50,990 nucleotides of DNA from positions 1 through 50,990 of the forward strand of contig JAFYRX010000058.1 in assembly GCA_017546725.1 (NCBI GenBank). Reading direction: 5' to 3'. Of the stretch, positions 1 to 50,990 are shown piece by piece. A program made the position numbers and the translations under genes. This DNA comes from Alistipes sp. GTDB taxonomy: Bacteria; Bacteroidota; Bacteroidia; Bacteroidales; Rikenellaceae. The stretch's first letter is position 1. Each line of letters opens with the position of its first letter. The notes below the pieces were generated by a model. The model did not search any database. It was given only the letters and a program-made list of their open reading frames with translations, and was not told where the DNA came from.

Positions 1-390
1 AATCTCATTATACGCATATCCATCGAGCCATAGTATTATCAATGCTCTGTCGAGATGGTTTAGTCGATTTATTACCGAGTGAAGTTCCTCCAATCGCTCT
101 TTGAGCGCAGGGTCCTCGTCATTGGATATATCAACAGATAGTGATATTGACGCGGGTTGTCGTCGTCGAATAAACGAGATGCAGGTGTAGAGCGAAACTC
201 GGTAAATCCAAGTCGTGCATTTGCTCCGACCTTCAAAGTTGTCGAAACTTTGCCACAAGTTACACAACACCTCTTGGTAGTAATCATCTATCATCCCTTT
301 CGGGGCGTAGATGTAGCAGACTTTGTATATAATATTCCTGTTGGAATATACTGCCTCTAAAAATCGCTGTTCCTTTGTTTGGGTTTTCAT
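1..390 (-). CDS. ECF-type RNA polymerase sigma factor, N-terminal part (cut by window edge)
   Basis: This is the first 130 codons of a gene that starts with ATG at 388-390 on the minus strand and stays open to base 1, so the C-terminus lies outside the window. The protein reads as a small sigma-70 family (ECF) factor. The segment YYQEVLCNLWQSFDNF matches region 2 (core RNA polymerase binding), and TTWIYRVSLYTCISFIRRR is the -10 recognition part of region 2. After a short acidic linker, LNHLDRALIILWLDGYAYNE is the beginning of the region 4 helix-turn-helix. ECF factors are usually 160-190 residues, so perhaps 40-50 residues are missing. No anti-sigma factor is visible on this side. The family assignment rests on recognisable motifs; the target regulon is unknown. 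Confidence 0.85.
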   Translation of the reverse strand, partial: MKTQTKEQRFLEAVYSNRNIIYKVCYIYAPKGMIDDYYQEVLCNLWQSFDNFEGRSKCTTWIYRVSLYTCISFIRRRQPASISLSVDISNDEDPALKERLEELHSVINRLNHLDRALIILWLDGYAYNEI

Positions 391-483
391 TGTTTTTATT
401 TGTTGTTTGCTCTATTAGTCGCTTTTCGAGGGGCAAAAATTACAAAGGAGTTAAATTTTTTGCATTTTTGGGGAACAATAACA

Positions 484-513
484 AAAATAGCCGCCCGCGA
501 AGGACGGCTATTT
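484..513 (-). terminator. intrinsic terminator of the purine operon, after folD
   Basis: A hairpin with arms AAATAGCCG (485-493) and CGGCTATTT (505-513) starts 22 bases after the folD stop. On the minus strand it runs into a T-rich tract, so it should end the long purine transcript. It separates folD from the sigma factor gene. Confidence 0.8.
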
Positions 514-534
514 GCTTGTCGGGGTATCGCTACC

Positions 535-1386
535 CTATTTCTGCATCTTGCGGAGGAAGCACTCGATAGTGTTCTCCATCAAGCAGGTGATAGTCATAGG
601 GCCTACACCACCAGGAACGGGAGTGATGGCTGATGCCTTTGGCTCGATAGCTGCGAAATCTACGTCACCACACAACTTGTTGGTCTCGGGGTCACGATTC
701 ACACCTACGTCGATAACTACCGCACCCTCCTTTACCATATCTGCCGTCACGAACTTCGCACGGCCGATGGCTACAACCAATATATCGGCACGGCGTGTAA
801 CCTCTGCCAAATTCTTTGTACGGCTGTGGGCGATAGTAACAGTCGCATTCTCGTTCAAAAGCAACTTCGATACGGGAAGACCGACGATGTTACTGCGGCC
901 AATAACTACTACATCCTTGCCAGCAATCTCCACATTGGCACGCTTCAACAATTTGATGATGCCCTTGGGTGTGCAAGGAAGTGTACAGGGCTGCTTGAGC
1001 CACAAATTGGCTACGTTCATCGGGTGGAAGCCGTCAACGTCCTTCTCGGCGCTGATAGCAGCGATAACCTTGTCAGAGTCGATGTGCTTGGGCAGAGGCA
1101 ACTGCACCAAAATGCCGTCAACGCTGTCGTCGGCATTCAACTCGTCGATAATACCCAATAACTCCGCCTCCGAGATAGTGTCGGGCTTGCGGATTGTTGT
1201 ATTCTTTAGACCAACCTCCTCGGATGCCTTTGCCTTGCCTGTAACGTAAGATACGCTACCTGGGTCCTCACCTACGAGGATTACAACCAAATGAGGTACG
1301 CGGCCGTACTTCTCGGTGAAGGTGGCAACATTGGCCGCCATCTCCTGCTTGAGCGAGAGCGCTAACTCTTTACCGCTTATAATCAT
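535..1386 (-). CDS. folD: methylenetetrahydrofolate dehydrogenase / methenyltetrahydrofolate cyclohydrolase
   Basis: FolD is a cytoplasmic bifunctional enzyme that interconverts 5,10-methylene-THF, 5,10-methenyl-THF and 10-formyl-THF, supplying the formyl donor used by PurN and PurH. The protein has 283 residues, the usual length. The catalytic Tyr-x3-Lys pair is Y47/K51 in YVTGKAKASEEVG. Other signatures are VDGILVQLPLPKHID, KDVDGFHPMNV, the nucleotide-binding VVVIGRSNIVGLPVSKLL and the C-terminal GGVGPMTITCLMENT. It is the last gene of the pur operon, 18 bases after purD and followed by an intrinsic terminator. Placement with pur genes makes functional sense because 10-formyl-THF is consumed twice in the pathway. 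Confidence 0.97.
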   Translation of the reverse strand: MIISGKELALSLKQEMAANVATFTEKYGRVPHLVVILVGEDPGSVSYVTGKAKASEEVGLKNTTIRKPDTISEAELLGIIDELNADDSVDGILVQLPLPKHIDSDKVIAAISAEKDVDGFHPMNVANLWLKQPCTLPCTPKGIIKLLKRANVEIAGKDVVVIGRSNIVGLPVSKLLLNENATVTIAHSRTKNLAEVTRRADILVVAIGRAKFVTADMVKEGAVVIDVGVNRDPETNKLCGDVDFAAIEPKASAITPVPGGVGPMTITCLMENTIECFLRKMQK

Positions 1387-1404
1387 AGTTCGATAAGTTT
1401 TAAG

Positions 1405-2652
1405 TTAATATTTGAATGCTTTGTCGCCAATGTCGGTGCGGTGGAACAAATTCTCGCACTTGATTTTGGCAACCTCTGCGGCGGCTTTCTGCTGAGCCTC
1501 GCGCAATGTCGGGGCTTGGCATACGACAATCATTACACGGCCTCCAGATGTTACATATTTGCCATCCTTCAAGGCTGTACCCATATGATAGATTGAGCCA
1601 TCAACATCCTCGGTGCCTTCAATTATGAAGCCTTTGTCGTATGAGCCTGGGTAACCCTTCGATGCCAAAACGATACCCAATGTGGCGAAGTCGTACCACT
1701 CGATTGTGGGCTGCTTGCCGTCGGCTACATCGCAGAATACCTGACAGATGTCGCTCTTGATGCGGGGCAGGATAACCTCGGTCTCGGGGTCGCCGAAACG
1801 AGCGTTGAATTCGATAACCTTAATGCCCTGCTGCGTCTTCATCAAACCGCCATACAACACTCCGCAGAATGAGCATCCCTCCTCGACCATAGCCGAAGCG
1901 GTGCGACGCATAATGTTCTGCATAGCGTAATCCAAATCCTCATTGGTGATAAAGGGCAACTCTGTGTATGCACCCATACCACCTGTGTTGGGACCCTTGT
2001 CGCCATCGTATGCACGCTTGTGGTCCTGCGATACGGGCATAGGATATACGTCGTGACCATTTACAAAGCAGAGCAATGAGAACTCTGGGCCCTCCAAATA
2101 CTCCTCGATTACCACTTTACCCTTGCCGAACTTCGAGTCGAGCAACATATCGCGCAAAGCCTCCTCGGCCTGCTCCAATGTCTCGGCAATTACAACGCCC
2201 TTACCAGCCGCCAAACCGTCATACTTGAGTACTGTGGGCAATGAGCCGTTTTTAACGTAAGCCAATGCTGCGTCGAAATCCTCAAATGTTTCGTAAGCCG
2301 CAGTCGGAACGTCGTACTTCTTCATCAAATCCTTGGCAAACTGCTTGCTGGTCTCGATTTGAGCCGCAGCCTTCGTGGGGCCAAAGATACGGAGTCCGTT
2401 CTGCTTGAATGTATCGGAGATACCAGCCTCCAAAGCAACCTCGGGACCTACAACTGTAAGTTCGATGTTGTTGCTCTTGGCAAAGTCGCAAAGAGCATCG
2501 ACCTGTGTCTCCTTGATGGCTACGCACTCGGCCAATGCAGCGATACCTGCATTGCCCGGAGCGCAAAAAATCTTATCTACCTGGGGCGACTTGCTCAACG
2601 CCTCGACAATAGCGTGGCAACGTCCACCCGAACCTACTACAAGAACTTTCAT
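1405..2652 (-). CDS. purD: phosphoribosylamine--glycine ligase (GAR synthetase)
   Basis: PurD joins glycine to 5-phosphoribosylamine with ATP, the second step of purine synthesis. The 415-residue protein has the expected full length. Seen in sequence: N-terminal GSGGRCHAI and GNAGIA, VVGPEVALEAG, the ATP-grasp lysine segment LKYDGLAAGKGVV, the signature DGDKGPNTGGMGAY, and the metal-binding EFNARFGDPE. GGRCHA replaces the more common GGREHA near the N-terminus, a minor variation. The gene lies 12 bases after purH and 18 before folD, so it is translated from the shared purine operon mRNA. Confidence 0.97.
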   Translation of the reverse strand: MKVLVVGSGGRCHAIVEALSKSPQVDKIFCAPGNAGIAALAECVAIKETQVDALCDFAKSNNIELTVVGPEVALEAGISDTFKQNGLRIFGPTKAAAQIETSKQFAKDLMKKYDVPTAAYETFEDFDAALAYVKNGSLPTVLKYDGLAAGKGVVIAETLEQAEEALRDMLLDSKFGKGKVVIEEYLEGPEFSLLCFVNGHDVYPMPVSQDHKRAYDGDKGPNTGGMGAYTELPFITNEDLDYAMQNIMRRTASAMVEEGCSFCGVLYGGLMKTQQGIKVIEFNARFGDPETEVILPRIKSDICQVFCDVADGKQPTIEWYDFATLGIVLASKGYPGSYDKGFIIEGTEDVDGSIYHMGTALKDGKYVTSGGRVMIVVCQAPTLREAQQKAAAEVAKIKCENLFHRTDIGDKAFKY

Positions 2653-2664
2653 AGGCCTATGCTA

Positions 2665-4194
2665 TTAATGCTTGAAGTGACGCATACCAGTGCAAACCAT
2701 AGTGATGCCGCACTCGTTAGCCTTATTTACAGAGTCCTCATCGCGTACGCTACCACCCGGCTGAACGATAGCCGTTACACCATACTGTGAAGCCAAAGTC
2801 ACAGTGTCGTCGAAGGGGAAGAAACCGTCAGAAGCCAACACCAAACCCTCGGTGAAGCCAGCCGCCTGTGCCTGCTTGAGGGCAATCTCTGCAGAACCTA
2901 CACGGTTCATTTGACCTGCACCAACACCTACAGTGTGACCATCCTTAACTACAACGATAGCGTTAGACTTGACGTGCTTAACCACTCTCCAACCGAAGTT
3001 AAGGTCGGTAACCTGCTCCTCTGTGGGCTTAACCTCTGTAACGCACATATCGGCAGTAACTGTAGCGGTAGTCTTGTCCAAATCCTGAACGAGCAAGCCG
3101 CCGTTTACGCTTACATACTGATTGACAACGCTGTCGTCCTTACTCATATCTACCTGCAAAAGACGCAAGTTCTTCTTTGTAGAGAGTACCTCCAATGCCT
3201 CGTCAGAGAACGAAGGAGCCATAATAATCTCCAAAAAGATAGGCTTCATAAGTTCAGCAGCCTCGCGGTTTACCTCGCGGTTAACGGCTACGATACCACC
3301 GAAGATACTAACCTTGTCGGCCTCATAAGCCTTGGTCCACGCATCAACTACGTCCTTGCCGATAGCAGCACCACAAGGATTCATATGCTTAAGACCTACG
3401 CAGAAAGGCTCGTCGAACTCGCGAACGATAGAGAGCGCTGCGTTAGCATCCTGAATATTGTTGTAAGAGAGTTCCTTGCCGTTCAACTGCTTTGCATTTG
3501 CCAATGAGAATGAGCCAGCCTCGGCGCTGCCGTAGAACTTGGCCTGCTGATGAGGATTCTCACCATAACGCAAGCCTTGAACAAGGTCAAACTCCAAGAA
3601 GAGTTTCTCGTTCAAACCAGCAGCCTTACGCATATATGTAGCAATCATTGAGTCGTACTCTGCTGTGTGTGTATATGCCTTTGCAGAGAGTTGCAAACGA
3701 GTCTCAATTGTTGTGTTACCTGTAGCCTTAATCTCCTCGATAATCTGTGCGTAGTCTGCAGGGTCGCAAACAACTGTCACATCCTTGTAGTTCTTGGCTG
3801 CAGAACGCAACATTGAGGGACCACCGATATCGATATTCTCGATAGCGTCCTCCATAGTTACATCGGGCTTTGCAATGGTCTGACGGAAGGGATAGAGGTT
3901 TACGCATACCATATCGATGAACTCAATCTCGTTCTCCTTCAATGCAGCCAAGTGGCTCTCGTCGTCACGACGTGCCAAAAGACCACCGTGCACCTTGGGG
4001 TGCAAAGTCTTAACACGACCGTCGCAAATCTCGGGGAAACCTGTAACGTCGCTGATGTTGATAACCTCCAAACCGCTATCACGAAGTAACTTCATAGTAC
4101 CTCCTGTAGCGATAATCTCCCAGCCCAAAGAACGCAACTGTTGAGCAAATTCTACAACACCGTTCTTGTCGCTTACACTGATTAATGCTCTCAT
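2665..4194 (-). CDS. purH: bifunctional AICAR transformylase / IMP cyclohydrolase
   Basis: PurH carries out the last two steps to IMP: formylation of AICAR with 10-formyl-THF and ring closure. The 509-residue protein has an N-terminal MGS-like cyclohydrolase domain (about residues 1-130, with SVSDKNGVVEFAQQL and ATGGTMKLL) and the AICARFT domain after it. The transformylase Lys-His pair is in GLKHMNPCGAAIG, and LRYGENPHQQA is also typical. ASDGFFPFDD and VQPGGSVRDEDS near the C-terminus complete the family pattern. It lies 7 bases after purN and 12 before purD in the operon. Confidence 0.97.
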   Translation of the reverse strand: MRALISVSDKNGVVEFAQQLRSLGWEIIATGGTMKLLRDSGLEVINISDVTGFPEICDGRVKTLHPKVHGGLLARRDDESHLAALKENEIEFIDMVCVNLYPFRQTIAKPDVTMEDAIENIDIGGPSMLRSAAKNYKDVTVVCDPADYAQIIEEIKATGNTTIETRLQLSAKAYTHTAEYDSMIATYMRKAAGLNEKLFLEFDLVQGLRYGENPHQQAKFYGSAEAGSFSLANAKQLNGKELSYNNIQDANAALSIVREFDEPFCVGLKHMNPCGAAIGKDVVDAWTKAYEADKVSIFGGIVAVNREVNREAAELMKPIFLEIIMAPSFSDEALEVLSTKKNLRLLQVDMSKDDSVVNQYVSVNGGLLVQDLDKTTATVTADMCVTEVKPTEEQVTDLNFGWRVVKHVKSNAIVVVKDGHTVGVGAGQMNRVGSAEIALKQAQAAGFTEGLVLASDGFFPFDDTVTLASQYGVTAIVQPGGSVRDEDSVNKANECGITMVCTGMRHFKH

Positions 4195-4201
4195 TTTTCT
4201 G

Positions 4202-4777
4202 TTATTTTAATAATTTTTGTAACGTGTTAATATATAATTTGTGCTCTGCCTCGTGGATTAATTCGGTCAATTCTTCAATATCGTTGCCTTCGTATTCGAT
4301 GGCACGTTGAGCGATAATCTTACCGCCATCGAGTGTCTCGTCTACGTAGTGAATGGTCGCTCCATAGACCTTGACTCCGTACTCCATAGCCCTCTCAAGA
4401 GGATTTACGCCTGGGAATGCGGGTAGTAATGAAGGGTGGATGTTGATAATCTGCCCTTTGTAAGCATTGAGTAACTCTTCGTCTACAAGACGCATATAGC
4501 CTGCAAGGCAAATCAACTCTACCCCACGCTCGCGGCATTGGCTTACTATCTCTCGCTCATAGTCGGCCTTTGATGCGTAATCTTTTGCTGAAAAAACAAA
4601 CTTTTCTACGCTCAACTCATCGGCCAATGAGCAGACTCTCGCAGTAGGTTTATCGCACACCATCAACGCTACCTCAGCGGGAATATCTCCCGCTTGTGCT
4701 GCTCGTGCAATTACCTCGAAGTTTGAGCCGTAACCGCTGGCAAAGACAGCAATCTTATGTCTGGATTGCGTAGCCAT
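4202..4777 (-). CDS. purN: phosphoribosylglycinamide formyltransferase
   Basis: PurN is the folate-dependent GAR transformylase, third step of the pathway. The protein has 191 residues. The N-terminal substrate-binding loop reads GYGSNFEVI, where GSGSN is commoner. The catalytic Asn-His pair is in NIHPSLLPAFPG and the aspartate is in the stretch around HYVDETLDGG. Its ATG overlaps the purM stop by one base (TAATG at 4775-4779), which points to translational coupling with PurM. The 10-formyl-THF it uses would be made by FolD at the end of the same operon. Confidence 0.95.
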   Translation of the reverse strand: MATQSRHKIAVFASGYGSNFEVIARAAQAGDIPAEVALMVCDKPTARVCSLADELSVEKFVFSAKDYASKADYEREIVSQCRERGVELICLAGYMRLVDEELLNAYKGQIINIHPSLLPAFPGVNPLERAMEYGVKVYGATIHYVDETLDGGKIIAQRAIEYEGNDIEELTELIHEAEHKLYINTLQKLLK

Positions 4778-5802
4778 TATTTAATGGTAACGCCCTCGCC
4801 CTCTACGATACGACCGATAACCGATGCCTTCTCGCCTGCAGCGGTAAGAATCTCGATAGCCTTGTCTGCCTCCGATGCGTCGAGTGCGATAACCATACCT
4901 ACACCCATATTAAAGATGTTGAACATCTCGCGGTGTGATACGCCACCCCACTTCTCCAAGAAGCGGAATACGGGAAGAATCTCCCAACTGCCTTCAGTAA
5001 CTTCAACACCCTGACCATCCTTCAAGATACGGGGAATATTCTCGTCGAAACCACCGCCTGTGATGTGGCTGATGCCGTGAACGTCGCACTGACGGATAAC
5101 CTCCAACACCTGCTTAACGTAGATGCGTGTAGGTGTAAGCAATACCTCGCCCATAGGCTTCTCACCCAAGTCGGCGTGAGGCTGGTGCAAATCGAAGTTG
5201 TTGTCGCTTACAATCTTACGAACGAGGCTGAAACCGTTAGAGTGAACACCGCTTGATGCGATACCAATCAAAACATCGTCAACCTTAACCTTTGAGCCGT
5301 CGATTAACTTCGCACGCTCTACAACGCCGCAAGTGAAACCTGCGATATCGTACTCGCCACCGCCATACATACCCGGCATCTCGGCTGTCTCACCACCGAT
5401 AAGAGCACAACCAGCCTGACGGCAACCCTCGGCTACGCTTGCTACAATAGCCTCAATCTTAGCGGGCTCGTTGTGACCTACGGCTACATAATCCAAGAAG
5501 AACAATGGCTCTGCACCCTGTGCTAATACGTCATTCACGCACATAGCAACAGCGTCGATACCGATTGTGTCGTGCTTGTCCATCTCAAACGCAAGTTTGA
5601 GTTTGGTTCCTACACCATCGGTGCCACTAACCAAGATAGGCTCCTTGACATTGAGTGATGCCAAATCGAACATACCACCGAAAGCACCGATGTTACCCAT
5701 AACACCAGGACGGTTGGTAGATTTAACGTGTGATTTGATTCTACGAACCACTTCGTAGCCGGCCTCGAGGTTTACACCGGCGTTTTCATAACTTTTTGCC
5801 AT
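4777..5802 (-). CDS. purM: phosphoribosylformylglycinamidine cyclo-ligase (AIR synthetase)
   Basis: PurM closes the imidazole ring of FGAM with ATP to give AIR. At 341 residues it is full length. The N-terminal [15 protein letters not shown], the phosphate-binding [27 protein letters not shown] and [13 protein letters not shown] are all family hallmarks. It shares its fold with the FGAM synthase PurL encoded two genes upstream and uses the PurL product directly. The stop codon overlaps the purN start by one base. The 49 bases before its ATG separate it from the endonuclease-like gene; no separate promoter is obvious there. Confidence 0.97.
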
Positions 5803-5851
5803 ATACTTTATTTGTTTATTGTTTATTTTCGTTATACTCTCTCTAGTTGTA

Positions 5852-6820
5852 CTACTTTATTTCGAAATCGACCAAGATAGGCAGATGGTCAGACGGGAAA
5901 TAGAAACCTGTCGCATCGTCACGCGTTGCATTTACGGACGTGTAATCATCACGTATAACGTAAGCGTCGATGATACGCTCGTAAAGCGGTTGCGTACAAT
6001 ATACGAAATCAATACGTGCCTTACCTTGCACGGTTGTATGGAATTCGCCTGCATAGCGCTCTCCTATTATATCTATATAAGGAGTGTTCTGCAGGATGTA
6101 GTCGTGCACCAAGAATGCAGTAGAGTTTTCGTCGTAGTTATAGAAATGGTTATCCTTGCGAGTACGTGAGTTGAAATCACCCGCCATAAACCACATTTCA
6201 TCTTCGGCATTTGCCTGCTCGTTGATAGTGTGCTCGCAAATATACTTCATCTCTTTACGGCGATAGTGGTCGCCACCATTTTCTGCCCTACTTGCCTCGA
6301 TGTCTTTTGCGCGATAAGCGTGGCGTTGTGGCCAGGTGTGTAGAGTGACAATGTTTACCTTCTTGCCGTTAAATTCTATACAGAAATGTCCTGCGCCGTG
6401 TGTTACTACACTATCTGGTTCCTCGCCGACAATTTGTTCTACGACCTTGATGGGGAGTTTCGATGTAATTACCTGTGGGTAATTGTCTCTATGTCCACCC
6501 TTCTCCCAGTATTGGTGACCAAAACGTGCTGCGAGTTCGCCCCAATTATCGGTTAGGTAACGATTCTCGGCTTTACATTCTTTGCCTGTGCCCGTCTCAT
6601 AAATGGTCTGGGCCTCACACCAAATGCATACATCGGGGTCGTACTCTTTCACCCACTCTACGAAGTTATCGTAGTTGTTAGGCTCGTCGGCCCACATTCC
6701 GTTCTGGAAATTCCAATATAGTACGCGCAGAGATGTGTCGCGTTTACAGCCACACAAAGTGACTACTGCGACCATCAAGGCCGCGGTAGTCAATGTGCGT
6801 ATAAAGCGTTTAATTCTCAT
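5852..6820 (-). CDS. endonuclease/exonuclease/phosphatase family lipoprotein inside the pur operon
   Basis: The 322-residue protein begins with a lipoprotein signal (MRIKRFIRT..., hydrophobic stretch, then CGCK), so the mature protein should be anchored in a membrane outside the cytoplasm. The rest is an EEP-fold domain: [11 protein letters not shown] at the start, [10 protein letters not shown] carrying the metal-binding Glu, a central [11 protein letters not shown] motif and the C-terminal [14 protein letters not shown] enzymes cleave phosphodiesters or phosphomonoesters (DNA, RNA, lipids, sugar phosphates), and the substrate cannot be told here. It lies 12 bases after purL and 49 before purM, so it is probably co-transcribed with cytoplasmic purine enzymes. 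One inference is release of phosphate or nucleosides from extracellular nucleic acids for salvage, but this is unproven. Confidence 0.85.
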
Positions 6821-6832
6821 CTGAGAGTCAGT

Positions 6833-9800
6833 TTATTTACCTTTGAAATAGTTTACGGCATTAGCAAAGATACCCTGCTGCTTGTTGCCGTGAATGTTCT
6901 TAAAGAGGTTCTCCTCGTAACGCTCGGTGTGACCCATCTTACCCAAGATTTGACCGTTAGCACTGATGATACCCTCGATACCGAAACTTGAGCCGTTGGG
7001 GTTGTACGGTGCGCAGAGTGTTGCCTCGCCAGCGGGGTCAACATACTGGAATGCTACTTGACCATTAGCAAACAACTCCTCGGCCATCTCGTCGCTTACG
7101 ACGAACTTACCCTCACCGTGACTCACTGCTATAGAGTGCAACTCGCCCAACTCGAACGATGACAACCACGGAGAGTTAGTTGTAGCGACGCGAGTAGATA
7201 CAATCTGCGAGATGTGACGGTTGATGTCGTTGCGGAACAATGTGGGTGACTCCTTGACTACCTGTCCCAAGCGACCGTAAGGCAACAAACCTGACTTAAC
7301 CAATGCCTGGAAACCGTTGCAGATACCGAGAATCAAACCACCTCTGTCGAGCAATGCGTGGATAGCGTCGGTGATAATCTTGTTGTTGAGTACGTTGGCG
7401 ATGAACTTACCGCTACCGTCGGGCTCGTCACCAGCCGAGAAACCACCACTCAATACAAAGATGTTACACTCGTCAATCTTCTGCTTCATAGTCTCGATAG
7501 ACTTGAAAATGTCGTCAGCCGTAAGGTCGCAGAATACACTTGTTGTAACCTTTGCGCCTGCACGCTCGAATGCCTTGCCTGTGTCGTAGTCACAGTTCGT
7601 GCCTGCAAATACGGGCAAGTATGCGATAGGCTGCTCGATGGGAGTACCTGTATATTTAATCTCTTTCTTTGCGGGCTCGCTCTTGCGAGTTGCGCCACCT
7701 TCGATACCACGGTCGGGATATATCTGGCAGAACTTCTTTGAATTGATTTTCTGCAACTCGTCAATGCAGAACGAAGTGCCGTTGAATACCACCTCGGCCT
7801 TCTCGATTGTCTGACCGATAACCTCGGCAGCAACGAAATCCAAATCCTCGGCAGCCTCCACAACGAATGAGCCGTAAGCGTAATCGAACAACGCCTGCTC
7901 GTCCATTGTAACCTCTGCGCCGACCTTGTTACCGAACGACATCTTGGCTACAGCCTCGACAACGCCTCCGAAGCCTACGGCGTAAGCCGATAGAATCTTA
8001 CCCTGCTCGATGGCTGAACTTACGAATGAGAAGGTCTCCTTCAAAGCCTCGGTGTCAGGCATATAGTTGTTAAGCGGAGTGTGCTTAATAAGGTATAACT
8101 TGTTGCCCGCCTTCTTGAACTCGGGGCTGATGACAGTACGAGCATCAACTGTAGTGATACCAAATGCCATAAGCATAGGCGGTACGTTGATGTTCTGGAA
8201 TGTACCACTCATAGAGTCCTTACCACCGATTGAGGGCAATCCCAACTCTACCTGCATCTTCAATGCGCCGAGCAAAGCCGACAACGGCTTACCCCACGAC
8301 TCCTCGCTGTTCATACGCTCGAAGTACTCCTGGTATGAGTAACGCATCTTGTCGTAACGAGCACCTGCTGCTACAACCTTGGCCGCAGCCTCGATTACTG
8401 CATAGGCAGAGCCGTGATATGGGCTCCAAGAAGCGATGAAGGGGTTATAACCAAATGCCATAATGCTGGCAGTGTTGGTCGTTGCGTTACCTACGGGCAA
8501 CTTCTGAACTGATACCTGTGTCTCGGTATTCTGAGTCTTACCGCCAAACGGCATCAAAACGGTAGATGCGCCGATTGTAGAGTCGAACATCTCAATCATA
8601 CCACGCTGTGATACCACGTTATCATCCTCGAGGTTAGCCTTGACCTTATCGGCCAAAGTAGCACCCTCTATCTTACGCTCAAAAGGATTCTTATCCTCTA
8701 CTGCCGCAATGCGAATCTTGGTGTAGTGCTTTGCACCAGCCGAGTCGATGAACTCGCGTGAAAGATTAACCAACATCTCGCCATTGTAGAACATCTTCAA
8801 ACGGTTGGTGTCGGTAACATCGGCAACGTGAGTAACCTCGATGCTCTCCGAGTGGCAATACTCGATGAAAGCATCCATATCCTTACGCTCGATAACGACA
8901 GCCATACGCTCCTGTGACTCGCTGATAGCAAGTTCCGTAGAATTAAGGCCGCTATACTTTGTAGGAACTCGGTCAAGATAGATATCCAAACCAGGAGCCA
9001 ACTCGCCAATGGCAACACTCACACCACCTGCACCAAAGTCGTTTGACTTCTTGATAAGGCGTGTAACCTCGGGGCGACGGAACAAACGCTCCAACTTGCG
9101 CTCCTCGGGGGCATTACCCTTCTGTACCTCTGAACTGCACTCCTCGATAGATTTTACGTTATGCTCCTTAGATGAGCCTGTCGCTCCACCGATACCGTCA
9201 CGGCCTGTGCGACCTCCCAACATAAGGATGATGTCACCCGCTGCGGGAGATTCACGACGAACATCCTCGGCGCGAACAGCACCTACTACAGCACCTACCT
9301 CCAAACGCTTGGCTACATAGTCGGGGTGGTAAATCTCGCGAACGTGTGTAGTAGCAAGACCAATCTGATTACCGTAACTTGAATAACCTGCAGCAGCCTT
9401 TGTAGAGATGATGCGCTGTGGCAACTTACCCTCCATTGTCTCGGCTACGCTCTTGTATATGTCACCAGCACCTGTTACGCGCATCGCCTGATATACATAA
9501 CTACGGCCTGACAACGGGTCGCGGATAGCACCGCCCAAGCAAGTCGAAGCACCACCGAAGGGCTCAATCTCTGTGGGGTGATTATGTGTCTCGTTCTTGA
9601 ACTGCAAGAGCCACTTCTCCATTGTGCCATCAACATCTACGTTGACATAGATGCTACAAGCGTTGTTCTCCTCGCTCTGCTCCAAATTGTCAAGAACACC
9701 TGTCTTCTTCAAATAACGGGCACCGATTGTAGCCAACTCCATCAAGCAAAGGCTCTTCTCGCTGCGACCTAACTCCTCGCGAATCTGCTTGAGTGTCTCG

Positions 9801-10540
9801 AGTGAATCCTCCAACTCTGCCGAGAGAAATGACTCGTCGATTGTAATCTCCTCAATCTCGGTCGTAAATGTAGTGTGGCGGCAGTGGTCACTCCAATATG
9901 TATCCAATATGCGCAACTCTGTCTCCGACGGGTCACGATTTTCGGCCTTGTAGTAATTAACCACCTCACGCAAGTCGTCGGCATTCATAGCCAAACCATA
10001 CTGCTTACAGTAATCAGCCAACTCCTCGTCCTTCAAGGCTGTCAAGCCGTGCAAGATGGCTACGGGCTTAACCTCGGCGTTCTCCATATCAGTGAGTACG
10101 CTCAAATCCTTGCGGCGCGACTCTACGGCGTTGATGTAGTAACGCTCGATGCGTGCCATCTCCTCGTCAGTGACTGCGTTGTCAAAGATGAGTAACTTCG
10201 AACTCTTGATACGCACGTTAGCCGTAGGCTCGATTAATCGTACGCAATCCACAGCCGAACTTGCACGCTGGTCAAACTGACCAGGCAGATACTCTACTGC
10301 CAAATACTTGCAACCCTCGAGGTTACACTCATCGCTTACACAGTCGGTCACAATCTCACCGAAAACAGCATAGCGACTCTTCTCCAAAAGTTCCTCTGAA
10401 AATCCGAATAAGTCATATACGTTCAGCAAACGCAATGACTCCAAGTTAAGCCCCAAGTTGTTGTTCAACTCCTTGCGCAACGTGTCGGCCTCGACTTGGA
10501 AACGCGGATATTTCTCTACATAAATGCGGTAATTCTTCAT
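6833..10540 (-). CDS. purL: phosphoribosylformylglycinamidine synthase (single-chain PurL)
   Basis: This is the large single-chain FGAM synthase (1235 residues), which converts FGAR to FGAM with glutamine and ATP. It corresponds to the proteobacterial/eukaryotic type rather than the split PurQ/PurL/PurS type. The synthetase part shows LDTYWSDHCRHTTF, FKNETHNHPTEIEPFGGA and GLPSIGGKDSMSG. The C-terminal glutaminase carries the nucleophile Cys at about residue 1074 in GICNGFQALV and the His/Glu pair near 1204-1206 in GHTERYEE. VSHGEGKF is also typical. The gene follows purE by 48 bases and precedes the EEP lipoprotein by 12. Confidence 0.97.
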   Translation of the reverse strand: MKNYRIYVEKYPRFQVEADTLRKELNNNLGLNLESLRLLNVYDLFGFSEELLEKSRYAVFGEIVTDCVSDECNLEGCKYLAVEYLPGQFDQRASSAVDCVRLIEPTANVRIKSSKLLIFDNAVTDEEMARIERYYINAVESRRKDLSVLTDMENAEVKPVAILHGLTALKDEELADYCKQYGLAMNADDLREVVNYYKAENRDPSETELRILDTYWSDHCRHTTFTTEIEEITIDESFLSAELEDSLETLKQIREELGRSEKSLCLMELATIGARYLKKTGVLDNLEQSEENNACSIYVNVDVDGTMEKWLLQFKNETHNHPTEIEPFGGASTCLGGAIRDPLSGRSYVYQAMRVTGAGDIYKSVAETMEGKLPQRIISTKAAAGYSSYGNQIGLATTHVREIYHPDYVAKRLEVGAVVGAVRAEDVRRESPAAGDIILMLGGRTGRDGIGGATGSSKEHNVKSIEECSSEVQKGNAPEERKLERLFRRPEVTRLIKKSNDFGAGGVSVAIGELAPGLDIYLDRVPTKYSGLNSTELAISESQERMAVVIERKDMDAFIEYCHSESIEVTHVADVTDTNRLKMFYNGEMLVNLSREFIDSAGAKHYTKIRIAAVEDKNPFERKIEGATLADKVKANLEDDNVVSQRGMIEMFDSTIGASTVLMPFGGKTQNTETQVSVQKLPVGNATTNTASIMAFGYNPFIASWSPYHGSAYAVIEAAAKVVAAGARYDKMRYSYQEYFERMNSEESWGKPLSALLGALKMQVELGLPSIGGKDSMSGTFQNINVPPMLMAFGITTVDARTVISPEFKKAGNKLYLIKHTPLNNYMPDTEALKETFSFVSSAIEQGKILSAYAVGFGGVVEAVAKMSFGNKVGAEVTMDEQALFDYAYGSFVVEAAEDLDFVAAEVIGQTIEKAEVVFNGTSFCIDELQKINSKKFCQIYPDRGIEGGATRKSEPAKKEIKYTGTPIEQPIAYLPVFAGTNCDYDTGKAFERAGAKVTTSVFCDLTADDIFKSIETMKQKIDECNIFVLSGGFSAGDEPDGSGKFIANVLNNKIITDAIHALLDRGGLILGICNGFQALVKSGLLPYGRLGQVVKESPTLFRNDINRHISQIVSTRVATTNSPWLSSFELGELHSIAVSHGEGKFVVSDEMAEELFANGQVAFQYVDPAGEATLCAPYNPNGSSFGIEGIISANGQILGKMGHTERYEENLFKNIHGNKQQGIFANAVNYFKGK

Positions 10541-10588
10541 ATCTTGTTTACTTTGTTCTTTTGCGAAAACAATTTCTAATGCCGAAAA

Positions 10589-11056
10589 TTACAACTCGGC
10601 CTCGAGCACCTTCTCTGTCTGTGCCTCACGGAAGGCAATCAGACGTGCCTCCAAATCCTTATCTGTCAATGCGAAGATTGAGGCTGCGATAAGAGCCGCA
10701 TTCTTTGCACCGTTGATGGCTGTAGTCGATACGGGGATACCACCCGGCATCTGTACGATTGAGAGCAATGAATCCAATCCACCGAGAGCCGATGTCTTGA
10801 TGGGTACACCGATTACGGGTACTGTAGTCAGGGCGGCTGTTACACCAGCAACGTGGGCAGCGCCTCCTGCGCCAGCGATAATGGCACCAATGCCACGCTC
10901 TTTGGCTGTTGTAGCGTACTCGACCATCAAATGGGGAGTGCGGTGTGCGCTGATGACACGCTTCTCGTACTCAATTCCCAACTCCTCCAATGTCTCACAA
11001 GCGGCCGACATAACGCCCCAATCGCTTGTCGAACCCATAATAACTGCAACTTTCAT
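10589..11056 (-). CDS. purE: 5-(carboxyamino)imidazole ribonucleotide mutase / AIR carboxylase
   Basis: PurE moves or adds the carboxyl group on AIR/N5-CAIR to give CAIR. The 155-residue protein starts [16 protein letters not shown] and carries the substrate loop SAHRTPH and [16 protein letters not shown]. The ATG at 11054-11056 is preferred over an in-frame TTG two codons upstream because the family begins with the strand KVAVIMGS. No purK is in the window, so it cannot be said whether this is a class I mutase or a CO2-using class II enzyme. It is the first gene of the purine operon and follows a long folded leader. Confidence 0.95.
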
Positions 11057-11081
11057 ATTCAATGTGTAATGTTTAAATGCA

Positions 11082-11107
11082 GCCGCTGTAGTATACGCTA
11101 CAACGGC
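11082..11107 (-). promoter_or_regulatory. hairpin just upstream of purE
   Basis: GCCG-TGTAG (82-85 and following) and CTACA-CGGC (to 11107) form a stem interrupted by one mismatch, in the leader between the folded RNA and the purE start. On the minus strand it is not followed by a U run, so it is not a clear terminator. It could be an RNA processing or stabilising hairpin separating the leader RNA from the purine mRNA. Confidence 0.4.
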
Positions 11108-11153
11108 CCGTTTTGTTATTTAATAATTATTTTGTTTGCTCAATATGTTGTAC

Positions 11154-11318
11154 TCACCCGTAGGTAAAGCATCTGTGTGCAATACGCAGTTTGCTTTACT
11201 TTGCTTATGATTGCTCATAGCTGTTAAGAGCCCGTCAAAAGATGGATTTGCACCACTATTTTGAGTGGCGAAAATGCGTAAAGACGGTCTGCTTAATGAG
11301 TTATGTGCGTACGGGTAA
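11154..11318 (-). ncRNA. structured leader / small RNA upstream of purE, 6S-RNA-like architecture
   Basis: About 165 bases on the minus strand fold with a 9-pair closing stem (11310-11318 with 11154-11162, core ACCCGTA/TACGGGT). Inside are a terminal arm built of CTTAA/TTAAG (292-296/224-228), GACGG/CCGTC (283-287/232-236) and AGTGGCG/CACCACT (264-270/251-257), and a side hairpin GCTTTAC/GTAAAGC (193-199/64-70 of the 11.1 kb block). A closing stem, a central bubble with a hairpin on its 3' strand and a long terminal arm is the 6S RNA layout, and 6S genes sit beside purine genes in several phyla. Stems are seen; the 6S identity is inference. A 67-codon open frame (11120-11323) overlaps it and is treated as non-coding. 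Confidence 0.5.
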
Positions 11319-11328
11319 TTCATACGTG

Positions 11329-11336
11329 CAAAAATA
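11329..11336 (-). promoter_or_regulatory. -7 promoter element of the purE operon / leader RNA
   Basis: The minus strand reads TATTTTTG, matching the Bacteroidetes TAnnTTTG element. Transcription should start near 11322, directly at the 5' end of the closing stem of the folded leader. No good TTTG -33 box is seen at the usual distance. Confidence 0.55.
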
Positions 11337-11339
11337 CAT

Positions 11340-11678
11340 TTTTTTATTAGAAAAAGAAATAATAATAGTACAAATGTATCAACAAATTATTCACTTTTGT
11401 CGAATGAAGTTTTTGTGTGGTTGAAAATGGTGATTCGAGGTTGGATTTTGAATGGAAAAATGCTGTGCAAAATTGGGTTTTGAAAGGTTGTAAATAATGC
11501 TGAAAAATGTCGCTATTTGTATGTGAAATATGGGTGAAAAATGGTCTAAAACGCCTGTTTGAATTTGTTACTTTTTGAATAAAAGTTTTACTTGAAAAAT
11601 CTGTGCTTAAAGAGTGATTAGTATATGTCAAAAAAAATATGTATTTTTGTAAGCAAAAATAGAGAGCAAACGTAATAT
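11340..11678. other. AT-rich divergent intergenic region between purE leader and feoAB
   Basis: No gene is supported here. The stretch is rich in A and T and carries the outward promoters of the purE leader (left) and feoAB (right, TATTTTTG at 11642-11649, about 30 bases before the ATG). An open frame of 94 codons on the minus strand has low-complexity, AT-driven composition and is not counted as a gene. No clear operator palindrome for an iron regulator was recognised. Confidence 0.6.
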
Positions 11679-14075
11679 ATGCTTTTATCAGAACTTAAAA
11701 CAGGCTCGTCGGCCGTTGTTGTAAAGGTACTGGGTCACGGTGGTTTTCGTCGTCGAATTCTTGAGATGGGATTCGTCAGAGGGCAGCGTGTGACTGCGGT
11801 ACTAAATGCTCCGTTGCGCGACCCAATCAAATACGGAATTATGGGCTACGAAGTCTCGTTGCGTCGTAGCGAAGCGGCAATGGTTGAGGTGCTTACCCCC
11901 GAAGAGGCTCGCGAATACCAACTTCAAAGCGGTGATGCTTCGACGTCGCAGAATGAAGATGTTGTGCAAGATGTCTTCAACGAGAAGGTGCGCCAAATAA
12001 ATATCGCTTTGGTGGGTAATCCCAATAGCGGAAAGACTTCACTCTTTAATGCTTTGTCGGGTGGTCACGAACACGTCGGCAACTATAGTGGCGTGACGGT
12101 TGATGCCAAGAGTGGCTCGTTGGAGTATAAGGGTTACAAGATAAATATCACCGACCTGCCAGGTACATACGCATTGTCGGCATATACTCCCGAGGAGTTG
12201 TATGTACGTCAGCATTTGATGAATGAATTGCCCGATGTGGTGGTAAATGCCGTTGTGGCATCTAATCTTGAACGAAATCTATATCTCACGACCGAACTTA
12301 TTGACATAAGCCCCAAGATGGTTGTGGCTTTGAATATGTATGATGAATTGGAGCGCAGTGGTGCTCAACTCGATTTTGAGCAGTTAGGACGAATGATTGG
12401 TGTGCCTGTTGTACCCGTTGTGGCGCGTGATGGTCGCGGTTTGGAGAATCTTTTGGATGAGATAATCCTGACCTATGAAAATCAGAACTCCAAAGTGCGT
12501 CATATTCACATCAACTACTCCTCGTCGATTGAGGCGGAGATTACGGCACTCTCCAAGTTGATGAAACGTAATATCGAGGAGTTGCCTAAATCTTTCCCGC
12601 CGCGATATTGGGCGATTAAGATGTTGGAGGGCGATAGTAGTGTCAGGGAACTGTTGCGTGGTTGTCCTCACTTTACGGATTGGAAGAATCAGAGTGTTAA
12701 GGGTGCCGCACGTATTATCACTGACTTGGATGAGGATGTTGAGAGTGCTATTACCAACGAAAAATATGGTTTTATCGAGGGTGCGTTGGTCGAGACCTAT
12801 ACCCCATCGGAGAAACAGGGTGATGCCCCAACGTCGTATATCGACCGTATAGTTACGCACAAATATCTGGGTATTCCTATCTTTTTGGCCCTGATGTTTG
12901 TTATGTTTTGGTCGACTTTTACGCTTGGAGCCTATCCGCAAGAGTGGATTGAGGGTGGTTTCCAATGGTTGGGAGAGTTTGTCTCGGGGTTGATGGCCGA
13001 GGGTGAGTTGCGCGACTTGATAGTCGATGGCGTGATTGGGGGTGTTGGCTCGGTGGCAGTCTTCTTGCCTAACATCTTGATACTTTATCTGTTTATCTCG
13101 CTGATGGAGGATTCGGGCTATATGGCTCGAGCTGCATTTATTATGGATAAATTGATGCACTTGGCGGGGCTTCACGGCAAATCGTTCATTCCGCTGGTTA
13201 TGGGTTTTGGTTGTAACGTGCCAGCGATTATGGCGACGCGTACAATCGAGAGTCGTAGTAGTCGCCTTATTACTATTTTGATAAATCCTTTTATGTCGTG
13301 CAGCGCTCGTTTGCCTGTATTTGTTTTTCTTGCAGGTGCTTTCTTCCCAGAGTGTGCAGGTGTGATGTTGTTTGCTATCTATCTGTTTGGATGTGTGGCT
13401 GCTATAGTGACGGCTCGTGTGTTGAGAAAATTTAAGTTTGGTCCTGATGAGACTCCGTTTGTTATGGAGTTGCCGCCATATCGCATACCCACCTTGAGCG
13501 CTACTCTGCGTCATATGTGGGAGCGTAGTGAGCAGTATCTGCGTAAGATTGGAGGTTTGGTTTTGGTGGCTGCTGTTGTCGTGTGGTTTTTGAGTTATTA
13601 TCCTCACGTCGGGCAAGAGGTTTCTGCTCCAGAATCGGCTACGCTTACAGATGTAAATGTAGAGCATACCTCGCAGGCTGAATACTCATATTTGGGCCGT
13701 ATAGGTAAGTTATGTGAGCCTGTAATGCAGCCTTTGGGATTGGATTGGAGAGCGAGTGTTGCGCTTATGTCGGGTGCGGTTGCTAAAGAGATTATTCTTT
13801 CGACTCTAAGTGTGTTGTATTCTGTTGATGAGAGTGGTAGCGGCTCCGCTACCCTGTCGTCGCTGATGCTTTCGTCGGGTAATTATTCTCGTGCTGCGGC
13901 CTTGGCGTTTATTATTTTTATATTGCTCTATTTTCCGTGTATTGCAACCATTGCGACCATTGCGCGTGAGGCTGGCGGCTGGAAATGGGCGGTATTTTCG
14001 GTAGTATATAACACGCTTTTGGCGTGGGTGCTGGCTTTCGCTGCTTACAATATTGGAGTGATGATTGGGTTGTAG
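11679..14075 (+). CDS. feoB: ferrous iron transport protein, FeoA-FeoB fusion
   Basis: The 798-residue protein imports Fe(II) across the inner membrane. Residues 1 to about 75 are a FeoA domain (SH3-like, with GHGGFRRRILEMGFVRG). A G-protein domain follows: G1 GNPNSGKT at 113-120, G2 around GNYSGVTVD, G3 DLPG at 159-162 and G4 NMYD at 219-222. The C-terminal half is a polytopic membrane domain with the two Gate regions, including GFGCNVPAIMATR and the second copy ending in ALAFIIFILLYFPC. FeoA-FeoB fusion is common in Bacteroidetes. It is monocistronic, with its own TATTTTTG promoter and a strong terminator at 14097-14133. Confidence 0.96.
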   Translation: MLLSELKTGSSAVVVKVLGHGGFRRRILEMGFVRGQRVTAVLNAPLRDPIKYGIMGYEVSLRRSEAAMVEVLTPEEAREYQLQSGDASTSQNEDVVQDVFNEKVRQINIALVGNPNSGKTSLFNALSGGHEHVGNYSGVTVDAKSGSLEYKGYKINITDLPGTYALSAYTPEELYVRQHLMNELPDVVVNAVVASNLERNLYLTTELIDISPKMVVALNMYDELERSGAQLDFEQLGRMIGVPVVPVVARDGRGLENLLDEIILTYENQNSKVRHIHINYSSSIEAEITALSKLMKRNIEELPKSFPPRYWAIKMLEGDSSVRELLRGCPHFTDWKNQSVKGAARIITDLDEDVESAITNEKYGFIEGALVETYTPSEKQGDAPTSYIDRIVTHKYLGIPIFLALMFVMFWSTFTLGAYPQEWIEGGFQWLGEFVSGLMAEGELRDLIVDGVIGGVGSVAVFLPNILILYLFISLMEDSGYMARAAFIMDKLMHLAGLHGKSFIPLVMGFGCNVPAIMATRTIESRSSRLITILINPFMSCSARLPVFVFLAGAFFPECAGVMLFAIYLFGCVAAIVTARVLRKFKFGPDETPFVMELPPYRIPTLSATLRHMWERSEQYLRKIGGLVLVAAVVVWFLSYYPHVGQEVSAPESATLTDVNVEHTSQAEYSYLGRIGKLCEPVMQPLGLDWRASVALMSGAVAKEIILSTLSVLYSVDESGSGSATLSSLMLSSGNYSRAAALAFIIFILLYFPCIATIATIAREAGGWKWAVFSVVYNTLLAWVLAFAAYNIGVMIGL

Positions 14076-14096
14076 AAGACTAAAATCGTATAAATG

Positions 14097-14133
14097 AAAA
14101 GTCTGCTAATTTTGTGTGTTAGCAGACTTTTTT
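14097..14133. terminator. bidirectional intrinsic terminator between feoAB and the MBL-fold gene
   Basis: AAAAGTCTGCTAA (14097-14109) pairs with TTAGCAGACTTTT (14119-14131), giving a long perfect stem with T tracts on both strands. It serves the convergent feoAB and MBL-fold genes. Confidence 0.9.
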
Positions 14134-14138
14134 GTTCT

Positions 14139-15392
14139 CTAATTTTTGCTTTTGAAAGGTCCATATACGGCCTGGATTTTCATCTGTTCATCATCGGCCG
14201 AGAGTCGGTAAATCTTGTATTTTCGCCCCTTGTCATAGACCTTTACTACGATGTGCCCGTTGTGTGGGCCTACCCTCTGCATCCACTCCTCATCGGCGTA
14301 TTGCTTGCGTGCTGACTCTACTATGTATTGTGTTAAAAACATTGTCGGGTGCGCGTTGCTTTTGCCCGATAACTGCTCTTGCGAGAGTATGCGATTAATG
14401 ATTTGGGGTTGGGTGTGATATTGGTCCCAAACGGGGTTGATGTATGCTTGAGCATTGATATGTTTCAAGAAGTCTGGGTGCATAGCATCCTTGTATGCGT
14501 GGTGGTTGCACTTGCATACATCTACCTCGCCACACGCCTCGCCCGCCTTCGCCTCGAGGTTGATATTTTTGCCGTCAGCATCTTTTACACCGTGACTAAT
14601 GTCGCCACCTGAGAAATATGAAAACGGCCCGTAGTCGATTCTAAAGGCGATACTCTTTGTGTTTTCATTGCCGCTGTTTTTAGTGTTGTCAGTGTGCAGG
14701 TCGTAATAACGTGTAGTGTTACCCTGCTCATCTCCATTCCAAATCTCTCCATTGGCTGCGATGTTCTGAATCGAGAATAGTTTTGCGTATTTTGTGGGCT
14801 GCTTTTGGAGTTTGATTTGATTCTTAGCGCCTACTTTGAAAGCCTCTTGTTTTGCGCCAAACTCTTGTTTTTGCCAGTGGATAAAATTTTTGTAATTTTC
14901 TGTGTGAATGTCGTTTATGGGCGTTGGATAGTTGTAGTTAGGGAAACCTCTGTCGATGAAGTTTTTAAATCTGATGGTCTCGCCTACATCGGCAAGGCCG
15001 ACGAGTTTGTAATCGGGCGTACGACCTTTGGTTGTGGGCGCATCGAGCGTTACTGAGCCCGAATGGTCGTTGTGAAAATGAGAAAGCATCATATAATCTA
15101 CCTCGTGGCCTGCGGGGTTTACTCTCTCGATATAATGTGCCACCCATTCACCGCCTCGACGCGAGAGGTCGGGTTTGGGGTCGGTCATTGGAACGGATGC
15201 TTGGTGGTCGCCAGCATCCACCAGCATAGACGTGCCGTCGGGGAAGATGTAGAAGTTGGCCTCGCCACGACCGGTATAGATAAAGTGGATATCTAATTCG
15301 CCCTTTTTCCAACCTTTGTAGGTCTCTTGGGGTTGAGAGTATGCGGAGTACGACAATATAAGTGCTATCGCACAAAAAAGAATTCGTTTCAT
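14139..15392 (-). CDS. exported metallo-beta-lactamase-fold hydrolase (ComEC C-terminal-like)
   Basis: The 417-residue protein starts with a cleavable signal peptide (MKRILFCAIALILSYSAYS). It then shows a metallo-beta-lactamase fold: LDIHFIYTGRGEANFYIFPDG, LVDAGDH, and the metal-binding motif HFHNDHSG. FSGGDISHG and CKCNHHAYKDAMHPDFL supply later metal ligands. The arrangement resembles the competence-type (ComEC/Rec2) MBL domain family, but without any transmembrane channel. The substrate is unknown; phosphodiesters are one possibility in this subgroup. It lies 13 bases after the TlpA-like gene, so the two probably form an operon, and it shares the terminator with feoAB. Confidence 0.85.
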   Translation of the reverse strand: MKRILFCAIALILSYSAYSQPQETYKGWKKGELDIHFIYTGRGEANFYIFPDGTSMLVDAGDHQASVPMTDPKPDLSRRGGEWVAHYIERVNPAGHEVDYMMLSHFHNDHSGSVTLDAPTTKGRTPDYKLVGLADVGETIRFKNFIDRGFPNYNYPTPINDIHTENYKNFIHWQKQEFGAKQEAFKVGAKNQIKLQKQPTKYAKLFSIQNIAANGEIWNGDEQGNTTRYYDLHTDNTKNSGNENTKSIAFRIDYGPFSYFSGGDISHGVKDADGKNINLEAKAGEACGEVDVCKCNHHAYKDAMHPDFLKHINAQAYINPVWDQYHTQPQIINRILSQEQLSGKSNAHPTMFLTQYIVESARKQYADEEWMQRVGPHNGHIVVKVYDKGRKYKIYRLSADDEQMKIQAVYGPFKSKN

Positions 15393-15405
15393 AGTCTATG
15401 TAGTT

Positions 15406-16671
15406 TTAGTTTGTGCCAATATATTTGTGTATTGCGGCCGTGAGTTCTTCGATTGTGGGGTCGAAGGCTAAAATTTTGCCCTCGGCATCAATCAATATTC
15501 GGCGACCTGCGGCATTGTTGCAACCATATTTAGCCCAAATATTTGCGCGGTCGTCTAATTCGACAAGTTGTGGCCATTTGTATCCATCCTTTTTGATGGC
15601 GGTCTGCATATTTTTGGTGTTCTCAGATTCTCTTGCTACGCCGATTACCATAAAACCTTTGTCCTTGTATTGTTCATATAGCGGAATCATCTCCATTGAT
15701 GCTTTGCGACAAGGTCCACACCACGATGCCCATAAATCCAATATGACGAGTTTTGCGCCATCGACCATATTCGACAGACGATGCATCTGCCCTTCAAGGT
15801 CGGGCGCTTCGAAGTCGATATATTGCGAGCCTATTTGTAATTGAAGACCTGCTATTTGGCGTAGACAAAATTTGGTCATTACATTGTCGGGCATTTTGAC
15901 TGCATAGATGTTGTTGAATGCGTCAATAAGTTCTTGGGGAGGAAGATTATATTTCATCTGTTTGGCCAGTATCGCAAGTCGAGCGGTTGATGGCTCGCCT
16001 GTAACAATTTCGAGCATTTTAGCCAAACGCTCGGCTTGATAACGCTTGCGCTCGGCTAAAGTCTCGGGAGCGTACGTTTGCTCTTCTGTCATTGTTTGTA
16101 TCTGCTCGATTAATTGCTTCTGATTCGGTGAATTGTTCTCAAAAGCCTCGATTTGAGCAATTAATGACGAGTACTGTTCGGTGTAGGTTTTACCCTCTTC
16201 TTTTAGTTTGTTGCGTATCTCGTTTGTCGCGTCTTGTAGTTTGCGCAATTCAGTTTTATATGATTGATATTCATTTGTTGAAGCAGGGCCTTCGATGACC
16301 GTTTTGCCAACCTCTTCAGTGGAATAGAGGTTCATATTTATGGTGCCGTCGTCGGCAACAAAATCTATGGCTTGCCAATAGCCATTTTCTAACTCATCTT
16401 CAAATACGAGTTCGCAATATTGTGGCTCATCTATGTAGAGGTCGTATGAGAATTGTCCATCGCTAATCTTAATCTCGCTGTGTGGTTGTGATGATAATGC
16501 GATGTTTCCATCAACGCCAACGTATAGGAGTAATTTGCGAGATTCGGGTCTGTCGTGAACTACGCCATTTATGTGGCAATGGATTGGCGCTTCAGTTTGC
16601 TGATTTTTTGTTTGATTACCTGAGCAAGCACCAATAATCAAAGCGATGATGATAATTGTAATTCGTTTCAT
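15406..16671 (-). CDS. TlpA-like thioredoxin lipoprotein with N-terminal DUF4369-type domain
   Basis: The 421-residue protein has a lipoprotein signal ending in IIGACSG. The N-terminal part (about residues 30-270) is the mixed beta/helical domain often annotated DUF4369 in Bacteroidetes. The C-terminal part (about 280-421) is a thioredoxin-fold domain with the active site WASWCGPCRK and a later RILIDAEGKILA segment. Such proteins are membrane-anchored thiol-disulfide oxidoreductases in the periplasm, used in cytochrome c or other protein maturation; the partner is unknown here. A TATATTTG element on the minus strand at 16697-16704 is a likely promoter. It heads a two-gene operon with the MBL-fold gene. 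Confidence 0.9.
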   Translation of the reverse strand: MKRITIIIIALIIGACSGNQTKNQQTEAPIHCHINGVVHDRPESRKLLLYVGVDGNIALSSQPHSEIKISDGQFSYDLYIDEPQYCELVFEDELENGYWQAIDFVADDGTINMNLYSTEEVGKTVIEGPASTNEYQSYKTELRKLQDATNEIRNKLKEEGKTYTEQYSSLIAQIEAFENNSPNQKQLIEQIQTMTEEQTYAPETLAERKRYQAERLAKMLEIVTGEPSTARLAILAKQMKYNLPPQELIDAFNNIYAVKMPDNVMTKFCLRQIAGLQLQIGSQYIDFEAPDLEGQMHRLSNMVDGAKLVILDLWASWCGPCRKASMEMIPLYEQYKDKGFMVIGVARESENTKNMQTAIKKDGYKWPQLVELDDRANIWAKYGCNNAAGRRILIDAEGKILAFDPTIEELTAAIHKYIGTN

Positions 16672-16696
16672 AATGGTTCTGTATTAATTTGTTCAG

Positions 16697-16704
16697 CAAA
16701 TATA
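16697..16704 (-). promoter_or_regulatory. -7 promoter element of the TlpA-like gene
   Basis: The minus strand reads TATATTTG, placing the start of transcription about 20 bases before the ATG. It faces away from the met operon promoter at 16760. Confidence 0.55.
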
Positions 16705-16759
16705 AGCAAAATATTGCTTTTTTTTTGAGGCTACTTTAATATAATAAGAAAATTATAGT

Positions 16760-16767
16760 TATATTTG
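16760..16767 (+). promoter_or_regulatory. -7 promoter element of the met operon
   Basis: TATATTTG matches TAnnTTTG. The expected start near 16774 gives a leader of about 220 bases before metY. The -33 position has only TTTA (16735-16738, spacing 21). Confidence 0.6.
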
Positions 16768-16788
16768 CACTTAATAAAACGTGTACAA

Positions 16789-16857
16789 ATGAGCAGACCC
16801 TGCAACATATTGTCGATGGTGAGCATCCCTATGCACTCGATGCGAATGTGCCGATAG
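16789..16857 (+). CDS. putative methionine-rich leader peptide of the met operon
   Basis: A 22-codon open frame begins with ATG about 15 bases after the predicted transcription start and ends with TAG at 16855-16857. Methionine occupies positions 1, 10, 15, 18 and 20, and cysteine positions 5 and 21. Its position ahead of metY-metX-hom is what a translation-sensing attenuator peptide would have. It overlaps the hairpins of the leader RNA, so ribosome position could change folding. There is no Shine-Dalgarno sequence, which is normal for the phylum. The caveat is that the reading frame one base off is also open through the same stretch (without a start codon), so codon bias could be chance. 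It is not a recognised family. Confidence 0.4.
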   Translation: MSRPCNILSMVSIPMHSMRMCR

Positions 16858-16895
16858 GCACTCTTTCTATCCGAGGTGACTACGTGTTGCCCTGC
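16793..16895 (+). promoter_or_regulatory. folded met leader RNA (candidate attenuator or metabolite-binding element)
   Basis: The leader can form an outer stem GCAG/CTGC (16793-16796/16892-16895) plus GCAACA/TGTTGC (16802-16807/16885-16890). It encloses three hairpins: GATG/CATC (815-818/824-827), GCAC-TCG/CGA-GTGC (833-839/843-851) and GATAG/CTATC (853-857/867-871). A three-hairpin junction closed by a stem resembles a riboswitch aptamer, but it does not match the SAM-I or SAM-II consensus known to me. A weaker AT-rich hairpin follows near 16908-16931. The regulated genes make homocysteine, so methionine, SAM or cysteine would be the expected signal. Confidence 0.5.
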
Positions 16896-16993
16896 GTCAT
16901 TTGATGCAAAATTTTCCAAGAAAATATTTTAGTTAGGTGATTTTAGTGTGTTCGGCCATTATTGTGTGGCGAATACAAAGAATATTTAGAATT

Positions 16994-18277
16994 ATGTCAG
17001 AAAAAAAGTTGCGTTTCGAAACAAAGCAGATTCACGGTGGTTATCACGTTGACCATACAGGCTCGCGTGGTGTGGCAATCTACCCCACCGCAGCCTATCA
17101 CTTCAAGAGTTGCGACTATGCGGCTCGCCTGTTTGAGTTGAGTGAGGGCGGTAACATATATACTCGTTTGCAGAATCCTACATCTTCGGCTTACGAGGAG
17201 CGTGTGGCAGCATTGTACAACGCTGTAGGAGCGTTGGCCTTGTCGTCGGGTATGTCGGCTATCTTGATTACGGTTACAGCATTGGCTTCGGCTGGTGATA
17301 ATATCGTGGCATCGCCCTATTTGTATGGAGGTACATATAATCAGTTCCGCATCTCGTTGCGTAAGTTGGGTATCGATTGCCGAATTGCAAAGAGCGAGAG
17401 CATTGAGGATTTTGAGGCCTTGATTGATGACAAGACCAAGATGATTTTTGCCGAGAGTATGGGTAACCCCACCTGCTACGTTCCCGACTTGGCCGCTTTG
17501 GGTGAGTTGGCGAAGCGCAAGGATGTACCCTTCGTTGTGGATAACACCTTTGGTGCGGCAGGCTTCCTCTGCAACCCCTTTGATTGGGGTGCAAATATCG
17601 TAGTAGATTCGGCTACCAAGTGGATTAACGGTCACGGAACAGCTATGGGCGGCATTATCGTCGATGGCGGTAACTATAATTGGGCCAACGGCAAATTCCC
17701 ACAGATTGATGGTCCGTCGGAGGGTTATCACGGACTTAATCTCTATGAGGCGTTTGGCGCAGCGGCATTTATCGTAAAGTGTCGTGTAGATGGTCTGCGC
17801 GATTTCGGTTGTTGCCCCTCGTCGTTCGACTCTTACCTTATGTTGCTCGGTTTGGAGACATTGTCGTTGCGTGTAAAGCATCAGGTGGAATCTACTTGGC
17901 GTCTGGCCGAGTATTGCCACAACCATCCGCGTGTGGAGCGAGTTAGTTTCGTAGGCTTTGAGGACCACGCAGGATATGAGAATGCCCAGAAGTATTATCG
18001 TTACGGCTCGTCGGGAGTGTTTGCAATCGAACTCAAGGGCTCGTTGGATAGCACAGTTCGCTTTGTGGAGGCTCTCAAGTTGGCAGCCAATATGACTATG
18101 ATTGGTGACTCAATTACTGTAGTTACCCACCCTGCATCTACAACTCACAAGCAGTTGAGCGAGTCGGACCTCAAGGCGGCAGGTGTTACACCTACGTTGT
18201 TGCGTATCTCGTTGGGTCTGGAGAATGTGGAGGATATAATTGAAGATTTCGAGCAGGCTTTTGCCGCTGCCGAATAA
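16994..18277 (+). CDS. metY: O-acetylhomoserine sulfhydrylase (aminocarboxypropyltransferase)
   Basis: The enzyme makes homocysteine from O-acetylhomoserine and sulfide with PLP. The start MSEKKLRFETKQIHGG is chosen; an upstream in-frame ATG at 16937 would add 19 residues that do not look like the family and lie in the leader. The protein then has 427 residues, the usual length. Seen: SRGVAIYPTAAYHF, YTRLQNPTSSAYEERVAAL, SSGMSAI, the PLP-lysine segment DSATKWINGHGTAMGG, and ITVVTHPASTTHKQ. It is the first gene of a metY-metX-hom operon and would use the acetylhomoserine made by MetX encoded 25 bases downstream. Confidence 0.95.
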   Translation: MSEKKLRFETKQIHGGYHVDHTGSRGVAIYPTAAYHFKSCDYAARLFELSEGGNIYTRLQNPTSSAYEERVAALYNAVGALALSSGMSAILITVTALASAGDNIVASPYLYGGTYNQFRISLRKLGIDCRIAKSESIEDFEALIDDKTKMIFAESMGNPTCYVPDLAALGELAKRKDVPFVVDNTFGAAGFLCNPFDWGANIVVDSATKWINGHGTAMGGIIVDGGNYNWANGKFPQIDGPSEGYHGLNLYEAFGAAAFIVKCRVDGLRDFGCCPSSFDSYLMLLGLETLSLRVKHQVESTWRLAEYCHNHPRVERVSFVGFEDHAGYENAQKYYRYGSSGVFAIELKGSLDSTVRFVEALKLAANMTMIGDSITVVTHPASTTHKQLSESDLKAAGVTPTLLRISLGLENVEDIIEDFEQAFAAAE

Positions 18278-18302
18278 GCGTAATAAGCGTTAGAAAGTTT
18301 AG

Positions 18303-19319
18303 ATGGCTCAATTTTATACATACGACAAACCTTTTGAGTTGGAGTGCGGAGCGGTGCTACCCTCGCTTACGATTGCTTACGATACGTTTGGCGAACTGAA
18401 TGCCGACAAGAGCAATGTGATATGGGTGTGTCACGCGCTGACGGCTAACTCCGATGTTGCCGATTGGTGGCCTCATACGGTTGAGGAGGGATGCTTCTTG
18501 GATCCCGCAAAATATTTCACAGTATGTGCCAACTTCCTCGGCTCGCATTATGGTACTACCGGCCCGTTGAGCATTAATCCTACTACGGGAGAGCCGTGGT
18601 ATGGCGATTTCCCGCTTGTGACCGTGCGCGATATGGTGCGTGCACATCAGGTTTTGGCCGAGCTTCTGGGCATCAGTCGAGTTAAGTTGCTCATAGGTAG
18701 TTCTATCGGTGGTTTCCAATGTTTGGAGTGGTCGATTATGCAGCCCGACTTCGCCGAGAAGGCAGCTTTCATTGCCACTACCCCTCGTACCAAGCCGTGG
18801 GCTTCGGCCTTCAATGAGTCGCAGCGTATGGCCATTGAGTGCGACCCCACTTTCGGTGAGCGTAATGCCGATGCAGGTTTGCAGGGTATGGCTACGGCTC
18901 GCAGTATAGCATTGATGAGTTATCGTGGCGGTATGGCTTACGACAAGACGCAGGAGGACGAGAACCCCGACGAGGTTGGTTTCCAGCGTCGTGTGCTGTC
19001 GTATCAGCGTTATCAGGGCGAAAAGTTGCGTCGCAGATTTAATGCCTACTCATATTACCGCTTGTCGCAGGCCGTAGATTCTCATAACGTGGGACGTGGC
19101 AGGGGTCGTGTGGAGGATGTGTTGCGCCAAATCAAGGCCAAGAGTCTGGTTGTTGCTATCACATCGGATATATTGTTTCCGCCCTCGGACCACACGATAA
19201 TGGTCGATAATATTGCCGACGTGCGCTATCACGTTATAGATTCCGATTTTGGTCACGACGGCTTTTTGGTTGAGCATCAACAATTGAACGATATTATAAT
19301 TAACTTTTTGAACGAATAA
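18303..19319 (+). CDS. metX: homoserine O-acetyltransferase
   Basis: MetX transfers acetyl from acetyl-CoA to homoserine. It is an alpha/beta hydrolase-fold protein of 338 residues. The oxyanion region is VCHALTANSDVADWW, the nucleophile serine lies in LIGSSIGGFQCLEW, the aspartate in the SDILFPPSDH stretch and the histidine in DFGHDGFLVEH. The family is mixed between acetyl and succinyl donors, and the partner MetY favours acetyl. The gene is 25 bases after metY and 19 before hom, so the three genes form one pathway module from aspartate semialdehyde to homocysteine. Confidence 0.93.
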   Translation: MAQFYTYDKPFELECGAVLPSLTIAYDTFGELNADKSNVIWVCHALTANSDVADWWPHTVEEGCFLDPAKYFTVCANFLGSHYGTTGPLSINPTTGEPWYGDFPLVTVRDMVRAHQVLAELLGISRVKLLIGSSIGGFQCLEWSIMQPDFAEKAAFIATTPRTKPWASAFNESQRMAIECDPTFGERNADAGLQGMATARSIALMSYRGGMAYDKTQEDENPDEVGFQRRVLSYQRYQGEKLRRRFNAYSYYRLSQAVDSHNVGRGRGRVEDVLRQIKAKSLVVAITSDILFPPSDHTIMVDNIADVRYHVIDSDFGHDGFLVEHQQLNDIIINFLNE

Positions 19320-19338
19320 GTAACGAAAACAAAATATT

Positions 19339-20529
19339 ATGAACGGAAAGAAACTAAACATCGGTCTTTTTGGCTTCGGTACAGTAGGTAGTGGTCTGTA
19401 TGATGTATTGAAGCGTATCGGCTCGAAGAATGTAGAGATTAAGCGCATCTGTGTGCGAGATTTGAGCAAGCAGCGTGGTATAGAGGCGGAGTTCACTAAC
19501 AATGCTGACGATATTTTTAACGACCCCGATATCAACTTCATCGTTGAGCTGATTGACGATGCCGATGCGGCATACACTATCGTTAAACGAGCCCTGCAGA
19601 TGAGCCTTCCCGTTGTATCGGGTAACAAGAAGATGTTGGCTCACCATATCGAGGAGTTGATTGAGTTGCAGGCTCGTTACAACGTGGCGTTGTTGTACGA
19701 TGCTTCGGCTTGTGGTAGTATTCCCGTAATCCGTAACCTGGAGGAGTATTACGACAATGACCTTCTCACATCGGTTAAGGGTATCTTGAACGGCTCGTCA
19801 AACTTTATCCTCTCAAAGATTTTCAACGAGAAGATGTCGTATACCGATGCCTTGAAGTTAGCGCAGGAATTGGGCTTTGCCGAGAGCAATCCCACGCTCG
19901 ATATTGACGGTTGGGATTCACTCTTCAAACTCATCATCATCACCATCCACGCCTTTGGCCTGTATGTTGCTCCCGAGAAGATATTTACTTATGGTATCTC
20001 TAATATGAACGATGACGATATCCGTTTTGCAAACGAGAAGGAGCGTCGCTTCAAGTTGGTGGCTCACGTTGAAAAGTTGAAGGATAATAAACTCATTATG
20101 AGCGTAATGCCGCAACTTATTTCACGCAATAAGTATATCTATAGCGTCGAGGATGAGTTCAACGGAGTGGTTATCAAGGGTTTGTTCTACGACAAGCAGT
20201 TTATGTTTGGTCGTGGTGCAGGTGGTTACCCCACAGGCTCTGCTGTGTTGAGCGATATCACTGCTTGCTTGTATGACTATAAGTATGAGTATAAGAAGCG
20301 CAACGATTCGCAGATGCCCGAATATACAACCGACCACTCGTTCCGAGTATATTACCGCTACTCGGATTATGCCGACCTCGACTTGGTGAAGTTTGAGTCA
20401 GTTAGCGAAAACTATATATCGGACAACTATAAGTATGTTGTAGGTAAGGTTTCGTTGCGTGAGTTGCATAAGGTGCAGGACGAGTTACGTCGCCGCAATG
20501 TGTTTATTGCTGCCTACCCCAACGACTAA
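19339..20529 (+). CDS. hom: homoserine dehydrogenase
   Basis: The enzyme reduces aspartate semialdehyde to homoserine with NAD(P)H. The 396-residue protein starts with the Rossmann segment KLNIGLFGFGTVGSGLYDVL, continues with PVVSGNKKMLAHH, the substrate-domain motif VKGILNGSSNFILSKI and the family signature around ESNPTLDIDGWDSLFKL. The last 60 residues may be a reduced ACT-like regulatory domain. It is monofunctional, without an aspartokinase domain. Its place at the end of metY-metX suggests a homoserine dehydrogenase dedicated to methionine, separate from a threonine-branch enzyme that would be elsewhere. An intrinsic terminator follows at 20556. Confidence 0.94.
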   Translation: MNGKKLNIGLFGFGTVGSGLYDVLKRIGSKNVEIKRICVRDLSKQRGIEAEFTNNADDIFNDPDINFIVELIDDADAAYTIVKRALQMSLPVVSGNKKMLAHHIEELIELQARYNVALLYDASACGSIPVIRNLEEYYDNDLLTSVKGILNGSSNFILSKIFNEKMSYTDALKLAQELGFAESNPTLDIDGWDSLFKLIIITIHAFGLYVAPEKIFTYGISNMNDDDIRFANEKERRFKLVAHVEKLKDNKLIMSVMPQLISRNKYIYSVEDEFNGVVIKGLFYDKQFMFGRGAGGYPTGSAVLSDITACLYDYKYEYKKRNDSQMPEYTTDHSFRVYYRYSDYADLDLVKFESVSENYISDNYKYVVGKVSLRELHKVQDELRRRNVFIAAYPND

Positions 20530-20555
20530 TTTGGTCGCCTAATATCGTAATTTAT

Positions 20556-20588
20556 AGAGCAGAATTTTATTTATTCTGCTCTTTTTTT
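20556..20588 (+). terminator. intrinsic terminator of the met operon
   Basis: AGAGCAGAA (20556-20564) pairs with TTCTGCTCT (20574-20582), followed by a run of Ts. The T run abuts the promoter TATCTTTG (20590-20597) of the next gene. Confidence 0.9.
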
Positions 20589-20589
20589 G

Positions 20590-20597
20590 TATCTTTG
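20590..20597 (+). promoter_or_regulatory. -7 promoter element of the glycosidase-like lipoprotein gene
   Basis: TATCTTTG fits TAnnTTTG and sits 30 bases before the ATG at 20627, immediately after the met terminator. Confidence 0.6.
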
Positions 20598-20626
20598 AGA
20601 AATGAACTTTTAACCTTAATCTAATT

Positions 20627-21913
20627 ATGAAATTTTCTTATTTGTTTTTAGTCGCTGTAGCGAGTGTCTGTGTCGCATCGTGTGCGCCACAGCAGGGTGC
20701 AGTCATCCGTAAGAAAGGTAACGGATTTGAACTGCGTGTGGATGGAGAGGCGTCATATATCAAGGGTGTGGGCGGTACCAACCGTCTCGATGTAGCCTCG
20801 GCCTCGGGTGCCAATGCTTGCCGTACTTGGGGCGGTGATGTCGAGAGCGTAAAGCGCACATCGGAGTTGGCTGCCAAAAATGGTATGCGCGTAATGCAGG
20901 GTATATGGTTGCCCAAAGAGTTGGAGAAGTATTCTGACGAGAAGTTTAAGAGCGAGATGCTCAACACTTGCCGAGAGTTGGCTGAAACTTTCAAGGATGA
21001 CCCCAATATCTTGTGCTGGGGCATCGGTAACGAAATTGAGTTAAGCGGCGCAAACAACGGTGTCGTGTGGAGTTTTGTTGAGGAGTTGGCTGCTACTATG
21101 AAGGCCATCGACAAGCGTCATCTGGTTGCTACCGTAATCGCTCACAACAAGAGTGCGCTGGATTCTATCGCGCGTTATGCACCGTCGCTCGATATAGTTG
21201 GTATCAATAGTTATGGCTCTATTTTCCAGGTCAAGGATATTGTTGCCGAGTCCGATTACAAAGGCCCATATATGATTACCGAGTGGGGCCCTACGGGCTG
21301 GTGGGAGACCTCTTCTACAACGTGGAAGGCCCCCATTGAGCAGACCAGCGAGCAGAAGCGTCAGGTATATGAGGAGCGTTACAATAAGGCTATCTTGGGC
21401 GACGAGCGTTGCTTGGGCTCGTTTGTATTCCTTTGGGGACAGAAGGAGGAGCGTACACCGACTTGGTTTAGTATGTTTGTCGAGGGTAAGGTTGATGGGC
21501 TGCCGTTGAAGGGCGAGAAGACCCCTATGGTCGAGGCTATGCAGCGAGTTTGGTCGGGCGAGGAGCCTGCGCAGACTGCACCTGTAGTTACAGGTATCAA
21601 GGTGGATGGCAAGAGCCCCAAGGAGAGCCCTACCCTACAGAAAGGCAAGCCATTCCGTGTGGAGGTTGCTGCAACCGACCGCGAGGGTGACAAAATGACC
21701 TACATTTGGGAGGTGTTGTATGAGGCTACAAAGTTGGGCTTCGGTGGCTCGTATGAGCCTCGTCCCGAGCGCTATGGCGAGGTGTTTACAACAACAGAGC
21801 CCACAGCCGAGATAACCATCAACGAGGAGGGTAACTTCCGTGTATATGCCTATGTGGCCGACGGTACAGGTTTTGTCTCTACAGTAAATTCGCCCGTTCA
21901 GGTGCAGAAATAA
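20627..21913 (+). CDS. lipoprotein with glycosidase-like TIM barrel (GH2-type) and C-terminal Ig-like domain
   Basis: The 428-residue protein has a lipobox (VCVASCAP), so it is a surface or periplasmic lipoprotein. Residues about 25-310 look like a clan GH-A TIM barrel of the GH2 kind: IKGVGGTNRLD, an acid/base-type Glu in CWGIGNEIE and a nucleophile-type Glu in MITEWGPTGWWE. Residues about 320-428 (VTGIKVDGKSPKES through NEEGNFRVYAYVADG) form an Ig/PKD-like beta domain. Substrate specificity cannot be read from the sequence; GH2 relatives act on beta-galactosides, mannosides, glucuronides or beta-glucans. It has its own promoter and terminator and is not part of a visible polysaccharide utilisation locus. 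Confidence 0.8.
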   Translation: MKFSYLFLVAVASVCVASCAPQQGAVIRKKGNGFELRVDGEASYIKGVGGTNRLDVASASGANACRTWGGDVESVKRTSELAAKNGMRVMQGIWLPKELEKYSDEKFKSEMLNTCRELAETFKDDPNILCWGIGNEIELSGANNGVVWSFVEELAATMKAIDKRHLVATVIAHNKSALDSIARYAPSLDIVGINSYGSIFQVKDIVAESDYKGPYMITEWGPTGWWETSSTTWKAPIEQTSEQKRQVYEERYNKAILGDERCLGSFVFLWGQKEERTPTWFSMFVEGKVDGLPLKGEKTPMVEAMQRVWSGEEPAQTAPVVTGIKVDGKSPKESPTLQKGKPFRVEVAATDREGDKMTYIWEVLYEATKLGFGGSYEPRPERYGEVFTTTEPTAEITINEEGNFRVYAYVADGTGFVSTVNSPVQVQK

Positions 21914-21935
21914 TATTTAAAGAGAGTATGCAAAA

Positions 21936-21977
21936 GAGAGAGGTCGCTCCGTAGAAGGCGACCTCTCTTTCTGTTTT
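21936..21977 (+). terminator. intrinsic terminator after the glycosidase-like gene
   Basis: GAGAGGTCGC (21938-21947) pairs with GCGACCTCTC (21958-21967) and is followed by a T-rich stretch. Confidence 0.85.
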
Positions 21978-22010
21978 TATAACTCTTTACGCAATGATGT
22001 TTGTTTCAGA

Positions 22011-22523
22011 TTATTTACGAATCAAATACTTGATAAACGCATAGCCTCCGAAAATCTGCAAAGCCATACCTGCTAAACCGAGGCGGAAATCTTGTAATGC
22101 AGCAGTAAGACTACCTGTCCAGGCCCATTCGAATAAGCCTCCAGCAATCTGGTAAGTCAAAACTACCACAGCCAACAAAGCGATAGTTACTTTGCTGTAA
22201 CGTGTAGCAATATACCCTGCTGTCAATGCTAAAATTGTAGATTTTACCAAGATTGGAGCCAAAACTGCAGCGGCGGGCATACCGAACAAAAGGTGGTTGA
22301 TAACGGGCGATAATACAGCTGTCAATAGACCAACTTTCCAACCATATTTATATGCACCAATCAACGTGAAGAAATAGATTGGCAACAATATCATACCTCC
22401 CTGTGGTACAAGATGGCAGAGTTGGGGTAATGCAATATTACCCAAAATAAATAGCACTGCGACAACGTAGGTTTTTGCCTGCGAAAAGTTCAGCGCATAG
22501 AGTTTAATACTTGTAGTTTGCAT
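22011..22523 (-). CDS. ECF transporter S component (substrate-binding membrane subunit)
   Basis: The 170-residue protein is almost entirely hydrophobic, with about five to six membrane helices (for example YVVAVLFILGNIALPQL, LLPIYFFTLIGAYKYGWKVGLLTAVLSPV and ILALTAGYIATRY). The motif PVINHLLFGMPAAAVLAPILVK is typical of S components of energy-coupling factor vitamin transporters. The substrate is unknown. No ATPase or T subunit is in the window, so it would need a shared energising module elsewhere. It is the last gene of the five-gene operon that starts at 26460, 16 bases after the unknown lipoprotein. Confidence 0.75.
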   Translation of the reverse strand: MQTTSIKLYALNFSQAKTYVVAVLFILGNIALPQLCHLVPQGGMILLPIYFFTLIGAYKYGWKVGLLTAVLSPVINHLLFGMPAAAVLAPILVKSTILALTAGYIATRYSKVTIALLAVVVLTYQIAGGLFEWAWTGSLTAALQDFRLGLAGMALQIFGGYAFIKYLIRK

Positions 22524-22539
22524 ATTCTTTAATGTTTAA

Positions 22540-23169
22540 TTAGTTTTTTTTATTGTTCTTGCCGATTAATGGCAATATCTCCTCCTCGAATATCTTTCTC
22601 TCAATTATGCGATAATGCGGAGCGTAGTGTTCGTTAAATTGTCGGCTGTGGTGCATAACAAATTTATTTTCGTTAAGCAACTGCGTAATCTCTTGACGGT
22701 CTTTCTCTGCGTTGTCCAATACGATATCCATCGTCATAATAACCGAATCAATCTTCGCCCATTCTGCTTTCCACTCCTCAATCGAGGGCGGTGTGATACC
22801 GTTTACACTTCGTAAAAAAGCATCCAGATATTTGTCGTACGGTACTCTGCCATCTGCTATAACTTTCAGGTTTACCCTCACCATTTTGCCTCTGTAGCCT
22901 GTATACTCGTAGTCATCACCCTCAAACTCCGTTACGGATGATAATTCTTGGCGCAAATAGTTGTTGGCGGCGTCAGTGTTTGCAATAATGTGGCCAGGCC
23001 CGAAATAGTCTTGGAAGAAGTTTTTGTATAAATCCCTTAACGTAGATTTAGGATACATCTCCATCTGTTTCTCAACGGCATTCATTATTGCCCTGTCTGT
23101 TGAGTTGTGCTGACAGGATGCTATCCACATTGAAAACCCTAAAATAAATATGTATAACCAATTTTTCAT
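22540..23169 (-). CDS. lipoprotein of unknown function
   Basis: The 209-residue protein has a lipoprotein signal ending in MWIASCQ. I do not recognise a domain of known function. Conserved-looking segments are LRDLYKNFFQDYFGPGHI near residue 50 and MHHSRQFNEHYAPHYRII near the C-terminus; both are rich in His, Tyr and Phe and could bind a metal or ligand. The start codon lies directly after the DUF1893 stop without any gap, and the ECF S component follows after 16 bases. Co-expression with a vitamin-type transporter subunit and Fe-S redox proteins suggests a role in uptake or modification of a small compound at the membrane, but that is inference. Confidence 0.65.
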   Translation of the reverse strand: MKNWLYIFILGFSMWIASCQHNSTDRAIMNAVEKQMEMYPKSTLRDLYKNFFQDYFGPGHIIANTDAANNYLRQELSSVTEFEGDDYEYTGYRGKMVRVNLKVIADGRVPYDKYLDAFLRSVNGITPPSIEEWKAEWAKIDSVIMTMDIVLDNAEKDRQEITQLLNENKFVMHHSRQFNEHYAPHYRIIERKIFEEEILPLIGKNNKKN

Positions 23170-23583
23170 CTACATCATACTCATTACAAATTCATCAATT
23201 TCTTTCAGGCACTCCTCAATAGTGTTACACTCAGTGCAACGCTTCTCTACGGGGCAGATGCCGTCGCCTCGGCGATTTATAATATGAGCAACCTTTTTGT
23301 CGTAACTGACCGTGATGCCGTATCTGCCGAATAACTCCATTGCAGCCTCGCTAATAACATCCGCATAGACCTCCTTGACACATCCTGCAATCATCAACGC
23401 TGCTGCTCCTTTGCCTATAACCTTGTCGGCTATAGAGGCTCCGTCGAGCATATGTCGGTTGTTGTGTAGTAAGTCGTACAAATCCTTTATGCCTCGCTGA
23501 TGGAATTCGGCTATGGTGTCGCCGTTACCAATGACGCAAGAGCACGCACTTGTATGAAGTATTTGTCGCAGACTGTTAAGCAT
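23170..23583 (-). CDS. DUF1893 domain protein
   Basis: The 137-residue protein matches the DUF1893 family, small proteins with a cytidine-deaminase-like fold and no settled function. Visible landmarks are CSCVIGNGDTIAEF near the start, the central DGASIADKVIGKGAAALMIAG and the C-terminal cysteine cluster CPVEKRCTECNTIEEC, which could bind a metal or cluster. The ATG at 23581-23583 is chosen; a TTG three codons earlier abuts the stop codon of the upstream aldo/keto reductase. No signal peptide is present. Its place between a ferredoxin-type reductase and a lipoprotein is typical of a tightly packed operon. Confidence 0.75.
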   Translation of the reverse strand: MLNSLRQILHTSACSCVIGNGDTIAEFHQRGIKDLYDLLHNNRHMLDGASIADKVIGKGAAALMIAGCVKEVYADVISEAAMELFGRYGITVSYDKKVAHIINRRGDGICPVEKRCTECNTIEECLKEIDEFVMSMM

Positions 23584-23592
23584 TGGCAACAA

Positions 23593-24969
23593 CTAAAACT
23601 CTTTATTTTGTTTAAGATATTCGATATATTGGTCAATACGACGTATCTCGCGTGGAATGTCGATGCGCTGCGGGCAGTGCGGGTTACATTGCTTGCAACC
23701 AACGCAATAGGCCGCTTGACGCTCCTTCTGTACAGCACGGTCATACCCTATAAGGAATGCACGACGAGCCTTGCGGTAGTTCTCGTCTTGTGATGATTTA
23801 GACAGGTTACCCTCATTAACGCATCTGTTGTAGTGCAGCAAAATCGCAGGTATATCCAATCCGTAAGGACAGGGCATACAATATTTGCAGTCGTTGCAAG
23901 GTATAGTCGGATATTGCAACATCAACTCTGCTGTTTCAAACAAGAACTCCTTCTCCTCTTCGGTCAAAGGTGTAAATGGCGAGAATGATATGATGTTATC
24001 CTGCAAGTGTTCGTCGTAAACCATACCGCTCAACATACACAGTACATTAGGATACGAACCATTGAATCGGAATGACCACGAAGCCACCGAGCGGTCAGGC
24101 TCCTGCATCTTCAATCGTGCCTCGATGTGAGTCGGTACGTTTGACAAACGACCACCCAGCAGAGGCTCCATAATAAGTACTGGTATTCCTCTCTTTTCCA
24201 ACTCGCCGTAGAGATATTCTGCGTTTACGTTACGGCCACGAGCATTGCGCCAATCCGAATAGTTCATTTGAATCAGCACAAAATCCCAATGTACTTTGTC
24301 GTGGTATGCCAATATATGGTCAAACACATCAGCCGAGCCGTGGAACGACCATCCGAGATTTTTGATTCTACCCTTCTCGCGCTCCTCGATAAGGAAATCC
24401 AGCATTCCGTTGTCGATGAAGCGACGGTTGAAATCGCCTACACTGCCTCCAATATTATGTAGCAAGTAATAATCGATATAATCTACCTGCAAGTTCTTGA
24501 AAGAACTCTCGTACATCATAATCGAGTTCTCGCGCGACGCGTTCGAGAAGTTAGACATCTTGGTCGAGATAAAGTAACTTTCTCTGGGGTGGCGTTTCAG
24601 TGCATTGCCCGTAGCCTTCTCAGACAAACCCTGAACATATACGGGGGCTGTGTCGAAGAAATTAACGCCGTGTCCAATAGCATAATCTACCAACGAATTA
24701 ACTCTCTCCTGGTCAATTACGGTTTTACCCTCCTGCTCCATTGTCGGCCAGCGCATACATCCGTAGCCGAGAATAGATACCTTATCACCCGTTTTGGGAT
24801 TGGTGCGATACTCCATCTTGTCGGTGGGTACTTCGTCCTCGGCAAGAGTTACCTCACCCGTTTTGTTTACCTTACATCCCGTAAGAGCCGCCGCTGTTAG
24901 TAGCGAGCCAGCACCAATACGCTTGATAAATTCTTTGCGGTCGATACTTTCCTTATATTCCTTTTTCAT
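23593..24969 (-). CDS. aldo/keto reductase with C-terminal 4Fe-4S ferredoxin domain, Tat/lipoprotein-like N-terminus
   Basis: The 458-residue protein begins with a segment DRKEFIKRIGAGSLLTAAALTGC, which looks like a Bacteroidetes Tat-type signal ending in a possible lipobox cysteine. Residues about 50-350 are an aldo/keto reductase barrel with the Asp/Tyr of FFDTAPVYVQG, the Lys of FISTKMSN and the His of YLLHNIGG. The C-terminal part carries cysteine motifs CNDCKYCMPCPYG and CVGCKQCNPHCPQ for Fe-S clusters. Such proteins are annotated as ferredoxin-type AKRs; their substrates are unknown. It is 12 bases after the NapH-like gene, an obvious electron-transfer partner. Confidence 0.88.
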   Translation of the reverse strand: MKKEYKESIDRKEFIKRIGAGSLLTAAALTGCKVNKTGEVTLAEDEVPTDKMEYRTNPKTGDKVSILGYGCMRWPTMEQEGKTVIDQERVNSLVDYAIGHGVNFFDTAPVYVQGLSEKATGNALKRHPRESYFISTKMSNFSNASRENSIMMYESSFKNLQVDYIDYYLLHNIGGSVGDFNRRFIDNGMLDFLIEEREKGRIKNLGWSFHGSADVFDHILAYHDKVHWDFVLIQMNYSDWRNARGRNVNAEYLYGELEKRGIPVLIMEPLLGGRLSNVPTHIEARLKMQEPDRSVASWSFRFNGSYPNVLCMLSGMVYDEHLQDNIISFSPFTPLTEEEKEFLFETAELMLQYPTIPCNDCKYCMPCPYGLDIPAILLHYNRCVNEGNLSKSSQDENYRKARRAFLIGYDRAVQKERQAAYCVGCKQCNPHCPQRIDIPREIRRIDQYIEYLKQNKEF

Positions 24970-24981
24970 CTCTTTACGGTT

Positions 24982-26460
24982 TTAGATTGTGTGGTGATGT
25001 TTGTAACTCTTAACATATATTGCACTGAACGGGCGTGATGGGCAAAGATGTTCGCACGCACCACATCCGATGCAACGCTCCTTGTTTATTACGGGAATCT
25101 TACGCGACTTCTTGTTCTTGTAGTCTGACAATACCATAGAGATGGCTCCTGTCGGGCAGTGCTCGGCGCAGTTGCCGCAATCAACGTTGTCGGTAATAAC
25201 TACGCAGTTACGCTTTACCCATACTGCGTGGCCAATCTGAATAGACGATTTCTCGATTACGCTAATCGGATTTATCGCGCCTGTAGGACATACCTCCGAA
25301 CATTTTACACATTCCGGACGGCAATACCCCTTCTCGAACGACATTGCGGGTTGCATAAAGTTCTCGAGATAAGGCGACGGATGTAGTACATTGTTAGGAC
25401 ATACTGTAACGCATAACTGACAACCCGTGCAGTGTGAGGCCATATTGCTTGCGCTCAATGAGCCTGCAGGTGTAAGCGTACGGAACTTTGCGATAGGCTC
25501 CTTCTTTACGATTTTAGCATATCCTCCGTCCAACTTCATCTCTTGAGCCTTTGCTGCAGATGCAGCCAACAGACCTGCTCCTACAAGGAAGTTTTTACGA
25601 TAGTTATCGACCTTCTCTTCGCTCTTTTGAGCCGAAGAAGAACCTTTGCGCATTGTGTATGAAATAGCCTGCTTGTTGCAAGACTCCAAACAATCCATAC
25701 ATACTACGCAGCGGCTGTAATCAATCTTGTGATTCTTTGCGTCGATGCACGATGCCTTGCATTTCTTGGCACATAAACCACAGTCAATACACTTCGATGT
25801 GTCGATTACGGGCTTTAGGAGAGAGAAACGAGACAAAAATCCGAGTACTGTGCCGACGGGGCATATAGTATTACAATATGTACGGCCACTTCTCCACGCC
25901 AAATAACCTACGATGCCGAGTGTAGCGACTGCGACACCAAATGTAGCCCAACTGCGAATCCATATCTCTGTAGAGTAGAATGCGTAACTGTCGAGGTGCT
26001 CAGCGATTACTGCCAAAAAGTTGTTGCCGAAGTTCCAAATGGGAGCCAGCAAATTCTGTGCGATACGACCATAAGCACTGTAAGGTGCAACGAGCAATGC
26101 GATAGAGTTAAGTCCTGCGACTAACAACACTACAAATACGGCCAATACGCCATAACGCAACCATCTCTTCTCGGCTGAGTATGTGAAACGATTTTTCTTG
26201 CGCTTGCCGCCGTACCACGAGAATATATCCTGCATTACACCCAACGGACATATTACTGAACAGTAGATTCGTCCAAAGATGAGCGTCAGTGCTACTAATA
26301 ATATAACTACTCCCGCATTGAGGGCTAATACGGCAGGCAAGAATTGAATCTTTGCCATCCATCCCAACCACGCGTGAATTGTTCCAGTAAAGTCGAGGAA
26401 CAGCAACGTGATGCAGATGAAAAATATTGCCGCTAAAAAGATTCTAATTTTTCGTAACAT
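24982..26460 (-). CDS. NapH/MauN-like membrane ferredoxin with C-terminal polyferredoxin
   Basis: The 492-residue protein starts with several membrane helices and two membrane-linked cysteine motifs, IYCSVICPLGVMQDIF and YCNTICPVGTVLGF, as in NapH-type quinol-linked ferredoxins. Two clusters follow (CIDCGLCAKKC, CVVCMDCLESC). At about residues 285-310 there is an RKNFLVGAGLLAASAAKAQ segment resembling an internal Tat-type signal or anchor. After it come four more cysteine groups (CTGCQLCVTVCP, CVKCSEVCP, CGNCAEHCP, CIGCGACEHLCP). It probably passes electrons between the membrane quinone pool and the aldo/keto reductase encoded next. It heads the five-gene operon, and no convincing -7 element was found upstream. 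Confidence 0.88.
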   Translation of the reverse strand: MLRKIRIFLAAIFFICITLLFLDFTGTIHAWLGWMAKIQFLPAVLALNAGVVILLVALTLIFGRIYCSVICPLGVMQDIFSWYGGKRKKNRFTYSAEKRWLRYGVLAVFVVLLVAGLNSIALLVAPYSAYGRIAQNLLAPIWNFGNNFLAVIAEHLDSYAFYSTEIWIRSWATFGVAVATLGIVGYLAWRSGRTYCNTICPVGTVLGFLSRFSLLKPVIDTSKCIDCGLCAKKCKASCIDAKNHKIDYSRCVVCMDCLESCNKQAISYTMRKGSSSAQKSEEKVDNYRKNFLVGAGLLAASAAKAQEMKLDGGYAKIVKKEPIAKFRTLTPAGSLSASNMASHCTGCQLCVTVCPNNVLHPSPYLENFMQPAMSFEKGYCRPECVKCSEVCPTGAINPISVIEKSSIQIGHAVWVKRNCVVITDNVDCGNCAEHCPTGAISMVLSDYKNKKSRKIPVINKERCIGCGACEHLCPSRPFSAIYVKSYKHHHTI

Positions 26461-26535
26461 CGTGTGTGAATTTTATTTTACATTAGTTTGTTTACAAATA
26501 AAGCAAAATTTTAGTGATAAAACAAGTCTTTGCAG
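26461..26535. other. short intergenic stretch upstream of the Fe-S operon and the plus-strand RNA
   Basis: This AT-rich spacer should contain the promoters of the minus-strand Fe-S operon and of the plus-strand RNA. AGTCTTTG at 26525-26532 is an imperfect -7 element for the RNA (TAnnTTTG expected). Confidence 0.4.
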
Positions 26536-26774
26536 GCCAAAACGTTTTTGGTATATTCAGTTAAGTCACAAAAATCAGCAAATTAACCCTTTTGCGGCCT
26601 TTTTTGCTGACGCTTTACGTTTTGGCACGCCAATTGCAACTTATTATGTCAACTGCGGCATTAAGCAGTGCCGTAGCGAGGTTTCTTCATTTATTTAAGT
26701 TTGGGTTAGTAGTTTAAGGGGCTTCTGATGCCCCGAAGGTAGGCGGCAATCGTGAGATTCCCGCCTATTTTTTT
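26536..26774 (+). ncRNA. candidate structured non-coding RNA with own terminator
   Basis: Between two minus-strand genes lies a plus-strand unit with no convincing open frame. It begins with GCCAAAACGT (26536-26545), pairing perfectly with ACGTTTTGGC (26617-26626). Inside, TCAGCAAA (575-582) pairs with TTTGCTGA (603-610). A second hairpin CTGCGGCA/TGCCGTAG (653-660/669-676) and a third GGGGC/GCCCC (718-722/730-734) follow. It ends in a strong terminator whose T tract lies only on the plus-strand side, so a plus-strand transcript must reach it. An imperfect -7 element (TCTTTG ending at 26532) is just upstream. It does not match tmRNA, RNase P RNA, SRP RNA or the 6S layout as I know them, and no function is assigned. 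Confidence 0.6.
26740..26774 (+). terminator. intrinsic terminator of the plus-strand RNA
   Basis: TAGGCGG (26740-26746) pairs with CCGCCTA (26761-26767) and AATC (748-751) with GATT (756-759) around a GTGA tetraloop, followed by seven Ts. The minus-strand side has no T run, so it does not serve the GH18 gene. Confidence 0.9.
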
Positions 26775-26804
26775 GCACTACTTGATTTATCCATTGTGGT
26801 TTAC

Positions 26805-29303
26805 CTAAAACTGCTCTCGCATCAGCCAGCGCATAGCGTTGTAGATAAGGTAATTTTGTGTCGGGTCAACAAATATTCTTGTACCGTGCCCCATATTCAT
26901 ATAAATCATATTGTAATCGGTGTTCGACCAAACTACAGGGAAATCGCCGTCGGTTACTGTATCCTTGAATCCAATCGGATAGTTATCCTTTGACAGCGTA
27001 ACCAATACCTTTACATTCTTCTTCTCTCGTGGGCTGGGGCTGAATTGATACCACTCATTCTGCGGAGAGATATATGTGCGCGGCATACCCTTCGTTACGG
27101 GGTGACGCTGGTCATCAATCTCGAGTTTTGCTGACTGCGGAGGCCAATTGTTGCGGTGGAATACTGCACCGCCCAAGAAATCTACAAACCAGGGCCAATT
27201 GGTATTGCGGTCGTTGTAACCTGCCGAGTGGAAACCAAACCAAGCGCCTCCGTTTTTCATATATCGCTCAAATGCAGCGCGTTGTTCGGGTGAGTGGCCA
27301 GGGTTGTCGTTGAGTGAGATTACGAGATGATACGAGCGCAACTTCTCATCGTTGAAATCGTTCATATCGTCGGTTACATCTACCGCCAGACCGTCGCCTA
27401 TGGTCATATCCTTAAAGAAACGTATACCATCCTCTGCAAATTGGCGGTGAGCCTCCTCTACATATTTGTTATGGTGAATCAATACACGGAATCGGGGGAA
27501 CCAATTAGCAGGACCTGCTGCCCACTTGATAGCGTTAGAGAACATCTTTGTGAAGTCCTCGTTCTCCATCAACTCCTTGTCGTGGCCCATAAGGAAATAT
27601 ACGTTGCGAGCCTTCATTCTCGGGTTGGTCCAAACAACGGGATGGTCACCCATAGTAACATTAGATTTGGGTGAATATGTTGCCTCATCAACGTGTGCCA
27701 AAATATCAACCTTGCCACGAGGACTCTTGTCGAATGTGTACCACTCCTCTTTTGTAATCTTGAACTTCAGGTTTACGCCTTGCATTACGGGGTGATTCTT
27801 GCGCTCCACGACAACTTCTCCGTCGGCCAATGGCGCAATGTAGTTCTTGAACTTTATGCCACCCATATAGTCCGAGAACCACTCCCACATCTTGAAGCCG
27901 TCGAAATTACCAAGAAGTGTTGCGTGATGGAATCCCACCCAGCCTATCGAGCCATCGAATATGGCCTGCTCGAATGCGGCCTTTGCTGTGTCGGTCCAAT
28001 TGTAAGGAACGTAGTCGAGTTGGATAAATACCTTGTGCTGCGCCAAAAACTCCTTGTTAATCTTTTCGGTGTTGTTTATCTCAGTAATCTCGTAGCCATT
28101 CTCTTTAGCGAAGTTGTTTAGCCAAGCCATTGCGGCATCGGTAAAATCTCCGTGATTGCCACCGCGCTCGGTCAAGACCAACAGGCGAGGTGTCTTGGGC
28201 TCGGCGGGAACAATCTTTTGAGGGGTTGTAGTGAGTGTCTGCTCCAACAACTCATCGTCGGGGATAGGTGTGCCCAAAATACCTTGATAAACAGTATTGC
28301 GCAGGTCGCCCTCTTTGTTATCGCCGTCATAATCCCAATACATTGCACCCTTCAGACCATTCTCCAAAACGTAACGGCACTTGCCAGCCAATGAGCGAGG
28401 ATTCTCAAATCCGAAAACGAAGTTACCTCGAAGGTCGGTCAAGTAAGGTGCTTTGGCCTCGTCATCCCAACGCTCGATATATTTGTCCGATGTGGCGGGA
28501 ATATCCTTGTAATCCTGGAAGTTGGGATAGTTTTTGCCACCGCGACCATAGAATGCCATACCTAACACTAACTTATTCATCGGCACGCCAGCCTCGAAGT
28601 GCGCCTTAACGGCATCCGTTGCGCTCATATTGGTGTTTTTTGAACGATAGAGGGCTGTGTGGTGCTTTGGCGCGCCTCCCATATCGTAAGCCATAATGTT
28701 TACGAAGTTTATGTACTTGTCTATGGCCTTAAAATCAACATATTTTGCGCTACCCACCGAAGCCAATGTAAGCAGATACTTCTTGCCCAAAGCCTTGCGT
28801 AAATCGCGCATCAAAAGCGTGAAATTCTCTGTGTCGTCCTCCGATGATGATATGCCTGCGGCATTGCTCGTAGGATATTCCCAATCAATATCAATGCCAT
28901 CCAGCCCGAACTCATCTACTACGTGACGGCAATCCTCGGCAAAAGCCATACGGCGTCTGTCGTCAGCAGCCATCTCGCTGAAGCGGCCACTACCCCATCC
29001 TCCTACAGAAAGCATAACTTTTAATTGTGGGTTATCCTTCTTGAGGGCAACGATGCTCTTTAGACGCTCCTCGTTATCTATACGCACGCCGTCAAATGTA
29101 TTGGTGACGTGGCCAAATGCATAGTTGATGTGTGTCATCGTTTTGGGGTCGGGCATTACCCTGCTCCACGATGTAACGTATGCGACAATCACTCTCTCCT
29201 TGGCCGTAACCGTCTTCTCTGCCGCAAACAGGTTGTTTGCTATTGCCGACAATGCGATAAACGCCATCGTGGCAATTAGTGTTGTGTGAAATAATCTTTT
29301 CAT
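26805..29303 (-). CDS. secreted GH18 (chitinase-like) protein fused to two ThuA-like domains
   Basis: The 832-residue protein has an N-terminal signal peptide. Residues about 35-350 are a GH18 barrel with MLSVGGWGSG and the catalytic motif DGIDIDWE at 135-142 (acid Glu142), so it should hydrolyse a chitin- or N-glycan-type bond. A ThuA-like (class I amidotransferase-like fold) domain follows, from about PRLLVLTERGGNHGDFTD to a VYFLMGHDKELMEN segment. A second ThuA-like domain runs from RVLIHHNKYVEEAHRQFAEDG to MIYMNMGHGTRIF. ThuA domains in Bacteroidetes are often found on secreted carbohydrate-active proteins. The triple architecture is unusual to me. It is transcribed alone or with minor coupling; the next gene is 178 bases away. 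Confidence 0.85.
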   Translation of the reverse strand: MKRLFHTTLIATMAFIALSAIANNLFAAEKTVTAKERVIVAYVTSWSRVMPDPKTMTHINYAFGHVTNTFDGVRIDNEERLKSIVALKKDNPQLKVMLSVGGWGSGRFSEMAADDRRRMAFAEDCRHVVDEFGLDGIDIDWEYPTSNAAGISSSEDDTENFTLLMRDLRKALGKKYLLTLASVGSAKYVDFKAIDKYINFVNIMAYDMGGAPKHHTALYRSKNTNMSATDAVKAHFEAGVPMNKLVLGMAFYGRGGKNYPNFQDYKDIPATSDKYIERWDDEAKAPYLTDLRGNFVFGFENPRSLAGKCRYVLENGLKGAMYWDYDGDNKEGDLRNTVYQGILGTPIPDDELLEQTLTTTPQKIVPAEPKTPRLLVLTERGGNHGDFTDAAMAWLNNFAKENGYEITEINNTEKINKEFLAQHKVFIQLDYVPYNWTDTAKAAFEQAIFDGSIGWVGFHHATLLGNFDGFKMWEWFSDYMGGIKFKNYIAPLADGEVVVERKNHPVMQGVNLKFKITKEEWYTFDKSPRGKVDILAHVDEATYSPKSNVTMGDHPVVWTNPRMKARNVYFLMGHDKELMENEDFTKMFSNAIKWAAGPANWFPRFRVLIHHNKYVEEAHRQFAEDGIRFFKDMTIGDGLAVDVTDDMNDFNDEKLRSYHLVISLNDNPGHSPEQRAAFERYMKNGGAWFGFHSAGYNDRNTNWPWFVDFLGGAVFHRNNWPPQSAKLEIDDQRHPVTKGMPRTYISPQNEWYQFSPSPREKKNVKVLVTLSKDNYPIGFKDTVTDGDFPVVWSNTDYNMIYMNMGHGTRIFVDPTQNYLIYNAMRWLMREQF

Positions 29304-29481
29304 AAATTATTGAGGTTTAGTAAAAAATCTTTTGCAAGATACGAATATTTAATGAATATTTATTTGTCGCGTAATTAAAATATGGGTGAGAGGTGGATTT
29401 TTTTACGCTTCATAGGGGATATATTGTGCAGATTAGCAGGTCAGTAACAAAAATCGCCGTCCGTTTTATGTGGACGACGAT
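29304..29481. other. intergenic region with terminator of the metallophosphoesterase gene
   Basis: It contains the terminator described at 29450-29481 and a CAAGATA stretch near 29334-29340, possibly a degenerate promoter element for the GH18 gene on the minus strand. Nothing else is recognised. Confidence 0.5.
29450..29481 (-). terminator. intrinsic terminator after the first metallophosphoesterase gene
   Basis: AATCGCCGTCC (from 29452) pairs with GGACGACGATT (to 29482) with one mismatch, directly after the stop codon. The minus-strand side ends in TTTTTGTTA. Confidence 0.75.
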
Positions 29482-30597
29482 TCAGTTGTTTTTCTGCAAA
29501 AAGTTATTGTTTTGTGCAGGTTTAATGGTGATTATAGCCAATTCGCTATTTGTTCCTATACGGAATGGTGGCCCCCAAAGTGATAGTCCGGTCGATACAT
29601 AAATGTGCGTATTTTGCCATTTGCGATAACCGTGACTCTGCTCATAAATGTAGTCGGTCAGCAGACTCAGAGGCCAAACCTGTCCGCGATGAGTGTGCCC
29701 GCTCAACTGAATATCGACTCCAGCAGCATCTACCTCTGCAAGATTGTAGGGCTGGTGGTCCAAAACAATAATGGGTTTGGTGCTATTTACCCTATCAAGC
29801 AACTCTTCAAGTGACTTGCGGCGACGATTATGTCGGTCATCACGTCCCACAATCTGTATCCCGCAGGAAAGTGTCGCTATGCTATCTCGTAGTAGCGTTA
29901 TTGGTGTCTTTTGCAGAAACGCTTCACACTGCTCTATGCGACTGATGTATTCGTGATTTCCTGGAACCATATAAATACCCATCGGAGCGTGTAATTCTCG
30001 CAATTCCTCCTCCATTTGTTGCTGTTTGACGGGAATTATACTGTTGTCAATCAAATCACCACTTATAAGAATCAAATCGGGATTTTGGCTGTTAATCAAC
30101 TTTACGTACCGATTCAAGGCGGCTTTGTCTGTACCATTTCCTAAGTGTATGTCGCTGATTGCAGCGATGCGGATTTCTCTGCCATAGAACGGCTTGTCGA
30201 GTGTGATATCAATCTGCTCAATTCTCGGATGGCGGTAATTGTAATATCCGTATATTAGTAATACAGTTGTTAGTCCCAAGGCATATAGGAATCCCCATCG
30301 CATTGTCGGTACAAAGATTTTTGCACAATCAAACACTATCAGCGCAAGTACCATATATAGCGTGAAGACCATCCAGATTGAGCCTAAATTGAACATCGTT
30401 TTGGCTATAGTCGTTGGAATTTGCACATCGCGCATAAGCATCGATGCGAGCAGCATTAATGCCAATGCCCAAAACAGCAACGATAGCAAAATTCGCAGAA
30501 ATGATGATGCCCCCGATAAGGTTTGCATCAAACGAATGTAGATGTATATATTGCCGCCTAAGTAGGCTCCCAAAATGATTAGAAAAAACATCTTCAT
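29482..30597 (-). CDS. membrane-anchored metallophosphoesterase (YkuE-like)
   Basis: The 371-residue protein has about four membrane helices in its first 130 residues (MFFLIILGAYLGGNIYIYI through WGFLYALGLTTVLLIYGYY) and then a calcineurin-like phosphoesterase domain. Metal-binding motifs are AAISDIHLGNG, LISGDLIDN, VPGNHEY and LSGHTHRGQVWP. Relatives act on phospholipid or lipid A intermediates or cyclic nucleotides; the substrate is not evident. It is 10 bases after the DUF1232 gene and probably co-transcribed. A second, distinct paralogue is encoded at 45983-47155. Confidence 0.9.
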   Translation of the reverse strand: MKMFFLIILGAYLGGNIYIYIRLMQTLSGASSFLRILLSLLFWALALMLLASMLMRDVQIPTTIAKTMFNLGSIWMVFTLYMVLALIVFDCAKIFVPTMRWGFLYALGLTTVLLIYGYYNYRHPRIEQIDITLDKPFYGREIRIAAISDIHLGNGTDKAALNRYVKLINSQNPDLILISGDLIDNSIIPVKQQQMEEELRELHAPMGIYMVPGNHEYISRIEQCEAFLQKTPITLLRDSIATLSCGIQIVGRDDRHNRRRKSLEELLDRVNSTKPIIVLDHQPYNLAEVDAAGVDIQLSGHTHRGQVWPLSLLTDYIYEQSHGYRKWQNTHIYVSTGLSLWGPPFRIGTNSELAIITIKPAQNNNFLQKNN

Positions 30598-30607
30598 CCT
30601 TTTATGC

Positions 30608-30994
30608 TTATTTCGTAATCTCGTCTATCTTCTTTTCATCAACCGTGCCCAATAAATCGGCGAGTTTATCTTTGGCTTGTTGCTTTATCTCGGGCGTGAG
30701 GTTGTTCATAACGGTATGCAGCGCCCACAGCAGAGCCGCCATATCGTCAGTGTAGCCCATCATCGGAATAAAATCCAATACAAGGTCGGTTGGCAAGATG
30801 AAATAGCCAAGTGCACCGTAAATTTTGCTTTTGTCTGTTGCCGAAATGTTAGGACTGCGCAAAACATAATATAATAACAATACGGCATATATGACCTTTG
30901 CTCCCGCCCACTTTGCCGCAGAAGAGAGTTTGCTCAGGAGTTTGTTCTCGGAGTAGTTGTCCTGATATTTTTCGATGTCGTTAGGTTTTCTCAT
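30608..30994 (-). CDS. DUF1232 (YkvA-like) membrane protein
   Basis: The 128-residue protein carries a DUF1232-type core: AKVIYAVLLLYYVLRSPNIS, KSKIYGALGYFILPTDLVLD and FIPMMGYTDDMAALLWAL. These are one to two membrane-associated segments with the conserved proline-Asp pattern of the YkvA family. The family has no established function. A charged tail follows (about residues 95-128). It is the first gene of a two-gene unit with the metallophosphoesterase. Confidence 0.8.
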   Translation of the reverse strand: MRKPNDIEKYQDNYSENKLLSKLSSAAKWAGAKVIYAVLLLYYVLRSPNISATDKSKIYGALGYFILPTDLVLDFIPMMGYTDDMAALLWALHTVMNNLTPEIKQQAKDKLADLLGTVDEKKIDEITK

Positions 30995-31140
30995 AATAGG
31001 ATAGTTTTTATTCTGTCATATTTCCTATAATCTTAAACGCAAATATACTGAATAAATTATATAATCAGGTATTTTCTTTGTCGTTAAATGAGGATTGGTA
31101 GGCAGGATAATAAAAATGCAACGAAAAAAATTAAGAAAAA

Positions 31141-31171
31141 TTTGCAGATTCGAAATTTTGTACTACCTTTG
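31141..31171 (+). promoter_or_regulatory. promoter of tRNA-Asp
   Basis: TTTG at 31141-31144 and TACCTTTG at 31164-31171 are 19 bases apart, an ideal Bacteroidetes sigma-70 promoter. Transcription should begin about ten bases before the tRNA. Confidence 0.85.
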
Positions 31172-31189
31172 CACTCGCAATCAGCAAAT

Positions 31190-31263
31190 GGTGCGTTAGT
31201 TCAGCTGGTTAGAATACGTGCCTGTCACGCACGGGGTCAGGGGTTCGAGTCCCCTACGCACCG
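31190..31263 (+). tRNA. tRNA-Asp (anticodon GTC)
   Basis: The acceptor arms GGTGCGT (31190-31196) and ACGCACC (31256-31262) pair completely. The anticodon loop CTGTCAC gives anticodon GTC, and the T arm shows GGGTTCGAGTCCC. CCA is not encoded. A terminator hairpin follows at 31271. Confidence 0.97.
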
Positions 31264-31270
31264 CAGAAGA

Positions 31271-31300
31271 AAGAGCGACTGAATTTCAGCCGCTCTTTTC
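31271..31300. terminator. terminator of tRNA-Asp, possibly shared with the TauE-like gene
   Basis: AAGAGCG-CTG pairs with CAG-CGCTCTT (31271-31296) and is followed by TTTTCGTTTT on the plus strand. It also lies 34 bases after the stop of the minus-strand permease gene. Confidence 0.75.
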
Positions 31301-31333
31301 GTTTTATAATCTCTGAGTCGTATTCTGGCTTCG

Positions 31334-32077
31334 TTATACCAGCATCATAATAACAGATAGTATTGTGATAATCTGAATGAATCGACGGAATGCCTTTTCG
31401 GGAAACATCTTAACTATGCCGATACCAAGCCACGCTCCAATGCCGATAATGGGAAGCATCGCAAGGTTAAGAGAAAATGTACTCCACGATATATTGTCCC
31501 AAACAAATATTTGTAGAGGCACTTTCAATAGGTTTACTACAAGGAAAAACCACGCATTTATACCGATATACTCCATCTTGTCCTTGCGCATCGAGAGCAG
31601 ATAGACCGACAATACAGGTCCAGCCGCATTACCAATCATAGTGGTAAAGCCTCCGAGCAGACCAAATAATGCCGAGTACCACCACTTCTTCATCCATTTG
31701 TTCTCCTTGCCGAATACTTCGCTCCATATCATAACAGCCAGAGCCAATACAAGAGTCCACCCCATCAACTGGCGGAACTCTTCGGTGGGAATAAGTTTGT
31801 CAACAAATATGGCAACAAAGAAACCGAGTATGGCCGTAGGCAATAGTTTTATGACAGTTTTCCAGTCGGCTATGCGTTTGTAATATACGACAGCCATAAT
31901 ATCGGCCATACAAAGCATTGGCAATATGACACCTGTCGATTCTTTAGCGCCAAAGGCCATTGCCATATAAGGCACAGCAAGCAACATCAATCCTTGGACG
32001 CCAGTCTTTGACATACCGATGCATAATGCCGTAAGCGCAAGAATTGTCCACTGAAATATGCTTAATGCTTCAATCAT
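31334..32077 (-). CDS. TauE/SafE-family permease (sulfite exporter/anion permease family)
   Basis: The 247-residue protein has about eight membrane helices and the family look: ALCIGMSKTGVQGLMLLAVPYMAMAFG near the N-terminus, GVILPMLCMADI, the second half repeat with GLLGGFTTMIGNAAGPVLSVYLLS, and LAMLPIIGIGAWLGI. TauE/SafE proteins move sulfur- or carbon-containing anions; the substrate is unknown. It lies 36 bases downstream of the BtuB-like gene on the same strand, so it may be the last gene of the B12 uptake operon or have its own promoter; no clear element is seen in the gap. Confidence 0.85.
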   Translation of the reverse strand: MIEALSIFQWTILALTALCIGMSKTGVQGLMLLAVPYMAMAFGAKESTGVILPMLCMADIMAVVYYKRIADWKTVIKLLPTAILGFFVAIFVDKLIPTEEFRQLMGWTLVLALAVMIWSEVFGKENKWMKKWWYSALFGLLGGFTTMIGNAAGPVLSVYLLSMRKDKMEYIGINAWFFLVVNLLKVPLQIFVWDNISWSTFSLNLAMLPIIGIGAWLGIGIVKMFPEKAFRRFIQIITILSVIMMLV

Positions 32078-32113
32078 TTCTTTGTGAGGTATATAATTAT
32101 CCGTATTTATATG

Positions 32114-34165
32114 TTACCACTTTGGGGTTATGCCGATAAAAATCTCGTAGTTGATGCCTGGCATAGGACGTGAGAGTACCGACAGATATTCCTCGTTGAA
32201 AAGGTTGTTTATAGAGCCCTTCAATGAAAAGTCAGCCCATTTGAACTTCAGCACTTTTTCGAGTGAGATGTTGGACATAAAGTATGGTGGCAATTTGCCC
32301 GTAAGCGATATGTCGTTCGACGACATAGTGAATCGCTCTGAATAGTAGCACCACTTATAGAGGAACGACCAACTACGCCACGACAGGCGACCTGTAATGG
32401 TAGATGAGTACTCGGGAACATAAGGCAATTGCTTACCCACCGACTGGTCGGCAGGTGTACGGGGCTCTCCCTTGTTAATAGAAGGAGTCCACGACAGAGT
32501 CCCGTCGAGGTTGAGTCGCCACTCTTGCGTTAGCGCTACATCGAGGTTGGCCTTTAACTCAACTCCGTAGGCGTGTACATCCTTGATGTTTTCAGGCGAA
32601 AAGAAGCCCTTGGTTGTGGGAAGCCATATAATCCAGTCCTTGATAAAGGATTCAAACCAGTTGGCCGAGCCGCTCAAAGAGTATACGCCCTCCTGCCCGA
32701 GTGCAAATGAGAGACCTGTGTCATAAGTCCAGCCACTCTCTTTCTTCAAATCGGGATTTCCTCCAGGCAGAAAATATAGGTCATTGAGGGTGGGGAAACG
32801 GAAGTTGCGCGACACAGAAGCCTTTGCCACGATGTTGCCAGTCTCTGATATCACACCGTCGATAAAAAATGCAGGGATGATTGGAGTCCACTCCTCGCCA
32901 AACATCTCCTCCCTGATGACGAGCGACAAGCCCAATCGGTCGATTGGTCGCCACTTTGCTGATACCGAACTTGATAATTCAGGACGTCCTTTGCGATAGC
33001 CAACAATGGCTTTATTACCATCTTGGCGTATGATGTTCTTATCCTCACTCTCGACAAGGTGCTGGTGAATGGAGGCATTTGCCGTGAAGAGCCATTTGTT
33101 GCCAATGTAGTATTCGCCATCGACCTGACCGTAAAAGGTGTTTATACGGCTACGCGAACGTGTCATATGCGCCATTATGCCGTTGCCCAAATCACGTTTA
33201 TAGTCGTACGCCATCCAGGTGTAGATGTAACCCGCCTTTGTGCTCAATTTCCAGTTGCTACGCAGATGGTCCCACGAAAGGACTCCGCGAAATGTATTTT
33301 CACGTTGTCTATTCTCGAAATCGGTATCGTCGCCGTGGTCAACGGTCAGCATTGCCAGCTCTCTATTGGAGTTTATATACCACGCATTAAGCCCCAAACG
33401 GTCGCCTTTGCCCGTATTGTAATATACCTCCTGCAAGAGATGCAAATCCTTGTATGCTCCGTTGCGGTTACTCTCAATAGGATAGTATTGGTCAATGATA
33501 TTCATATCGTCATCATAGACATTTACCTTCTTGTCGTGATTGCGATATTTGTAATCATTGGGTGAAGAGGAGTATACGGCGCGTGTAGATACCTGCCAAT
33601 GGTCGTCGCCATAGGTGAGTCGCAGGAACTCGTCAAGGGTCTTGAACGAGCCAAATCCCTGGATGTATTGCAAGCCGAAACCGTCGGCTTGTGCTGGTTT
33701 GGTGGATAGTTTTACGGCACCACCCAAGCCACCGCCCGTCTCGTTTACCGACGATGTGCCGTGCAGCAGCGAGGCGTCATCGATAAAATAGGAGGGTATC
33801 ATCGAAAAATCGGTCATACCCAACATCGGGTTGTTAATCCTCATACCGTTCCACGTCACCTGCGTGTGCGAGGGCGATGTTCCTCGGAAGGCGACAGTTG
33901 CGAGTGTCGCACGGCCATAATTCTTGACAAAAATAGATGAGTTGAACGTCAATACGTCGGCCATCGATAGCGAGATATTCTCTTTGAGTACCAGCGTGTC
34001 AAACTTGGTCTGTTGCGTACCTATCTCCTTCATTGGTTGCTTGCCGTACACTACCACATCCTTGATGGTAATGCCTCGGCGGGCCCAATCTCGTGTGTCG
34101 TTCTCTTGCGCCATCACCATCAGCGGGCCAAGTGCTATATATATTGCAAATATAAGTCTCTTCAT
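32114..34165 (-). CDS. btuB: TonB-dependent outer-membrane receptor, BtuB-like (cobalamin uptake)
   Basis: The 683-residue protein has a signal peptide and a TonB plug domain (about residues 30-170, with VFRGTSPSHTQVTWNGMRIN-like FRGTSPSHTQVTWNG and LGGAVKLSTKP), followed by a 22-strand-type barrel ending in the aromatic IFIGITPKW. It transports a ligand across the outer membrane with energy from TonB. The ligand is assigned from context: the operon begins with a cobalamin riboswitch and contains a BtuG-like lipoprotein 12 bases upstream. It is short for the family but complete, from start to a C-terminal aromatic. The gene name is therefore a context-supported call, not a proof. Confidence 0.85.
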   Translation of the reverse strand: MKRLIFAIYIALGPLMVMAQENDTRDWARRGITIKDVVVYGKQPMKEIGTQQTKFDTLVLKENISLSMADVLTFNSSIFVKNYGRATLATVAFRGTSPSHTQVTWNGMRINNPMLGMTDFSMIPSYFIDDASLLHGTSSVNETGGGLGGAVKLSTKPAQADGFGLQYIQGFGSFKTLDEFLRLTYGDDHWQVSTRAVYSSSPNDYKYRNHDKKVNVYDDDMNIIDQYYPIESNRNGAYKDLHLLQEVYYNTGKGDRLGLNAWYINSNRELAMLTVDHGDDTDFENRQRENTFRGVLSWDHLRSNWKLSTKAGYIYTWMAYDYKRDLGNGIMAHMTRSRSRINTFYGQVDGEYYIGNKWLFTANASIHQHLVESEDKNIIRQDGNKAIVGYRKGRPELSSSVSAKWRPIDRLGLSLVIREEMFGEEWTPIIPAFFIDGVISETGNIVAKASVSRNFRFPTLNDLYFLPGGNPDLKKESGWTYDTGLSFALGQEGVYSLSGSANWFESFIKDWIIWLPTTKGFFSPENIKDVHAYGVELKANLDVALTQEWRLNLDGTLSWTPSINKGEPRTPADQSVGKQLPYVPEYSSTITGRLSWRSWSFLYKWCYYSERFTMSSNDISLTGKLPPYFMSNISLEKVLKFKWADFSLKGSINNLFNEEYLSVLSRPMPGINYEIFIGITPKW

Positions 34166-34177
34166 AGCGCAATAAGT

Positions 34178-35248
34178 TTATTTCCAACAAAAGGCTCCAG
34201 GGATAATTCCTACATAGAAACTGTCGAGGAGTTCTCTATCCTTAGAGTAGCGATATACCATTCCCTGTTGCACATAGTCAATAGCGTCGGCAATATATAC
34301 GTCGCCCGTGCGCGGACATACGGTCAAGCCGTAATACAGCGTGTTGTCATACGGCAGGAATGGTCGTACGGGCACTCTGTCGGCCGTCACGTCCATCTCC
34401 CACACGTCGTCGTTGAGCCAGTAGAGTTTGTCCTTCGTGCCGTTGAGTTGCACCTCCGACGGCCAGTCTCCGAAGTCGAACTTAAACTGTTTCTCGATTG
34501 TGAATGTCTCGGCATCGATGCGATAGAGCGAAGGTGCCTCGTGTCCGTATGGTGAGCCTTCGTAGCCGCCATCGGTGATTGTCCACAATTTGTCGTTGCA
34601 GTCCATCACGAGCGATGTGGGCTGTATTCCCACGGTGAGTTCATCTACCACCTGGTCGGTCTCGGTGTCGATTTTGAGGATGCGGTTTTGGTACGACCAG
34701 CAATTCACATATACATACTTACCATACTGCACCATTTGCTCGGTAGAGCCACTCTCCATAGTCATATTGGGGATGTCGATATAGCCCGTAATCTCGTAAC
34801 GCTTGGGGTTTACTATGAATATGCGGTTATCCCAAATCTGCGTGACGTAGGCCTTCTCATCCGACAGGAAATGTATGTATCGTGGCGATGTGAGGTTTGT
34901 GATTCGGCCCACCTCCTTGAAGGTGTTAATGTCGATGGCGAAAATTACGTGCGAATTGTTCACCACCACCCATCCTATGCCGTTGCGTATAATCATCGAC
35001 TGTGCCACGTCGCCCAACTTCATACCGTTGGCACGATAGAAAATCTCGTTCTGCACACTCTTTGTTGCGGGGTCATAGTACGAAAGTGTTGCATTACCAT
35101 ACTGGAAATTGCCCTCGTTGGTAATGAATAGCCCCTTGCCCGAAGTTGAGGTGTCAAAATCCTCCTCCAAGCCGTACTCCCACTTCATACACGATGTAGG
35201 AAGCAGGAGCAGGGCAAGAAGTATTAACCTAACAAACGTTCTTGTCAT
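34178..35248 (-). CDS. btuG: BtuG-like beta-propeller surface lipoprotein
   Basis: The 356-residue lipoprotein has the lipobox LLLPTSCM. The rest is made of YncE-like propeller blades, for example TKSVQNEIFYRANGMKLGDVAQ, RIFIVNPKRYEITGYIDIPN, LKIDTETDQVVDELTVG, PTSLVMDCNDKLWTITDGG and VCPRTGDVYIADAIDYV. In Bacteroides, BtuG is a seven-bladed surface lipoprotein that binds vitamin B12 very tightly and caps BtuB. Being adjacent to a BtuB-like receptor under a cobalamin riboswitch makes the same role likely. It is 8 bases after the PKD/Ig gene and 12 before btuB. Binding residues cannot be assigned from sequence alone. Confidence 0.85.
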   Translation of the reverse strand: MTRTFVRLILLALLLLPTSCMKWEYGLEEDFDTSTSGKGLFITNEGNFQYGNATLSYYDPATKSVQNEIFYRANGMKLGDVAQSMIIRNGIGWVVVNNSHVIFAIDINTFKEVGRITNLTSPRYIHFLSDEKAYVTQIWDNRIFIVNPKRYEITGYIDIPNMTMESGSTEQMVQYGKYVYVNCWSYQNRILKIDTETDQVVDELTVGIQPTSLVMDCNDKLWTITDGGYEGSPYGHEAPSLYRIDAETFTIEKQFKFDFGDWPSEVQLNGTKDKLYWLNDDVWEMDVTADRVPVRPFLPYDNTLYYGLTVCPRTGDVYIADAIDYVQQGMVYRYSKDRELLDSFYVGIIPGAFCWK

Positions 35249-35256
35249 AAGTTATG

Positions 35257-37020
35257 TTACTTTTTCATATTGTAATCGTAGAATCCAAAGACCTCTGTCG
35301 AGACCTCTCCCAACCAACCACTCTTGGTGTTCACACCCACCTGCACCTTCACGAAGTCGATGTAATCCAAATGTATAGGCCTGCACTCAAAGTCTATGGC
35401 ATTTGATATTTTGAAGTGGTTAGCATTGGCATCCGCATTGGCATTTGCCTCGTCTGTGAGTCGGTCGGTGGGGCTGAAATTATCTACATAACCCCAATCG
35501 TACTCCGCATTCACCCAGTATGTGCCATTGCCCGAAGCGTCGAAGTTGCGCGCTTTAAGGCAGGTGCCAGTCAGTGTGTAACTATCCTCCTCAATCCACA
35601 AAGGATAGTAGTAATCTTGTCTGTGGAATGCTTTCAAATAGTCAATCTCCCCACTATTGCCGTAGTTATCGGTCCACTGCACAGGCATTTTAGGGCCTGT
35701 GGGGCGATAGTAGGTTACTGCATAGTCCTGTATGGTCTCCTCGTTGCCTGTCTCCGAGCCTGCTAACTCATACCAAGTGTCGTCGGGCAGGCCATTGCCG
35801 TTCTCGTCCTGCATTACCCACACGATACCTGGCTCCGATGAGCCTTTAAACGAATTGCCGAGGATTCCGAGGTCATAATCGCCCGAATTGTCGATACTAT
35901 GGTCGAAGCCTACAACGATGTAACCTCCAAAGCCTCCCAACGATACCCAAATAGGATTAGGAGTGCCATCCTCCTTGGTCTGTGACATTCGAGCCTCGGC
36001 ATAGGCTATTGCAGCCTCGGGTGTTGTCTGCGTGCCGTCAAAACCGCCAGTCTGCAACTCGTTGATAAACTGTCCAGGTGCGGGGGTATATTCATATACC
36101 TTGTTCCAGTCGGCCTTCGATGTGCTACTCATTTCACGATAGAACGCACCCTCCTCGTAAACGGTTACTACAAATTCGTGCGAGAGTGTGATATGCTTGT
36201 CCTCCTGCTCTCTTGTGGCAGTCGCTGCTATGTGGTACTCCCCCGCCTTTTGGGGCTCAAATACAAATGACTCCTCGCCCTCTGTAGCCTCGCCGTCGTC
36301 TATCTGCCAACTGAACGCTACGCCCTCGGTATTGCTTACCATAGACGGCTTGATTTGCAATCGGCGACCCGCTACGGTGTGATACTCGGTGCGGTTGAAC
36401 TCCCACGCAAATGGCATATCCTCGGCATTGAGCACCTCCACATTCACACTGTCGCTGTGCGTACCATCCTCATTGGTTGCAGTCACCGTGATGGTATAAC
36501 TACCCACCTCCTCGGCCTTGAATGTGTATGTCGACTCCTTTCCGCCGCTCTGTTCATTGACATTCCACTCGAGCGTTGTCTCGAGTGTTGTCTCGCGTAC
36601 CGTAGAGTTGAATTTGACCTCTGTGCCAACAGCCACCGTCAGGTTTTTATTGCCAGCGATTGAGATTGTAGGTATCTCCAAATCAATGACATCCACACGA
36701 ATCTCCTCTTCGTCGGAGCCCCCCTCGGTGGTGACTGTAATAGTTATAAAATACTGGCCAATCTCCTCAACTGTAAACGACAACGAGGGTGAAGTGCCAA
36801 GCACTTCACCTCCCATCGTCCAACTGAATGTAGCCTCCTCTGCCGACTCGTAACTGGGTGCGATAATTATTTCGCGTCCCTGCTTGACAGTGTAGATTCC
36901 TGTCTCGCTGTCGAGTACGATGTTCGGGGGCAAGGTTGTTGTGATATCATCGTCTATATTACACGACCACGATAGCGCAGCAACCATACATAAACTTACA
37001 TACACTAAAATCCTTTTCAT
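35257..37020 (-). CDS. PKD/Ig-domain surface lipoprotein of the B12 locus
   Basis: The 587-residue protein has a lipobox (ALSWSCN). Residues about 30-290 hold three Ig/PKD-like beta domains with repeated patterns such as SLSFTVEEIGQYFITITV, STYTFKAEEVGSYTITVTA and SFVFEPQKAGEYHIAATA. The C-terminal part (about 300-587) is a separate globular domain with VSLGGFGGYIVVGFDHSI and a Ca-binding-like loop DENGNGLPDDTWYEL. The stretch DEANANADANANHF is low-complexity. Surface proteins of this type are encoded in Bacteroidetes B12 loci; its job could be ligand capture or assembly of the BtuB-BtuG complex. It lies between the DUF4465 protein and BtuG with gaps of 15 and 8 bases. Confidence 0.8.
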   Translation of the reverse strand: MKRILVYVSLCMVAALSWSCNIDDDITTTLPPNIVLDSETGIYTVKQGREIIIAPSYESAEEATFSWTMGGEVLGTSPSLSFTVEEIGQYFITITVTTEGGSDEEEIRVDVIDLEIPTISIAGNKNLTVAVGTEVKFNSTVRETTLETTLEWNVNEQSGGKESTYTFKAEEVGSYTITVTATNEDGTHSDSVNVEVLNAEDMPFAWEFNRTEYHTVAGRRLQIKPSMVSNTEGVAFSWQIDDGEATEGEESFVFEPQKAGEYHIAATATREQEDKHITLSHEFVVTVYEEGAFYREMSSTSKADWNKVYEYTPAPGQFINELQTGGFDGTQTTPEAAIAYAEARMSQTKEDGTPNPIWVSLGGFGGYIVVGFDHSIDNSGDYDLGILGNSFKGSSEPGIVWVMQDENGNGLPDDTWYELAGSETGNEETIQDYAVTYYRPTGPKMPVQWTDNYGNSGEIDYLKAFHRQDYYYPLWIEEDSYTLTGTCLKARNFDASGNGTYWVNAEYDWGYVDNFSPTDRLTDEANANADANANHFKISNAIDFECRPIHLDYIDFVKVQVGVNTKSGWLGEVSTEVFGFYDYNMKK

Positions 37021-37035
37021 CTATATTTCCTATCC

Positions 37036-38781
37036 TTATTTCTTAACACGAACTGCTACATCATCGTAAGCAAAGTAAGCGGGAATGGTAAAACCTTCAC
37101 GACCACCCATATCGTCTGAATACTCAAAATTGAAGTTCACGTGGGCTACCTCGCCAAGTTCCGACAAGTCCCATTTAGCCCACTCTGTGAGAGGTACACC
37201 ATCTTTCACTAAATAGAATTCTGACTTTGAGTCACAATAGTTTTCACCTTGGTCAGATGCTCCAAAACCATAATCTTTTGAGCAATAACCGTATGCTACA
37301 ATTTTCAAGTTAGAATCTGTGGTTAACCCCACATAATTACCACCAAAGCCACCTTGGCCAGGCTGAGATACGCCAGGTTGCCAAACTCCGTATACGAGTT
37401 GATTGAGTGTGTAGTTGGTAAGAGTCACCCACATATGGTCAATTACTCGTGGCTCTCCATCAAACTCGAAGCCTGTAAGGCGGTCTGACATACCCTGACT
37501 CTTTTCGTCTTGATATCCATAATGAACAGCAAAGTTTTCTCCCGAGTGAGCACCAATAGGAGTCATAAGTTGGAGCATCTGCCATCCTGCATATTCCAAT
37601 ATAGCATCTACATTCGCACCTGTATTTTCATAATACTCCTCAACATAAGGTCGTAAATCATCATTTGTATAATTTGGCTTTGTGTAATTAGAGATAATGT
37701 GACCTCCTGACCAATAGCAGTAGTAGTCCATATCCCAAGCGTTTGTAAAGGTGTGTTTAATATCGGTGTTGCCTTCATCCCACCAAGTGTATCGTGCATC
37801 GCCGCCACCATATCCACCGTCGCCATAGGTTTTGGGGTCACCATACTGCATTTCGGGAATCAAATCACTCCATTTCTCGATAGTCCACCAATCTCCATAC
37901 TCTAATTCGTATGCATTAAACTGCTTATCCTCATCCTCAAATGTCAATACTCGCAATTCATAATCGAGTTCAGGCTCCACTAAAGCAGACTTTGCGATTT
38001 TGCTCTTCACTCGCTGTGTAGCGCCAGCGACAAAGTCAGAAGAGGGAGTCTTCACCTCGGTAAATTTCTTGCCACCCTCGAAAGCATAAGTAATAGTCAA
38101 CTCTTGACCAGCAACTGCTGCGGGCAAGCATACCATAACGGCCATAACACCGTTGTTTGATGACTGCAGAGCGTAACCGCCCTCGAAGTTAATCTTGATA
38201 GTGTTGCTGCCATTTGTAACATTATCATCCCACTCATCGTTTTTAAAGTCGTAAGTACGCTCACCTGCAATATTTACACCCTCGGGAGCAGAGAGAGTAA
38301 TAGAGTTCAACTTGGGCATATCGCTATCGTCGGTAGTAGTGTCAAACCATACGTAAGCGGTCTTATGCTTCAAGAAGAAGGCATTATACTTGTCAAGTGT
38401 AGCGTATCCGAAGTCGCCATCGTTGCCCAAGTTGCCGTCTGCTGTCTGCTCGGCAAGAACATTTGCGGCTTCAGAATTACCTGTCATATTGTAGAACACG
38501 TGTCCTACGCCTGAGTAGGCAGGTGAGCCGTTATAGAAGGTGAAGTTTGCAATCTTGCAACCCTCAGAGATAGCCTCGCTCTTTGTTGAGCCCAACCAGA
38601 TATAATCTCCATCCGACCAAAGGAAAGGAATTGAAGATTGATTTGGTGTATCAAATGCGGTACGGGTATCCTCGCAACTATAACCCGTTACAACCAATTT
38701 CTCGACAGACGCTGTGTCATCAATATCGTTACAACCAATGGCAAGAGCCACTGTTGCCATTGCTACAAAAATTTTTTTCAT
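37036..38781 (-). CDS. DUF4465-type lipoprotein (BtuH-like candidate B12 binder) with fimbrillin-like N-terminus
   Basis: The 581-residue protein has a lipobox (VALAIGCN). The N-terminal third resembles fimbrillin-type proteins: EDTRTAFDTPNQSSIPFLWSDGDYIWL. The C-terminal part shows DUF4465 features: WTIEKWSDLIPEM, CYWSGGHIISNYTKPNY, GFEFDGEPRVIDHMWVTLTNYTLN and the final FTIPAYFAYDDVAVRV. To my knowledge DUF4465 lipoproteins include the BtuH class of surface B12-binding proteins in Bacteroides; that link is from memory and should be treated as likely, not certain. It is the first large gene after the riboswitch and small peptide, so its expression should fall when cobalamin is plentiful. Confidence 0.8.
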   Translation of the reverse strand: MKKIFVAMATVALAIGCNDIDDTASVEKLVVTGYSCEDTRTAFDTPNQSSIPFLWSDGDYIWLGSTKSEAISEGCKIANFTFYNGSPAYSGVGHVFYNMTGNSEAANVLAEQTADGNLGNDGDFGYATLDKYNAFFLKHKTAYVWFDTTTDDSDMPKLNSITLSAPEGVNIAGERTYDFKNDEWDDNVTNGSNTIKINFEGGYALQSSNNGVMAVMVCLPAAVAGQELTITYAFEGGKKFTEVKTPSSDFVAGATQRVKSKIAKSALVEPELDYELRVLTFEDEDKQFNAYELEYGDWWTIEKWSDLIPEMQYGDPKTYGDGGYGGGDARYTWWDEGNTDIKHTFTNAWDMDYYCYWSGGHIISNYTKPNYTNDDLRPYVEEYYENTGANVDAILEYAGWQMLQLMTPIGAHSGENFAVHYGYQDEKSQGMSDRLTGFEFDGEPRVIDHMWVTLTNYTLNQLVYGVWQPGVSQPGQGGFGGNYVGLTTDSNLKIVAYGYCSKDYGFGASDQGENYCDSKSEFYLVKDGVPLTEWAKWDLSELGEVAHVNFNFEYSDDMGGREGFTIPAYFAYDDVAVRVKK

Positions 38782-38812
38782 AATTGTTCTTTTTTAGAGT
38801 TTGTAGTTAGTT

Positions 38813-38920
38813 TTACATATCACCCCAAGGTGATGACTCCTGCTGCGATGCAGCAAAGCCCTTCTCGATTTCGATTTGCAGCACTTCAATCTCTGGCTGC
38901 ACGTAATTCTTTTTCTCCAT
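38813..38920 (-). CDS. 35-residue peptide between riboswitch and the DUF4465 gene
   Basis: A short open frame reads ATG at 38918-38920 and stops at 38813-38815. The peptide begins MEKKNYVQPEIEVLQIE, then a hinge EKGFAASQQ, and ends SSPWGDM. Small proteins with a KKxYxxPxIEVxxIExExGFAxS pattern are common upstream of surface-protein genes in Bacteroidales, and codon use here is coding-like. Their function is not established as far as I know; a role as a leader or secreted peptide is conceivable. The gene follows the cobalamin riboswitch leader and precedes the DUF4465 gene by 31 bases. Confidence 0.7.
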   Translation of the reverse strand: MEKKNYVQPEIEVLQIEIEKGFAASQQESSPWGDM

Positions 38921-39125
38921 AGCAAAAAAATGTTTAAGTTAATTAAAAAAATGTTTGCTTGTGGAGCAGAACCATAAATTAACTCAAAACAATCCTTTGT
39001 CGTGAAGACGAAGCCCCTTTGCGACAAACTCCGCATTGCCACCTTCGACGTGGCACAAATCTCAATTTGACGGATAAATTTAGTTTTGATTCGTCCCGTA
39101 GTCCTGCAGGTCACAATCTGTTAAA
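38921..39125 (-). other. long leader between cobalamin aptamer and first ORF of the B12 operon
   Basis: About 200 bases separate the aptamer from the small ORF. On the minus strand they can form GCCAC/GTGGC (around 39041-39057) and TTGTCG/CGACAA hairpins. No terminator with a U run is evident, so any expression platform may work on translation or through these hairpins. No open frame here is supported as a gene. Confidence 0.5.
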
Positions 39126-39316
39126 TGCAAAAGGCAGGTCTTCTGACTTATTCCATTTGTAGCGCCTTCCCAACGGTTTTCCGTCAGTGGCAAAGAATAC
39201 CACAAATAAATTCTCCTAACGAGAATGGAACTTACAGCAACAGGTATTGTCACGGATTCACACCGTATTCCCTTTTCACCTTTCGTAACGCTTGGTCCGT
39301 AAAGGCGCCTTATGCA
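39126..39316 (-). promoter_or_regulatory. cobalamin riboswitch
   Basis: The minus strand carries the hallmarks of a B12 riboswitch: AAAGGTG then AAAAGGGAATACGGTG, TGAATCCGTGAC, the B12-box-like TTTGCCACTG, a GGGAAGGCG segment, and AGTCAGAAGACCTGCC near the end. The P1 stem is TGCATAAGGC (39307-39316) with GCCTTTTGCA (39126-39135), one mismatch. It starts within a few bases of the predicted transcription start and controls the small peptide, DUF4465, PKD/Ig, btuG and btuB genes. The expected ligand is adenosylcobalamin or another cobalamin; high levels should switch the operon off. Confidence 0.95.
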
Positions 39317-39319
39317 CTG

Positions 39320-39327
39320 CAAATATA
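39320..39327 (-). promoter_or_regulatory. -7 promoter element of the B12 operon
   Basis: The minus strand reads TATATTTG, placing the transcription start at the 5' edge of the riboswitch P1 stem. The region 39328-39410 between it and the GH3 terminator holds no other recognisable feature. Confidence 0.6.
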
Positions 39328-39410
39328 TACATTATTTTGATTGGGTGTTATTTATGTTGTGATTTTTTTAATAATTTTTTGTTTTAGGCGTTGTGTTTGG
39401 ATTGGTTAGG

Positions 39411-39448
39411 CAAAATAAAAAGGTGCAAATCCCGAAAGATTTACACCT
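39411..39448 (-). terminator. intrinsic terminator of the GH3 gene
   Basis: AGGTG-AAATC (39421-39431) pairs with GATTT-CACCT (39438-39448), and the minus strand continues with TTTTTATTTTG. Confidence 0.85.
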
Positions 39449-39473
39449 CTTGTTGTTCCTTGTGGCCGATTAA

Positions 39474-41756
39474 CTAAATAGCCACCTGCGCCTTAAGGCT
39501 GATATTATCAGAAGCGCCACCAACCAAAATCTCGATATTACCATTCTCGAGCATCCAGGTGTCGGCATCTACATCCCAATAACGAAGGCTCTCGACGGGA
39601 ATCTCTACTGTTACGCGCTGAGTCTGACCTGCAGCAACTGTTGTGCGCTTAAAGCCCTTCAACTCCTTTACGGGCCACTCAACCTTTGCATCCAAACGTG
39701 TCACATACACCTGTGCAACCTCGTCGGCATCCATTGCGCCCTTATTTGTAATGTCGAATGAAACGGCTATAATGTCACTTGCCTTATACTCCTTTTTGTC
39801 GGTTGCTATGTTTGCATACTCAAAATCGACATACGACAATCCGTGACCGAAAGCATACATTACAGGCACCTGCTTTGTATCAAACCAGCGATAACCTACA
39901 TATTGTCCCTCTGTGTAGTGAGCATCGGGTGCAGGACGTTGCATACGGCGGTTTTGACCACCTGTGATATCGTCGCGGTGTGCTGCTGCAAATACGTCTG
40001 TCGCAGCCTCAGCCTTCTGCGGGAAGTTGCCCATAGCATAAGCGGGTGAATCCTCCAATTTGATGGGGAATGTGAACGGCAACTTGCCAGAGGGAGCAAT
40101 CTCTCCGTAGAGAATGTCAGCCAAGGCGTGGCCGCCCTCCAAACCGTTCCACCAGCCCTGAACGATAGATTTTGAATACTTCCCCAACTCCTGCAAGTCG
40201 CAAGGACCTCCCGAGATGATAACGCTGACAATATTGGGATTAACCTCTGCCAAAGCCTTTACAATCTCTTCCTGACCTACGGGCAACTTGATATCTTGAC
40301 GATCACTACCCTCTGTCTCGATAAATTTGTTTGTACCGCAGAAGAAGAGCACCAGGTCGGCCTCTTTAGCCGCAGCGACAGCCTCCTTTAACAACTCTGC
40401 GTCAGCGGCCTCGTCGATATCCAATGCTATGTCGTTTGCAATATTCGCGTTGCCGCCATTGCCACCACGCATACGCATCATCATACGACCGAACATTCCC
40501 AAATAATTCTTGTATGCAGCCGCGTAATTAATTTCGAAACGGCCATTTGAGCGATTCTGCAAACCCTGCAACGGTGTAATCTCGTAAGGTGTTTTTACAC
40601 CAGCACCCATACCACCTGCGGCAGTTGTAGCAATGGCGTTACGGCCAATAACTGCAATTTTCTTTACCTTCTCGCTATTGATAGGTAACAAACCACCCTC
40701 GTTCTTGAGCAATACAATCGACTTTGTTGCAACATTGTATGCTGTCTGGCGACTCTCGGGCTGTGATGTCTGTACTGTGTTGGCTACGTTTTCGGGGATA
40801 GGCTCAATCGCAAAACGAAGACGCAATATCTCGCGAACACGGTCATTTACAATATCCTCCGAGAGTTTGCCTGCGCGGATTGAGTCAATGAGGGGCTGAC
40901 CGAAATAGTTGTCGCCTGTCATCTGTACATTCAATCCGCCGAGTGCTGCACCCATAGTGCTGTGGGTGCCGCCCCAATCCGAAACGGTCATACCCTTGAA
41001 ACCCCAATCTCTACGCAAAATCTCGTTATTGAGTACGAAGTTCTCTGTGCCGTAATAACCGTTAACCTTGTTGTATGCGGGCATAACTGACATCGCACCA
41101 CCCTTTACTACTGCATCCTCGAAAGGCTTGAGGTAAATCTCGCGCATCGTACGTTCGTCGATGATAACATTTACTGAGCCGCGGTTTGTCTCCTGATTGT
41201 TCAATGCATAGTGCTTAACACAAGCGGCCGTTCCTGCATCCTGCATACCGATAGTATATTGTACTGCGAGTTCAGCCGCCAATACTGGGTCTTCCGAGAA
41301 ATACTCATATGTACGACCTCCGACGGGCAAACGCTGAATATTGATAGCCGGACCGAGCATAATGTCCTTACCGCGCAAACGAGCCTCTACACCGATGCCG
41401 TTACCATAGGCATAAGCCAATTCGGGCGACCAAGTTGCTGCCAAAGCCGAGCCTGTGGGGAAGTATGTAGCCGAGTCGAGTGACCAGCCTTTGGCACGGA
41501 AACCGTCGCCTACCTCCTCGCGTACACCGAAAGGTCCATCGGCATATTTGATGTCTTGAATACCAAGGCGAGGTACACCTTCTGACGACATAATCGTCTT
41601 GCTGTGCATCATCTCGACTTTCTCTTCGAGAGTCATCTCAGCGATGATTTCGTTGATTTTCTTGTCGTTAACCGTTAAACGGTCTTGTGGCGAAAGTGGC
41701 TTCGAGCAAGAGTGTGCCAAAGCGCATAACGCACAAAATAGAATAATTCTTTTCAT
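39474..41756 (-). CDS. glycoside hydrolase family 3 protein (beta-glucosidase-like)
   Basis: The 760-residue protein has a lipobox-like signal (ALAHSCSK). It holds the GH3 N-terminal barrel with LGPAINIQRLPVGGRTYEYFSEDPVL, KHYALNNQETNRGS and the nucleophile Asp in GMTVSDWGGTHST. The second GH3 domain carries KIAVIGRNAIATTAAGG and the loop FFCGTNKFIETEGSDRQDIKLP. A C-terminal fibronectin type III-like domain spans about residues 670-755 (VSFDITNKGAMDADEVAQVYV). It hydrolyses beta-glucosides or related oligosaccharides in the periplasm. It is monocistronic, with TAATTTTG at 41842-41849 on the minus strand as its likely promoter and a terminator at 39411-39448. Confidence 0.93.
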   Translation of the reverse strand: MKRIILFCALCALAHSCSKPLSPQDRLTVNDKKINEIIAEMTLEEKVEMMHSKTIMSSEGVPRLGIQDIKYADGPFGVREEVGDGFRAKGWSLDSATYFPTGSALAATWSPELAYAYGNGIGVEARLRGKDIMLGPAINIQRLPVGGRTYEYFSEDPVLAAELAVQYTIGMQDAGTAACVKHYALNNQETNRGSVNVIIDERTMREIYLKPFEDAVVKGGAMSVMPAYNKVNGYYGTENFVLNNEILRRDWGFKGMTVSDWGGTHSTMGAALGGLNVQMTGDNYFGQPLIDSIRAGKLSEDIVNDRVREILRLRFAIEPIPENVANTVQTSQPESRQTAYNVATKSIVLLKNEGGLLPINSEKVKKIAVIGRNAIATTAAGGMGAGVKTPYEITPLQGLQNRSNGRFEINYAAAYKNYLGMFGRMMMRMRGGNGGNANIANDIALDIDEAADAELLKEAVAAAKEADLVLFFCGTNKFIETEGSDRQDIKLPVGQEEIVKALAEVNPNIVSVIISGGPCDLQELGKYSKSIVQGWWNGLEGGHALADILYGEIAPSGKLPFTFPIKLEDSPAYAMGNFPQKAEAATDVFAAAHRDDITGGQNRRMQRPAPDAHYTEGQYVGYRWFDTKQVPVMYAFGHGLSYVDFEYANIATDKKEYKASDIIAVSFDITNKGAMDADEVAQVYVTRLDAKVEWPVKELKGFKRTTVAAGQTQRVTVEIPVESLRYWDVDADTWMLENGNIEILVGGASDNISLKAQVAI

Positions 41757-41841
41757 AAGGTTTCTATGTATTTAGTGATTAATAATTAGTCTTTTAGTAT
41801 TTTCTCCCAAGAATCTCGCTCACAATATATCTTAATGTGTA

Positions 41842-41849
41842 CAAAATTA
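41842..41849 (-). promoter_or_regulatory. -7 promoter element of the GH3 gene
   Basis: The minus strand reads TAATTTTG, giving a leader of about 80 bases. Confidence 0.45.
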
Positions 41850-41942
41850 GAAATAATATATTGATTTTTCAATTATTGGATGCTGTAAATATTTATAAGG
41901 TAAGGCAAATAGTGTGTCAGGAGTGAAGAATTTGTCAGATTC

Positions 41943-42290
41943 TTATATGCCTAATGCCCTCTCCCACTCTTTTCTTCCCGCGTCGGTCATCAGGCCGCGC
42001 TTTTCTAGGTCGGCACAACGTTGTTTGTTGAGTTCGGTCCAATGGCTACCCTTGCGGCGTGGTGAAAGACGTTGCACAAGGCGACCATCGGGCAAGCGCT
42101 TCATAGTTGAGTCAATCCACCCAAAGCACAGAGCCTCCTCCACTACGTCAATATATGCTATAGCGTCCCATTCTGGACGTTTCGTGCGGTATATTACTAC
42201 CCAGCAACAACGCTCTGTAGAGTGATTTTCTTCAAGCCAGCCTCTTAACTCATCGCGCGTGGCAAAATGTAAAAGATTTACAACTTCCAT
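41943..42290 (-). CDS. YdeI/OmpD-associated family protein (short form)
   Basis: The 115-residue protein matches the N-terminal half of the YdeI family: HSTERCCWVVIYRTKRPEW, the signature VVEEALCFGWIDSTMKRL, QRLSPRRKGSHWTELN and GLMTDAGRKEWERA. Full-length relatives are about 190 residues, so this is a short form with an ordinary stop, not a broken end. The family is linked by annotation to bacteriocin resistance and OmpD but has no established activity. TAACTTTG at 42313-42320 on the minus strand is the likely promoter. It is divergent from the SDR gene. Confidence 0.85.
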   Translation of the reverse strand: MEVVNLLHFATRDELRGWLEENHSTERCCWVVIYRTKRPEWDAIAYIDVVEEALCFGWIDSTMKRLPDGRLVQRLSPRRKGSHWTELNKQRCADLEKRGLMTDAGRKEWERALGI

Positions 42291-42312
42291 AAGTTTCGAT
42301 TGAATTACTCTA

Positions 42313-42320
42313 CAAAGTTA
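42313..42320 (-). promoter_or_regulatory. -7 promoter element of the YdeI-like gene
   Basis: The minus strand reads TAACTTTG, about 23 bases before the ATG. Confidence 0.55.
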
Positions 42321-42403
42321 GTATTTTGTAGCATATTTATATGATATTTGGCAGTTTGTTGCATATTTTCTTTTGCAAATGACAATTTATGCAATAAAAT
42401 TAT

Positions 42404-42411
42404 TAATTTTG
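42404..42411 (+). promoter_or_regulatory. -7 promoter element of the SDR gene
   Basis: TAATTTTG matches TAnnTTTG and lies 66 bases before the ATG. The -33 box is not well placed. Confidence 0.4.
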
Positions 42412-42476
42412 ATGCAGAATAGTGCATAATATCTCATTGTGGTTTCAATCAAGAAAATTACTAAAACGGTATAACT

Positions 42477-43238
42477 ATGAAACGATTAAATGGTAATGTT
42501 ACCCTGATTACAGGTGGAGGTAAAGGTATCGGATTTGGTTTGGCAGAGGCTTTTGCTGAGGAGGGTTCAAATCTGGTCATCACTGGTAGAACAGAGTCGC
42601 GCCTTATTGCGGCTAAAGAGAAACTTGAGGAGAAATATGGTGTAGAGGTATTGCCTTTGGTGGCTGACGGAGCCGACGAAGAGGCCATCAAGATGGTAGT
42701 AGCAAAGACTATTGATAAATTTGGCAAAATCAATACTCTGGTAAATAATGCCCAGGTGTCAAAGTCGGGTATGCCACTTGTTGAGCATACTAAGGAGGAT
42801 TTCGACCTTGCAATCTATTCTGGTTTGTATGCTGCGTTTTTCTATATGCGCGAGTGTTTCCCCTACCTGAAGGCTACACGAGGCTCGGTCATTAACTTTG
42901 CATCGGGTGCAGGTTTGTTTGGTAAGTTAGGCCAAGCATCGTATGCTGCAGCCAAGGAGGGTATCCGAGGTATGTCGCGTGTGGCAGCTGCCGAGTGGGG
43001 CCCCGATGGCGTTAGGGTTAATGTCATCTGTCCTCTTGCTATGACCGAGAGTCTGCAACAGTGGAAGGAGAATTTCCCCGAACTGTACGAAAAGACTATT
43101 CAGGGTATTCCGTTGGGCCACTTTGCCGACCCGAAAGGCGATATTGGTCGTGTGTGCGTGTTCCTTGCATCAGAAGATGCCGAATATGTTACGGGCGAGA
43201 CCATCACATTGCAAGGCGGTAGCGGCCTGCGACCATAA
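42477..43238 (+). CDS. SDR family NAD(P)-dependent oxidoreductase
   Basis: The 253-residue protein is a classical short-chain dehydrogenase. The cofactor motif is TGGGKGIGFGLAEAFAEEG, the structural Asn segment is TLVNNAQVS (NNAG is usual), the Ser is within INFASGAGLF and the Tyr-x3-Lys pair is in SYAAAKEG. The C-terminal part ends VTGETITLQGGSGLRP, a common SDR ending. The substrate is not determined; similar enzymes reduce keto groups of polyols, sugars or fatty acid intermediates. It is a single-gene unit ended by a terminator at 43266. Confidence 0.92.
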   Translation: MKRLNGNVTLITGGGKGIGFGLAEAFAEEGSNLVITGRTESRLIAAKEKLEEKYGVEVLPLVADGADEEAIKMVVAKTIDKFGKINTLVNNAQVSKSGMPLVEHTKEDFDLAIYSGLYAAFFYMRECFPYLKATRGSVINFASGAGLFGKLGQASYAAAKEGIRGMSRVAAAEWGPDGVRVNVICPLAMTESLQQWKENFPELYEKTIQGIPLGHFADPKGDIGRVCVFLASEDAEYVTGETITLQGGSGLRP

Positions 43239-43265
43239 TTAGGTATTGACTTTATGGATAATAAG

Positions 43266-43300
43266 CCCTCTCTGAAATAATATTTTGGAGAGGGTTTTTG
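43266..43300 (+). terminator. intrinsic terminator of the SDR gene
   Basis: CCCTCTC (43266-43272) pairs with GAGAGGG (43288-43294), followed by TTTTTG. Confidence 0.8.
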
Positions 43301-43480
43301 TTTATTAGTAGTAAAAAAACGTAAGTCATTTTTACTTCAACACCTGAAAGATGGTAACATAATTGGTAACATACTTATCTAATACCATTCTGTTTACGTT
43401 TTATGTGATATTATCCAAGATAGGTGGCAAAATAGGTGTCCAAAATCTCTATTTTCGGTCCTCTATACCCCGATTTAGAC
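43301..43480. other. non-coding spacer between SDR terminator and tRNA-Gly terminator
   Basis: No gene is supported. A near-repeat GGTAACAT occurs twice within 20 bases (around 43353 and 43366). Together with the neighbouring duplicated tRNA segment it could be a scar of an old insertion, but nothing here is decisive. Confidence 0.4.
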
Positions 43481-43514
43481 AAAAAAATAAGCAGTTACAT
43501 TTCTGTAACTGCTT
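43481..43514 (-). terminator. intrinsic terminator of the tRNA-Gly transcript
   Basis: AAGCAGTTAC (43489-43498) pairs with GTAACTGCTT (43505-43514), and the minus-strand side runs into ATTTTTTTG. It lies 10 bases after the tRNA 3' end. Confidence 0.88.
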
Positions 43515-43523
43515 GATTTCCAG

Positions 43524-43596
43524 AGCGGAAAACGAGACTCGAACTCGCGACCCCAACCTTGGCAAGGTTGTGCTCTACCAACTGAGCTATTTCCGC
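43524..43596 (-). tRNA. tRNA-Gly (anticodon GCC)
   Basis: On the minus strand the acceptor GCGGAAA (from 43596) pairs with TTTCCGC, the D arm reads GCTCAGTTGGTAGAGC, the anticodon loop TTGCCAA gives GCC and the T arm shows GAGTTCGAGTCTC. The discriminator is T. CCA is not encoded. It lies 66 bases downstream of a duplicated copy of its own first 36 bases on the same predicted transcript. Confidence 0.97.
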
Positions 43597-43662
43597 AAAA
43601 TCTATGTGAACGTTCTTGGTTTTGTTCTCCTTGCCAAGGTTGGAAGTATTTATTTCCTTTTG

Positions 43663-43698
43663 GGCAAGGTTGTGCTCTACCAACTGAGCTATTTCCGC
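43663..43698 (-). pseudogene. duplicated 5' half of tRNA-Gly (GCC)
   Basis: Thirty-six bases from 43698 to 43663 on the minus strand are identical to the first 36 bases of the intact tRNA-Gly, up to and including the anticodon, and then the sequence diverges. It has no T arm and no acceptor 3' strand. Instead, a GGCAAGG segment (43629-43635) follows about 27 bases later and can pair with the CCTTGCC of the half. It is directly downstream of a perfect tRNA-type promoter, so it is probably transcribed as the 5' part of the tRNA-Gly precursor. Confidence 0.85.
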
Positions 43699-43718
43699 GT
43701 TTTGTTTTGATTGCGGTG

Positions 43719-43749
43719 CAAAGGTACATAAAAAATCTTAAACTCCAAA
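43719..43749 (-). promoter_or_regulatory. promoter of the tRNA-Gly half and tRNA-Gly
   Basis: On the minus strand TTTG (43746-43749) is followed by 19 bases and TACCTTTG (43719-43726), the same spacing and -7 sequence as the tRNA-Asp promoter. The start should be near 43712, 14 bases before the tRNA half. Confidence 0.85.
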
Positions 43750-43757
43750 TTTTTTTG

Positions 43758-43765
43758 TATCTTTG
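43758..43765 (+). promoter_or_regulatory. -7 promoter element of the LuxC-like gene
   Basis: TATCTTTG lies directly beside the -33 box of the divergent tRNA-Gly promoter. The predicted start near 43772 leaves only a few bases before the first ATG at 43777. Confidence 0.6.
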
Positions 43766-43776
43766 ACATCGAAAAA

Positions 43777-44775
43777 ATGTATTTTCTTGTAAATATGCGT
43801 ATGATAGATATATTTTCTGCTCTTGGTGTACGGCTTCGAGACTTCGGGGCTGATACCCATACCGCGCATATTATTGCTCAAGCCAATGCCGCCAATGAAT
43901 GGTTTTCGGATGCTGATATTAAGATGGCAGTCGATGCCATACGTCAAGAGTTCCTCTCGCGTGAAAAACTTCAGCAGTGGGTGGCGAAGTATGACCTCAC
44001 CGCTACCCCACGCCGCCGTGTGGCAATCATTATGGCGGGCAATATTCCGCTTGTTGGCTTTTTTGACCTTATGTGTGTGCTTATGTGTGGCCACGAGGCT
44101 TACGTCAAGCCTTCTCATAAGGATTCGGTGCTTACAAATTATATAATATCCGAACTAAAATCTATTGCGCCCGATATTCCAATCCGAGATTATACCCCTG
44201 CCGCACAAGTTGATATGGTTATAGCTACAGGCGGAGATTCGGCAGCGGCTCATTTCCGTAGGTCATACGCCGAACTACCAACGCTTATTCGTGGTAGCCG
44301 CCATTCTGTCGCTGTTCTTGGTGGGGATGAATCTGTAGTCGAAATTGAGGGTTTGCATCGCGATATTTTCTCTTACTGTGGCCTTGGCTGTCGCAATGTC
44401 TCGTTGGTGTTTTTACCTCGAGGAGGTGAATTGAGATTGTCTGCGCCTGAAAATTTGGGTGCGATGTATCGAGGTAACTATCTCTCTCAGCGTGCATTGA
44501 TGCTGATGTCGGGCATTGATGTTCGAGATTGGGGATTTTGCCTCTCGCGTGAACGTAGGGAGTATTCCGATGCTATAAGTTGTGTGAATTATGCTTTCTA
44601 CGACGATTTGGCGGAAGTTGAAGAGTGGCTCGCAGCAAACGATGCGACGTTGCAGTGTGTTGTCTCGCATTGTGTCAAGCATCCGCGAGTAGTGCCGTTT
44701 GGACGTGCACAATATCCTGCGCTGGATGATTATGCCGACGGCGTAGATGTAATGAGATTTTTAATTGGAGAGTGA
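43777..44775 (+). CDS. LuxC-like acyl-CoA reductase
   Basis: The 332-residue protein matches the acyl-CoA reductase (LuxC) family, NADPH-dependent enzymes that reduce acyl-CoA or activated acids to aldehydes. Landmarks are RRVAIIMAGNIPLVGFFDLM, VMCGHEAYVKPSHKDS-like CGHEAYVKPSHKDSVL, MVIATGGDSAAAHFR, and the likely catalytic cysteine region HRDIFSYCGLGCRNVSLVF. Family members in Bacteroidetes lack the lux context and their substrates are unsettled. The start could also be the ATG at 43795, since the first ATG is only about five bases after the predicted transcription start. The MalY-type aminotransferase begins 3 bases after its stop, so the two are co-translated. Confidence 0.85.
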   Translation: MYFLVNMRMIDIFSALGVRLRDFGADTHTAHIIAQANAANEWFSDADIKMAVDAIRQEFLSREKLQQWVAKYDLTATPRRRVAIIMAGNIPLVGFFDLMCVLMCGHEAYVKPSHKDSVLTNYIISELKSIAPDIPIRDYTPAAQVDMVIATGGDSAAAHFRRSYAELPTLIRGSRHSVAVLGGDESVVEIEGLHRDIFSYCGLGCRNVSLVFLPRGGELRLSAPENLGAMYRGNYLSQRALMLMSGIDVRDWGFCLSRERREYSDAISCVNYAFYDDLAEVEEWLAANDATLQCVVSHCVKHPRVVPFGRAQYPALDDYADGVDVMRFLIGE

Positions 44776-44778
44776 GTA

Positions 44779-45963
44779 ATGGAGAAGATTTACGATTTTG
44801 ATAAACCTGTGTGCCGCCGAGGTACTAATTGTGTTAAGTATGATGCCTTGCGCGAGATGTATGGCAACGAAGACCTTATACCATTGTGGGTTGCTGATAT
44901 GGATTTCGAAACGCCCGACTTTGTGGTAGATGCAATGCGTGAGCGATTGGAGCATCCTGTCTTCGGTTATACTGTGGCATATGACTCCTATTGGCAAAGT
45001 ATTCAAGATTGGCTTTTCGCTCGCCACGCGTGGCGAGTTGAGCGCGAGTGGCTACGATATATCCCAGGTATTGTCAAAGGTATCGGTATGGTGATTAACG
45101 CATTGACGGAGAAGGGTGACAAGGTAATCATCCAGCCACCCGTCTATCATCCTTTTAGACTCGTTCCTGAACATAGTGGCCGTGAAGTCGTGTTCAATCC
45201 CCTGCGCCGCATGGCCGATGGAGGTTATGAGATGGATTTCGACCATTTGGAGAGTATCATTGATGCGCGTTGCAAGATTTTAATCTTGTCCAATCCTCAT
45301 AATCCTGCTGGTATTGTTTGGAGTCGTGAAACATTGTTGCGTTTGGCCGAAATTGCAGACCGTCATAATCTGGTTGTTATCTCCGATGAGATTCATTGCG
45401 ATATGACGCTTTTCGGTAATCGTCATACCCCGTTTGCTACAGTCAGTGATGCAGCCGCACGTTGTTCAATTACTTTCGGTGCACCCTCCAAGACCTTTAA
45501 TATTGCGGGTATAGTCTCTTCGTATGCAATAATTCCCGATGCTGCATTGCGAGAGCAGTTTTATTCGTGGCTCTCGGCTTGTGAGATGGATGCGCCTACG
45601 ATTTTTGCTATGGTTGCCACTGAGGCTGCATTCTGCAATGGAGATTCGTGGCGACGTCAGATGCTCGCTTACGTTGAGCAGAATATAGATTTTGTTGATG
45701 ATTATCTGCGCCGACATCTTCCGATGATAAAACTTCTTAAGCCACAGGCTTCATTCCTTGTATGGTTAGATTTCTCGGTTTTGGGTATGAGCCACGACGA
45801 ACTCAACGATATGATTGTCAATCGTGCTGGTCTGGCTATGAATGATGGTGCAATGTTTGGCTGTGGTGGCGAGCAGTTTATGCGAATGAATGTGGCAACG
45901 CAACGCTCCGTTTTGCGTCAGGCTCTGGAACAATTGCGAGATGCTGTTACAGAATTGCAGTAG
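44779..45963 (+). CDS. MalY/PatB-family PLP-dependent aminotransferase/C-S lyase
   Basis: The 394-residue protein is a fold-type I PLP enzyme of the MalY/PatB group, often a cystathionine beta-lyase. Seen: the N-terminal LIPLWVADMDFETPDFVVDAM, PPVYHPF, LILSNPHNPAGIVW, VISDEIHCDM and the PLP-lysine segment FGAPSKTFNIAG. MalY-type enzymes cleave cystathionine to homocysteine, or act as aminotransferases. With the direct-sulfhydrylation operon metY-metX at 17-20 kb, it may be a second sulfur amino acid route or act on another C-S substrate. It is coupled to the acyl-CoA reductase by a 3-base gap. No terminator is seen before the convergent metallophosphoesterase gene. Confidence 0.9.
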   Translation: MEKIYDFDKPVCRRGTNCVKYDALREMYGNEDLIPLWVADMDFETPDFVVDAMRERLEHPVFGYTVAYDSYWQSIQDWLFARHAWRVEREWLRYIPGIVKGIGMVINALTEKGDKVIIQPPVYHPFRLVPEHSGREVVFNPLRRMADGGYEMDFDHLESIIDARCKILILSNPHNPAGIVWSRETLLRLAEIADRHNLVVISDEIHCDMTLFGNRHTPFATVSDAAARCSITFGAPSKTFNIAGIVSSYAIIPDAALREQFYSWLSACEMDAPTIFAMVATEAAFCNGDSWRRQMLAYVEQNIDFVDDYLRRHLPMIKLLKPQASFLVWLDFSVLGMSHDELNDMIVNRAGLAMNDGAMFGCGGEQFMRMNVATQRSVLRQALEQLRDAVTELQ

Positions 45964-45982
45964 TTGCTAACAGTGGCTATGC

Positions 45983-47155
45983 CTATTTGCACTTCAGGGT
46001 AATCTGCGTTATCGTTGGCGGTGTACCTATTCTCATAGGATACATAATGCATCCTATGCCGTCATTAATATAGAGCCACCTACCCTGCTCTTCGTATAGA
46101 CCACTCCAACGCTTGTATATAATTTGCGAAGGAGATATCCCGCGCTTGCCCAACGGAAATCGCATCTGCATAGCGTGAACGTGCCCCGATAGAGTCAAGT
46201 CGGCTTTGTGAGCCGCCACTATCTCATCCCAATGTTGCGGGATGTGAGCAAGTGTAATGTTGAATAATTCGGCTGTAGCATCATTGTATGCCTTCATAAT
46301 ATCGGTGTCGGGTAATTTGGCTGAATGGCGGTCTTCGTGTAACTCTTTTCTGAACGAAATACCCGTTATGGCTATGGAGTCTGCGCCTCGCTTAATGTAA
46401 ACGGTCTTGTCTTCCAAAACTTTCCATCCGCAATGCTGCTCCTTGTCGATTAGTTGTTGTGCGTTAATCTCTGGCCGATGTGTTATAGTGTCTTTTATAC
46501 AGATGCCAATGTCGTGATTTCCCATAACCGAGAAAACTCCATCTTTAGCCTTGAAGTTGCTTAAAATATCCGCTATTGGTGGCGTAATCTCCTCTTGTCT
46601 TACATTAATCAAATCTCCCGTGAACATAACGGCATCACTCTGTAAACTGTTGCACAACTCTGCAACTTGCGACAACTCTTTCTTAGGATTAACCATTGAG
46701 CCTATATGCAGGTCGGTGATGTGTGTTATCTTATAATCGTCAAACTCTTTTGGGAGTCGTTCCGATGTTAATTCGATGTGTTCTACAATGTAACCCGTTC
46801 GTGTGACGGCCATCCCATAAAAAAATATTCCTGCGGCCAACAAACTGACCATTGCTCCCGTGAATCTCATCCATCCTTTTGTACTCAAAATGACCGCAAT
46901 ATTGAAAGGTTGTCTTGCGATGGCTGTTACCATATATGTGAAGTGTATCCACATCGATGTCATTATCAGAGATGTACTGTTGTCTTTGAAACAGAGACCT
47001 ACGAGTGAAAAAATCAACGGCAACAAATCAGTAGCCCACATCGTGCCCAAATACCATTTGGCCCAACGCTTAAACTCTCGCCCGAAAAATATCTGTGTTG
47101 CCTTGTAGTCCAACCCGACCATCACGGCCGAGCAAAATATAATCACCCAAATCAT
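45983..47155 (-). CDS. membrane-anchored metallophosphoesterase, second copy
   Basis: The 390-residue protein has hydrophobic segments in the first 130 residues (for example MIWVIIFCSAVMVGLDY and FTGAMVSLLAAGIFFYGMAV) followed by a calcineurin-like phosphoesterase domain. Metal-binding motifs are ITDLHIGSMVNP, MFTGDLINV, VMGNHDIG and LSGHVHAMQMRFPLGKRG. It resembles the protein at 29482-30597 in architecture but differs clearly in sequence, so the two are distant paralogues. A TATCTTTG element on the minus strand at 47221-47228 is its likely promoter, next to the opposed promoter of the porin gene. Confidence 0.9.
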   Translation of the reverse strand: MIWVIIFCSAVMVGLDYKATQIFFGREFKRWAKWYLGTMWATDLLPLIFSLVGLCFKDNSTSLIMTSMWIHFTYMVTAIARQPFNIAVILSTKGWMRFTGAMVSLLAAGIFFYGMAVTRTGYIVEHIELTSERLPKEFDDYKITHITDLHIGSMVNPKKELSQVAELCNSLQSDAVMFTGDLINVRQEEITPPIADILSNFKAKDGVFSVMGNHDIGICIKDTITHRPEINAQQLIDKEQHCGWKVLEDKTVYIKRGADSIAITGISFRKELHEDRHSAKLPDTDIMKAYNDATAELFNITLAHIPQHWDEIVAAHKADLTLSGHVHAMQMRFPLGKRGISPSQIIYKRWSGLYEEQGRWLYINDGIGCIMYPMRIGTPPTITQITLKCK

Positions 47156-47220
47156 CTCTTCTATATAATATTCAGCCTATTCTACGCCGCTCTTTGGCAT
47201 AGGAGTTGCTTTTACTTTGG

Positions 47221-47228
47221 CAAAGATA
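47221..47228 (-). promoter_or_regulatory. -7 promoter element of the second metallophosphoesterase gene
   Basis: The minus strand reads TATCTTTG. On the plus strand it overlaps the palindrome CTTTGGCAAAG, so the divergent start regions of this gene and the porin gene touch. Confidence 0.55.
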
Positions 47229-47254
47229 GTTATTTTAATTAAAACGACTTTACT

Positions 47255-48604
47255 ATGAAAACAATTAGACATTTAGCAGCCATTTTGGCTATTGTAATCT
47301 TTGCAGGCAACGTCTCTGCTCAAACCCAGTCGGCCGATGATGCAGGCAATCCAGCCATTTATATGGTCACGGTCGATGCCTCCGAGAGTCCCTATTTCCG
47401 CAGTGTGGGCGAACTCGTGGCTTTGAATAGTGTTGCGGCCGAATATGCACAGGATGATTTTGAGTCCACCTTCCGTCAGGGATTCCAGCAGGTGCATCCG
47501 CCACAGTTTATCTTCTCTACACGCAACAATCGTTTCTCGTTGGGTATTGGTGGTTATGTCAATCTTCGTGCAAGTTACGATATGAAGGGCGCTGTCGATA
47601 ATATCGACTTTGTCCCCTATAACATACCTATGGAGGCAACCTACGCCAATCGTCAGCGTATTATGATGGATGCTACCACTTCTCGACTCTTTACCAAGGC
47701 CGTTATCAATTCGCCTGCTTTGGGCCAAGTTGTAGCCTTTGTCGATATGGACTTTCGTGGTGGAGAAGAGTTTAGTTATACCCCACGTCTGCGCTCGGCT
47801 TATATCTCTATGTTGGGCTTTACGGCAGGTCGTGACGTAACTACTTTCTGCGACTTGGAGGCCGCACCTCTTACTGTCGATTTTCAAGGTCCTAACGCCT
47901 ATAACTTCAACTTTGCCACAATGTTACGCTATGAGGCCAATCTCGCGGATAATCACCTAAAACTTGGTGTTGCTGCCGAGATGCCCGTTGTAAGCGGTAC
48001 TTATGGCGACTATTTCTCGCCAATCTCGCAGCGTGTTCCCGACTTCCCAATGTATGTTCAGTATGCGTGGGGCTCTAATCGTCAAAGCCACTTCCGTGCA
48101 TCGGCCGTCTTGCGTAATATGTACCTTCATAATGTCGATACCGACCGCAATACAAGCCTTTTCGGTTGGGGTGTTCAGGCGAGTGGTCGCGTAGTGACGT
48201 GTGACTATTTTACGATGTTTTTCAATGGTGTTTATGGCAAGGGCATCACCCCATATATTCAGGATTTGACGGGTAGCGGACTCGATTTTACGCCCAACCC
48301 CGAAAATGCTTATCAAATACAAACTATGCCGATGTGGTCTTGGCAGGTTGCAGGTCAGGTGAATATCATACCCTCAAAACTGTTTGCATCGGGAGGTTAT
48401 TCAACCGTTCGCGTCAATAAGAATCACGGCTATTATGCCGAGAACGAATACAAACGCGGCACCTACATCTTCGGAAATGTATTCTATCAGGCTACCGACA
48501 ACTGCCGCTTGGCTTTAGAGTATTTGCACGGTTCGCGTACTGATATGGATACCACCAAGGGCGAGGCCAACCGTTTGAGTTTGATGGTCCAGTACAATTT
48601 CTAA
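47255..48604 (+). CDS. DcaP-like outer-membrane porin
   Basis: The 449-residue protein has a signal peptide ending in NVSAQTQS. From about residue 90 it is an outer-membrane beta barrel with strands such as FSLGIGGYVNLRASYDM, IMMDATTSRLFTKAV, PRLRSAYISMLGFTAGRDVT and the terminal NRLSLMVQYNF, ending in the aromatic expected of a porin. The pattern matches the DcaP family of trimeric outer-membrane channels for small anionic solutes. A substrate cannot be assigned. It is monocistronic, with a terminator at 48626. Confidence 0.85.
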   Translation: MKTIRHLAAILAIVIFAGNVSAQTQSADDAGNPAIYMVTVDASESPYFRSVGELVALNSVAAEYAQDDFESTFRQGFQQVHPPQFIFSTRNNRFSLGIGGYVNLRASYDMKGAVDNIDFVPYNIPMEATYANRQRIMMDATTSRLFTKAVINSPALGQVVAFVDMDFRGGEEFSYTPRLRSAYISMLGFTAGRDVTTFCDLEAAPLTVDFQGPNAYNFNFATMLRYEANLADNHLKLGVAAEMPVVSGTYGDYFSPISQRVPDFPMYVQYAWGSNRQSHFRASAVLRNMYLHNVDTDRNTSLFGWGVQASGRVVTCDYFTMFFNGVYGKGITPYIQDLTGSGLDFTPNPENAYQIQTMPMWSWQVAGQVNIIPSKLFASGGYSTVRVNKNHGYYAENEYKRGTYIFGNVFYQATDNCRLALEYLHGSRTDMDTTKGEANRLSLMVQYNF

Positions 48605-48625
48605 TGCTTTCCACATCGTCTGTTT

Positions 48626-48657
48626 GGCGGGTTGTCTTCTGTGACGACCCGCCTTTT
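48626..48657 (+). terminator. intrinsic terminator of the DcaP-like gene
   Basis: GGCGGGT-GTC (from 48626) pairs with GAC-ACCCGCC (to 48653), followed by TTTT. Confidence 0.88.
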
Positions 48658-48702
48658 CTGTAATGAAGTAAATGATTTTTTTGTTCTTTTTAGGCTAAAA
48701 TA

Positions 48703-48735
48703 TTTGCCCCCCCCCGAAAATTTTTTGTAACTTTG
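48703..48735 (+). promoter_or_regulatory. promoter with C9 tract in its spacer (possible phase variation)
   Basis: TTTG (48703-48706) and TAACTTTG (48728-48735) form a Bacteroidetes promoter with a 21-base spacer. Nine consecutive Cs (48707-48715) begin directly after the -33 box. Slippage of the tract would change the spacing from 21 towards 19-20 or 22-23 and so alter promoter strength. It drives the DUF3857 gene, whose ATG lies 62 bases further on. Confidence 0.75.
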
Positions 48736-48796
48736 TAGTATGGGGAATATGTGCCCCGCAACAACCTAACATTCAACCATTAAAAATAAAAACCTT

Positions 48797-49681
48797 ATGA
48801 AAAAGATTTTGGTGTTTATATCCTTTGTGACGATTTCTTTGTCATCGTTTTCGCAGGTACTTGACGGGATGTTTCCGTATTATGAAAAAGGGAAAGTCAA
48901 AAAGTCAGATTTTCGTAAGATGAGTTATGCAATATCACCCGATGCCGATGCAATAGTATTGGAGGAGCATATACGCATTACGCCGAGCCTTGTTGATATA
49001 AAATCATTCTTGGTAAATGGGACTACCTCTCCAATGACCGTTACCGAAACTGTATGGCGAAAAATTAAGATTTTGACTGATGCCGGTGTGGCAAGAGCCA
49101 ATGTAGTAATTGAATGTCCAGAGAAAAAGGTGAGATGCAATAAAGACTCTATCGAGGCATATTCTTATAGCCTTGAAGATAATAAAGTGGTGAAATCCCA
49201 GCTTTACAGTAAGCAAATTAATATTGAAAATATGTCCGATGGGACTACTCGCTTATCGTTTGAGATTCCTAATGCAAAGAACGGTTCGATTATAGAGTAC
49301 GGATACACAAGGTCTTTTATAGCCATTGATTCTTATTACGACTGTCTGATGCAATCCGATATGCCAAAATTGAAAAGCGAGTGCTATATTACGGTGAATG
49401 AAAAATATCATCAGGCATTCCACTGTATTGCTCTTGGGGGTGTAGGTATGGAAATTAATAAAAGTACAACATTAGATTGGTGGATATCTCCTCCTATCCA
49501 ATATGGTAATATGACAGCGCAAAACAGCATAAAATATTCTCATAGTCGTAACGGAGGAGTGACCTATGGAGATACTCTTTTTACTACTTATTCATTTGCG
49601 ATAGAAAATCTCTCAGCAGCACAATCTACAAGCGATGATGTAGGTGTAAAAGTATTATTTACCGATGCCGCTGTTAAGTAA
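48797..49681 (+). CDS. short DUF3857-type secreted protein without transglutaminase domain
   Basis: The 294-residue protein has a signal peptide ending in SLSSFSQ. The rest looks like a DUF3857 domain: AIVLEEHIRITPSLVDIKS, TETVWRKIKILTDAG, the acidic/basic VECPEKKVR-like stretch, and the segment SFEIPNAKNGSIIEYGYTRSF. DUF3857 usually precedes a transglutaminase-like domain in proteins of 600 or more residues; here the protein stops after the DUF3857 region with a normal stop and terminator. Its function is unknown. The promoter with a C9 spacer suggests variable expression, which would fit an envelope protein. AT content is somewhat higher than in neighbours. Confidence 0.7.
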   Translation: MKKILVFISFVTISLSSFSQVLDGMFPYYEKGKVKKSDFRKMSYAISPDADAIVLEEHIRITPSLVDIKSFLVNGTTSPMTVTETVWRKIKILTDAGVARANVVIECPEKKVRCNKDSIEAYSYSLEDNKVVKSQLYSKQINIENMSDGTTRLSFEIPNAKNGSIIEYGYTRSFIAIDSYYDCLMQSDMPKLKSECYITVNEKYHQAFHCIALGGVGMEINKSTTLDWWISPPIQYGNMTAQNSIKYSHSRNGGVTYGDTLFTTYSFAIENLSAAQSTSDDVGVKVLFTDAAVK

Positions 49682-49721
49682 ATAAAAATCTTTTTCATAA
49701 TTAATTTACTTCACCGCTTCT

Positions 49722-49750
49722 GCGCAGGCCATACAGGCTTGCGCTTTTTT
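49722..49750 (+). terminator. intrinsic terminator of the DUF3857 gene
   Basis: GCGCAGGCC (49722-49730) pairs with GGCTTGCGC (49736-49744, one G-U pair), followed by six Ts. Confidence 0.88.
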
Positions 49751-49808
49751 GAGAATCTATTCTTTCTGCTAAAGTGATTTTGAATTTTGAATTTCCAATT
49801 CCCCTTCC

Positions 49809-49816
49809 TATATTTG
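49809..49816 (+). promoter_or_regulatory. -7 promoter element of the CapA-like gene
   Basis: TATATTTG matches TAnnTTTG, 23 bases before the GTG start at 49840. Confidence 0.6.
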
Positions 49817-49839
49817 TCTTTAGTAAATAGAGGATAAAA

Positions 49840-50937
49840 GTGAAACATCTGCTTTCGATATTTTTGATGTGCGTTGTCGCTTTTGTGCCGTTTGTGTTTG
49901 TGCGGCCCGTAAGCGATGCACTGCACTCTGCGCCTGCTAAATGCAAGGTGCGTCGTGCTCGCATAGTTGCCGCTGGTGATTTGATGCAACACCAACCGCA
50001 ATTATATGCTGCTCGCCTTGCCGATAGCGTAACGTATGATTTCGCGCCCTCGTTTCGCTATATAGCACCCTATTTCCGCAAGTCCGACCTCGCGATTGTC
50101 AATCTCGAAACCACGCTGTCCTATGAGGGTCCTTTTACAGGCTACCCTGCTTTCCGCTCACCTGCATCATTGGTCGATGCAATCTACGATATGGGTGTCG
50201 ATGTCGCCGCCCTTGCTAACAACCATTGCTGTGATAAGGGACTGCGCGGTATTCGCTCGACAACGGCAATTATCGATTCTGCTAAAATCTCGCGTGTGGG
50301 AGTCTATCCCGATACACTCGATTATGCGGCTCGTAATATCCTTTATCTTGAGCGTTGCAACATTCGTTTTGCTATCGTGAACTACACCTATGGCACCAAT
50401 GGAATACCCATTCCTCGAGGTACGGTTGTAAATCTTCTCGATACAGTTGTTATGGCTCGTGATTTGTCGGCAATTAATCACGATGAGGTTGATTGTGTAA
50501 TAGCCGTTGTCCATTGGGGTAACGAATATGAACTTCTGCCCAATCGTGAGCAACGCCGCTTGGCTGCTTTTATGCGTCGCAATGGCGTTGATGTAATTAT
50601 AGGTAGTCACCCTCACGTTGTCCAACCAGCCGAGTCTTCAGCCGACGGCATTACGCTATATTCGCTCGGTAACTTTGTTTCCAACCAGCGTACGACACCT
50701 CGTGACGGAGGCCTTGTCGCTACTATCGATGTAGAAATCATCGACAGCCTTGCCACCGATGGCCGCGTGAAGAAAACAGTCAAAAACTACTCACTGCGTC
50801 TTACTCCCGTATGGGTACATCTGCCCGACTATGCTATTCTGCCGCCCGAAATCGGCGACACTCTCCCGATGACGCCCGATTCGCGTTTCCGCTATAATCG
50901 TTTTATGCGAGACGCCCGCACCCGCTTAAATCTGTAA
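49840..50937 (+). CDS. CapA-family (poly-gamma-glutamate synthesis type) metallophosphatase-like protein
   Basis: The 365-residue protein begins with a GTG start and a signal anchor (LLSIFLMCVVAFVPFVFV). The CapA/PGA_cap fold is recognisable from AAGDLMQHQP, AIVNLETTLSYEG, AALANNHCCDKG, VVHWGNEYELLP and VIIGSHPHVVQPAE, which supply the metal-binding residues. Family members are named for capsule polyglutamate synthesis but are widespread and likely phosphatases or hydrolases; no other cap/pgs genes are here, so the name does not imply polyglutamate production. It has its own promoter and a strong terminator at the window end. Confidence 0.92.
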   Translation: MKHLLSIFLMCVVAFVPFVFVRPVSDALHSAPAKCKVRRARIVAAGDLMQHQPQLYAARLADSVTYDFAPSFRYIAPYFRKSDLAIVNLETTLSYEGPFTGYPAFRSPASLVDAIYDMGVDVAALANNHCCDKGLRGIRSTTAIIDSAKISRVGVYPDTLDYAARNILYLERCNIRFAIVNYTYGTNGIPIPRGTVVNLLDTVVMARDLSAINHDEVDCVIAVVHWGNEYELLPNREQRRLAAFMRRNGVDVIIGSHPHVVQPAESSADGITLYSLGNFVSNQRTTPRDGGLVATIDVEIIDSLATDGRVKKTVKNYSLRLTPVWVHLPDYAILPPEIGDTLPMTPDSRFRYNRFMRDARTRLNL

Positions 50938-50956
50938 TCCACAAGGTATAAAATAC

Positions 50957-50990
50957 GATAGAAGCCAACCCGCTGGGGTTGGCTTCTATC
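50957..50990 (+). terminator. intrinsic terminator after the CapA-like gene (at window edge)
   Basis: GATAGAAGCCAACCC (50957-50971) pairs perfectly with GGGTTGGCTTCTATC (50976-50990) around a GCTG loop, a 15-pair stem. Any T tract lies beyond the window. Confidence 0.75.

Follow-up and report, generated by a model that had tools for sequence, protein, structure and literature searches.

A methionine-rich leader reading frame that ends inside a conserved two-hairpin RNA upstream of metY-metX-hom in Alistipes and its relatives

Operons for methionine synthesis are usually controlled by repressors, SAM riboswitches or T-boxes. Among regulatory leader peptides, TnaC and SpeFL are arrest peptides, which stall the ribosome in a ligand-dependent manner and whose C-terminal residues are conserved up to the stop codon; for an RNA that acts directly on RNA polymerase, the put-like antitermination RNAs are the model. 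In Mycobacterium, cys operons have candidate leader peptides with runs of Cys codons and no conserved terminator hairpin, and Rho was raised as one possibility for these leaders in a prediction that the authors themselves called weak (PMC1262725, accessible part of the article).

The locus compared with these systems here is part of a 50,990-nucleotide stretch of DNA from an Alistipes sp., the whole of which is referred to as the window. At 16760-16993, a promoter element, TATATTTG, is followed by a 22-codon ORF (16789-16857), and the genes metY (16994), metX (18303) and hom (19339) come next. HMM matches support the assignment of a metY-metX-hom operon, all on the plus strand: metY (16994..18277) encodes an O-acetylhomoserine aminocarboxypropyltransferase (TIGR01326, 543.7 bits, cut-off 495.1), metX (18303..19319) a homoserine O-acetyltransferase (NF001209, 320.6 bits, cut-off 331; TIGR01392, 339.2, cut-off 500) and hom (19339..20529) a homoserine dehydrogenase (NF004976, 304.7 bits, cut-off 205). 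MetY and Hom thus score above their cut-offs and MetX slightly under that of NF001209. Close upstream of metY, a hairpin GTGTTCGGCCA...TGTGGCGAATAC is found at 16947-16976; by eye, several of the closest relatives have TTCGGC...GCCGAA at this place, others a different hairpin or none. Elsewhere in the window, a Cobalamin riboswitch lies on the minus strand (39116-39327; Rfam RF00174, 99.2 bits). The window genome also holds, on contig C26 (L270, 1-10347), a second feoB/hydrolase/metY/metX locus with its own copy of the leader core described below; its MetY is 93% identical to that of the window, and the locus may belong to a contaminating second species in the metagenome-assembled genome (MAG), for which 3.09% contamination is listed.

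A DNA search covering 180 genomes of the genus, among them that of the window, gave matches in 75, mostly over a short stretch around the ORF end. Since matches to this stretch would bias the sampling of sequences, relatives were collected by way of MetY, which was matched in 150 of the 180 genomes; 140 upstream regions were taken, one per genome, two of them (L104 and L123) shortened by contig ends. The window genome was counted twice, once for the window and once for contig C26. The ORF end coincides with a near-invariant core, ATGCGAATGTGCCGNTAGGCAC (16840..16861, plus strand), which encodes M-R-M-C-R-stop and extends beyond the stop codon. The core is present with at most four substitutions in 62 of the 140 regions and missing from 78. 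Fifty-seven of the 62 are exact over CGAATGTGCCGNTAGGCAC, three have GGCGC and two (L158 and L162) carry a one-base loop insertion; counted as mismatches of the best 19-mer, the distribution is 0 in 57 regions, 1 in three, 4 in two and 6-9 in the other 78, a sharp split that is unusual given the freely diverging surroundings. At least three genomes outside the 140 sampled regions (G021, G027 and G072) have the core as well.

Beyond this sample, named genomes were scanned for the exact pattern. Of the 85 stretches that matched, 80 were taken as loci; 70 of these have metY and/or metX on the same strand, no more than 6 kb downstream, which bears out the link to methionine synthesis that had been drawn from the window alone. 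Seven of the remaining ten loci lie outside Bacteroidales (Accumulibacter, Flavobacterium, Thermoanaerobaculia, Steroidobacter, Bryobacterales, Roseibium and Acidobacteria), a number expected at chance level; two are Alistipes loci whose sequence stops 35 and 196 bases from the core start, and one is from Prevotella corporis (L234, 6809-7352), where an ISAon1-type transposase gene (NF049916, 85.7 bits) occupies the place that metY has in near-identical relatives such as P. brunnea. The leaders of P. corporis and P. brunnea agree over roughly the first 215 bases after the core start and then diverge, which looks like an insertion into the leader. Within Bacteroidales, matches come from Alistipes, Tidjanibacter, Avirikenella, other Rikenellaceae, a Muribaculaceae MAG, three Prevotella species and an Odoribacteraceae MAG, in which the core stands directly before metX-hom, and the core is exact in six loci whose MetY is only 49.6-54.5% identical to that of the window. 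A family-wide scan found the pattern in 42 of 200 genomes and 5 of 22 genera, as against 0 for a reversed-pattern control. A phylum-wide scan for the exact pattern outside the genus gave matches in 4 of 394 genomes and 2 for the reversed pattern, and these four are chance-like: G503 and G334 have no leader ORF, the match in G385 lies within a terminator-like palindrome, and in G450 the ATG is not preceded by CGA and the sequence looks coding (the latter two judged by eye). An order-wide covariance search, whose first-look filter may miss true matches, returned 5 of 393 genomes including the window's own; the other four matches are weak, and their adjoining ORFs, by eye, are unlike met genes.

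The initial annotation had described a methionine-rich leader ORF ahead of metY-metX-hom, and this ORF is real insofar as its frame, its spacing from the promoter and the sequence of its end recur in the 62 core regions. The element TATATTTG (16760..16767, plus strand) has the form TAnnTTTG, which we take to be the Bacteroidota -7 promoter consensus. Among 62 leaders, 61 have it in the 160 nt preceding the core, compared with 9.6% of shuffled 160-nt windows, and from its end to the leader ATG there are 20 nt in the median (interquartile range 19-21, range 4-54, n=61); this ATG is the first one in any frame downstream of the promoter element in 57 of 61 leaders. The ORF itself (16789..16857, plus strand) comprises 22 codons and a UAG and encodes MSRPCNILSMVSIPMHSMRMCR, with five Met and two Cys among its 22 residues. 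Coding was assessed in 62 sequences (61 regions and the window; L162 omitted) over windows of fixed size, 15 to 17 codons before the CGA, which in the shortest leaders therefore extend beyond the start codon. In the 930 codons directly upstream of the core, the ORF frame is free of stops, while 69 and 25 occur in the shifted frames; over the 48 nt preceding the core, 44 and 23 of the 62 sequences are interrupted by stops in these frames. For 15 pairs picked by hand, dN/dS over the 17 codons before the CGA is 0.37 in the ORF frame versus 1.12 and 1.00 in the shifted ones. Met is conserved as a class, accounting for 165 of the 868 residues before MRMCR (19%), compared with 112 ATG among 4072 codons in ten ORFs of the window, and the peptides of relatives have 16-43 residues with 4-10 Met (n=61). 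Judged by these signs of selection, the leader ORF is presumably translated. Two further features were noted along these peptides. Ile occupies residue 7 in 37 of 61, frequently after Asn or Asp, and may reflect an RNA signal; in the three Prevotella leaders (L193, L213 and L234), the only in-frame ATG ahead of the core region is an ATGATG at its edge, and a TTG start would, by eye, yield MRTFSKNIVLCSTFMMRMCR-like peptides.

At the ORF end, conservation appears to exceed what coding would demand. The first Arg codon of the core is CGA in all 62 core regions (CGA makes up 24 of 190 Arg codons in the ten window ORFs), GGCAC is kept on the 3' side of the stop codon, and free variation within the R-M-C-R codons is confined to the wobble base of the last Arg codon, a base that also belongs to the loop. 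The alternative raised at the start, that the conservation comes from the RNA and not from coding, holds for the ORF end, while the ORF body is under coding selection; both apply side by side. The end of the ORF and the GGCAC form a hairpin, HP1 (GTGCC-GATA-GGCAC; 16848..16861, plus strand), with the UAG stop in its loop and stem. In an alignment of 61 regions and the window, from which no row was removed for poor alignment and L162 was left out (alignment A1), HP1 is paired in 99% of cells, and the paired cells differ only in three rows, by U-G in place of U-A. Because compensatory changes are absent from HP1 in these 62 sequences, the case for its pairing rests on its invariance and on the insertion variants L158 and L162, in which the stem is retained despite the altered loop. 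It is intact in the minimum-free-energy (MFE) fold of 57 of 62 leaders and has five pairs with -7.7 kcal/mol in 58 of 62. Departures from MRMCR-UAG leave the HP1 pairing intact: L158 ends in MRMCL, in L157 Gln replaces the first Met, and L162 uses UAA. The Met residues at the ORF end may accordingly be fixed by the RNA rather than by Met sensing.

HP1 is followed by a U/C-rich, G-poor linker (16862..16874, plus strand), which is of similar length and composition in relatives: it measures 12-15 nt (13 or 14 in 53 of 59) and contains 49.5% T and 8.3% G, compared with 31.6% and 14.3% downstream. Next comes HP2 (GGTGAC-TACGT-GTTGCC; 16875..16891, plus strand), the stem of which covaries, as had been anticipated for RNA in related leaders. 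All six pairs change on both sides. In alignment A2 (59 rows, 57 of them distinct, 18 of 77 references having been omitted as near-duplicates, distant leaders or badly aligned in HP2), 76 such cells were counted versus 20.2 in shuffles, and the covariation score is 0.360 versus 0.179, a value reached by none of 500 shuffles, with slid controls at 0.145 or below. The choice of rows in A2 favours structure, and the figures from A1 (62 rows) therefore stand alongside: 75 cells, a score of 0.292 versus 0.169, again reached by 0 of 500 shuffles, and 85.6% of cells paired. The HP2 loop follows the consensus U/C-A-C/U/A-G-N with rare exceptions. A third, small and variable hairpin in the window, HP3 (GCGTCATTTGATGC; 16894..16907, plus strand), occurs in only part of the relatives, and many leaders are C-rich there without a hairpin. 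The conserved structure of the leader would thus consist of HP1 and HP2.

An outer stem enclosing three hairpins (16793-16895) had initially been proposed. In the window, this MFE structure is real (-32.1 kcal/mol, z -2.3, 4 of 200 shuffles as good), but relatives do not keep it: as a conserved fold it failed, with a mean longest helix of 5.40 versus 5.24 in shuffles. Nor was excess complementarity over shuffles detected among HP1, HP2, the ORF and the downstream leader. The idea that HP1 or HP2 has a conserved alternative partner in the ORF, in the downstream leader or at the metY start was rejected, and an apparent excess for the HP1 5' arm with the upstream ORF (5.58 versus 5.08) disappeared against codon shuffles. 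A mutually exclusive antiterminator pairing, the hallmark of classical attenuators, was not found in the core leaders, and between leader stop and metY a conserved intrinsic terminator is absent, a site being present in only 4 of the 62. After HP2, C exceeds G over 60 nt in 49 of 62 leaders; directly before metY, the median C/G is equal in core and non-core genomes.

Among the 78 non-core regions, 24 contain a different leader, which consists of a Met/Cys-rich ORF (e.g. ...MSMMMVMCMCNRFRRV), an antiterminator and a terminator with a U-run. These sister leaders (L070, L083, L101, L110, L176 and 19 others) were chosen partly by score and partly by eye, two equal-scoring regions without a terminator being excluded. 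In all 24, GCCGG at the ORF end faces CCGGC in the terminator arm, and ATCCGGC lies in the 5' arm of the U-run terminator, 42-56 nt past the stop; a matching upstream segment is found in 14 and the TAnnTTTG promoter element in 23. The same hairpin-plus-T-run test that was applied to the core leaders, here run on the 260 nt directly upstream of metY, is positive in all 24 sister leaders, and the pair of GCCGG and the ATCCGG terminator segment is found in none of the 62 core regions. Searched against Rfam, L070, L083 and L101 gave one sub-threshold match, to the His leader (L083, 31.9 bits, gathering score 49, E 0.05). The sister leaders appear to be laid out like classical attenuators in which methionine is the amino acid encoded, their ORF-end segment being the predicted ON segment, which a ribosome reaching the stop would cover. 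Because these metY attenuators are Met/Cys-rich and of the classical type, methionine is likely the signal of the group; more precisely, they point to Met, perhaps together with Cys.

Comparison of the relatives establishes, by substitution and conservation patterns, a unit that stands before metY or metX and in which a promoter-linked, coding ORF ends with its stop in HP1, with HP1 and HP2 both conserved; Met as the signal, the regulatory sense and the output step of the window leader are what we infer beyond this. The reading we prefer, with chances that we consider evenly balanced, is that translation of the Met-rich leader ORF gates a conserved two-hairpin RNA that controls metY-metX-hom. 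When charged Met-tRNA is short, ribosomes would pause at Met codons upstream of HP1, both hairpins would be free to fold and the operon would be expressed; when Met is plentiful, ribosomes would reach the UAG in the HP1 loop and melt HP1, and the operon would be turned down. HP1 at the ORF end would then be the ON segment of the window type, by analogy with the sister attenuators. The least certain step is the output, for which our guess is that Rho terminates transcription within the C-rich, G-poor leader unless folded HP1/HP2 protects RNA polymerase from it. Relief from Rho is favoured, on weak ground, because the stretch after HP2 is C-rich and G-poor; direct modification of RNA polymerase and control of metY translation are equally open as outputs. 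In a more far-reaching form, which we regard as possible but tentative, HP1/HP2 would represent a new class of translation-gated RNA, one that can fold only while ribosomes are detained at the upstream Met codons and that then acts directly on RNA polymerase, Rho or a trans factor, as put-like antitermination RNAs do; the metY operon would have exchanged this element and a classical attenuator within one genus.

HP1 could also have the opposite sign, as HP1 and the U-rich linker are terminator-like in the window. In that case, HP1 with its U-rich tail would be a short intrinsic terminator or pause hairpin: a ribosome on the last Met codons (AUG-CGA-AUG) would cover the 5' arm and transcription would continue, and otherwise it would stop before HP2. 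A terminator scan of the window does score 16848-16861 plus TCTTTCTATC as its only terminator-like site (1 versus 0.1 in shuffles), at least five T in the 8 nt after HP1 are found in 32 of 62 leaders compared with 18.5% of downstream 10-mers, and the coordinates suggest that a ribosome whose A site holds the invariant AUG would extend to about the end of the HP1 5' arm. This terminator-like site and the generally U-rich, G-poor linkers are why the explanation is retained, if as an unlikely one: the stem has only five pairs, the U tract is interrupted and falls short in 30 of the 62 leaders, the covariation of HP2, 13 nt further on, is left without a reason, and in rich medium trailing ribosomes would melt HP1, which is the wrong sense for a biosynthetic operon. 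Somewhat less probable still is that MRMCR acts as a nascent-chain arrest peptide, with Met, SAM or Cys as the ligand that stalls the ribosome at the UAG, so that the parked ribosome would govern termination or translation further downstream. RMCR and the stop are kept in register and the remainder of the peptide is variable, as such a peptide would have it, but the conservation is at the nucleotide level, with CGA fixed for the first Arg and GGCAC kept past the stop; the residue and stop changes in L157, L158 and L162 all spare the HP1 pairing, and the upstream Met codons would need a separate reason.

Near-invariant loop and flank nucleotides next to a covarying stem, placed before met genes, also resemble small aptamers, so that HP1/HP2 might be a riboswitch for SAM, Met or homocysteine whose overlap with the ORF end is incidental. 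We consider this improbable, as it comprises only 11 base pairs, further conserved pairing was not found and the conserved Met-rich coding frame would go unexplained. The known families were addressed with Rfam 15: the window leader has no match at the gathering score and only chance-level ones at E of 10 or below (best E 1.3), and three further core leaders among 20 loci scanned show no plausible family at E 0.1. The absence of a covariance-model match in these core leaders rules out a known riboswitch or T-box and agrees with the initial statement that the fold fits no known SAM riboswitch class. The outcomes named at the start as speaking against the proposal, namely a lack of covariation, a lack of conserved Met codons or a match to a known riboswitch, did not occur. 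Finally, neither of the leader types was recognised by our criteria in 54 of the 140 regions, and the operon thus does not strictly need the element; that the latter is a chance or phylogenetic remnant without function is nevertheless hardly credible in view of the coding selection, the compensatory changes and the exact core in loci where MetY is only about 50% identical.

The gated two-hairpin leader that we prefer is probably a new form of leader-peptide control. Searches of open-access literature, which takes in few subscription journals, turned up no description of the window type or of the sister type, and the accessible parts of PMC2965389, PMC1262725 and PMC6230763 contain neither a Met leader peptide nor an element of the window type. 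If metY operons of one group of gut bacteria do use Met-codon leader peptides, and in two architectures, then both methionine and Bacteroidota would be added to the range of ribosome-mediated control. What sets the window type apart is a regulatory RNA that hardly changes in sequence and overlaps a stop codon, with no conserved terminator. SAM riboswitches and T-boxes commonly control met operons, but the core leaders compared with Rfam (the window leader and three others) do not match them. TnaC and SpeFL share with the window type the conserved C-terminal residues up to the stop codon; in the window type, in contrast, conservation tracks the RNA and the residues differ in L157 and L158. The sister attenuators precede the same gene and encode Met-rich peptides with similar ends (...MMMVMCMCNRFRRV, ...MMMSMRSDLRRV), but have their own GCCGG:CCGGC antiterminator segments and a strong U-run terminator. 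With the ribosome-mediated attenuators of his, trp, leu and ilv operons, the window type has in common a short, promoter-proximal ORF rich in codons for the end product, an RNA segment at the ORF end and a biosynthetic operon downstream. It differs from them in the coded amino acid, methionine, in the position of the stop inside an almost invariant hairpin, and in having neither a conserved terminator between HP2 and metY nor an antiterminator partner; since tests for both were negative, the window element is not counted as a classical attenuator. The mycobacterial cys leaders resemble it in their runs of the relevant codon and the absence of a conserved terminator, but they carry Cys runs and belong to Actinobacteria (PMC1262725, accessible part), whereas the window type combines its Met-rich ORF with one near-invariant and one covarying hairpin.
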